Assembly (NCBI RefSeq): GCF_017306585.1
Contig: NZ_JAFKIC010000159.1
Coordinates: forward strand, 1 to 36,923
Direction of reading: 5' to 3'
DNA length: 36,923 bases
Source: Mesorhizobium sp.
Lineage (GTDB): Bacteria; Pseudomonadota; Alphaproteobacteria; Rhizobiales; Rhizobiaceae
The translations under genes and the position numbers were made by a program. Shown here piece by piece: positions 1-36,923 of this stretch (the first letter of the stretch is position 1; each line of letters starts with the position of its first letter). A model generated the notes under the pieces. That model searched no databases and was not told the DNA's origin. It saw nothing but the letters and a program-made list of their open reading frames with translations.

Positions 1-1
1 C

Positions 2-241
2 GGCGACCTCTCCACCAATATGGGAGCCATGGGAAATCCGGGTGCGGCACGTGTGCAGGAGGCGATCGCGTCGGTGCGCAAGGCAGCGGTCGCGGCCGGC
101 AAGGCGAGCGGCATACTGGCTCCGGCCAAGGCCGACGCGGACCGCTATCTCGCCGACGGCTTCACCATGGTCGCCGTCGGGTCCGACCTCGGCCTGCTTG
201 CGCGGGGCTCGGACGCGCTGGTGGCTTCTTTCAACTCGTAG
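2..241 (+). CDS. HpcH/HpaI-type aldolase, 3' end only
   Basis: This is the last 79 codons of a gene that begins before the window. The visible part has the C-terminal pattern of the class II HpcH/HpaI aldolase family: a DLSTNMG segment, then a helix with PGAARVQEAI, and the closing strand FTMVAVGSDLGLLARG. The family cleaves 2-keto-4-hydroxy acids such as 4-hydroxy-2-oxoheptanedioate or 2-keto-3-deoxyglucarate into pyruvate and an aldehyde, using a divalent metal in the cytoplasm. The metal ligands and catalytic residues lie upstream and cannot be checked, so the substrate is unknown. The stop is 14 nt before the FAD oxidoreductase start, on the same strand, so the two genes are probably cotranscribed. 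Confidence 0.8.
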   Translation, partial: GDLSTNMGAMGNPGAARVQEAIASVRKAAVAAGKASGILAPAKADADRYLADGFTMVAVGSDLGLLARGSDALVASFNS

Positions 242-255
242 ACGCGGAGGCGATC

Positions 256-1473
256 ATGGCTATCCCCCCTTACAAGGCGCCGTCGCGCAATGCCTATGAC
301 ATCGTCATCGTCGGCGGCGCGGTTGTCGGATCGTCGACGGCCTATTGGCTGAGCCAGGCGCTGGGCAGTGGCGCCTCGATCCTCGTGGTCGAGCGCGACT
401 CGAGCTACACCTTCTCCTCGACGGCGCTCTCCACCAGCGCCATTCGCCAGCAATACTCCAACCCGATCAATGTGAAGATCAGCCAGTTCGGCATCGACAT
501 CATCCGCACGTTTCCGGAGCGGATGGCTCCCTTCTACAAGGATGAGCCGGCGCCTGACCTTGGCTTCAAGGAGTATGGCTATCTCTACTGCAGCTCGCCC
601 GAGGGGGTGGACGCGGCCAAGGAGCGGGTGGAGCTGCAGCGCAGCCTCGGCGCCCACACCGTCTTCCTCGAACCCGGTGCGCTGAAGGAACGTTTTCCCT
701 GGCTCAATGTCGATGATCTCGGCGGCGGCTCGTGGGGCGCCCGCGAGGAAGGCTGGTTCGATTCCATGGGTCTGCTCAATGGTTTCCGCCGCGCGGCGCG
801 CGGCAGCGGCGTCGAATATATCGACAATGCCGTGACGGCTCTGGACGTCGCCGGCGGGCGGGTGGTCTCGGCGCGCCTCGCGACGGGAGAAACGGTGGCC
901 TGTGGAACCCTGGTCAACGCCGCCGGCCCGCGAGCGCAGCAGGTCGCGGCCATGGCCGGCCTGTCCATCCCGGTCGCGCCCTACAAGCGCTACAGCTTCG
1001 TCTTCGCCAGCGCCAACCCGATCCCGGGCCGCATGCCCAATGTCATCGATCTCTCCGGCACCTTCGTGCGTCCGGAAGGGGACCTCTTCCTCACCGGCAA
1101 CACGCCGCAGGGCGACGGACCGGCCGGCTATGACGACTTCGAAATGCATTTCGAGGAGTTCGACGACTATATCTGGCCGGCGCTGTGGCATCGCATTCCG
1201 GCCTTCGACGCCCTGAAGGTGCAGACGAGCTGGACCGGCCACTACGAATACAACATGCTCGACCATAACGGCATCGTCGGCTTCCACCCCGAGGTGACGA
1301 ACTTCATGTTCGCCAATGGCTTCTCGGGCCATGGGTTGCAGCAATCGCCCGCCGTCGGCAGGGCGGTGTCCGAACTCATCGTCCACGGCACGTTCCAGAC
1401 ACTCGACCTGTCGCCATTCTGCTACGAGCGCATCCCGCGCAACGAACCTTTTCTCGAAGAAGCGGTGATCTGA
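256..1473 (+). CDS. DAO-family FAD-dependent oxidoreductase
   Basis: A 405-residue flavoprotein of the DAO fold (D-amino acid oxidase, sarcosine oxidase beta subunit, glycine oxidase relatives). Residues 15-30 form the dinucleotide-binding strand with GGAVVG at 20-25. The C-terminal FAD contact GFSGHGLQQSPAVG, typical of the sarcosine oxidase and FOXRED1-like branches, is at about 355-368. Such enzymes oxidise the C-N bond of amino acids or N-methylated amines and pass electrons to oxygen or a quinone. No signal peptide is seen, so the protein should be cytoplasmic. GGAGG at 246-250 sits just before the ATG, which supports this start. It lies between the aldolase and the hydrolase, consistent with a role in breaking down an N-containing compound. 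The substrate cannot be read from the sequence. Confidence 0.85.
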   Translation: MAIPPYKAPSRNAYDIVIVGGAVVGSSTAYWLSQALGSGASILVVERDSSYTFSSTALSTSAIRQQYSNPINVKISQFGIDIIRTFPERMAPFYKDEPAPDLGFKEYGYLYCSSPEGVDAAKERVELQRSLGAHTVFLEPGALKERFPWLNVDDLGGGSWGAREEGWFDSMGLLNGFRRAARGSGVEYIDNAVTALDVAGGRVVSARLATGETVACGTLVNAAGPRAQQVAAMAGLSIPVAPYKRYSFVFASANPIPGRMPNVIDLSGTFVRPEGDLFLTGNTPQGDGPAGYDDFEMHFEEFDDYIWPALWHRIPAFDALKVQTSWTGHYEYNMLDHNGIVGFHPEVTNFMFANGFSGHGLQQSPAVGRAVSELIVHGTFQTLDLSPFCYERIPRNEPFLEEAVI

Positions 1474-1606
1474 GGGGCGATCGTCCACATACCGCGGACG
1501 CTCGAGAGGTCGGCCGACATTGATATTGATATGGGCCGCGCCCTGCCGGGGGTGGCCATAGGGTTTCTGTTCGCCGCGCGTCAAAAAAAGCAAAGCGGGA
1601 TTGCGC

Positions 1607-1650
1607 CGTAAATGCTCTTGTTGTACGAACGTTCAACAAGAGCATTTACG
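1607..1650. promoter_or_regulatory. Long palindromic operator upstream of the hydrolase operon
   Basis: Two perfect 17-nt arms (1607-1623 and 1634-1650) flank the 10-nt centre TACGAACGTT. The inner core TTGTACGAACGTTCAA is shared, apart from the central base, with the palindrome at 12229-12268. The site ends 10 nt before the preferred GTG start of the hydrolase gene, and the 10-nt gap contains no Shine-Dalgarno sequence. Such a dyad is typical of a TetR-family operator, and the TetR gene at 9109 is the nearest candidate regulator. The site also overlaps promoter-like hexamers (TTGTAC at 1621, CATTTA at 1643, 16-nt spacing). Binding is inferred, not shown. Confidence 0.7.
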
Positions 1651-1660
1651 GGTACCTGCC

Positions 1661-3670
1661 GTGGTACGAACCGAGTTTCCCTTTGCCGTCGAAACCATCG
1701 ATCCGCTGTGGATCACGCTGGCCGATGGCACGCGCATAGCCGCCACGCTGTGGCGCCCGCGCACCGACGCAAAAGTGCCTGTCGTCGTCGAGATGGTGCC
1801 TTACCGCCGCCGTGACGGCACAGTGGCGCGCGATGTCGATATCCATCCCTGGCTCGCCGGACATGGGATTGCCTGCGCCCGCATCGACATCAGGGGGGCG
1901 GGCGATTCCGATGGCGATCTTGCCGACGAATACCTGCCGCTCGAGCAGGAAGATGCCTGCGAGATCATCGCCCATCTCGCTGGCCAGCCCTGGTGCAACG
2001 GCAATGTCGGCATGACCGGCATTTCCTGGGGCGGTTTCAACGCTCTGCAGGTCGCGGCGCGGCGACCGCCGGCGCTGAAGGCGATCATCACCAATTGCGC
2101 CACCGACGACCGCTACGCCGACGACATCCACTATATGGGCGGCGCGCTGCTTACCGAGCAGGAGATGTGGTCGAACTTCATGTTGGTGAAGAAGGCGATG
2201 GCGCCCGATCCGCAGATCGTCGGCGATGCCTGGCGCGGCATGTGGCTGGACAGGCTGGCGGCAACGAGCTCGCTGTCGCATGTGTGGCTCGCGCATCAGC
2301 GCCGCGACGATTACTGGCGGCAGGGCTCGGTCTGCGAGGATTTTTCGGCGATCGAATGCGCTGTGATGGCCGTCTGCGGCTGGGAGGACAGCTATTCGAA
2401 TTTCGTGCCGCGCCTGCTCGAACATCTGCCGGGGCCGAAACTCGGCATTGTCGGACCGTGGTCGCATGCCTATCCCTGCCGTGGCGCGCCGGGGCCGCTG
2501 ATCGGCTATCTGCAGGAGGCGCTGCGCTGGTGGCGGCATTGGCTCGCCGGCGAAGACACCGGCATCATGGACGAGCCGCTCTACCGCGTCTGGATCACCG
2601 GCGAGGAGCGGCCGCAGCCTTTCTACCTGCCTGATCATGCCGGCGCGTGGGCGGCCGAGGACCAATGGCCATCGCCGCGCATCGAGCGCCGCGTATTGCA
2701 CCTCAACGCCGCCGGGCTGGGCAATGAAGCCGCGCCGGGCGCCACACTTTCGGTCTGTTCGCCGGCGACCGCCGGCCGCGATTGCGGCCGCTGGGGCGGC
2801 TATGGCGGCTCCTGTCCCGACATGCCGATCGACCAGCGCCGCGAGGACGGCATGGCGCTATGCTTCGACACGCCGGTGCTGGATGACGACCTGACCTTGC
2901 TCGGCGCGGTGGAGCTCGACCTGCTGGTCAGCGTCGACCAGCCTGACGTCAACCTCGCCGCTCGTCTGTGCGATGTCTATCCGGACGGCACCTCGGCAAT
3001 GATGACCTATGGCGTGCTCAACCTCAGCCATAGAGACAGCCATGAGCTTCCTACACCCTGTCCGGTCGGAACGCCATTTCGCGTGCGGCTGAAGCTCAAC
3101 GATTTCGCCCGCACGGTGCCCAGGGGCCATCGCATCCGGCTGGCGCTGGCCAACCAGCACTGGCCGATCCTGTGGCCGCAGCCGAAGCTTTCGACACTGT
3201 CGGTGGCGAGCGGCGACAGCACGGTGATGCTTCCGGTGCGCCCGCCTTCGGTCCGGGATCGCGACGTCCGTTTCGAGCCGGCCGAGACCGCGCCGCCGGT
3301 TCCGACCACGACGCTGGACGAGGGTTTCGACCGGCGCATCGTCACCGACGATGTCGGCTCGGGCATGCAGACCATCGCGTTGACCTCCGACCACGGGCGC
3401 AGGCGCTATGACGACCGCGCCATCACGGTTTCGTCGGCCAACAGCGACACGATGAGCATCAGCGCCGACGACCCTCTGTCGGCCAGGCTCGTCACCGAAT
3501 ATCGCTGGGCCATCGCCAGCGGCGAAGCCGATACCGGCGCGGTGGCGGTCACCGAACTGACCGCGGATGAAACCCATTTCAGCCTGAGTTGGCGGCTTGA
3601 GGCGCGAGAACGGGGCGTGCTCGTCCACAGTGCCTCGCAAACGCGGCGCATCAGGCGCGACTTCGCCTGA
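1661..3670 (+). CDS. CocE/NonD family serine hydrolase
   Basis: A 669-residue alpha/beta hydrolase of the CocE/NonD and X-Pro dipeptidyl-peptidase (S15) family, which cleaves ester or peptide-like acyl bonds. The nucleophile motif GISWGG puts Ser at 122. GWED carries the likely acid Asp243, and GPWSHAYP the likely His269. This order and spacing closely match the Ser-Asp-His triad of the family. The C-terminal third is the beta-sandwich domain of X-Pro peptidases. A TTG-started reading frame opens at 1601 but would run through the palindrome. The GTG at 1661, just after the operator, gives the expected N-terminus, although no ribosome-binding site is obvious. The permease gene follows after 19 nt. 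The enzyme may process a compound imported by that transporter; this is inference. Confidence 0.85.
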   Translation: MVRTEFPFAVETIDPLWITLADGTRIAATLWRPRTDAKVPVVVEMVPYRRRDGTVARDVDIHPWLAGHGIACARIDIRGAGDSDGDLADEYLPLEQEDACEIIAHLAGQPWCNGNVGMTGISWGGFNALQVAARRPPALKAIITNCATDDRYADDIHYMGGALLTEQEMWSNFMLVKKAMAPDPQIVGDAWRGMWLDRLAATSSLSHVWLAHQRRDDYWRQGSVCEDFSAIECAVMAVCGWEDSYSNFVPRLLEHLPGPKLGIVGPWSHAYPCRGAPGPLIGYLQEALRWWRHWLAGEDTGIMDEPLYRVWITGEERPQPFYLPDHAGAWAAEDQWPSPRIERRVLHLNAAGLGNEAAPGATLSVCSPATAGRDCGRWGGYGGSCPDMPIDQRREDGMALCFDTPVLDDDLTLLGAVELDLLVSVDQPDVNLAARLCDVYPDGTSAMMTYGVLNLSHRDSHELPTPCPVGTPFRVRLKLNDFARTVPRGHRIRLALANQHWPILWPQPKLSTLSVASGDSTVMLPVRPPSVRDRDVRFEPAETAPPVPTTTLDEGFDRRIVTDDVGSGMQTIALTSDHGRRRYDDRAITVSSANSDTMSISADDPLSARLVTEYRWAIASGEADTGAVAVTELTADETHFSLSWRLEARERGVLVHSASQTRRIRRDFA

Positions 3671-3689
3671 GATAGAGAGGAGGCAGGCC

Positions 3690-4640
3690 ATGCTCGCATA
3701 TGCAGTCAAGCGCATCGGCCTCGGCCTCCTGATCCTCGTCCTCGTCATGATCGCCATGTACGCGGCGGTTTTTCTCGTGCCGGGCGACCCGGCTACCGTC
3801 GCGCTCGGTCCGCGCGCCACGCCGGAACTGAAGCGGCTGCTGATCGAGCGCATGGGGCTCGACCAGCCGGTCTGGTGGCAGATCATCGAATTCTTCCGCA
3901 ACGCGTTGACCGGTAATCTTGGCTACGACGTCTGGTCGAACCGGCCTGTTTCCACGCTGGTGCTGGAAGCGCTGCCGAACACGCTGGTGCTCGGCCTGAC
4001 GGCGCTGGCGATAGCGCTTCTCATCGGCGTGCCGCTCGGCTGCCTCTCCGTCATGCGGCGCGGGACGGCGGCCGATGCCGTCATCGGCGTACTCTCGGTC
4101 GGCGTCATCGCGGTGCCGTCCTTCGTCGTCGCCATCTATTCGCTGCTGGTTTTCGCCGTCACGCTGCGCTGGCTGCCGGCCATCGGCGCGGGGGAGGCGG
4201 GCGATTTCGCCAGCCAGGCCAAGGCGCTGGTCATGCCGGCGGCGGCGATCGCGCTCGGCTGGATCGGCTACATCGCCCGCATGGTGCGCGCCTCGATGAT
4301 GGAGGTGATGGGCGAGCCGCACATCCGCACCGCGCGCTCGTTCGGTCTGCCCGAATGGAAGATCGTCTCCAAATATGCGCTGCGCATCGCCATCATCCCG
4401 ACCATCTCGCTGGTAGCGGTCGGTCTCGGCTCGATCCTGTCCAGCGCCGTCTTCGTCGAGGCGGTGTTCGCCAGGCCCGGCATCGGCAAGCTGATCACCG
4501 ACGCGGTCAACACCCGCAACTACCCGGTCGTCATGGGCACGGTGCTGATCATGACCGCCATCTACGTCTCCATCACCATCGCCGCCGATCTTCTCATCGC
4601 GCGGCTCGATCCGAGGGTACGCGATGTCTTCCGTGGCTGA
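3690..4640 (+). CDS. Dpp/Opp-type ABC transporter permease (DppB-like)
   Basis: A 316-residue inner-membrane permease of the peptide/nickel/oligosaccharide importer class. The N-terminal membrane helix is followed by FLVPGDPATVALGPRATPE, the usual DppB periplasmic opening. The cytoplasmic coupling loop (GEPHIRTARSFGLPEWK) and the closing helices are present. The start is the ATG at 3690, preceded by a strong GAGGAGG at 3677-3683. The 3' end overlaps the next permease gene by 17 nt, so translation is coupled. It should pair with the permease at 4624 and the two ATPases downstream to form a full importer. Confidence 0.93.
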   Translation: MLAYAVKRIGLGLLILVLVMIAMYAAVFLVPGDPATVALGPRATPELKRLLIERMGLDQPVWWQIIEFFRNALTGNLGYDVWSNRPVSTLVLEALPNTLVLGLTALAIALLIGVPLGCLSVMRRGTAADAVIGVLSVGVIAVPSFVVAIYSLLVFAVTLRWLPAIGAGEAGDFASQAKALVMPAAAIALGWIGYIARMVRASMMEVMGEPHIRTARSFGLPEWKIVSKYALRIAIIPTISLVAVGLGSILSSAVFVEAVFARPGIGKLITDAVNTRNYPVVMGTVLIMTAIYVSITIAADLLIARLDPRVRDVFRG

Positions 4641-5511
4641 GGCTTCTCCTTCCACGTCCGACCGACAACGACTTATCCTGTTGCGCGCGCTGCTGGCCGA
4701 TCCGTTCACCTGCGTGGCGGTGATCCTCGTCACCGGCTTCCTCGTCACCGCGATCTTCGCGCCATGGCTGGCGCCCTATTCGCCGGTCAAGATCGACGTG
4801 CTGCACAAGCTGCAGCCGCCTTCGGCCGAACACTGGTTCGGCACCGACCATCTCGGCCGGGATCTTCTGTCGCGCGTCATCTACGGCGCGCGCACGGCGC
4901 TGACGATCGCCATGGTTTCCGTCGCGATCGCCGGCGCGATCGGCCTGATGCTCGGCCTCATTGCAGGCTACGGGCCGCGCTGGCTGGACGCGATCCTGGT
5001 GCTGACATTCGACAGTCTGAACTCGCTGCCGATGATCATGTTCGCGCTCGCCATCATCACTGTGCTCGGCGCCGGCACCGGCACGCTGATCATCGTCATC
5101 GCGGCGACCTCGTTCCCGAGCTATGCCCGCCTGATCCGCGCGCAGACGCTGGCGCTGAAGAACAGCGACTATATCCTCGCCGAACGGCTGATCGACGCGA
5201 GTGCCGCGCGCATCATCTTCGTCCATTTGCTGCCCAATGTCGTCGGCCCGCTGATCATCCTGCTGTCGATGGACATCCCGGTCGTCATCATGGTCGAGGC
5301 CGGCCTGAGTTTCCTTGGCCTTGGCGTGCGCCCGCCGACGCCGTCCTGGGGCTCGATCCTCTATGACGGCTACACCTCGATCCGTTCGGCGCCCTTCATG
5401 GTCATCTTCGGCGGGCTGCCGCTGGTGCTGGCCACGCTCGGCTTCACCTTCCTGGGCGAAGGGTTGCGCGACTATCTCGATCCGCGCCTGCAGTTGCGGA
5501 GGCCGTCATGA
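4624..5511 (+). CDS. Dpp/Opp-type ABC transporter permease (DppC-like)
   Basis: A 295-residue partner permease. It has the DppC signature HWFGTDHLGRDLLSRVIYGAR near the N-terminus, a run of membrane helices, and the coupling loop RAQTLALKNSDYILAERLID. The end FTFLGEGLRDYLDPRL is the usual family C-terminus. It overlaps the upstream permease by 17 nt and the downstream ATPase by 4 nt (ATGA), typical of a tightly coupled operon. Nothing is missing or unusual. Confidence 0.93.
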   Translation: MSSVAEASPSTSDRQRLILLRALLADPFTCVAVILVTGFLVTAIFAPWLAPYSPVKIDVLHKLQPPSAEHWFGTDHLGRDLLSRVIYGARTALTIAMVSVAIAGAIGLMLGLIAGYGPRWLDAILVLTFDSLNSLPMIMFALAIITVLGAGTGTLIIVIAATSFPSYARLIRAQTLALKNSDYILAERLIDASAARIIFVHLLPNVVGPLIILLSMDIPVVIMVEAGLSFLGLGVRPPTPSWGSILYDGYTSIRSAPFMVIFGGLPLVLATLGFTFLGEGLRDYLDPRLQLRRPS

Positions 5512-6473
5512 GCGGTTCGCTGGCCGCAAGCGGCCTCAGCGTGCGCTACGAGACGCCGCATGGCGCGGTGCACGCGCTGCGCCATGTCGACATCGAGGCG
5601 CATCCGGGCGAGGTGATCGGCATTGTCGGCGAAAGCGGCTGCGGCAAGTCTACGCTGGTCACCGCACTCGCCAATTTGTTGCCGGCCAATGCCCGCGTCG
5701 ACGGCTCGATCTCTTACAACGGCATCGACCTTGCCAAGCTCGACGCGCATCGCCAGCGGCTGTTGCGCGGGGACGAGATCGCGCTGGTAAGCCAGGATCC
5801 GATGACGGCCTTCAACCCGGTGCTGACGATCGGCGACCAGCTCGTCGATTTCCAGCACCACCGCAGGGATCTCGGTCGCGCGCAGAAGCGGGCGCGGATC
5901 GCCGCCATGCTCGGCCGCGTCGGCATCGCCGATGCGGAGCGGCGCATGCGCAGCTATCCACACGAACTCTCCGGCGGCATGCGCCAGCGCGTCGCCATCG
6001 CGGCGGCCCTGCTCACCGATCCCGGTCTGCTCATCGCCGACGAGCCGACGACAGCGCTCGACGTCACCATGGAGGCGCAGATCATCCATCTGCTGCGCGA
6101 ACTCAGGCGCGACTATAACGGCATCATCATCGTCGTCTCGCATCATCTGGGCGTCATCGCCGAACTCTGCGACCGGGTCTATGTCATGTATGCCGGCGAG
6201 GTGGTCGAGGGCGGCGCGGTCGATGCGATCTTCCACGACGCGCGCCATCCCTACACGCAGGCGCTGCTTGCCTGCGACCCCGCCCGTTTCCATGAGCGGC
6301 TGGACAGGCTGCCGACCATTCCCGGCTCGCTGCCGAGCCTCGCGCAATTGCCATCCGGTTGCGTCTACGCGCCACGCTGCGAGCGCTCTTTCGCGCCGTG
6401 CGGTACGATCGCGCCGCCATTGGTGACGCTCCTGGGCAGCCACGTCGCGCGCTGCCATGCGGTGACGCCATGA
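5508..6473 (+). CDS. Dpp/Opp-type ABC transporter ATPase (DppD-like)
   Basis: A 321-residue ATPase that powers the importer on the cytoplasmic side. Walker [10 protein letters not shown] is at 41-49, the ABC signature LSGGMRQ at about 154-160, and Walker B LLIADEP at about 174-180, followed by a D-loop (TTALD). The C-terminal oligopeptide-transporter extension is present, with the cysteine-containing [14 protein letters not shown]. The start overlaps the upstream stop as ATGA, and the end overlaps the next ATPase in the same way. Confidence 0.93.
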
Positions 6474-7498
6474 GCCCGCTGCTTGCCGTCGAGGACCTGT
6501 CCGTGAGTTTCGTGCGCGGCGGCCTGCTCAACCGGCTGATCAACCCGTTCCCGCTGCCCGGCTTCAACGTCATCGACGGCGTGACGCTGTCGCTGATGCC
6601 GGGCGAGACGCTGGGCCTCGTGGGCGAATCCGGCTCCGGCAAGACGACGCTGGCGCGCACCATCCTCGGGCTGGTCAGGGCGGCGGCCGGCCGCATCGTC
6701 TTCGAGGGCAGGGATATCGTGACGCCGGCCGACTTCCGCGCCATGCGCCGGCGCTCGGCGATGATGTTCCAGGACCCCGTGGCCTCGCTCAGCCCGCGCC
6801 TGCGCATCGGCACGCTGCTCACCGAACCGCAGGTGATCCAGGGCGAAGCAATGCCGGACCGCCGCGCGGCGGCGAAGGCGCTGCTGGCGCTGGTCGGCCT
6901 GCCTGCCTCCTTCGTCGACCGTTTTCCGCACGAATTGTCGGGCGGCCAGGCGCGCCGTGTCGGCGTCGCCCGCGCGCTGGCGATGAAGCCGCGCCTGCTG
7001 CTGGCCGACGAGCCGACCGCCGGCCTCGACGTGTCGGTGCAGGGCGATGTGCTCAACCTGATCGGCGAACTCAAGCGCGAACTCGGCTTCGCCGCCATGA
7101 TCGTCACCCATAACCTCGCCATGATCCGTCATGTCAGCGACCGGCTGGCCATCATGTATCTGGGACGGCTGGTGGAAACCGGTCCGACGCAGGCCGTGTT
7201 TTCGGCGCCGATGCATCCCTACACAGCGACGCTCATCCAGTCCGAGCCGATCCCAGATCCGCGCCGGCGCAGCCACAACCCGGCTGTCACCGGCGAGATA
7301 CCGAGCGTGTTCCGCCGGCCACGAGGCTGCGAATTCCACACACGCTGCCCGGCCGCGCAAGAGCGCTGCAGGGCGGAGGCGCCCGCCTACCGGCCGATGG
7401 GCGCCGGGCGGATGGTGCGCTGCCATTTCCCGCTTGGAACAGGCGGGCAAGAACGGGAGGCCGTGCCGCGCGCCTCCGCAAACCAAAGGGGAAACTGA
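6470..7498 (+). CDS. Dpp/Opp-type ABC transporter ATPase (DppF-like)
   Basis: A 342-residue second ATPase of the same importer. Walker A GESGSGKTT is at 52-60, the signature is LSGGQARRVGVARAL, and Walker B is LLLADEPTAGLD. The C-terminal extension has the family pattern GCEFHTRCPAAQERC. The ATG at 6470 overlaps the previous stop codon (ATGA). An upstream in-frame extension exists but would lie inside the previous gene. The binding-protein gene starts directly after the stop. Confidence 0.92.
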   Translation: MSPLLAVEDLSVSFVRGGLLNRLINPFPLPGFNVIDGVTLSLMPGETLGLVGESGSGKTTLARTILGLVRAAAGRIVFEGRDIVTPADFRAMRRRSAMMFQDPVASLSPRLRIGTLLTEPQVIQGEAMPDRRAAAKALLALVGLPASFVDRFPHELSGGQARRVGVARALAMKPRLLLADEPTAGLDVSVQGDVLNLIGELKRELGFAAMIVTHNLAMIRHVSDRLAIMYLGRLVETGPTQAVFSAPMHPYTATLIQSEPIPDPRRRSHNPAVTGEIPSVFRRPRGCEFHTRCPAAQERCRAEAPAYRPMGAGRMVRCHFPLGTGGQEREAVPRASANQRGN

Positions 7499-7499
7499 C

Positions 7500-9062
7500 A
7501 TGACGCAATGGACGATGGACAGACGTGCATTCCTGAAGGCGGCCGGCGTGCTGGGCGCCGGCCTGGCGATGAAGCCTGGTTTTGCCTGGTCGGCCGCCGG
7601 CGACACGCTGCGCATCCGCATGGAGGGCGACATACAATGCCTCGACCCGGCCTTCATGAATGGCGGCATCGAAGATGTGATGATGCGCGGCCTCTATGTC
7701 TCGCTGAACCATTTCGGCGACCTAAGGCAGGGCTCGCCATGGTCGCTATGGGGTGCGGAGAAGCTTGAGCAGAAAGACCCCAAGACCATCGCCTTCACCC
7801 TGATCGACGGGCTGAAATGGACCGGCGGCTTCGGCGCCGTGACGGCGGACGACGTGAAGTTCTCCTTCGAGCGCATCGCCGACAAGGCGCTGTCATCGCC
7901 CTGGGCCTACCAGTTCGAGAAGCTCGACCGTGTCGAGGTGGTCGATGCACGCAATGGCATCATCCATCTGAAGGAGCCATACCAGCCGATCTTCGTTACC
8001 AGCCTGCCTTACTATGGCGGCCACATCATCAGCCGCGCCGGCACCGAGAAGGCGGGCGGCAAGTTCACCACCCAGCCGCCGGCGACCTGCGGCCCATATC
8101 TGTTCAGCGACTGGCAGCAGAAGCAGAAGGTGACGCTGTCTGCCAATCCGGACTGGCCGGGTCCGAAGCCGGATTTCTCAAAGGTCGAGATCTATATCGT
8201 TTCTGACGACCAGGCCGCCCAGCTCGCCTATGAGGCCGATGCCTTCGACTATACCAAGATCGCCATTTCGGCGACCAAGGCGGTCAAGGAAAAGCCGCCG
8301 GCGGACACGAAGCTGATCGAGGCGCAGTCGACGCGTTATGTCTGGCTGACCATCAATATGCTCAGCCCGCGCCTGAAGGAGCTGAAGGTGCGCCAGGCGG
8401 TGCAGTATGGCGTCGATGTCGGTCAGATCCTCACCGGCGTCTATGACGACCTGACCAAGCGCTCCACCGGTGTCGTCCAGCCCGGCACCAAATTCGCGCG
8501 CGCCTCGAATCTGATCGCGGCGCCCGACTATGCGAAGTCCGCCGCGCTGCTGGCCGAGGCCGGCATCAGCGACCTGTCGCTGACCTTGACGGTGATGAAC
8601 GATTCCATCCGCACCGCGACGGCGCAGATCATCCAGGCAAGCCTCGAACAGGCGGGCATCAAGGTGGAGATCCAGCCTTATGACGAAGCCGCCTTCTGGG
8701 GTGTCGGCGACAAGACGCAGGGCGACGGCTACAAGAACATCGACCTGGCGCTGATGGACTTCGCCGGCGGCATCGACCCTTCGGAAAATCTGGTCTGGTT
8801 CCGTCCCGATCAGATCGGCGCCTACAACTGGTCGGGCTTCGACAATGCCGAATTCGAGACCAGCTACCAGCAACTGGTGGCGGAAAGCGACGAGGCCAAG
8901 CGCGTCGCCCTGTCCAACCGCATGGAGGACCTGATGGAGCAGTCCGGCGGTTTCGTCTTCATCTGCCACCAGCCGCTGGTCGCCATCCACAAGGCCAGCC
9001 TGGAGCCGGTGATCTATCCCGACGGACACCCCAATCCCGTGCTGTTCAAGAAGAAGGCGTGA
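7500..9062 (+). CDS. Dpp/Opp-type ABC substrate-binding protein, Tat-exported
   Basis: A 520-residue extracytoplasmic solute-binding protein of family 5 (SBP_bac_5), which captures the ligand for the importer encoded just upstream. The N-terminus has a twin-arginine signal (MDRRAFLKAAGVLG, then a hydrophobic stretch ending FAWSA), so export as a folded protein through Tat is likely. The mature part opens with DTLRIRMEGDIQCLDPAFMN, the usual first strand. The start is the ATG at 7500, preceded by AAAGGGGAA at 7485-7493. An upstream in-frame extension would fall within the ATPase gene and is rejected. Here the binding protein is last in the transporter set rather than first. Its ligand is unknown; peptides, N-methylated compounds and oligosaccharides are all possible for this family. 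Confidence 0.92.
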   Translation: MTQWTMDRRAFLKAAGVLGAGLAMKPGFAWSAAGDTLRIRMEGDIQCLDPAFMNGGIEDVMMRGLYVSLNHFGDLRQGSPWSLWGAEKLEQKDPKTIAFTLIDGLKWTGGFGAVTADDVKFSFERIADKALSSPWAYQFEKLDRVEVVDARNGIIHLKEPYQPIFVTSLPYYGGHIISRAGTEKAGGKFTTQPPATCGPYLFSDWQQKQKVTLSANPDWPGPKPDFSKVEIYIVSDDQAAQLAYEADAFDYTKIAISATKAVKEKPPADTKLIEAQSTRYVWLTINMLSPRLKELKVRQAVQYGVDVGQILTGVYDDLTKRSTGVVQPGTKFARASNLIAAPDYAKSAALLAEAGISDLSLTLTVMNDSIRTATAQIIQASLEQAGIKVEIQPYDEAAFWGVGDKTQGDGYKNIDLALMDFAGGIDPSENLVWFRPDQIGAYNWSGFDNAEFETSYQQLVAESDEAKRVALSNRMEDLMEQSGGFVFICHQPLVAIHKASLEPVIYPDGHPNPVLFKKKA

Positions 9063-9108
9063 ACGCGCTTTCATGGACAGCAAGGGCATTATCGATTAGC
9101 TGGAGTCC

Positions 9109-9789
9109 ATGACGGAAGCCCAACCGGAAGGTGCAAAGAAAAAGCGCGGCGCGAAGAAGGCGCCGCCGCGCTTCAGCCGCGAGCAGGCCGATGTGCGCCG
9201 CTCCATGCTGATCGAGGCGGCGACGCGCTGCCTTTCGGTGGGCGGCATCGGCGCTTTCACCATCGATCGGATCTGCAAGGAGGCCGGCGTGTCGCGCGGC
9301 CTCATCAACCATCATTTCGAAAGCCTCGACGGGCTGCTGGTCGAGGTCTACAAATCCTCGCTCTACGCCTCGGTCAACAACCAGATCGCCGAAGCCAAGC
9401 GCCGCCGCGCCGAGGCCTCCGACTGGCCGCCGGAGGCAGCGCTTGCCGCGTTGGTGCGCTCCAACTTCTCATCCGAATATTTCAGCCGCGAGAACCTTTT
9501 GATCTGGCTGTCGCTATGGGGCGAGATCGCCGTCAATCCGCGCCTCAAGGCGGCGCATCGCGAACTCTACGACGCCTACCGGGCGGAACTGGCGGAGGAC
9601 ATCGCCGCAGTCGCCGTGCGGCGCGGCAGGCAAGTCGACGCGCCGGCTCAGGCGCGCAATTTCATCGCGCTCGTCGACGGGCTCTGGCTCGAATGGTGCC
9701 TTGACGAAAGCGTGGTGACGCCACAGGCGGCGGAAGCGGCCGGCTTCGAAATGCTCGAGGCGCAGTTGGGGACTTTGCGAGACGAGTAA
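9109..9789 (+). CDS. TetR-family regulator (BetI-like)
   Basis: A 226-residue repressor-type protein. After a basic, lysine-rich leader (1-20), residues 30-75 form the TetR DNA-binding domain with the helix-turn-helix IDRICKEAGVSRGLINHHF. The rest is an all-helical ligand domain resembling BetI-type regulators (LIWLSLWGEI, LVDGLWLEWCLDE). The gene is 46 nt downstream of the binding-protein gene on the same strand and may be cotranscribed with it. It is the only TetR gene in the window, so it is the best candidate to bind the two matching palindromes at 1607 and 12229. No such palindrome lies before its own start. The ligand is unknown. Being BetI-like, in a neighbourhood of amine-type oxidoreductases, makes an ammonium or N-methyl compound possible. 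Confidence 0.88.
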   Translation: MTEAQPEGAKKKRGAKKAPPRFSREQADVRRSMLIEAATRCLSVGGIGAFTIDRICKEAGVSRGLINHHFESLDGLLVEVYKSSLYASVNNQIAEAKRRRAEASDWPPEAALAALVRSNFSSEYFSRENLLIWLSLWGEIAVNPRLKAAHRELYDAYRAELAEDIAAVAVRRGRQVDAPAQARNFIALVDGLWLEWCLDESVVTPQAAEAAGFEMLEAQLGTLRDE

Positions 9790-9801
9790 CGATTGGAAGT
9801 C

Positions 9802-9977
9802 GGCGCGAGGCCCCCCTCTCTGGCCTGCCGGCCATCTCCCCCTCAAGGGGGGAGATTGGCAGCTTCGCGGTATCATCTCCTCTTTCAACGTCGGCGATTG
9901 GCGAAAGCCGTAGTGACATCCAATCTCCCCCCTTGAGGGGGAGATGCCCGGCAGGGCAGAGAGGGGGGCCTCGCGCC
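9802..9977. repeat. Palindromic intergenic repeat with nested hairpins (MITE/RIME-like)
   Basis: Two 58-nt arms (9802-9859 and 9920-9977) are inverted copies around a 60-nt spacer. They differ at only two positions. Each arm folds on itself twice: a small hairpin with loop TGCC, and a larger one, ATCTCCCC/GGGGAGAT, around CTCAAG. The two differences between the arms are a matched pair in the small stem (TGGCC/GGCCA in one arm, TGCCC/GGGCA in the other), so base pairing is kept. I recall very similar sequences scattered through Mesorhizobium genomes, but this was not searched. The repeat lies between convergent genes and may also act as a transcription terminator. No coding potential is seen in the spacer. 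Confidence 0.8.
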
Positions 9978-10070
9978 AACCCCTCAATTCAGCGGCGAAC
10001 CGCCCTCGCGTTTGCGGGTCTGCGACGTGCGGCGGTGCGTTCCATGCTTGTCTGGACCTCCTTGTTCGAC

Positions 10071-10114
10071 GCAATTGCGAGGGAAAACCGCTTCGCACGT
10101 TTCCTGGAATTGCT
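10071..10114. repeat. Short dispersed rhizobial intergenic motif
   Basis: GCAATTGCGAGGGAAAACCG opens this segment and TTTCCTGGAATTGC closes it, forming an imperfect inverted repeat just past the stop of the dehydrogenase gene (minus strand). I recall a motif like this (GAGCAATTCCAGGAAA... in reverse) recurring near gene ends in Rhizobium and Mesorhizobium genomes. That is memory, not a search. It may contribute to 3'-end formation. Confidence 0.45.
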
Positions 10115-10115
10115 C

Positions 10116-12218
10116 CTATTCGGCTGCCGTGCGCATATCGAAATCCGCCACCGCGTCGACGATCGGCGTGTCGCGGCGGTAGGGCCGCGAGCCGACATCG
10201 GCGCCGATCTCGCGCGCGAGCTTGTGGCCGCTGTGCACCGCATGCGCGATGGCGCCCGGCGCCAGTGTGTCGCCGATGCGGTCGATGCCGCGGATGCCGG
10301 CGGTCGCGAGATCGTCGGCGCGTTGCGTCAGGGCTTCGAAGAGTTCGCCGCGCGGCAGGCGCAGCCCGACGATCAGCACCGAGCGGCAGGCGAGGCGGGT
10401 CTCTTCACCGGTGAACAGATGCGCGAGCGTCGCCGTCTCGCCGTCGAAGGATTTCAGCAGATGCAGCGTCGTCACCGGAACGTTGCGCCTTGCCAGCGCG
10501 CGATGCACCAGCGGCAACTCATTGGTCATGATCGTCCAGGCGGAGGCCTGGCCGGCCGGGGTGACATAGCTGACCGGAATGCCTTGCGCGGCGAGATGCT
10601 CGGTCAGCACGCCGCCCATGTAGTAATTGTCGAAATCGAAGACGAGCGTCGGCCCTTCCGGCATCCGTCCGGCGGCGATGTCGTCGGGCGTGAAGACGCC
10701 GGGATGGTCGAGCCGGCCGACGGGAATCTCCAGCGAGGAATAGAGCATGTTCGTCCAGCGGGCGCCGGTCGCCAGCACGACGCGGTCGGGCGCGAGATCG
10801 ACGATCTCGTCGACGCCCAGCGCGCTTTCGGCGTAAAGCGAGACATTGCTCATCTCGCCAAGCCGGCCGAGCCGGTAATCGACGACACGGTTCCAGGCCG
10901 ACAGGCCGGGCAAGGTCTTCTCGAATGTCAGGCGTCCGCCAAAATTCCGGTTGGCGTCGGCAAGCGTCACCTCATGGCCGCGACGGCCAAGCGTCAGCGC
11001 GCATTCGAGGCCGGCGGGACCGCCGCCGACGATCAGGATACGCTCCGGCCTGTCGGCGCGCCCGGCGCGTTCGGGGTGCCAGCCGCGCCGCCATTCCTCA
11101 CCCGCCGTCGGGTTCTGGGTGCAGCGCACCGGCACGCCGTCATGCCAGCTCGAAATGCAGATGTTGCAGCCGATGCATTCGCGGATTTCGGTCTCGCGGC
11201 CCTCACGGATCTTGGCCGGCAGGAAGGGGTCGGCGATCGAGGGCCGCGCGCCGCCGATGAAGTCGAGCACGCCGCGCCTGATCTGCGACACCATCGTGTC
11301 GGGGGAGGTGAAGCGGCCGACGCCGACCACCGGCTTCTTCGTCAGCGACTTGACGAAATCGATCACCGGTTCATGGCTGCCTTCGCCGGTGAAGCGCGAT
11401 GCCGAACAGTCGGTCGGGCTGGAATCCATCTTGACGTCGAACAGGTCGGGAAGATCGGCGAGCAGCTCGACCAGTTCATGCGCTTCGGAAGGCTGGTTGC
11501 GGCCGGGCCGGCCGCGCAATTCCTCCAGGCTGACCCGCAGCGCCACGCCGCAATCCGTGCCGACCGCGTCCTTGGTGACCTCGATCATCTCGCGCACGAA
11601 GCGCACCCGGTTCTCGATCGATCCTCCGTATTCGTCCGAGCGGTGGTTGTATTCCGGCAGCAGGAATTCGTAGCCGAGATAACCCATGCCGGCATAGACG
11701 TAGACGATGTCGAAGCCGGCCGTGCGCGCCTTGCGCGCCGCCTGCGCCTGGCATCGCAAAACCTCCTTGATGTCGGCCCTGTCCATGGTCTTGGGCCTGA
11801 GATTGCCCATGAAGCCGACATGGGTGGCCATCCACGGAATGCCCGACGGCGAGAGTGGCGGCAGGCGGCTCGCCCTATTCATGACGGAGGCGCCGCCATG
11901 CCAGAGCTCGACGCCGGCAAGCGATCCGTGACGGTGCACCGCTTCCGTCATCAGCGCATGGGCGCGGATGTCGTTGTCGTCCCAGAGCGTGGCGAAGGGA
12001 AGCGGCGCGTCGTCGGAGGTCGGGTCGATCGAACAGGCGCCGGTGCAGATCACGCCCCAGCCGCCCTCGGCCTTGGCTTCACGGAAGGCCGCGCGGACGC
12101 GCGGCAGGGCGTTGGTCATGCCGCTCGCATGCGGCACCTGGTAGAAGCGGTTGGGCGCCGTGACAGGCCCGATCCGCATCGGCTCGAACAGGATTTCATA
12201 GCGGGGATTGCAGGTCAT
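10116..12218 (-). CDS. Trimethylamine dehydrogenase-family flavin/4Fe-4S oxidoreductase, possibly an N-methylproline demethylase
   Basis: A 700-residue cytoplasmic enzyme of the TMADH/2,4-dienoyl-CoA reductase type. An N-terminal FMN-binding TIM barrel (1-345) is followed by the 4Fe-4S ligands C348, C351, C354 and C366 (CIGCNICISSWHDGVPVRC), then a nucleotide-binding domain starting with ILIVGGGPAGLECAL at 394. The sequence around YVYAGMGYLGYEFLLPE and RPSIADPFLP is clearly TMADH-like. Family members demethylate tertiary amines and release formaldehyde. By eye, the TMADH active-site His three residues after the conserved Tyr is Met178 here, and the Tyr before CSI is Ala61. A substrate other than trimethylamine, such as an N-methylated amino acid, is therefore likely. 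The start is the ATG at 12218; a longer frame runs through the palindrome. Regulation is probably through the operator at 12229-12268. Confidence 0.83.
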   Translation of the reverse strand: MTCNPRYEILFEPMRIGPVTAPNRFYQVPHASGMTNALPRVRAAFREAKAEGGWGVICTGACSIDPTSDDAPLPFATLWDDNDIRAHALMTEAVHRHGSLAGVELWHGGASVMNRASRLPPLSPSGIPWMATHVGFMGNLRPKTMDRADIKEVLRCQAQAARKARTAGFDIVYVYAGMGYLGYEFLLPEYNHRSDEYGGSIENRVRFVREMIEVTKDAVGTDCGVALRVSLEELRGRPGRNQPSEAHELVELLADLPDLFDVKMDSSPTDCSASRFTGEGSHEPVIDFVKSLTKKPVVGVGRFTSPDTMVSQIRRGVLDFIGGARPSIADPFLPAKIREGRETEIRECIGCNICISSWHDGVPVRCTQNPTAGEEWRRGWHPERAGRADRPERILIVGGGPAGLECALTLGRRGHEVTLADANRNFGGRLTFEKTLPGLSAWNRVVDYRLGRLGEMSNVSLYAESALGVDEIVDLAPDRVVLATGARWTNMLYSSLEIPVGRLDHPGVFTPDDIAAGRMPEGPTLVFDFDNYYMGGVLTEHLAAQGIPVSYVTPAGQASAWTIMTNELPLVHRALARRNVPVTTLHLLKSFDGETATLAHLFTGEETRLACRSVLIVGLRLPRGELFEALTQRADDLATAGIRGIDRIGDTLAPGAIAHAVHSGHKLAREIGADVGSRPYRRDTPIVDAVADFDMRTAAE

Positions 12219-12228
12219 CTGGGCTCGG

Positions 12229-12268
12229 CGAATATGCTTGTTGTACGATCGTTCAACAAGCATATTCG
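12229..12268. promoter_or_regulatory. Long palindromic operator upstream of the TMADH-like gene
   Basis: Perfect 15-nt arms (12229-12243 and 12254-12268) surround TACGATCGTT. Apart from one mismatched pair the whole 40 nt is a palindrome. The core TTGTACGATCGTTCAA matches the site at 1607-1650 except for the central base. It ends 10 nt before the ATG at 12218, the same spacing as the other site, again with no Shine-Dalgarno in the gap. Read on the minus strand it contains TTGTTG and CATATT hexamers 17 nt apart, so it may cover the promoter of a nearly leaderless transcript. A TetR-type operator is the simplest reading. The rest of the interval up to about 12464 shows nothing I can name. Confidence 0.7.
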
Positions 12269-12464
12269 CGAGCGCCGAGGAACGCAATGGCCAAAGCGCG
12301 GGCACCTGGTTCGTAGCCAGCGGACCGTCTTGAAAGCATGCTGGCAGCGGCTTTGGAAAGCTCGCTGTCGATTTGTCGAGGATGAGGATGCCTGTGCGAG
12401 GGATGGCTACGCGGCAGGTTCGATGCGGCCGGCCCGTCTCGCCTGCAATGAGGCTGGGACGGAT

Positions 12465-12491
12465 CGGCTGGGGACCGAGGGTCCCCAGCCG
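12465..12491 (-). terminator. Stable GC hairpin after the murein hydrolase gene
   Basis: A perfect 12-bp stem, CGGCTGGGGACC (12465-12476) with GGTCCCCAGCCG (12480-12491), closes a 3-nt loop. It lies 32 nt past the stop of the minus-strand murein hydrolase gene, so it is placed as a terminator. No run of T follows on the minus strand, so it may instead protect the mRNA end. Confidence 0.5.
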
Positions 12492-12523
12492 GCCGCAGAT
12501 ACGAGACTACACCCCGGCGGCGA

Positions 12524-14458
12524 TCAAGGCTCCAGGGTATTGATATTGCCGGCGGTCTGCTGATCAGCCACGCGCGCCGCCGAGATTCTGTTCGACAGAT
12601 ACCGTCCGACCAGGCCGATCGCCAGCACCGCCAGCGAGCCGCCAAAGCCGGGCAGGACGCTTCCGCCGACGGCCGCCACGCCCTTCATGATGGTCTGCAG
12701 TACGGTGTCATTGGCAAAAAACGTCGGCAGAATGTCGAGGATGGTCGTCATCCCGGCCGAAGGCGTGGTGGTCGTGGTGACTTGCCCGAGCACCTGCAGG
12801 ACCTTGGCCAGATCCGGATTGCTGGTCAGCACATCCGGCGGAATCGCCTGGCGAAGCTGATCGAGAATCTTGACCACGTCGGGAGGAATCGGATGCACGC
12901 CCAATTGTGCGGCGATCGACTTTGCCAGGTCGATCACCTTCTGCAGATCGGCTGGCGGCGTGGCCGAAGTCAGGGTCTGTACTTGCGACAGCAGCGAACC
13001 GAGCCCGTCAGGCGCCGTTGTCGTCGTGCCGGCGCCATTGGTGGCGTTGACGATGGCGCTGTTGCCCACGCCAAGCGCGCCAAATATGCCGCTTATCCAG
13101 GCGAGAATCCTGCCTCTGCGCGCATCGATGGCGATGGTCGAACCCTTGGCGACGAGATCTCCTTCCGTGGTCTTCACCCGTTTGTCGCTCAGCCGCCGCG
13201 GTTCGGCGGTGTTGAGCGCTGCCGAGGTCGCGGCGTCGACGACGCCTGTCGTCGGCAAGCCATTGTCATTCTGGAAGGCCAGCAAGGCGGCCGCCGTCAG
13301 CGACCCGAATTTACCGTCTATGTCGCCGAGTTTGTAGCCCAGCGCCACGAGGCGCCGCTGCAAAGTCTCAACGCCTACACTGTCGTCTCCGCGCTGCAAC
13401 GGTCTGGCCACGTCGTCGTTCCCCCCTTCCAGGATGTCGGAGCCGTCGCTCCGGACATCGAAGTTGTACAAATTGTTCTTCCTCATGATCGATTTCAGAA
13501 GTTCGCCATAGTTCGGATCGGTGGCGTAGACACCGGTGAGGGCGTCGGCAAACCGGTCAGGACTGTTGATGAACTTGCGGGCGTTGGCGTAGACGCCGGC
13601 GGTTCCGAGCAGCTTTCCGTGAAGGATGAATGCTTCGTCCAGGCTGTCGAAGACCCGGAAGGCGGCATGCACCTTTACCGCCTTGCCGCCGATGACTTCC
13701 GTCGTCAGTGCCGTCACGGAGGGCTGGTCGCCCTTCGCCTTGATGCCGAAAGGATTGTTCGATCCCGCGGGCATCCTCGTTCCGTACGCGCTCTCCAACG
13801 CCCACTGGGCCAGCGTCACCGACGCCGGCACGCCCCACTGGCGCTGGGTCGCCTGGGCCGCCTTGATGACCGCGAGCGAAAAGCGGTCGGGAATGGCCGC
13901 GAGGTCGTCGGGCTGCTCTTCTTCCTCGTGGGTTTCGTCCTGGTCCTCGGGCAGGTCCTCGGTAAAGCTGTCATCTCCGGCGAAGGCCCAGGCGGGCGGA
14001 TTGTTCCAGCCGGCATCGGCGGCCTGCCTCAACCAGGCCGGTGCGTTGGCCGACCGGCCTTGGGCGCCCCAGGTCAGTTTGCTCCTGTCGTCGACATTGA
14101 GGCCGAACCCGATATGCAGCGTCGACGGGCCCATATATCCCACGCCAGCACCTATCCCCGTCGCGCCATGCGCCGCGGCGGCGGTGACGAACTTGGTCAC
14201 GGTCCTGCTGGCCTGGGTATCGCTGAAGGTCTGCACCCTGCCGTTTACGATCAACTGAAGGTCCGCGGCCCGACCGCCATTGTGACGTGTCGAGCCCGTG
14301 CTTCGGCCGCTCGTGCCGGGCTGCCCGCCCGATGTGACGAAAATCTTGTCTATTCCAGCCGCGCTTCCGGCCTTGCGGAGAACGGCTTCCAATTCCTTGC
14401 TAATAGGGCGGTCGCGAATTTTTCCCGCCAAACCAGATTGATCAATTTCAACCATCAT
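12524..14458 (-). CDS. Multidomain murein hydrolase (M15-like, glucosaminidase-like, PG-binding, hydrophobic C-terminus)
   Basis: A 644-residue protein with at least four parts. Residues 20-120 look like an M15-type D-Ala-D-Ala peptidase, with HNGGRAADLQ and STLHIGFG offering the His, Asp and His zinc ligands. Residues 190-335 match the FlgJ/glucosaminidase fold (VTLAQWALESAYGTRMPAGSNNPFGIKA with its catalytic-type Glu, then an AFRVFDSLDEAF segment). Residues 355-417 are a peptidoglycan-binding repeat (VETLQRRLVALGYKLGDIDG). The rest is a Thr/Pro/Ala-rich region with hydrophobic helices near 450-470 and 590-625. An acidic linker (EDQDETHEEEEQPDD) separates the first two domains. No N-terminal signal peptide is seen, as in phage endolysins. 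GGGGGG at 14462-14467 precedes two adjacent ATGs (14458, 14455); either could be the start. The gene stands alone, with no other phage genes nearby. Confidence 0.75.
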   Translation of the reverse strand: MMVEIDQSGLAGKIRDRPISKELEAVLRKAGSAAGIDKIFVTSGGQPGTSGRSTGSTRHNGGRAADLQLIVNGRVQTFSDTQASRTVTKFVTAAAAHGATGIGAGVGYMGPSTLHIGFGLNVDDRSKLTWGAQGRSANAPAWLRQAADAGWNNPPAWAFAGDDSFTEDLPEDQDETHEEEEQPDDLAAIPDRFSLAVIKAAQATQRQWGVPASVTLAQWALESAYGTRMPAGSNNPFGIKAKGDQPSVTALTTEVIGGKAVKVHAAFRVFDSLDEAFILHGKLLGTAGVYANARKFINSPDRFADALTGVYATDPNYGELLKSIMRKNNLYNFDVRSDGSDILEGGNDDVARPLQRGDDSVGVETLQRRLVALGYKLGDIDGKFGSLTAAALLAFQNDNGLPTTGVVDAATSAALNTAEPRRLSDKRVKTTEGDLVAKGSTIAIDARRGRILAWISGIFGALGVGNSAIVNATNGAGTTTTAPDGLGSLLSQVQTLTSATPPADLQKVIDLAKSIAAQLGVHPIPPDVVKILDQLRQAIPPDVLTSNPDLAKVLQVLGQVTTTTTPSAGMTTILDILPTFFANDTVLQTIMKGVAAVGGSVLPGFGGSLAVLAIGLVGRYLSNRISAARVADQQTAGNINTLEP

Positions 14459-14900
14459 CACCCCCCAGTGAAAGATGCCAAAGAAACAAGAATTTCAGAC
14501 TATTTCTAATTTAGGAATTCTGCAACAATTTGCTTTCCGTGATGATTTCCAATGCATGAAGCCCAAGAGATGATTGGTGGGATTCAATAGCCTAACTGTT
14601 TCATAGTGACACAAAATTCCCCATAAGGTCTCAGACCTTGTGCGTGCCATCGTGGCAATCAAGCTACTTTCGCCTGACAGCGGTAAGATTGCCGCCAGGC
14701 AGTCGCTTTTGCTGCGCAATTTATCCTAGCCTTTGCCTAAGTTGATGATTTGGCAGGGATTCGCATGATGGCTGGAGCAGGGAAGGATTGTTGCCGGACT
14801 TCTGCCCGACAGGCCTTCGCCAGTTCTGAACAGACCTGTGGAATGCTCATGCCGCCGGCGTGGCCGGCCACGCTCGTCACTACGACCGGCCATGCAGTAT
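14459..14900. other. 442-nt gap, comparatively AT-rich, no gene recognised
   Basis: The stretch from about 14480 to 14620 is visibly richer in A and T than the rest of the window. It should hold the promoter of the murein hydrolase gene, but I cannot fix one. A perfect 15-nt palindrome AAGGTCTCAGACCTT is at 14625-14639. A 74-codon minus-strand frame (14495-14719) has no ribosome site and no recognisable features, so it is not called. Confidence 0.5.
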
Positions 14901-16040
14901 TCAGGCGATCAGGTCGGGTCCGATCTCGCGAAACACGGGTGTGCCGGCGAGCTTGAGGCCGTTGGCGATATCCTCGAGCAGGATGTCGAGCACTTTGGCG
15001 ACGCCAGCCTCTCCGGCCGATGCGCCGAACAGAGCCGCCCGGCCGACCGCCGCCGCGCAGGCGCCGCTGGCCCTTGCCTTGATGACGTCCATGCCGGTGC
15101 GGATGCCGGAATCGATGAGGATCGGGATGTCCGGGCCCAGCGCATGGCGGATAGCGGGCAAGGCATCGATGCTCGAAATGGCGCTGTCGAGCTGGCGGCC
15201 ACCATGGTTGGAGACCCAGATGCCGTCGGCCCCCGCCGCCACGAGACCGGCCGCGTCGCCGGCATGCAGTACGCCCTTGACCACCAGCGGTCCCTTCCAC
15301 CAGTCGCGGATGCGGCGGAAATCCTCCCAGCCGAAACCGGCATGGAGATTGGCGCCGACGCGCGCGGCGATGGTCAGTCCGGCGCTGGTGTCGCCGAGAT
15401 AGCCGCGCACATTCTCGAATTGCGGCAGCCCGCCGCGCAGCAGGCGCAGCGACCAGCCGGGATGGAGCATGCCTTCGAGGAGGTGCCGGGGCGAGGGGCG
15501 CAGCGGGATCGAGATGCCGTTCCTGAGGTCTTTTTCGCGCTTTCCCCCGGCCTGCAGGTCGACGGTGACCACCAGCGTCGAATAGTCGGTCTCTTCGGCC
15601 CGGCGCGCCAGCTGCCTGACGAAATCCAGATCCTTGAGCACGTAAAGCTGAAACCAGAGCGGCCCTTGCACCGCCTTGGCCATGCGCTCGATGCTCGTCG
15701 TCGACATGGTGGACAGCGTGTAGGGAATGCCGCGCGCCGCGGCGGCCCTGGCGATGGCGATGTCGGCCTGCGGCCAGACCAGCGCGCAGGAGCCCATCGG
15801 GCTGATCACCAGCGGCGTCGGCAGGTTCTGCGACCATAGGGAAATCGAGAGGTCCGGCCGCGATACGTCGGTCAGCACGCGCGGTATGAGCCGGATGCGC
15901 TCGAAATCGGCGCGGTTGGCGGCGAGCGTCAGTTCCTGCCCGGCGCCGCCGTCGACGAATTCGAAGATCGATTTCGGCAGGCGCCGGCGCGCGAGCTGGC
16001 GGAAATCCTCGACCGAAACCATGCGATCGAGCAATGCCAT
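14901..16040 (-). CDS. FMN-dependent alpha-hydroxy-acid oxidase/dehydrogenase
   Basis: A 379-residue TIM-barrel flavoenzyme of the LldD, glycolate oxidase and mandelate dehydrogenase family, which oxidises an L-2-hydroxy acid to the keto acid. The catalytic His279 and substrate-binding Arg282 lie in SNHGGRQLD; Lys255 (LVVKG) and Tyr133 (QLYV) are also in place. FMN phosphate contacts are in ILIDSGIRTGMDV and AAAVGRAALFG. The N-terminal FEFVDGGAGQE has Phe28 where most members have the carboxylate-binding Tyr. It is last in a three-gene minus-strand run, 31 nt after the beta-decarboxylating dehydrogenase gene, so it probably acts in the same pathway. The substrate is unknown. The downstream gene is convergent or absent. 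Confidence 0.88.
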   Translation of the reverse strand: MALLDRMVSVEDFRQLARRRLPKSIFEFVDGGAGQELTLAANRADFERIRLIPRVLTDVSRPDLSISLWSQNLPTPLVISPMGSCALVWPQADIAIARAAAARGIPYTLSTMSTTSIERMAKAVQGPLWFQLYVLKDLDFVRQLARRAEETDYSTLVVTVDLQAGGKREKDLRNGISIPLRPSPRHLLEGMLHPGWSLRLLRGGLPQFENVRGYLGDTSAGLTIAARVGANLHAGFGWEDFRRIRDWWKGPLVVKGVLHAGDAAGLVAAGADGIWVSNHGGRQLDSAISSIDALPAIRHALGPDIPILIDSGIRTGMDVIKARASGACAAAVGRAALFGASAGEAGVAKVLDILLEDIANGLKLAGTPVFREIGPDLIA

Positions 16041-16071
16041 CGGTCAGAATCCGCCGGTCGGCCGCACGGCC

Positions 16072-17169
16072 CTATGCCTTGTCCGCGAGGCGTTCGCACA
16101 CGGCCTGCGTGATCTCGCGCGTCGAGGACTTGCCCTTGAGGTCGGCGCTGAGCAGGCCGCCGGCGAGGCAGGATTCGGTGACGGTCCGGATGCGGTCGGC
16201 CGCCTCGTTGAGTCGGGCGTCGCCATGCTTGTGTCCAAGCCAGTCCAGCATCGAGGCCGCCGACAGGATCGTGCCATAGGGATTGGCGATGCCCTTGCCG
16301 GCAATGTCGGGCGCCGAACCATGCGCGGCCTGGAAGAAGCCGTTATGCTCGCCGATCTCGGCCGACGGCGCCATGCCCATGCCGCCAACGGTGGCGGCCG
16401 CGAGGTCGGACAGGATGTCGCCGAACATGTTCTCCGAGACGATGACATTGAAGTGGCCGGGCTTGAGCACGAGGTGCATGGCCATGGCATCGACCAGTGC
16501 GTATTCGGTGGCGATGTCGGGATAGTCCTTCGCGACATCGTCGAAGACAGAGCGGAAGAAGGCGTAGCTGCGCAGCACATTGGCCTTGTCGCAGCAGGTG
16601 ACGCGGCGCATGCCGTCGCGCGGCGCGCCCTTGGACTGGCGGGCCAGTTCGAAGGCCTTGCGCACGATGCGCTCGATGCCGGTGCGCGTCTGCACCAGCG
16701 TGTCGACCGCCACTTCGCCACGCAGCAGGGCGCCGGAGCCGCGCGCGGCGTAGAGGCCTTCGCTGTTCTCACGCAGGATGATGTAGTCGATGTCGCCGGC
16801 CTTCATGCCGGCCAGGGGACTTTGCACGCCTTCGAAGAGCCGGATCGGCCGGATGTTGGCGTAGAGGTCGAGTTCGAAGCGCAGTTTCAGGGTGAAATCA
16901 AGCCCGGCTTCGGTGCCGTCGGGATGGACGACGCCGGGCAGGCCGCCGGCGCCATGCAGGATCGCGTCGGCTTCCCGGCAGGCCTTGAATGTCGGTTCGG
17001 GAAAGCTCTGCCCGGTCTTGAGGAAGTGCTCCGCCCCGGCGGGGTATTCATCGAAGCGCAGTGCATTGGCCGGTCCAAGCGCCGCCTTCAGCACCTCGAC
17101 GGTGGCGCCGCAGACTTCAGGGCCGATGCCGTCGCCATGGACGACAGCGATCCGGTAGGTATCCTTCAT
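16072..17169 (-). CDS. Beta-decarboxylating dehydrogenase (isocitrate/isopropylmalate/tartrate dehydrogenase family)
   Basis: A 365-residue NAD(P)-dependent enzyme that would oxidise and decarboxylate a 2-hydroxy acid bearing a second carboxylate. The N-terminus has VVHGDGIGPEV, and RENSEGLY replaces the common RENTEG motif. The metal and substrate loop is ENMFGDILSDLAA, followed by HGSAPDIAGKGIANP of the cofactor site. Length fits isopropylmalate and tartrate dehydrogenases. The ATG at 17169 has GAGGG about 8 nt upstream; a TTG two codons earlier is too close to that site. The gene lies 24 nt after the SDR gene. Its place among the SDR, aldehyde dehydrogenase and hydroxyacid oxidase genes suggests a catabolic enzyme rather than leucine biosynthesis. 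Confidence 0.87.
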   Translation of the reverse strand: MKDTYRIAVVHGDGIGPEVCGATVEVLKAALGPANALRFDEYPAGAEHFLKTGQSFPEPTFKACREADAILHGAGGLPGVVHPDGTEAGLDFTLKLRFELDLYANIRPIRLFEGVQSPLAGMKAGDIDYIILRENSEGLYAARGSGALLRGEVAVDTLVQTRTGIERIVRKAFELARQSKGAPRDGMRRVTCCDKANVLRSYAFFRSVFDDVAKDYPDIATEYALVDAMAMHLVLKPGHFNVIVSENMFGDILSDLAAATVGGMGMAPSAEIGEHNGFFQAAHGSAPDIAGKGIANPYGTILSAASMLDWLGHKHGDARLNEAADRIRTVTESCLAGGLLSADLKGKSSTREITQAVCERLADKA

Positions 17170-17193
17170 CGCCAAACCCTCAGGGACGCCGGT

Positions 17194-17937
17194 TCAGATA
17201 CACTTGCCGCCATCGACATTGAGGTCGACGCCGGTGATCATGCTGGCCTCGTCGGAACACAGGAACGCGGCGGCGTTGCCCATGTCCTGCGGCGTCGACA
17301 GGCGGCCGATCGGGATGGTGGCGACGACGCGGGCGCGGTTCTCCTCGCCCGAGCCGATGAAGGTGGACAGAAGTGGCGTGTCGCCGGCGACCGGGTTGAT
17401 GGCGTTGACGCGGATGCCGAAGGGGGCGAGTTCCACGGCCATCGCCCGGGTGGCGGCGATCGCCCAGCCCTTGGAAGCGTTGTACCAGGTGAGATTGGGC
17501 CGCGGCGAGACGCCGCCAGTGGAGGCAACATTGAGGATGGCGCCGGACTTCTCAGCCTTGAAGTGCGGGACGACCGCGCGCGAACCATTGTAGATCGAGC
17601 GCATGTTGACGTCGGCGATGCGGTCGAACAGCCCTTCTTCCATCGTCTCGAGCGGCAGCGGCGGCTGGGCTACGCCGGCATTGTTGACCAGGATGTGGAG
17701 ACCGCCGAAGGAGGAGCGGGCGAGATCGGCGGCGGCCTCGAAGCTTTCCAGCGTCGAGACATCGCCGGTGATCGGCCGCACCTTGTCGCCGGCTTCGTTG
17801 GCGACGCGCGAAGCCGCCGCCGCGTCACGGTCCATCAGCACCACCGACGCGCCTTCGGCGACGAACTTCCTGACGATGCCCTCGCCAAATCCCGAACCGC
17901 CGCCAGTGACGATGGCGACCTTTCCTGCAAGTCTCAT
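17194..17937 (-). CDS. Short-chain dehydrogenase/reductase (classical SDR)
   Basis: A 247-residue classical SDR, oxidising or reducing an alcohol/carbonyl pair with NAD(P). The cofactor loop TGGGSGFG is at 11-18 and Asp36 at the end of the second strand points to NAD(H). NNAG is at 85-88, and the catalytic Ser139, Tyr152 and Lys156 lie in NVASTGG and WYNASKGWA. The C-terminal NVDGGKCI is typical. GGAGG about 10 nt before the ATG supports the start. It is first in a minus-strand operon with the two dehydrogenase genes downstream, and is divergent from the aldehyde dehydrogenase gene across 141 nt that should carry both promoters. Confidence 0.92.
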   Translation of the reverse strand: MRLAGKVAIVTGGGSGFGEGIVRKFVAEGASVVLMDRDAAAASRVANEAGDKVRPITGDVSTLESFEAAADLARSSFGGLHILVNNAGVAQPPLPLETMEEGLFDRIADVNMRSIYNGSRAVVPHFKAEKSGAILNVASTGGVSPRPNLTWYNASKGWAIAATRAMAVELAPFGIRVNAINPVAGDTPLLSTFIGSGEENRARVVATIPIGRLSTPQDMGNAAAFLCSDEASMITGVDLNVDGGKCI

Positions 17938-18078
17938 ATCCGATCCTCCGTTGCCTGAACCATCGGGGAAGTCGCGTGCGTTGCACAGTCCGATTATCTG
18001 AACGCCCTTTTAGCTTTCCTTGTTTGAGGTCGCGGGCGGCGGGAGTAATAGTCGCGGCGGAATTGCAAGGAGGAAGAG

Positions 18079-19575
18079 ATGACGCTGAACTTCGACCCAA
18101 GGGCGAAGGCCTCGACGCTCTACCATGGCGAGTTCCGGCCGATGTTCATCGGCGGCAAGTGGGTCGCGGCGCAGTCCGGCGAGGTGATGCAGGCGCTGAA
18201 CCCGGCGACGGGAGAGGTGCTGGCGACGGTGCCGCGCGGCGGCGCCGCCGACATCGACGCGGCGGTGGCCGCCGCCCGCGCGGCCTTCGAAGGCCCGTGG
18301 TCGAAATTCTCGCCCTACGAACGGCAGTGCGTGCTGCTCAGGATCGCCGACCTGTTCGAGACACATTGGGAAGAGCTCAGCGTTTCCGACACGCTCGACA
18401 TGGGGCTGCCGATCACCCGCACGCTGGCCAACCGGCGCCGCGTCATCGGCATGCTGCGCTTCTATGGCGGCATGGCGACCGCGCTGCATGGCGAGGCGAT
18501 CGACAATTCCATCCCCGGCGAGATCGTCACCTTCACCCGGCGCGAGCCGGTCGGCGTCGTCGGCGCCATCATCCCCTGGAACGCGCCGACCGCCGCTTCG
18601 ATCTGGAAGATCGCGCCGGCGCTCGCCACAGGCTGCACCATCGTGCTGAAACCTTCCGAGGACGCCTCGCTGACGCCGCTGCTGATCGCGCAACTGATGC
18701 AGGAAGCCGGTGTGCCGGACGGCGTTGTCAACATCGTCACCGGCACCGGGGCGGAGGCCGGCTCGCGGCTGGCCGAGCACCCTGATGTCAACAAGATCGT
18801 GTTCACCGGCTCGACGCTGACCGGCCAGGCGATCGCGCGGGCAGGCGTGAACAACCTCAAGCGCGTCTCGCTGGAACTCGGCGGCAAGTCGCCGATCATC
18901 GTGTGCCGCGACGCCGATATCGACAAGGCCGTGCCTGTCGCGGCCATGGCGGTGTTCGTGCATTCGGGCCAGATCTGCATCGCCGGCTCGCGGCTGTTCG
19001 TGGCGCGCGAGATCCATAACGAGTTCGTGCGCCGGGTCGGCGAATTCGCCGGCAAGCTGCGCATCGGCCACGGCATCGAGGCCGAGACGGAAATCGGGCC
19101 GCTCATCAACGCCAGGCAGGCAGGCAAGGTCGAAGGCTACATCAAGGCCGGCAGCGACGAGGGCGCAGAACTTGTCGCCGGCGGCTCGCGGCTGACGGGC
19201 GACCTCTATGACGGCGGCAATTTCATCGCGCCGACGGTGTTCGGCGCGGTGTCGGACAAGATGACGATCGCGCGCGAGGAGATTTTCGGGCCGGTCATCT
19301 CGGCCATGCCTTTCGACACGCTGGACGAAGCGGTGGCGCGCGCCAACGCCACGCCCTATGGACTGGCCGCCGGCATCTTCACCAGCAATCTGGGAACCGC
19401 GCACAAGCTGGCGCGCCGCGTCAAGGCGGGCTCGGTGTGGGTCAACATGTACCACGCCATCGATCCCGCGGTGCCGTTCGGCGGCATGAAGATGTCGGGC
19501 TACGGCCGCGAGGGCGGCGTCGAGCACCTGCACGAATATCTGGAGACCAAGGCGGTCTGGATACAGACCGACTGA
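18079..19575 (+). CDS. Aldehyde dehydrogenase (NAD(P)-dependent)
   Basis: A 498-residue cytoplasmic enzyme that oxidises an aldehyde to the acid. The catalytic Cys300 lies in SGQICIAGS and the general base Glu266 in SLELGGKSP. Asn168 in IIPWNAP and the cofactor motif FTGSTLTG (242-249) are in place. Length and order are normal for the family. AAGGAGGAAGAG stands directly before the ATG at 18079. The gene is divergent from the SDR operon and probably co-functional with it. Its stop is 10 nt before the inverted-repeat element at 19586, which may serve as its terminator. The specific aldehyde is not evident. Confidence 0.93.
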   Translation: MTLNFDPRAKASTLYHGEFRPMFIGGKWVAAQSGEVMQALNPATGEVLATVPRGGAADIDAAVAAARAAFEGPWSKFSPYERQCVLLRIADLFETHWEELSVSDTLDMGLPITRTLANRRRVIGMLRFYGGMATALHGEAIDNSIPGEIVTFTRREPVGVVGAIIPWNAPTAASIWKIAPALATGCTIVLKPSEDASLTPLLIAQLMQEAGVPDGVVNIVTGTGAEAGSRLAEHPDVNKIVFTGSTLTGQAIARAGVNNLKRVSLELGGKSPIIVCRDADIDKAVPVAAMAVFVHSGQICIAGSRLFVAREIHNEFVRRVGEFAGKLRIGHGIEAETEIGPLINARQAGKVEGYIKAGSDEGAELVAGGSRLTGDLYDGGNFIAPTVFGAVSDKMTIAREEIFGPVISAMPFDTLDEAVARANATPYGLAAGIFTSNLGTAHKLARRVKAGSVWVNMYHAIDPAVPFGGMKMSGYGREGGVEHLHEYLETKAVWIQTD

Positions 19576-19585
19576 GGCTGTTTCT

Positions 19586-20096
19586 TTCGTCATCCTAGGG
19601 CGGAGCAAGGAGCGAAGCGACGCGCGCAGACCCTAGGATCCATTCCGTGACATCAAAGCATCGCAACGGTGCAGAACGCTCACCACCCGGTTCCGCGGAA
19701 AAGCTCAAACCAATCTGGATTCGCTTTCTCGATGAGCTCAATCTTCCACTGCCTTGCCCAGCGCTTCAGTGATTTTTCTCGCTGAATAGCATCAGTGATA
19801 TCGAAATATTCCTCATACCAGACCAGCCGCTGAACGCCGTAGCGACTGGTGAATTGCGACCCTTGCCCGGACTTATGTTCGGGCATACGGCGGCCAAGAT
19901 CATTGGTGACGCCGATATAGATTGTGCCGCGCTTTTTGCTCGACGTCATGTAGACATAGCCGGTCATGGATTGACGTTAGCTGTCAAAGCGAGCGCCTTC
20001 TATCCTGGACCGCAGCATTTTTCGACCGACGTCACGGAATGGATCCTAGGGTCTGCGCGCGTCGCTTCGCTCCTTGCTCCGCCCTAGGATGACGAA
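19586..20096. mobile_element. 511-bp element: GIY-YIG gene between perfect 66-bp inverted repeats
   Basis: The left arm 19586-19651 and right arm 20031-20096 are exact reverse complements over all 66 nt. Each arm contains its own inverted pair, ATCCTAGGG and CCCTAGGAT (19592-19600 and 19631-19639 in the left arm). The 379 nt between the arms hold a single gene for a GIY-YIG protein. The element fills the gap between convergent genes: 10 nt after the aldehyde dehydrogenase stop, 19 nt before the LysR stop. No target-site duplication is visible (TTTCT on the left, GGGTA on the right). I recall the arm sequence as a repeated motif in Mesorhizobium genomes, unverified. Mobility is inferred from the symmetry; the arms could also simply act as bidirectional terminators. 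Confidence 0.65.
19680..19967 (-). CDS. GIY-YIG nuclease superfamily protein
   Basis: A 95-residue single-domain protein. The N-terminus has the two GIY-YIG strands (GYVYMTSSKKRGTIYIGVT), followed by NDLGRRMPEHKSG with the catalytic-type Arg. The pattern AIQREKSLKRWARQWKIELI and the ending ANPDW are typical of the small stand-alone family common in alphaproteobacteria. Members have a metal-dependent nuclease fold, but their cellular role is not established. The gene lies wholly inside the 66-bp inverted-repeat element and points toward the aldehyde dehydrogenase gene. No strong ribosome site is visible before the ATG. It may be the element's own nuclease or a passenger gene. Confidence 0.88.
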   Translation of the reverse strand: MTGYVYMTSSKKRGTIYIGVTNDLGRRMPEHKSGQGSQFTSRYGVQRLVWYEEYFDITDAIQREKSLKRWARQWKIELIEKANPDWFELFRGTGW

Positions 20097-20115
20097 GGGT
20101 AGGGCTCGGCGGCGC

Positions 20116-21012
20116 CTAACCAGCCAGTTCGCGCAAATTGGTGCGGATGAGGTTCATCAGCTGTTCGGAGAAGGAGTGGTGCACGTAGCCGCGCGCGGTG
20201 ATGATGCCGACGGAGCGGTGGGCGTCACGATGGTCGATGGGCACCACGCGCATGCGTTCGTCGTTGCGCGAGATGGCGATGCCGGGCACCACGCAGACGC
20301 CCAGGCCCGACGACACCAGCGCCACCGCCGTCTGCGCGCTTTCAACCTCGTATTGCGGCTTGAGCTCGATGCCTTCCGCCGCCGTCAGCCGGTCGACGAG
20401 ACCGCGCACCGCCGTCTTGCGATTGAGCAGGATGAGCGGAAAGCGCTGCAGGTCGGATAGAAGCAACTTCTTCTCGCCGCCGTAGATTTCGGTGGGGATG
20501 CAGGCCATCAGCGGATCGTCGAGGATGGACTCGAACTGGAAGTCGGTGAGGTTAGGCAGTTCCGGGCCGATGTAGAACTCGACCTCCTGCTGCTGCAGCA
20601 GGCTGAGCGCGGCCTGCGGCGGCAGTTCGATCACCTCGACGATGGAGCGGGGATAGCGCAGCTTGAACGTCGCCAGTATGTCGCCCAGCCGGCTTGCCGC
20701 AAGGGTGGGCGCGCAGGCGATCTGCACCTTGCCCTTGCGCCGCGCGGCGATCTCGGTCAGCCGGTCGAGGCTGGACTGCACCTGCGACATCGCATTGGCA
20801 ATCTCCTCGAACAGCACCTGGCCCTCGGGCGTCAGGCTGGCGCGTTGCGCGGTGCGGATGAACAGCGAGATGCCGATCTGCTCTTCGAGGTCGCGGATCT
20901 GCATGGAGACGGCCGATGGCGAGCGGTTGCTCTCTTCGGCAGCGCGACGGAAGCTGCCGTTTTCGGCGGCAAGCAGGAACGTCTGCAGAAGTTTGAGGTT
21001 GATGCTGGACAT
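20116..21012 (-). CDS. LysR-family transcriptional regulator
   Basis: A 298-residue regulator. The N-terminal winged helix-turn-helix is at 3-60 (LLQTFLLAAENGSFRRAAEE, then SPSAVSMQIRDLEEQIG). The ligand-binding domain from about 90 opens with GKVQIACAPTLAASRLG. It is transcribed toward the GIY-YIG element and follows the sugar transporter ATPase gene by 123 nt on the same strand, so it could be the tail of that operon or have its own promoter. Likely targets are the transporter operon to its right or the dehydrogenase genes to its left; neither link is shown. The effector is unknown. Confidence 0.9.
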   Translation of the reverse strand: MSSINLKLLQTFLLAAENGSFRRAAEESNRSPSAVSMQIRDLEEQIGISLFIRTAQRASLTPEGQVLFEEIANAMSQVQSSLDRLTEIAARRKGKVQIACAPTLAASRLGDILATFKLRYPRSIVEVIELPPQAALSLLQQQEVEFYIGPELPNLTDFQFESILDDPLMACIPTEIYGGEKKLLLSDLQRFPLILLNRKTAVRGLVDRLTAAEGIELKPQYEVESAQTAVALVSSGLGVCVVPGIAISRNDERMRVVPIDHRDAHRSVGIITARGYVHHSFSEQLMNLIRTNLRELAG

Positions 21013-21135
21013 GTCCGTTCAGGTAACAGGTGACCTCCTGACCTATTCAGACGCGCAAGCGATTGCAAGGCAATAGGGCCGGGCCAACCATTGGTCCTGG
21101 CTTAGCCGGCAAGGCGTTTCCAGCGTCGAGGGTGC

Positions 21136-22635
21136 TCAATGCACCGCGGCGAACATGACGCGTTCCTCGGTTGCCTCCGACAGCATCATCTCTTCCACCA
21201 CGCGGCCGCGCTTGACGACCAGGATACGGTCGGAAACCGCAAGGATCTCAGGCAGATAGGAGGAAATGACGACGACGGCCATGCCCTGGTCGGCAAGGTC
21301 GCTGATCAGCTGGTGGATCTCGACGATGGCACCGACGTCGACGCCGCGCGTCGGCTCGTCGAAAATCACCAGCCTCGGCTTCTGGATCAGCGACTTGGCG
21401 ATCACGACCTTTTGCTGGTTGCCGCCGGAGAGTTCGATCATGCGGGCGCGGTCGCTGGTCTGCCGGAGGCTCAGGCGCTCACCCCATTCCCGGGCAAGCT
21501 GCCTGGCGCGCGCCAGCGATACCATCGAGACCGGGTTGGCGCCCTCGGTCAGTTCGCCGATCTGCAGGTTCTCGCCCGCCGTCATGGTTTCGAAGAAGCC
21601 GTCGAGTTTGCGATCCTCCGTGACATAGACGATGCCGTCGCGCACCGCCGGCCTCGGCACGCGGTAGCGCACCGACTTGCCGAGCAGGCGGATTTCGCCG
21701 CCATGGAAGATGTTGCGCTTCAACAGGCCGGCGACGACCTTGGCCATCTCGGTTCGCCCGGCGCCGACAAGCCCGAACATGCCGGTGACCTGGCCCGAGA
21801 ATACCGAGAAGGACGAGTTGCGCACCAGCCCGGCGCAGGACAGGTTCTCGACTGAAAGCACCTTGTCGCCATAGGGGCGCGCCGTGCGCTTGACCTCGCC
21901 ATGCAGCGTCTCGGTCAGCGTGCGGCCGACCATGGCCTGAACGATCGAGGCGCGTGTAAAACCCTTGGCTTCGCCGGATGCGACGATCTCGCCGTCGCGC
22001 ATGACGGTGATGCGGTTGGCGACCGCAAGCGCTTCTTCCAGCGCATGGGTGATGAAGATCACCGCGATGCCTTCCTTCACCAGCCGCTGCAGGAGGTTGA
22101 AGAAGTGGCTCTTTTCTTCCGGCGTCAGCGTCGCGGTCGGCTCGTCGAAGATGATCACACGGGCCTTGTGGTGGACGGCGCGCGCGATCTCGACCATCTG
22201 CTTGTGCGCCGCGCCCAGCGTGCTCACCTGCGCGGTCGGGTCGACCTGAAAACCCATGCCGGCGAGGAACTGGCGCGCCTGGATGTAGAGGCCGCGCAGC
22301 CGGTTGAACATCTTCTCTTCGCCGAGATAGAGGTTCTGCGCCACGGTCATGGCCGGCACCAGGTTGGTTTCCTGGAACACCATGGCGATGCCCGCGCGCA
22401 ATGCTTCTGCGGGCGCCGAGAAAGAGACCTCCTTGCCGTCGAAGAACATCTTCCCTTCGGTCAGCTTGAAGACGCCGGCCATGACCTTGGTCAGCGTCGA
22501 CTTGCCGGCGCCGTTTTCGCCGAGAAGCGCGTGGATTTCGCCCTTGCGCAGGTCGAAATCGACATTCTTGAAGGCCGGGATGCGCGAGAAGGCCTTGGCC
22601 GCGCCCCTCAGTTCGATGATGTTGGCGTCGGACAT
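21136..22635 (-). CDS. Sugar ABC transporter ATPase, two ABC domains (RbsA/MglA-like)
   Basis: A 499-residue cytoplasmic ATPase with two fused nucleotide-binding domains, as in ribose and galactose importers. The first has Walker A GENGAGKST at 39-47 and Walker B VIIFDEPTATL. Its signature is degenerate (LGAAHKQMVEIARA), as is usual for the family. The second has a degenerate Walker A (GLVGAGRTE), a good signature LSGGNQQKVVIAKSL, and Walker B LVIFDEPTRGVD. The gene starts 3 nt after the stop of the free-standing propeller gene and is the last transporter gene of the operon. It should energise the two permeases encoded upstream. Confidence 0.93.
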   Translation of the reverse strand: MSDANIIELRGAAKAFSRIPAFKNVDFDLRKGEIHALLGENGAGKSTLTKVMAGVFKLTEGKMFFDGKEVSFSAPAEALRAGIAMVFQETNLVPAMTVAQNLYLGEEKMFNRLRGLYIQARQFLAGMGFQVDPTAQVSTLGAAHKQMVEIARAVHHKARVIIFDEPTATLTPEEKSHFFNLLQRLVKEGIAVIFITHALEEALAVANRITVMRDGEIVASGEAKGFTRASIVQAMVGRTLTETLHGEVKRTARPYGDKVLSVENLSCAGLVRNSSFSVFSGQVTGMFGLVGAGRTEMAKVVAGLLKRNIFHGGEIRLLGKSVRYRVPRPAVRDGIVYVTEDRKLDGFFETMTAGENLQIGELTEGANPVSMVSLARARQLAREWGERLSLRQTSDRARMIELSGGNQQKVVIAKSLIQKPRLVIFDEPTRGVDVGAIVEIHQLISDLADQGMAVVVISSYLPEILAVSDRILVVKRGRVVEEMMLSEATEERVMFAAVH

Positions 22636-22638
22636 CGC

Positions 22639-23733
22639 TTAACCCCGCTTGCCGCTGGCGGCGCCGGCCACGCGCACGATCCTGGCGCCGCCGCGCGAGG
22701 CGACAAGCAGGTCGTCTCCGGCCTCGCAGACGCTCAGCGTGCCATGCACCTTGCCGTCGGCGCGTGAATGGAAACTCGACAGCGGCTTCATGTTCTGGTC
22801 GCAATGGACAACCAGCCCGTAGGATCTCGTGACCGCGTAGGGCTTCAGCACGTTCATCTGCTTGAGCTGGCTGCCCTGCATCGGTTCGCGGTAGTCGCGC
22901 CATGAGCCGAGAGACGGCGCCATCCAGTAAGCTTCCGGAACCTCGGCCAGCATGCGCTTGCGGTAGGTTTCCTCGCGCAGGATGAACTCGACCAGCTGAT
23001 TGCGCACGGAATAGAAGCTCAGCCAGTAACCGGCGTTGAAGGCGGGCGCGATGCGGGCGGGGTAGGCGGGCAGGTGCTCCAGTACCGTCACTGTCGCCTT
23101 GGTGGCGAGGTCGATCGCCAGCACGCGGTGTCGCCAGGCCTCTGAGACATAGACGCGGTTGGAGCCTGTCGTGGCGATGCCGGCGGGCCAGGCGAGGCCG
23201 TCGCGGATCAGGTCGAGCCGGCCGCTCTTGAGGTCGAGGCGCCAGAGCGACCCGGAAGCGTTCTTCTCCATCAGGTCGCGGCGCCAGCCGCCAGCAGGCA
23301 GCGAAGCCGAGCCATTGGCGATCAGCAGGCTGTTGGAGTCGAGGAAGGTGAGGGCGGTGACGCAGGACAGCCTGCGCGCCTCGTCGCCCGTGGGTTCGCG
23401 TCCGTCATGCAAGCCGCCGCGGATGGCGACGCCCTTGCCGTCGATCGCCAGGGCGGTCATGCCCCGCGCATGGGCCAGTGCCGTGATCTCGCCCGGAAAT
23501 TCCTGCAGCGCCTCGGCATGGCCGTCGGCGCCGAAGCGCATCAGCCGGTTCGCGCTGCTGGCCAATACGCCTTTGTCGGTGCGCACCAGGTTGTCGGCCT
23601 CGGCAAGGCCGGCGAACGGCTCGGCTTCCTCCAGCGCCTGGTTGGGCAGCAGCGGGCCGTCCAATGTCGGCACGGTCACGGCCCAGTCGCCGCGGCCGAG
23701 AAAGCGGTCGAAAAGCCGGCTCACGGCGCTCAT
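22639..23733 (-). CDS. SMP-30/strictosidine-synthase-like beta-propeller protein
   Basis: A 364-residue protein without signal peptide or membrane helix. The repeating pattern of short hydrophobic strands (LWRLDLKSGRLDLIRDGLAW, VLAIDLATKATVTVLEHLPA) and the element YPARIAPAFNAGYWLSFYS match the SMP-30/gluconolactonase/strictosidine-synthase-like propellers. Several family members hydrolyse sugar lactones with a bound divalent metal. It resembles the C-terminal half of the fused permease encoded just upstream (compare LPAYPARIAPA here with LPGYPDNINRA there), so the two may have arisen by duplication. The ATG overlaps the fused gene's stop as ATGA. Its N-terminal part is more divergent, and I cannot say whether it is catalytically competent. 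Confidence 0.75.
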   Translation of the reverse strand: MSAVSRLFDRFLGRGDWAVTVPTLDGPLLPNQALEEAEPFAGLAEADNLVRTDKGVLASSANRLMRFGADGHAEALQEFPGEITALAHARGMTALAIDGKGVAIRGGLHDGREPTGDEARRLSCVTALTFLDSNSLLIANGSASLPAGGWRRDLMEKNASGSLWRLDLKSGRLDLIRDGLAWPAGIATTGSNRVYVSEAWRHRVLAIDLATKATVTVLEHLPAYPARIAPAFNAGYWLSFYSVRNQLVEFILREETYRKRMLAEVPEAYWMAPSLGSWRDYREPMQGSQLKQMNVLKPYAVTRSYGLVVHCDQNMKPLSSFHSRADGKVHGTLSVCEAGDDLLVASRGGARIVRVAGAASGKRG

Positions 23734-25847
23734 GGCTTCTTGCCCCAGTAGGAATCCGAGCTGAACCAGTTCGGGTCGACGCCCTTCAGGGGCAAGGTGC
23801 CCATGCGGTTGTTGAAGATGCCGCAGAGATAGAGCGTGCCCTTGTGCTCGCGCATCGAGGTGATCATCGGGTGCTTCTCGCCGGCCTGGTCCCACAGGCT
23901 TTCGAGGATCTGGCCGTTCTCGTCGAAGCGCAGCACGCAACCGGTGTTGAGGTTGGGCATCAGCCAGGCGTCTTCCGATACGCGCCGCGCCATGCGGCGG
24001 CGAAAGCCCGGCATTTCGAGCGACAGGTCCAGCGCCGGCGTGCGCATGCCCATCAGCGCCAGCCAGTAGGTGCCGTCGGAGGCGCGGTTGATGTTGTCGG
24101 GATAGCCCGGCAATCCTTCGAGGACACGCTCCACCTTGCCCTTCTTGGGGCCGTCGAAATAGTAGCGGCTGATGCGGCAGGCCCAGCTTTCGGCGAACAG
24201 CACCGACTGGCCGTCGAAGGCCGTGCAGATGCCGTTGGGAAAGACGAGGTTCGACAAGAGCGTGCGCGTTGAACCGGTCTTGGGATCGTGGACGATGATG
24301 CGTCCATTGCCACGGCTCTCCAGCGCGTCGGCATACCAGTCGTGCATCTCGAAGCGCACGGTGGCCTCGGAGAAGACGATGCGGCCGTCGGGCAGGATGT
24401 CGCAATCGTCGGCGAGCTTCATGGTCGAGTCGTCGACGACCGATGTCAGCGAGCGGTTGGTCTCGGCGGTGAGCAGCTTCACCTCGCCGGCGGGAGAAAC
24501 CCGGTAGAGGCCCATGCCGGCGACGCAGATGACGAGATTGTCGTCGCGGTCGAAGGCCATGCCGAGCGGCGAGCCGCCAATATGGGCGAACACCTCGCTC
24601 TCGGTGTAATGCGGCGGCTGGAAGCGCAGGATGTCGCCCTGGCGGCTGCCGGTGTAGAGGCGGTCCTGGCGGTCGAAGATCACATCCTCGGCGCCGTCGA
24701 GGAAGCCGAGGCCGATGACGCCGACATCCTTCAGCCGGTCATTGACGGCCATCGGCGCGCCGGGCGCGGTCGAGATCGCCTGTGGCATCTTGGCGAAGGT
24801 CGGCGAGATGTAGACGCTGCGCAGGATCTTGTGGCGGTTCTTGACCCAGCGCACGTCGAGCAGCACCGACAGCAGCAGCACGAAGCCGAGGATCAGGAAG
24901 TTGACTGGGCCGGGCACGGCGAGCGCGAGCAGGCTGTTGGACAGGACGAGCACGAAGATCGTGCCCATCAGCGCCTTGGCCACCGAGCCGCGTCCGCCGC
25001 CCAGCGAAATGCCGCCAAGCACTGTCGCGGTGAGCACCTGCAGTTCGAGCCCGGTTCCGATATCTGAAGCGGCACTGCCGATGCGGGCCGAGAAGAAGAA
25101 GCCGGAGAGCGCGACCAGCACCGAGCACAGCACATAGGCGCTGAACAGGGTGAAGCGCACATTGATGCCGGCATTGTAGGCGGATCGGCGTGCGCCGCCG
25201 ACCGCGAACAGCCGCCAGCCATAGCGGGCACGCGACAGCACGAGGTGGATCGCCAGTGCGATCACGACGAAGACGACGAAGGAAGTCGGCACGCCCCAGA
25301 CCGTGCCGAAGCCGAGGAAGTCATAGGCCGGCGAGTCTGGGCCGCTGGTGACGATCGGCGTCGAGACTTGCGGAAAGACGATGTCGAAGGTCGAGCGGTA
25401 GATGATGAGCGTGACCAGCGTGGTGAGGAACGCCCGCATGCGCAGGAAGCCGACCAGGAAGCCGTTGATGGCGCCGCAGACGACGCCGAGGCCCAGGCAC
25501 GCGAGCAGGCCGGTGCCGAAGCTCCACTGCTCGACATTCATGCCGTAGAGGGTGACCAGCACGGCGAGCGCGAAGGTCGAGCCGACCGACAGGTCGATGC
25601 CGCCCGAGACCATGACGATGGTCATGCCGAGCACGACCAGACCAAGCTCGGCGGTCTGGCCGCTGAGATTGGTCAGCGTCGTCAGGTCGAAGAAGCCCGG
25701 CACGATCGTGCCGAAGATCGCGCACAGGATCACCAGCGCCGTGAAGGGGATGACGCTGTCGATCCACTTCTTGGTCAGGATCTCCCCGACCACATGGTCG
25801 GGGAGGAGGCGGTAGCGCCAGCGCACAAGGCTTTCGGCCATGCTCAT
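23730..25847 (-). CDS. Fusion: sugar ABC permease (RbsC-like) + SMP-30-like beta-propeller
   Basis: A 705-residue protein with two halves. Residues 30-335 are a complete BPD_transp_2 permease, with GMTIVMVSGGIDLSVGS and VLGGISLGGGRGSV as in RbsC. After a short polar linker (about 336-370) comes an SMP-30/strictosidine-synthase-like propeller to the end, with LPGYPDNINRASDGTYWLAL and VFPNGICTAFDGQS. RbsC-type permeases have a cytoplasmic C-terminus, so the propeller should sit in the cytoplasm at the channel exit. Such propellers often act as sugar lactonases, so the fusion may process the substrate as it enters. An internal ATG at the linker (24752) has no ribosome-binding site, which favours one continuous protein. 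The start is taken as the ATG at 25847; a TTG precedes it. Confidence 0.85.
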   Translation of the reverse strand: MSMAESLVRWRYRLLPDHVVGEILTKKWIDSVIPFTALVILCAIFGTIVPGFFDLTTLTNLSGQTAELGLVVLGMTIVMVSGGIDLSVGSTFALAVLVTLYGMNVEQWSFGTGLLACLGLGVVCGAINGFLVGFLRMRAFLTTLVTLIIYRSTFDIVFPQVSTPIVTSGPDSPAYDFLGFGTVWGVPTSFVVFVVIALAIHLVLSRARYGWRLFAVGGARRSAYNAGINVRFTLFSAYVLCSVLVALSGFFFSARIGSAASDIGTGLELQVLTATVLGGISLGGGRGSVAKALMGTIFVLVLSNSLLALAVPGPVNFLILGFVLLLSVLLDVRWVKNRHKILRSVYISPTFAKMPQAISTAPGAPMAVNDRLKDVGVIGLGFLDGAEDVIFDRQDRLYTGSRQGDILRFQPPHYTESEVFAHIGGSPLGMAFDRDDNLVICVAGMGLYRVSPAGEVKLLTAETNRSLTSVVDDSTMKLADDCDILPDGRIVFSEATVRFEMHDWYADALESRGNGRIIVHDPKTGSTRTLLSNLVFPNGICTAFDGQSVLFAESWACRISRYYFDGPKKGKVERVLEGLPGYPDNINRASDGTYWLALMGMRTPALDLSLEMPGFRRRMARRVSEDAWLMPNLNTGCVLRFDENGQILESLWDQAGEKHPMITSMREHKGTLYLCGIFNNRMGTLPLKGVDPNWFSSDSYWGKKP

Positions 25848-25859
25848 CAAGGCAGTCCG

Positions 25860-26876
25860 TTACTTGAGCTCGTCGAGCTTCCAGCAGTTCCTGCCGGTCG
25901 CGTTGGTCTTGTCGACGCGGGTGATCGGGCCGAAGAAGATGGTCTTCTCGCTGCCGGCCTTGCGGCCGGGCTGCTGCAGCAGTTCGGAAATCTGCTGCGC
26001 GGCGATCTCGGCCTGGATCGGCGCGTTGAAGTTGAAGATCACGTCGAGCAGGCCGTTCTTGATGCTCTCGCAACCCGTGGCGCTGCCGGCGCCGTTGGTG
26101 ACGATGGTGACCTGGTCCTGCTTGCCGGCGGCAACGACGGCGGCGCCCGCGCCGACTTCGGCATTGTCCCAGATGCCCATGATGCCGCAGAGATCCGGAT
26201 GCTGCTGGAGCACGGTCTCGGTGATCTGGCGGGCCTTCTCGCTCATGTAGTCGGCCGGCTGGTCGGAGACGAGCTGCAGCTCGGGATTGGCTTTCAGCAC
26301 CTCGTCTATGCCGGTGCGCATATAGATGTTGGCGGCACCGGTCTGGACGCCGGCCAGCCACACGACCTTGTGCGAAACGGCGTTGGGGCCGGTGCAGTGC
26401 TTGGCCAGTTCGCCCATTTCGAGGCGGCCCATCTCGATCCAGTCATTGCCGACATAGGAATCGGTCTGGGTCGCCGACTGCATGTTGACCTGCAACACCT
26501 TGATGCCGGCGGCCTGCGCCTGCTTGAGAAGGCGCGCATAGGTCTGCACGTCGGGGTTCTGCACGATGATCAGGTCCGGCTTCTCGGCGATGGCGCCCTG
26601 CATGGCGCGGATGCCGGCATTGGTGTCGCCGGAGGGATCGCGCACTTCCAGCGTGAAGCCGTAGCGGGCGGCGTGGCGCTGCCAGACGACCACCCAGGCC
26701 TGGTTCAAGTCCATGCCCTGCGAGATCGGCACGAAGATGACCTTCTTGCCCTTGAGCGACTCGAGATAGGTCGAGCGGCCGACCTGGTCGGTCTCCTGCG
26801 CGCCGGCGACCTGCGCCGCGCCCAGCAGTGTGAGGGCGGTCAGCCCCGCCAGCAGGCAGTTCTTGAGAATCTTCAT
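25860..26876 (-). CDS. Sugar ABC transporter substrate-binding protein (RbsB-like)
   Basis: A 338-residue periplasmic binding protein of the type I fold (Peripla_BP_4). Residues 1-26 are a Sec signal peptide ending AQVAGA, with cleavage likely before QE. The mature part has KGKKVIFVPISQGMDLNQAW, the usual first strand and ligand loop, then QGAIAEKPDLIIVQNPDVQT. Asn and Asp residues of the hinge (TNGAGSATGCESIKNG) are in place. It lies between the two permease genes, 33 nt after the first and 12 nt before the second. The sugar cannot be told from sequence alone. Confidence 0.92.
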   Translation of the reverse strand: MKILKNCLLAGLTALTLLGAAQVAGAQETDQVGRSTYLESLKGKKVIFVPISQGMDLNQAWVVVWQRHAARYGFTLEVRDPSGDTNAGIRAMQGAIAEKPDLIIVQNPDVQTYARLLKQAQAAGIKVLQVNMQSATQTDSYVGNDWIEMGRLEMGELAKHCTGPNAVSHKVVWLAGVQTGAANIYMRTGIDEVLKANPELQLVSDQPADYMSEKARQITETVLQQHPDLCGIMGIWDNAEVGAGAAVVAAGKQDQVTIVTNGAGSATGCESIKNGLLDVIFNFNAPIQAEIAAQQISELLQQPGRKAGSEKTIFFGPITRVDKTNATGRNCWKLDELK

Positions 26877-26909
26877 GGTTTCCTCCCTGATTTGATGTGG
26901 GTTGTTGTT

Positions 26910-27914
26910 TCAGATGTCGCCGCTCTGCGAGGTCTGCTCGTCGCGCGGATTGATGATGGCGTCGATCGCCAGCGCGCCCAGCAGGATCACGCTCTTGATC
27001 AGGTTCTGGCTGGTGTAGCTGAAGTTCAGGATCGTCATGCCGTTGGTCAGGATGCCGACCAGGATGGTGCCGGCGATGACGTTGCGCACGCCGCCCTGGC
27101 CGCCGGAAAGGCCGATGCCGCCGAGCACCACGACCAGCAGCACGTCGTAGATCAGGCTCGAATTGTAGAGACGCGTGTCGATGCCGGTGACCAGCCCCAG
27201 CATGATGATGCCGGCGGTGAAGGCGATCAGCGCGCTGATGACATATTGCGTCACGATGATCGGGCGCGTCGGCAGGCCTGTCGTGCGGGCCGCGTTGGGA
27301 TTGTCGCCGGTGGCGTAGACGAGGCGGCCGAAGCGGGTCTTGCGCAGGAAGAATCCCATCAGCGCGGCGACCGCACCGAAGATGACCACCGACATCGGAA
27401 TGCCGAGGATGGTGCCGCTGCCGACGAATTTCAGCCAGCCGATGTTGGACGGGGCATAGAGCACGTCGGAAGCGAAGACGATGCGGCCGGAGCCGTAGAC
27501 CGAGGAGGCGATGGCCAGTGTGGCGAAGATCGGCGGGATTTCGGCGATCGCCACCATGATGCCGGTGAACAGGCCGATCGCGGCGGCGAGCAGCGCGCCG
27601 CAGATGATCGCGAGCGTGAAATCGATGCCCCAGGTGGAAATCCAGATCGAGAAGGCGACGCCAACCACCATCACCGCCACCATGGTGAGATCGATGCCGC
27701 GGCCGACGACGATGAAGCCCATGCCCACGGCAAGCGTGCCGAGGATCGAGACGTTCTTCAGGATGGCGATGATGTTGCCCTGGCTCAGGAAATTGTTGAG
27801 CGTCGCGGAGAAGACGAGAACGAGAATGACCGATATCGCAACGACAACGATCTCCTGGGACACCTTGATGCCCATGCGACCGCCGTCGGATCCGCCCGAA
27901 CCAGCCAACTCCAT
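26910..27914 (-). CDS. Sugar ABC transporter permease (RbsC-like)
   Basis: A 334-residue inner-membrane permease, first gene of the minus-strand transporter operon. It has about nine to ten hydrophobic helices, GMGFIVVGRGIDLTMVAVM near the N-terminus, and VVVLGGIGLSGGQGGVRNV as the coupling segment. Unlike the second permease it ends after the last helix with a short polar tail. The start is uncertain: the ATG at 27914 has GGGAGG only 2 nt away, so a nearby TTG or the ATG at 27875 (MGIKVSQE) could be used. The 261 nt upstream, shared with a divergent small gene, should carry the operon promoter. Confidence 0.88.
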   Translation of the reverse strand: MELAGSGGSDGGRMGIKVSQEIVVVAISVILVLVFSATLNNFLSQGNIIAILKNVSILGTLAVGMGFIVVGRGIDLTMVAVMVVGVAFSIWISTWGIDFTLAIICGALLAAAIGLFTGIMVAIAEIPPIFATLAIASSVYGSGRIVFASDVLYAPSNIGWLKFVGSGTILGIPMSVVIFGAVAALMGFFLRKTRFGRLVYATGDNPNAARTTGLPTRPIIVTQYVISALIAFTAGIIMLGLVTGIDTRLYNSSLIYDVLLVVVLGGIGLSGGQGGVRNVIAGTILVGILTNGMTILNFSYTSQNLIKSVILLGALAIDAIINPRDEQTSQSGDI

Positions 27915-28115
27915 TCCTCCCTTGCCGCCCGTTTCAGGCGGCGTCCGTCCGGGCGGCTTTGCCGCTCCGCAATCCTCCACAGCCTTTAAGGCGGCTGTCT
28001 CCCCGGGCACCATTGCGGCTGGGCGCGGCAGGGGCAATTTCGATTTTCTGATGCGCTGTGCAGTTCGATCCGGATGCATGCGGCGTCGCGGGTCGGATCG
28101 CTGCAAAGGGAACTT

Positions 28116-28145
28116 TTGTGGCGTTGGCGATTTTCGATGTATGAT
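28116..28145 (+). promoter_or_regulatory. Candidate sigma70-type promoter for the small secreted protein
   Basis: TTGTGG (28116-28121) and TATGAT (28140-28145) are separated by 18 nt and lie about 30 nt before the ATG of the small gene. This is a visual match to the -35 and -10 consensus only. Confidence 0.35.
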
Positions 28146-28175
28146 GGAATCGAGGACAGTGAAGAGGTGTTGCCG

Positions 28176-28454
28176 ATGACCATTAAATCGCTTGCGATCT
28201 GCGTTCTTGCCCTGGCCGTGGGTTGCGGCGCGGCTTCCTCGGCACTCGCCGGAACCAGGCATTACAAGCAGCACCAGGCCGACCAACAGCGCTATGTTCC
28301 GGCCGATGACAATCTCTTCGACTTCCTGTTCGGCGGTCCGCGCTATTATGATCAGCAGCTATTCACCACGGGCGCCGGTCCATGCTCCTACGACCGGGTA
28401 GGTCCGGACGCGAACGCGATCAACCACATCAACGATCACCACTGCGGGAAGTAG
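28176..28454 (+). CDS. Small secreted protein of unknown function
   Basis: A 92-residue protein that I do not recognise. Residues 1-25 form a Sec signal peptide (MTIKSLAICVLALAVGCGAA, ending SSALAG). The mature part of about 67 residues is polar and rich in His, Asp and Tyr (RHYKQHQADQQRY; NHINDHHCGK at the end), with two cysteines (PCSYDR and HHCGK) that could form a disulphide in the periplasm. The His-rich ends could bind metal, which is speculation. GAAGAGGTG 8-15 nt before the ATG supports the start. It stands alone, divergent from the sugar transporter operon. Confidence 0.7.
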   Translation: MTIKSLAICVLALAVGCGAASSALAGTRHYKQHQADQQRYVPADDNLFDFLFGGPRYYDQQLFTTGAGPCSYDRVGPDANAINHINDHHCGK

Positions 28455-28701
28455 GCGGCGCTCGCTGCGCGCACTCAATTTTCATGCCGGCGGTCTGGCC
28501 GCCGTGTCCCAAGGCGCATGTTGCCGAACGGACAGGGGATTGCCTTGAGCTGTCAGGCGCATCGTCGGCGGGATGCGTTCCGCCCTTGGCGGCCAAGGAT
28601 TGATCTTCTCCTATTTGGCGCCTGATCCGGCGCTGTTCTACTCCAGACGAGGCCTGTGCGTATGTCCCGATACAGGGTTGACGCTTGCCTTGGCCTGCGA
28701 T

Positions 28702-28718
28702 TAAATCAATTTGATTTA
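28702..28718. promoter_or_regulatory. Perfect 17-nt palindrome before the second Dpp-type operon
   Basis: TAAATCAATTTGATTTA is a perfect dyad of 8-nt arms around one central base, 33 nt before the start of the binding-protein gene. It is AT-rich inside GC-rich DNA, so it stands out as an operator for a dimeric regulator, possibly of the GntR or MarR type. No matching regulator gene is visible in the window. The other sequence between 28455 and 28750 shows no gene. Confidence 0.6.
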
Positions 28719-28750
28719 CATCATGGCCAGTCTGCTCAGGGAGGAGAAAG

Positions 28751-30487
28751 ATGCTGGGTCGCGTACAATCACCACACGTCAGGGAATCATTGCGTGCCGC
28801 CGCTTTCGGGCGCGGGACGATCAGCCGGCGGCTGTTCTTCGCGCTTGCCGGCGCGGCGGCTGTTTCATCGGCCTTTGCCTCGGCGACCAGGCCGGCGGCC
28901 GCCGAATCCGTGCTTGCCATGCATATCGAGGAGCAGACGAGCTGGGTGCAGAACTTCAATCCGTTCGATCTCGGCGGGCGCCGCCAGAGCACGATGGATT
29001 TCGTCTACGAGCCACTGGTCATCTTCAACGACTATGACGGCGGCAAGCCGATCTACCGGCTGGCGACAGCCTACAAATTCTCCGATGATCTGAAGTCGAT
29101 CACCTACACGCTGCGCGACGGCGTCAAATGGTCGGACGGCCAGCCGCTGACCTCGGCCGACATGAAGTACACGCTGGACCTGATGCTGAAGAACCCGGCC
29201 GTCGACATCGTCGGCGTCGGCGAGAGCGTGGCTTCGGTGGAGGCGCCTTCGCCGACCGAGGTCAAGATCAACCTCAAGGATGTCGACACGCATTTCCCGG
29301 AATCGCTGGCCGACTTCCCGGTCGTTCCCGAACACATCTGGAAGGACATCAAGGACCCGCTGGCCTTCAAGAACGAGACGCCCGTCGGCTCGGGACCGAT
29401 GACCGAGGTCCGGCGCTTCACGCCGCAGGTCTACGAGCAGTGCCGCAATCCGAACTATTGGGATGCCGCCTCGCTGCATGTCGACTGCCTGAAGCTTCCG
29501 CAGATATCAGGCAACGACCAGATGCTGGCGCTGCTGCCCCAGGGCGAGATGGACTGGATCGGCTCCTTCCTGCCGGAGATCGACAAGACCTATGTCGGGC
29601 TCGACAAGGACCATAATGGCTACTGGCAGCCGCCGGCGGAAACCATTGCCTTCGAGATGAATTTCAAGACCGACAAGCCCGGCAACCTGGAAGCTTTCAA
29701 GGACATCAATTTCCGCCATGCCTTCAGCCTGGCCATGGACCGCACCTCGATGGTCGACATCGCCGGCTTCGGTTATCCCGTCGTCAACCTGCATGCGAGC
29801 GGCCTGCCGCCGCGCTTCGACAGCTGGCGCAACAAGGCGGCCGAGGGCGACAAGGACGTCTGGATGACCTACGACGTCGACAAGGCCAACAAGGTGCTGG
29901 ACGATGCCGGCTACAAGAAGGGCGCCGACGGCTTCCGCACGACGCCGAAGGGGCAGCCTATAAGCTTCGTCATCATCGTGCCGAATGGCTGGACCGACTG
30001 GATCGACGCCGTGCAGATCGCGACCGAAGGCCTGCGCAAGATCGGTGTGAATGCGTCCGTCGCCACGCCGGAATACGAGCAATGGCAGAAGCAACTGCTG
30101 GACGGGTCCTTCGACACGGTCATGAATTCGCGCCCCGACGGGCCGACGCCGTTCCGCGGCTACTACCAGACACTGTCGACGGCGTTCGCCGGACGCATCG
30201 TCCACGCGGACTCGCGCTACTCCAATCCCGAGCTCGACAAGGTCTTCGACGCCTACCGCAAAGCGACCACGGATGAGGAGCGCAAGAAGCTGTTCGACCA
30301 GGTGCAGGTGATCATCGCCGACGATTTCCCCGTCGTGCCGGTGTTCAACGGCCCGACCTGGTACCAGTACTCCACCAAGCGCTTCACCGGCTGGGTGACC
30401 AAGGACGAGCCGGTGATGAACCCCGAGAACCACGACAACAACCGCATGCGCCTGATGCATCTCCTGCGGCTGAAGCCGGTGCAATGA
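28751..30487 (+). CDS. Dpp/Opp-type ABC substrate-binding protein, Tat-exported (possible oligosaccharide binder)
   Basis: A 578-residue solute-binding protein of family 5. The long N-terminus contains a twin-arginine signal (TISRRLFFALAGAAAV, Arg-Arg at 26-27), so Tat export is likely. The mature part starts near ESVLAMHIEEQTSWVQNFNP. The pattern STMDFVYEPLVIFN resembles the oligosaccharide-binding branch of family 5, in which the chitin-oligosaccharide binding protein of Vibrio is found. AGGGAGGAG stands directly upstream of the ATG. The gene is first of seven on the plus strand, ending with a beta-N-acetylhexosaminidase, and this context is the main reason to suspect an amino-sugar oligosaccharide as ligand. 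Confidence 0.9.
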   Translation: MLGRVQSPHVRESLRAAAFGRGTISRRLFFALAGAAAVSSAFASATRPAAAESVLAMHIEEQTSWVQNFNPFDLGGRRQSTMDFVYEPLVIFNDYDGGKPIYRLATAYKFSDDLKSITYTLRDGVKWSDGQPLTSADMKYTLDLMLKNPAVDIVGVGESVASVEAPSPTEVKINLKDVDTHFPESLADFPVVPEHIWKDIKDPLAFKNETPVGSGPMTEVRRFTPQVYEQCRNPNYWDAASLHVDCLKLPQISGNDQMLALLPQGEMDWIGSFLPEIDKTYVGLDKDHNGYWQPPAETIAFEMNFKTDKPGNLEAFKDINFRHAFSLAMDRTSMVDIAGFGYPVVNLHASGLPPRFDSWRNKAAEGDKDVWMTYDVDKANKVLDDAGYKKGADGFRTTPKGQPISFVIIVPNGWTDWIDAVQIATEGLRKIGVNASVATPEYEQWQKQLLDGSFDTVMNSRPDGPTPFRGYYQTLSTAFAGRIVHADSRYSNPELDKVFDAYRKATTDEERKKLFDQVQVIIADDFPVVPVFNGPTWYQYSTKRFTGWVTKDEPVMNPENHDNNRMRLMHLLRLKPVQ

Positions 30488-30495
30488 ATGGCTGA

Positions 30496-30533
30496 GCCGC
30501 CTTCCCCTTCCTGACCGCGAGGGGGAGGGCGGC
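30496..30533 (+). terminator. Hairpin between binding-protein and permease genes
   Basis: GCCGCCTTCCCC (30496-30507) pairs with GGGGAGGGCGGC (30522-30533) over 12 bp with one G-U pair and a 14-nt loop. It begins 9 nt after the binding-protein stop and has no T-run. This is the usual place for a hairpin that protects the binding-protein mRNA and lowers readthrough into the permease genes. Confidence 0.5.
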
Positions 30534-30649
30534 CGGATTTGCACAAGGGCTGGATTGTACAGGGAGATGGCAGGCGAGGCAGATCAGGGTAGTCTCCTGC
30601 GCGCACTGCTTGTCGCTCCGGTCGACGTGGAGACAAACGGGGAATGACG

Positions 30650-31633
30650 ATGCGGATACCTCTTCGGCGGCTGGGCGTCTATTTCGCCGCCTTCCTGTTT
30701 GCCATCGTCGTGAACTTCACGCTTCCCAGGCTGATGCCGGGAAGCCCGGTCGACTCGATGATCGCGCAGCTCGGACCGCGCGCCACGCCGGCGGCCATCG
30801 AGGCGATCAAGGCCCGTTTCGGCGCCGTCCAGGAGCCGGTCTGGCTGCAGTTCGTCGACTACATCAAGGGACTGGCGACCTTCGACCTTGGCGTTTCGGT
30901 CAAATACTATCCGCAGACGGTGACCCAGGTGCTGGCCCGCTCCGCCGGCTGGACGGCGCTGCTGGTGACCTGCGCCATCCTGTTTTCCCTCTGCATCGGT
31001 GTCTCCCTCGGTGCAGTGGCAGCCTGGCGGCGAGGCGGACGCTTCGATGCGTTCGTCTCGCCGTTTTCCGTCGTGCTGATCGCCATTCCTCCGGTCATCA
31101 TCGCGCTCGCCACGCTGTTCACCTTCGGCGTGACGCTGCGCTGGTTCCCGGTCGGCTATGCCTATAATCCCGATCTCGATCCCGGCTTCAATTTCACCTT
31201 CCTCGGCAGCGTGTTCTGGCACGCGATCATGCCGGTGCTGACCCTGTCGCCCTATATGATCGGCGAGTTCCAGACCACGATGCGCTCCTCGATGATCTCG
31301 GTGCTTGGCGAGGACTATGTCACCATGGGCCGCGCCAAGGGCCTGTCGGAGACGGCGGTGATGTTCTCCTACGCCGCGCGCAACGCCATGCTGCCGGTGC
31401 TGACCAATCTGGCGCTGATGCTGGGCGCGGTCTTCGGCGGCTCGATCGTCACCGAGATCGTCTTCAACTATCCCGGCCTCGGGCTGACCCTGTTCACGGC
31501 CAGCGTGGCGCGCGACTATCCGGTCATCCAGGGCCAGCTGCTGCTGATGACGCTCGCCACGCTTGGCGCCAACCTGCTGGTCGACATCGTCTATGGCGTC
31601 GTCGATCCGCGCATCGGGGAGCAACGCGCATGA
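30650..31633 (+). CDS. Dpp/Opp-type ABC transporter permease (DppB-like)
   Basis: A 327-residue inner-membrane permease. The N-terminal helix leads into NFTLPRLMPGSPVDSMIAQL, and the coupling loop is LGEDYVTMGRAKGLSETAVM. The periplasmic stretch around FNFTFLGSVFWH is longer than in the DppB-like protein at 3690 and recalls oligosaccharide importers of this class. Two in-frame ATGs exist at 30644 and 30650. GGGGA at 30639-30643 is properly spaced only for the second. The gene follows the binding-protein gene after 162 nt containing a hairpin, and overlaps the next permease by 4 nt. Confidence 0.92.
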   Translation: MRIPLRRLGVYFAAFLFAIVVNFTLPRLMPGSPVDSMIAQLGPRATPAAIEAIKARFGAVQEPVWLQFVDYIKGLATFDLGVSVKYYPQTVTQVLARSAGWTALLVTCAILFSLCIGVSLGAVAAWRRGGRFDAFVSPFSVVLIAIPPVIIALATLFTFGVTLRWFPVGYAYNPDLDPGFNFTFLGSVFWHAIMPVLTLSPYMIGEFQTTMRSSMISVLGEDYVTMGRAKGLSETAVMFSYAARNAMLPVLTNLALMLGAVFGGSIVTEIVFNYPGLGLTLFTASVARDYPVIQGQLLLMTLATLGANLLVDIVYGVVDPRIGEQRA

Positions 31634-32532
31634 GGTTCGGGCTGCATCTGTTGCTGCGGCAGAAGAAGGCGGTGGCCGGGCTCGCCATTGTCGTGGCGCT
31701 CTGCCTTATGGCGATCCTGGCGCCGGTCCTGGCGCCGTCCGACCCCGGCGCGCGCGTCGGCCGTTCGCATCAGCCGCCGACAGCTGAGCATTATTTCGGC
31801 ACCACCAAGATGGGCCGCGACGTCTATGCGCAGTTCGTCTGGGGCGCGCGGCCATCGCTGGCCGTCGGTTTCGCCACCGGGCTGGCGATCACCGCGCTCG
31901 GCACCGTCATCGGGCTGATATCGGGCTATTTCGGCGGCCGCGTCGACGCGACGCTCGACCTTGCCACCAACGCGGTGCTGGTCATTCCCAACATCCCGCT
32001 GCTCATCCTCCTGGCGTCCTTCGCCGGAACGGTCGGGCCGCTCGCCATCATGACCATCATCGCGCTGACGTCCTGGCCCTGGGGAGCGCGCATGACGCGG
32101 GCGCAGACCCTGGCGCTGCGCAACCGCGAATTCGTCACCGCCGCGCGCATGGTCGGCGAGCCCAGCTGGCGCATCATCTTCGTGGAGATCCTGCCCAATC
32201 TGGTGCCGCTGATCGGCATCAACGTCGTCGGCTCGATCATCTACGCCATCGTGGCGCAGACCACGCTCGAATATCTCGGCTTCGGCGATCCGCTCAACGT
32301 CACCTGGGGCACCATGCTCTACAATGCGCAGAATTCCTCGGCCATCATCGTCGGCGCCTGGTGGGACATCGGCGCGCCGGCGCTCGGCATCGCGCTGGTC
32401 GGGCTCGGGCTGGCGCTGCTCAACTTCACCTTCGACGAGATTGCCAACCCGCAGCTCCGTTCCGGCCCGGCGCTGTCGCGCTGGATGTGGCTGACGCGTC
32501 TGCGCCGGCGCGAACTGGAGGCGGCGCGGTGA
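31630..32532 (+). CDS. Dpp/Opp-type ABC transporter permease (DppC-like)
   Basis: A 300-residue partner permease with HYFGTTKMGRDVYAQFVWGA after the first helix, as is typical of DppC relatives. The coupling loop RAQTLALRNREFVTAARMVG is present. The C-terminus FDEIANPQLR differs from the usual DYLDPR ending and is seen in oligosaccharide-type members. ATGA overlap with the previous gene and GTGA overlap with the next show tight translational coupling. Confidence 0.92.
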   Translation: MRFGLHLLLRQKKAVAGLAIVVALCLMAILAPVLAPSDPGARVGRSHQPPTAEHYFGTTKMGRDVYAQFVWGARPSLAVGFATGLAITALGTVIGLISGYFGGRVDATLDLATNAVLVIPNIPLLILLASFAGTVGPLAIMTIIALTSWPWGARMTRAQTLALRNREFVTAARMVGEPSWRIIFVEILPNLVPLIGINVVGSIIYAIVAQTTLEYLGFGDPLNVTWGTMLYNAQNSSAIIVGAWWDIGAPALGIALVGLGLALLNFTFDEIANPQLRSGPALSRWMWLTRLRRRELEAAR

Positions 32533-33338
32533 ACAAACCCCTGTTGCAAGTCCGCGACCTCTGCGTCGACTACCTGACCGACAAGGGCGCCTTCCGCGCG
32601 GTCAAGAACGTCTCCTTCGACATCGGCCGTGGCGAGTTGTTCGGGCTCGCCGGCGAATCCGGCTGCGGCAAGAGCACCATCGCCTATGCGATTACGCGGC
32701 TGGCCAAGGCGCCGGCATGGGTGGCGGGCGGCGAGATCCTGCTCGACGGCCAGGACCTTCTGCGCCTGAACGAGGCCAGCCTGCAGAAGGTGCGCTGGCG
32801 GCGCATCGGCATGGTGTTCCAGAGCGCGATGAATTCGCTCAATCCGCTGATGCGGGTAGAGGCGCAGTTCCATGACGTGCTGCACCGGCACAACGGGGCC
32901 AGCCGGGAGCGGTCACGCGCCCGCGCCGAGGCAATGTTCAGGCTGGTCGGCATTCCGGGCAGCAGGCTCGGCGACTATCCGCACCAGTTCAGCGGCGGAA
33001 TGCGCCAGCGCATCGTCATCGCCATCTGTCTGGCGCTGGAGCCGGAGCTGATCATCATGGACGAGCCGACGACGGCGCTCGACGTGGTGGTGCAGCGCGA
33101 AATCCTCGAACAGGTGATCGATCTGCAGCGCAATCTCGGTTTCTCGGTGCTGTTCATCACTCACGACCTGCATCTGATGGCGCAGCTCTGCCACCGCATC
33201 GGCGTGATGCTGAAGGGCGAACTGGTCGAGGTCGGCGATGTCAGGCAGGTGAGCCGCGCGCCGCTGCATGAGTATACGCGCAAGCTGTGGGGCGCGATCC
33301 CGCAACTGCCGGCGCGCGCCCGCGAGGCCCTGGCATGA
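32529..33338 (+). CDS. Dpp/Opp-type ABC transporter ATPase (DppD-like), GTG start
   Basis: A 269-residue ATPase with Walker [10 protein letters not shown], signature FSGGMRQRIVIAICL and Walker [13 protein letters not shown]. The start is GTG at 32529, overlapping the previous stop as GTGA; longer in-frame options lie inside the permease gene. It is shorter than the DppD-like protein at 5508 because it lacks the cysteine-containing C-terminal extension, ending soon after YTRKLWGAIPQL. That fits oligosaccharide rather than peptide transporters of this class. Confidence 0.92.
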   Translation: MNKPLLQVRDLCVDYLTDKGAFRAVKNVSFDIGRGELFGLAGESGCGKSTIAYAITRLAKAPAWVAGGEILLDGQDLLRLNEASLQKVRWRRIGMVFQSAMNSLNPLMRVEAQFHDVLHRHNGASRERSRARAEAMFRLVGIPGSRLGDYPHQFSGGMRQRIVIAICLALEPELIIMDEPTTALDVVVQREILEQVIDLQRNLGFSVLFITHDLHLMAQLCHRIGVMLKGELVEVGDVRQVSRAPLHEYTRKLWGAIPQLPARAREALA

Positions 33339-34270
33339 ACGCGCTGCCTTCGCTCGCCGTTGCCGCCGAGACAGAGCCGGTGATCCGGCTGGACGCGATC
33401 GAGCGCAGCTTCGGCCAGGTCAAGGCGCTGCGCGGCATTTCGCTTGGCCTGCGGCCCGGGCGCGCGCTGGCGCTGGTCGGGGAATCCGGTTGCGGCAAGA
33501 CGACCTGCGCGCGCATCATCGCGCGCATGGACCAGCCGACCTCCGGCAAGCTCACCTTTCGCGGCCGCGACGCCACGGCAGCCGGCACGGCGGGCGAGGA
33601 ACGCGCCTATCGCCGTGCGGTGCAGATGGTGTTCCAGGACCCCTTCGCCTCGCTCAATCCGGTGTTCACCGTCCACCATCATCTGGCGCGCCCGCTCGCT
33701 CTGCACGGCCATGCCAAGGGCAAAGCGGCGCTGGCCGGGGGCGTGGCCGAACTGCTTGCCGGCGTCGGGCTCGACCCGGAGGTGACGGCGCACAAATTCC
33801 CGCACGAACTGTCGGGAGGGCAGCGCCAGCGCGTCAACATAGCGCGCGCGCTTGCCGTGCAACCGGACGTGCTGGTCGCCGACGAGCCGACTTCCATGCT
33901 CGACGTGTCGATCCGGCTCGGCATCCTGGAACTGCTCGCCCGCATCAAGCGCGAGAAGAACCTGGCGCTGCTCTACATCACCCATGACATCGCCACCGCC
34001 GCCCATGTGGCGGAGGAGATCATCGTCATGTTCGCCGGCCAGATGGTGGAGTGGGGCGCCACGACGGCCGTCATCGCCGATCCGCGCCATCCCTATACGC
34101 AGCTCCTGCTTTCCGCCGTGCCCGATCCCGACCGGCCTTTCGTGCCGGGCGACAGCGCGCGTTTCCTCAAACATGCCGAGGAGGTACGGCGCATTTCGCG
34201 GCCGGCCTCGGCCGAGGTGGAACAGGTCGCGCAGGACCATTTCGTTCGCGCGCTTGGCGCGGCTTCCTAG
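33335..34270 (+). CDS. Dpp/Opp-type ABC transporter ATPase (DppF-like)
   Basis: A 311-residue second ATPase of the same importer. Walker A is GESGCGKTT, the signature LSGGQRQRVNIARAL, and Walker B VLVADEPTSMLD. The C-terminus lacks the cysteine motif of the peptide-type proteins. The ATG at 33335 overlaps the previous stop (ATGA). The acetyltransferase gene follows after 16 nt and is probably in the same transcript. Confidence 0.92.
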   Translation: MNALPSLAVAAETEPVIRLDAIERSFGQVKALRGISLGLRPGRALALVGESGCGKTTCARIIARMDQPTSGKLTFRGRDATAAGTAGEERAYRRAVQMVFQDPFASLNPVFTVHHHLARPLALHGHAKGKAALAGGVAELLAGVGLDPEVTAHKFPHELSGGQRQRVNIARALAVQPDVLVADEPTSMLDVSIRLGILELLARIKREKNLALLYITHDIATAAHVAEEIIVMFAGQMVEWGATTAVIADPRHPYTQLLLSAVPDPDRPFVPGDSARFLKHAEEVRRISRPASAEVEQVAQDHFVRALGAAS

Positions 34271-34286
34271 AATCGGGTTCTTTGCA

Positions 34287-34763
34287 ATGGATTATCTGGT
34301 CAATCTCTCGCTGCTGAAGCCCGACCCGGCGCTCGACGCGCGCGTCGCCGGGGCCGGGGTCACCATTCGCCGCGCGCTCGCGCCGGAATACGAGCTGGTG
34401 ACGGGCTGGGTGCGCCGCACGTTCAGCGCGGGCTGGGCGGGCGAGACGGCGGTTTCCTTCATGCGCCAGCCGCTCGCCTGTTTCCTGGCGACGCGGGAGG
34501 GCAGGCTGGTCGGCTTTGCCTGTCATGAATCGATCGCGCGCGGTTTCTTCGGCCCGACCGGTGTCGACGAGGCGGCACGCGGACAGGGCATCGGCCACGC
34601 GCTGTTGCTCGCCTCTCTGCTCGACCTCAAGGCGATGGGCTATGCCTACGCCATCATCGGCGATGTCGGCCCGTCCGAATTCTACGAACGCACGGTCGGC
34701 GCCATGCCGATCCCCAATTCGGAGCCCGGCATTTATGCCGGCCTTCTGAAGACATCAGACTGA
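34287..34763 (+). CDS. GNAT-family N-acetyltransferase
   Basis: A 158-residue cytoplasmic protein with the GNAT acetyl-CoA motif GVDEAARGQGIGHALLLASL (from about 93) and a closing IIGDVGPSEFYERTVGA segment. GNAT enzymes acetylate amines with acetyl-CoA. The gene lies between a transporter ATPase and a beta-N-acetylhexosaminidase, so acetylation of glucosamine or a related amino sugar released inside the cell is a reasonable guess. The fold alone does not show the substrate. The ATG at 34287 is chosen because the upstream frame falls inside the ATPase gene; no strong ribosome site is seen. Confidence 0.85.
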   Translation: MDYLVNLSLLKPDPALDARVAGAGVTIRRALAPEYELVTGWVRRTFSAGWAGETAVSFMRQPLACFLATREGRLVGFACHESIARGFFGPTGVDEAARGQGIGHALLLASLLDLKAMGYAYAIIGDVGPSEFYERTVGAMPIPNSEPGIYAGLLKTSD

Positions 34764-34786
34764 CCCTTCCACTTCACGAGATTGCA

Positions 34787-36796
34787 ATGACCGAGACATT
34801 TGCGCTGCGGCTGGAAAGTTTCTGGACGCCTCCGGGCGACGGACGCAAGCTGGACTATTCGCTGAAACTCACCAACGCTTCGCGGCGGCCGCTGGAGAAT
34901 TTCCGCCTCTGCATCAGCGGTCCGGGGCGCATCGATCCGGCCGCCACGGTCGAGGGTGGCGTGTTGACCGCGCGGCTGTCGAACCACGCCGAATTCGCGC
35001 CGCCGGATGGCTTCGTGCTCGAACCGGGCGCGACCTGGACCGTGACGGCGCGCGGCTTGAGTTACCCCTTGCGTCATTGGACCGACGGCGCCACCAGCGC
35101 CTATGTGGTCCTGGCCGACGGCGCCATCCAGCGCATCGGGGTCGAGCCGACCAGGGCAATCGGCGTCAACGCGGCGCCGAAGCGCGGCGCCGAGCCTTTT
35201 CCGGTGCCTGCCGTGGCGCCGGTTACGATCTCGGTCATCCCCTGGCCGCGCAGTGTCGAGGTCGCGGGCGCCTTGCCGGCGCCGGCGGGTCTCGATCCGA
35301 GACCGCAGGGCAAGGCAGCAGAGGCGGCGACTGCCGCCTTCGCCGAACTCACCGCCAGCCTGTTCCCCATCGAAGGGTTGGTGCGGCCGGCGGCCGAGGG
35401 CGGCTTTCCAGTAAATCTGTCGGTGAAGGACGGGCTCGGCCCGGAGGCCTATGCGATCGCCTTTTCGGCAGAGGCGGCGATGGTTTCGGCCGCAACGGCG
35501 ACAGGATTTCTCTATGGGCTGATCACGCTTGGCCAGATCCTGCGCGGCGCCCGGCAGCATCCGGCGACCTTCACGTTTCCCGCGCGGGGCGAAATCCAGG
35601 ACGAGCCGTCGCTCGGCTGGCGCGGCTGCCATCTCGACGCGGCGCGCCAGTTCTACGCCTCGGCCGAGATCGGGACGTTCCTGCGCATTCTCGCCTGGAA
35701 CAAGCTCAACCGCTTCCACTGGCACCTGTCGGACGACGAGGCCTGGCGGGTCGAAATCGCGGCCTATCCGGCGCTGACCGAGATCGGCGCCTGGCGCGGT
35801 CATGGCCTGCCGGTTCCGCCGCTGCTGGGGTCGGCTCCCGGCAGGAGCGGCGGCTACTACACAAAACCGGTCATTCGCGAGATCGTCGCGCTGGCCGGCC
35901 GGCTCGGCATCGAGGTGGTGCCGGAGATCGACGTGCCCGGCCACTGCTACGCCATGCTGCAGGCGCTGCCGGAGCTGCGTGACCCTGACGAGCACGGCGA
36001 ATATTTCTCGGTGCAGGGGTTCCCCAACAACTGCCTCAATCCGGCGCGCGAGGAGACGTACCAAGTCCTGGAGACGATCTTCGACGAGCTGATCGAACTC
36101 TTCCCCTCGAAGATCATCCATGTCGGCGCCGACGAGGTTCCGATCGGCGCCTGGTCCGGCTCGCCGCAGGCGCTGCAACGGCTCCGCGAAATCGGCGGCG
36201 AGGCGATCGCGCAATCGCATGCGCGGCGGCTCGGCGTGGTGACCAACACGCATGGCGCCGATGCGATCGAGGGTTCGGGCGCGGCACTGCTGCAGGCGCA
36301 GTTCCTCGGGCGCATCCAGGCCTTCCTCGCCTCGCGCGGCTGCATCACCGGCGGCTGGGAAGAGGCGGCGCACGGCAATGTCATCGACAAGACCAAGGTC
36401 TATCTCAATGGCTGGCGCAACGTGGAAGTTTGCGCGGCGCTGGCGGGCGAGGGCTACGACATGGTCGTCAATCCCGGCCAGGTCTATTACCTCGACATGG
36501 CCAACAGCCCCGACTGGTCGGAGCCCGGTGCGGCCTGGGCCGGCTGGTCCGAACCCGAAACGCTTTACGGCTTCGATCCGGTGAAGGGCTGGAGCGAGGC
36601 GCAGAAAGAGCATTTCCTCGGCGTCCAGTGCTGCATCTGGTCGGAACCGATGACCGACCGCGCCGTCTTCGACCGTCTGGTGTTTCCGCGCCTCTCGGCG
36701 CTTGCCGAAACCGGCTGGACCGAGCCGGGGCGGAAATCCTGGGATCGGTTCAAGGCGCTCGCGGGGCTGATGCCGGTGCTCTACGGCGCGACGTGA
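34787..36796 (+). CDS. GH20 beta-N-acetylhexosaminidase, cytoplasmic
   Basis: A 669-residue glycosidase that removes terminal beta-linked GlcNAc or GalNAc by substrate-assisted catalysis. An N-terminal beta-sandwich (1-130) is followed by a GH20b-type domain (about 145-260) and the catalytic barrel from about 280 (LGWRGCHLDAARQFY, NRFHWHLSDDEAWRVE). The catalytic pair is Asp449-Glu450 in HVGADEVPIGAW. The C-terminal tryptophans of the substrate pocket (NGWRN, WAGWSEPETLYGF) are present. There is no signal peptide, so it should act on oligosaccharides already imported. It closes the operon of the second Dpp-type transporter, a layout like that of chitooligosaccharide uptake loci. The gene ends 6 nt before a convergent gene. 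Confidence 0.92.
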   Translation: MTETFALRLESFWTPPGDGRKLDYSLKLTNASRRPLENFRLCISGPGRIDPAATVEGGVLTARLSNHAEFAPPDGFVLEPGATWTVTARGLSYPLRHWTDGATSAYVVLADGAIQRIGVEPTRAIGVNAAPKRGAEPFPVPAVAPVTISVIPWPRSVEVAGALPAPAGLDPRPQGKAAEAATAAFAELTASLFPIEGLVRPAAEGGFPVNLSVKDGLGPEAYAIAFSAEAAMVSAATATGFLYGLITLGQILRGARQHPATFTFPARGEIQDEPSLGWRGCHLDAARQFYASAEIGTFLRILAWNKLNRFHWHLSDDEAWRVEIAAYPALTEIGAWRGHGLPVPPLLGSAPGRSGGYYTKPVIREIVALAGRLGIEVVPEIDVPGHCYAMLQALPELRDPDEHGEYFSVQGFPNNCLNPAREETYQVLETIFDELIELFPSKIIHVGADEVPIGAWSGSPQALQRLREIGGEAIAQSHARRLGVVTNTHGADAIEGSGAALLQAQFLGRIQAFLASRGCITGGWEEAAHGNVIDKTKVYLNGWRNVEVCAALAGEGYDMVVNPGQVYYLDMANSPDWSEPGAAWAGWSEPETLYGFDPVKGWSEAQKEHFLGVQCCIWSEPMTDRAVFDRLVFPRLSALAETGWTEPGRKSWDRFKALAGLMPVLYGAT

Positions 36797-36802
36797 GTCC
36801 TG

Positions 36803-36923
36803 CTACGGCGCCCGCGACAGCTTTTCGTAACGCTTGACCAGGCGTTCGCGTTTCAGGCGCGACAGGCTGTGTGTCCAGAACAGCCCGTCGAGCTGGCGGT
36901 CGAACCCGATCTGGACGCGGAGG
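36803..36923 (-). CDS. 3' end of an unidentified gene
   Basis: The last 39 codons of a minus-strand gene that runs out of the window, ending at TAG. The visible peptide has LRVQIGFDRQLDGLFW followed by a basic helix (SRLKRERLVKRYEKLSRAP). I do not recognise the family. High GC, ordinary codon use and the tight convergent spacing of 6 nt with the GH20 gene support it as coding. Confidence 0.55.
   Translation of the reverse strand, partial: LRVQIGFDRQLDGLFWTHSLSRLKRERLVKRYEKLSRAP

Follow-up and report, generated by a model that had tools for sequence, protein, structure and literature searches.

The window analysed here is a 36,923-nucleotide stretch of DNA from Mesorhizobium sp. (contig NZ_JAFKIC010000159.1, positions 1 to 36,923). 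Within it lies a 507-bp unit (19588–20094) that begins with a CGTC tag on the left, ends with a GACG tag on the right and encloses a stand-alone gene for a GIY-YIG nuclease of 95 amino acids on the minus strand (19680–19967). The unit is flanked by two convergent ORFs (18079–19575, plus strand, and 20116–21012, minus strand), whose products we read from their sequences as aldehyde-dehydrogenase-like and LysR-type, respectively.

The ends of the unit are formed by two arms of 69 nt each (19586–19654 on the plus strand and 20028–20096 on the minus strand), which are 99% complementary, with a sole mismatch at the 67th base. Each arm consists of a CGTC tag, the 5′ side of a 9-bp stem (ATCCTAGGG), a loop of 30 nt and the 3′ side of the stem (CCCTAGGAT) followed by a CCA tail. 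In the left arm, these parts occupy positions 19588–19591, 19592–19600, 19601–19630 and, for the 3′ side and the tail together, 19631–19642. The right arm has its tag, which reads GACG on the plus strand, at 20091–20094, the 5′ side of the stem at 20082–20090 and the 3′ side with the tail at 20040–20051. In both REP hairpins (19588–19639, plus strand, and 20043–20094, minus strand) the tag faces outward. The sequence-only reading that preceded this analysis had described a 95-residue GIY-YIG gene between arms identical over 66 nt, each with an inner hairpin, located between convergent genes; all of these features were recovered here, with the identity covering the outer 66 nt (19586–19651 and 20031–20096).

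When the two flanks of the window gene were compared with each other, the inverted-repeat score reached 66.5; the highest value obtained in 350 shuffles over 70 loci was 15. Additionally, the stem is backed by paired changes among relatives (ATTCTAGGG/CCCTAGAAT); a further stem variant found in relatives, ATCCACGGG/CCCGAGGAT, contains a mismatch. Folding energy was dropped as support for the hairpin, since it proved uninformative: as DNA, the arm folds unexceptionally (−11 kcal/mol, z −0.67). A scan of the window by the strict hairpin rule given below found one more CGTC hairpin, at 11946–11969, which has no CCA tail.

The protein matches the GIY-YIG family of Pfam (PF01541, E = 5.4e-17), and its only other Pfam match at E ≤ 0.001 is T5orf172; at this threshold neither NUMOD nor any further DNA-binding domain was found. 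All matches to NCBIfam fall below their cut-offs. Six residues (Y6, Y17, R27, H31, E64 and N83) are the same in all 26 proteins compared, and the gene is under purifying selection, with a median Ka/Ks of 0.054 (343 pairs, 28 genus copies). The structure was predicted with a pLDDT of 90.9; its top structural match is the UPF0213 protein 1zg2 (E 1.3e-4), and a weaker one (E 0.01) is Slx1, a branched-DNA nuclease. With Slx1-like prokaryotic GIY-YIG proteins and UPF0213 (PDB 1zg2, 1ywl), the window protein thus has in common a minimal stand-alone domain, the same fold and the motif residues. According to Dunin-Horkawicz et al. 2006 (PMC1564403), Slx1-like GIY-YIG proteins are characterised by a missing C-terminal Asn, and stand-alone bacterial members are grouped in the Slx1 cluster. 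A predicted repair role is cited there for these proteins; the word stem "palindrom" occurs nowhere in the text.

Neither the arms nor the gene are unique in the source genome (385 contigs, 7.09 Mb in total). A search with the arm gave 55 matching places at E ≤ 10, of which the final few are weak. PF01541 has three matches, namely the window gene, a second small gene on contig C268 and one within a 743-aa frame, which we take to be UvrC. Both small genes are enclosed by arm pairs. The second gene-bearing unit (G000:C268) has the same length of 507 bp and is 79% identical to the first overall and about 95% identical in the arms. Moreover, among 30 arm loci of this genome, we could pair 13 distinct gene-less dimers, ten of them 181–183 bp and three 217–224 bp long, whose ends match those of the gene-bearing units, in part to about 90 nt inward. 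Many copies of the arm, and units both with and without the gene, are what the sequence-only reading had predicted. Around some Mesorhizobium dimers (L378, L380–L382 and the outer flanks of L042 and L066), we observed an inverted shell beyond the REP tags (GATTGGCCGAAACG ... CGGCCAATC), so that the units may sit inside a larger repeat.

Comparison of orthologous sites shows that units are gained or lost and that they come and go at the same positions. The window site holds the unit in the source genome and in one relative (G009); five further relatives that share the DNA on the LysR side lack it there. We compared another orthologous site in 24 genus genomes: 16 of them have no repeat, 6 carry a REP dimer (whose left hairpin was, in two cases, recognised by eye and missed by the scan) and 2, the source genome among them, have a solo hairpin tagged at both ends. 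Empty sites in sister species, which had been anticipated from the sequence, are present at both positions. A unit located between sufB and sufC in Azospirillum lipoferum is missing there from four other aligned Azospirillum records. Among Sphingobium plasmids, the site is filled in 7 records and empty in 4, of which 2 keep a solo double-tag hairpin. The plasmids of the Rhizobium tumorigenes group, considered as a further case of insertion, were rejected, as they are explained instead by deletion between neighbouring dimers.

The location between sufB and sufC recurs in Azospirillum lipoferum and apparently Niveispirillum lacus (L310 / L188), and in Shinella sp. PSBB067 (H10/H53) a GIY-YIG match lies inside a suf match. 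This location may reflect either an old insertion or a preferred site.

A target-site duplication was looked for in 96 elements and seen in none, so that the chemistry of insertion cannot be read from them; the compared flanks are too diverged for an exact reading of insertions. In 14 of the 61 genomes, we counted 19 solo hairpins of one exact pattern, against 295 single-tag hairpins (summed counts). They interchange with dimers at an orthologous site and were considered as footprints of excision by the nuclease. However, slippage between the direct copies of the 8–9 bp stem arms suffices to explain them, and they were not counted as proof of cutting.

To describe the pairing of gene and repeat beyond the source genome, loci were pooled from relatives, from a class search (matches in 40 of 115 genomes), from a phylum search (59 of 249) and from a set of named genomes, which holds the best 80 of 575 confirmed stretches, i.e. 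the closest matches to the window protein. After removal of identical copies, 215 of 227 loci remained; being homologous to each other, they are not independent trials. A hairpin was accepted under the strict rule if it had a CGTC, TGTC or CCTC tag and a stem of at least 7 starting with AT, and lay within 300 bp of the gene. By this rule, outward hairpins are present on both sides of the gene in 93 loci, only upstream in 30, only downstream in 31 and on neither side in 61. The loci with hairpins on both sides comprise 40 of 70 in relatives, 6 of 29 in the class set, 12 of 42 in the phylum set and 35 of 74 in the named set (best 80 of 575). Among 352 mechanical ORFs from 20 arbitrarily chosen 20-kb regions of gene-holding genomes, which served as a control, none had such hairpins on both sides and 8 had one on a single side. 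The tags point mostly outward, with 141 outward and 45 inward upstream and 146 and 57 downstream. Beside the genes there are 2.83 hairpins per kb, compared with 0.0475 per kb in the control regions; the latter are mostly coding, so the comparison with ORFs is the fairer one. A looser hairpin scan was abandoned because the controls scored too (62 of 352 on one side and 2 on both).

The strict rule undercounts, as some loci without an accepted hairpin carry variants, e.g. CGTCATCCCCGCGCAAGCGGGGACCCA or CGCTC-tagged hairpins. We therefore also applied a test free of such rules, in which the 300-bp flank on one side was compared with that on the other and the best inverted repeat had to score at least 20. 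It covered those 208 of the 215 loci whose gene scored at least 100 bits and whose flanks were long enough on both sides. Such a repeat was found in 139 of 208 loci and in none of the 352 controls, whose maximum was 16.5. One or the other both-side test was positive in 152 of 208 loci, and evidence of any sort was obtained for 184; the remaining 24 have neither an outward hairpin nor an inverted repeat scoring at least 20. By either both-side test, pairing was detected in 61 of 73 loci of the named set (best 80 of 575), 27 of 41 of the phylum set, 11 of 29 of the class set and, by subtraction, 53 of 65 of the relatives. The class set, in which likeness to the window protein played the smallest part in the choice of loci, thus shows the weakest pairing; evidence of any sort was found in 21 of its 29 loci. 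Taken together, these sequence comparisons establish that the gene and the repeat are paired, with the tags prevailingly outward, and it is well supported that a GIY-YIG gene is paired with REP palindromes in many bacteria.

As for the breadth of this pairing, either both-side test was positive in 42 of 48 alphaproteobacterial loci of the named set (best 80 of 575) and in 20 of 26 others, 7 of which carry only "bacterium" or "Proteobacteria" as a label. Within these best 80 of 575, the others include Omnitrophota, Uhrbacteria and "Deltaproteobacteria" (2 of 2 each), Desulfobacteria, Planctomycetota, Dehalococcoidia and Gammaproteobacteria (1 of 1 each), Bacteroidota (2 of 3), Betaproteobacteria (1 of 3), and Armatimonadota, Elusimicrobiota and Fidelibacterota (0 of 1 each). 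The majority of these loci lie on contigs from metagenome-assembled genomes, and several of the non-proteobacterial ones could be misbinned. Phage records yielded one weak match in 50,697.

A relative of the gene was also found in a Neisseria gonorrhoeae record amid CGTCATTCCCGCGCAGGCGGGAATC repeats, which we read as dRS3, relying on PMC3733652 and on our own reading of the repeats. This is a chromosome-sized entry filed under plasmids: the PLSDB plasmids include such records of Neisseria gonorrhoeae (L308, NZ_CP119140.1) and Aeromonas caviae (L316, NZ_AP026896.1). On plasmid p1 of Planktothrix agardhii (L317), a GIY-YIG gene lies between an MmeI-type gene and DISARM drmA, amid many TGTCATTCTGAGTGAAACGAAGAATC repeats, which may represent yet another repeat type of this sort. 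Four proteins with the motif G(M/H)TDDLARR (L094, L095, L100 and L101) have hairpins tagged with CGCTC instead of CGTC, hinting that the tag may change with the protein subgroup.

Matches to the window protein were obtained in 35 of 61 relatives. Of the 37 genus genomes, 21 have at least one; when fragments and broken copies are counted, the number per genus genome runs from 0 to 9. Arm number rises with the number of gene matches in the 37 genus genomes (rho 0.61, with a loose arm count and phylogeny uncorrected), and this holds once two arms per gene match are subtracted (rho 0.53, phylogeny likewise uncorrected). Arms are still present in 13 of the 16 genus genomes that have no gene match, which is what old or trans-mobilised copies would give.

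The type of loop also follows the protein tree. The 158 labelled loci comprise 39 with a loop of 4 nt, 41 with a loop of 5 nt, 74 with a long loop and 4 others. The tree was built from 110 proteins, after leaving out those more than 85% identical with the same loop label as well as the 4 labelled "other". Among the 78 genes with loops of 4 or 5 nt, the tree requires 15 changes of loop type; in 300 shuffles the number averaged 26.4 and was never below 22. With long loops included, 36 changes are needed, against a shuffle mean of 52.0 and a minimum of 46. These figures come from an alignment of few columns and a tree with many open forks, with labels set by a script (some "long" ones are doubtful) and host relatedness left in.

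Fourteen more distant GIY-YIG loci had been meant as a negative control, yet 9 of them have inverted repeats. Inspected by eye, all nine repeats have a TGAG...CGAA core and represent a second repeat type, e.g. CATCCTGAGCTTGTCGAAGGATG. A test for this core, designed only once the repeats were known, was not counted as evidence. In this second clade, 11 of 19 distinct genes have an inverted repeat scoring at least 20 (13 of 22 rows before the duplicates L289 = L329, L296 = L332 and L299 = L330 were removed); one member, L293, was placed by eye only. A third group of the same size, which we take to be YhbQ-like and which took over the role of negative control, gave no flanking inverted repeat of at least 20 in 14 loci (maximum score 12.5). 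The repeats thus accompany particular nuclease clades and not GIY-YIG genes at large.

Two second-clade genes, L294 (G072:C1:2429400-2433700) and L298 (G287:C1:489400-493600), run in-frame into the downstream gene. From their sequences, we read the partner of L294 as RNA-methyltransferase-like and that of L298 as another protein. With repeats on both sides, the fusions may be a by-product of insertion. A similar GIY-YIG/SPOUT fusion in Erythrobacter, with a suggested role in RNA, is noted in PMC1564403.

The sequence-only reading had named nuclease genes in conserved synteny without the arms, and arms spread with no link to GIY-YIG genes, as observations that would refute it. On the whole, its interpretation is supported: many gene loci are paired with repeats (152 of 208 by either both-side test). 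Leaning the other way are the YhbQ-like group (0 of 14), the 24 bare loci among 208 and the arms of 13 of 16 gene-less genomes.

The arms of the window fit the class of CGTC REPs described by Di Nocera, De Gregorio and Rocco (2013, PMC3733652), judging by their sequence, as a long-loop variant rather than a standard member. According to that paper, the two have in common the CGTC (or TGTC/CCTC) tag, a stem of 8–9 bp starting with AT (the 9-bp stem of the window being one such) and the CCA tail, which is found in the window and in most of the other hairpins inspected. They also have in common the prevalence of inverted dimers, and CGTC REPs, too, occur mostly in Alphaproteobacteria. The loop differs, with 30 nt in the window and 4–5 nt in CGTC REPs, for which loops of other lengths are noted in Bradyrhizobium and two others. 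Some CGTC repeats are equated in PMC3733652 with the known dRS3 of Neisseria and RPE-4/RPE-6 of Rickettsia. The second difference concerns the gene: PMC3733652 reports no associated enzyme gene, whereas the window dimer contains one for a GIY-YIG nuclease. There, CGTC elements are said to be seemingly without a dedicated transposase, with no RAYT or IS200 gene between them, and broad-spectrum transposases are proposed to move them.

With MITEs and insertion sequences, the unit has in common inverted ends and an autonomous form accompanied by short derivatives, but it has no transposase gene inside and no target-site duplication. Another comparison is with REP/RAYT systems (REPtrons), with which the name of Nunvar et al. 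2010 is reportedly associated. As in REP/RAYT systems and REPINs (Bertels and Rainey 2011, PMC3116915), inverted dimers of palindromes form the units, some dimers are gene-less, an enzyme gene lies beside the REPs and the repeats are spread in intergenic DNA. Nevertheless, RAYT is a tyrosine (HUH) transposase that cleaves its REP and is encoded between REPs tagged with GTAG, whereas the window has a GIY-YIG nuclease and CGTC tags. Although it would operate in the manner of a REP/RAYT system, the unit does not count as one, since both enzyme and tag differ. This agrees with the earlier suggestion, made from the sequence, of a REP/RAYT-like system with a different nuclease.

In our view, the 507-bp unit is probably the autonomous member of a REP/REPIN-like mobile family, with the CGTC palindromes as its ends and the GIY-YIG protein as its dedicated enzyme. 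The short gene-less units, of nearly fixed length and with both ends common to the gene-bearing unit, were counted in favour of such a family. We infer that the nuclease cuts and moves REP hairpins, and the cutting, the cut site and the route of reinsertion below are to be read in this sense. The GIY-YIG protein would recognise the REP hairpin when it is extruded, either from a single-stranded lagging strand or as a cruciform, and would nick at or near the tag at both ends of the unit. The unit, released or copied, would then enter a new site, and the target bases would not be duplicated. Short gene-less dimers would borrow the enzyme in trans, as has been proposed for REPINs and RAYTs. Decay of a unit by deletion between the repeated stem arms would leave behind a solo hairpin tagged at each end.

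The most serious alternative, which we nevertheless regard as unlikely, is that the gene behaves like a homing gene and parasitises REP dimers: the REPs would spread by other means, and the gene would lodge in their spacers and copy itself into other dimers. GIY-YIG is a superfamily of homing endonucleases, one of the weak, below-cut-off NCBIfam matches is to group I intron endonucleases, the gene lies between REPs in most loci, units are gained and lost, and arms are present in gene-less genomes. Such a parasite is less readily reconciled with the lack of NUMOD or any further domain in Pfam, with short dimers that match the ends of the gene-bearing unit beyond the arms, or with strong purifying selection on the gene. 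The agreement of loop type with the protein tree also speaks against it, although the same would be expected of a parasite whose target is narrow.

It is somewhat less plausible still that a structure-specific nuclease is kept beside the REPs in the service of the host, resolving their hairpins or cruciforms at replication forks and not moving them. UPF0213 and Slx1 are the nearest folds, and purifying selection would be expected on this account as well. A host gene, however, needs neither empty orthologous sites nor a position inside a repeat pair, and the number of matches per genus genome varies from 0 to 9, with broken copies among them. The YhbQ-like clade is the better candidate for a host function, and none of its 14 loci has a flanking inverted repeat.

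We give little credence to a third alternative, by which the gene is cargo of units moved in trans by an unrelated transposase. Many DDE transposases leave a target-site duplication, and the 96 elements have none. Additionally, the same gene clade occupies the spacer across several phyla, and a second clade has a second repeat, although broad-spectrum transposases have indeed been suggested for CGTC REPs (Di Nocera et al., PMC3733652). Finally, despite the position of the unit between two convergent genes, the idea that the arms are bidirectional terminators of local origin, matching by chance or through an assembly artefact, was rejected as having almost no chance of being right, given the 55 matching places in the genome, the recurrence in unrelated records and the 0 of 352 controls.

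The reading of the unit as a REP/REPIN-like mobile family can be extended, more tentatively and with rather more doubt than confidence, to stand-alone GIY-YIG nucleases as a new class of mobilising enzyme. At least two clades might each drive their own palindrome family, one being the CGTC/TGTC REPs, including Neisseria dRS3, and the other the CATCCTGAGC-TTGTC-GAAGGATG type, by structure-specific cutting of hairpins and without a transposase of known type. In the open-licence full-text literature (preprints excluded), judged from titles, the beginnings of abstracts and term counts, we found no description of GIY-YIG proteins linked to REPs.

Beyond what the sequence-only reading had proposed, the arms belong with a named superfamily, the CGTC REPs, and the pairing reaches well past Mesorhizobium. 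These two results bear on a question stated as open, namely which enzyme serves the CGTC REPs, and they point to the GIY-YIG enzyme as the partner that this repeat family had been said to lack. Dunin-Horkawicz et al. 2006 (PMC1564403) raise the question of whether other GIY-YIG members are molecular parasites. If the pairing holds, it would answer both this question and that of Di Nocera et al. The proposal is approachable with small parts, a protein of 95 residues and a hairpin of 55 nt, and, if true, would provide a function for genes annotated merely as "GIY-YIG nuclease family protein".
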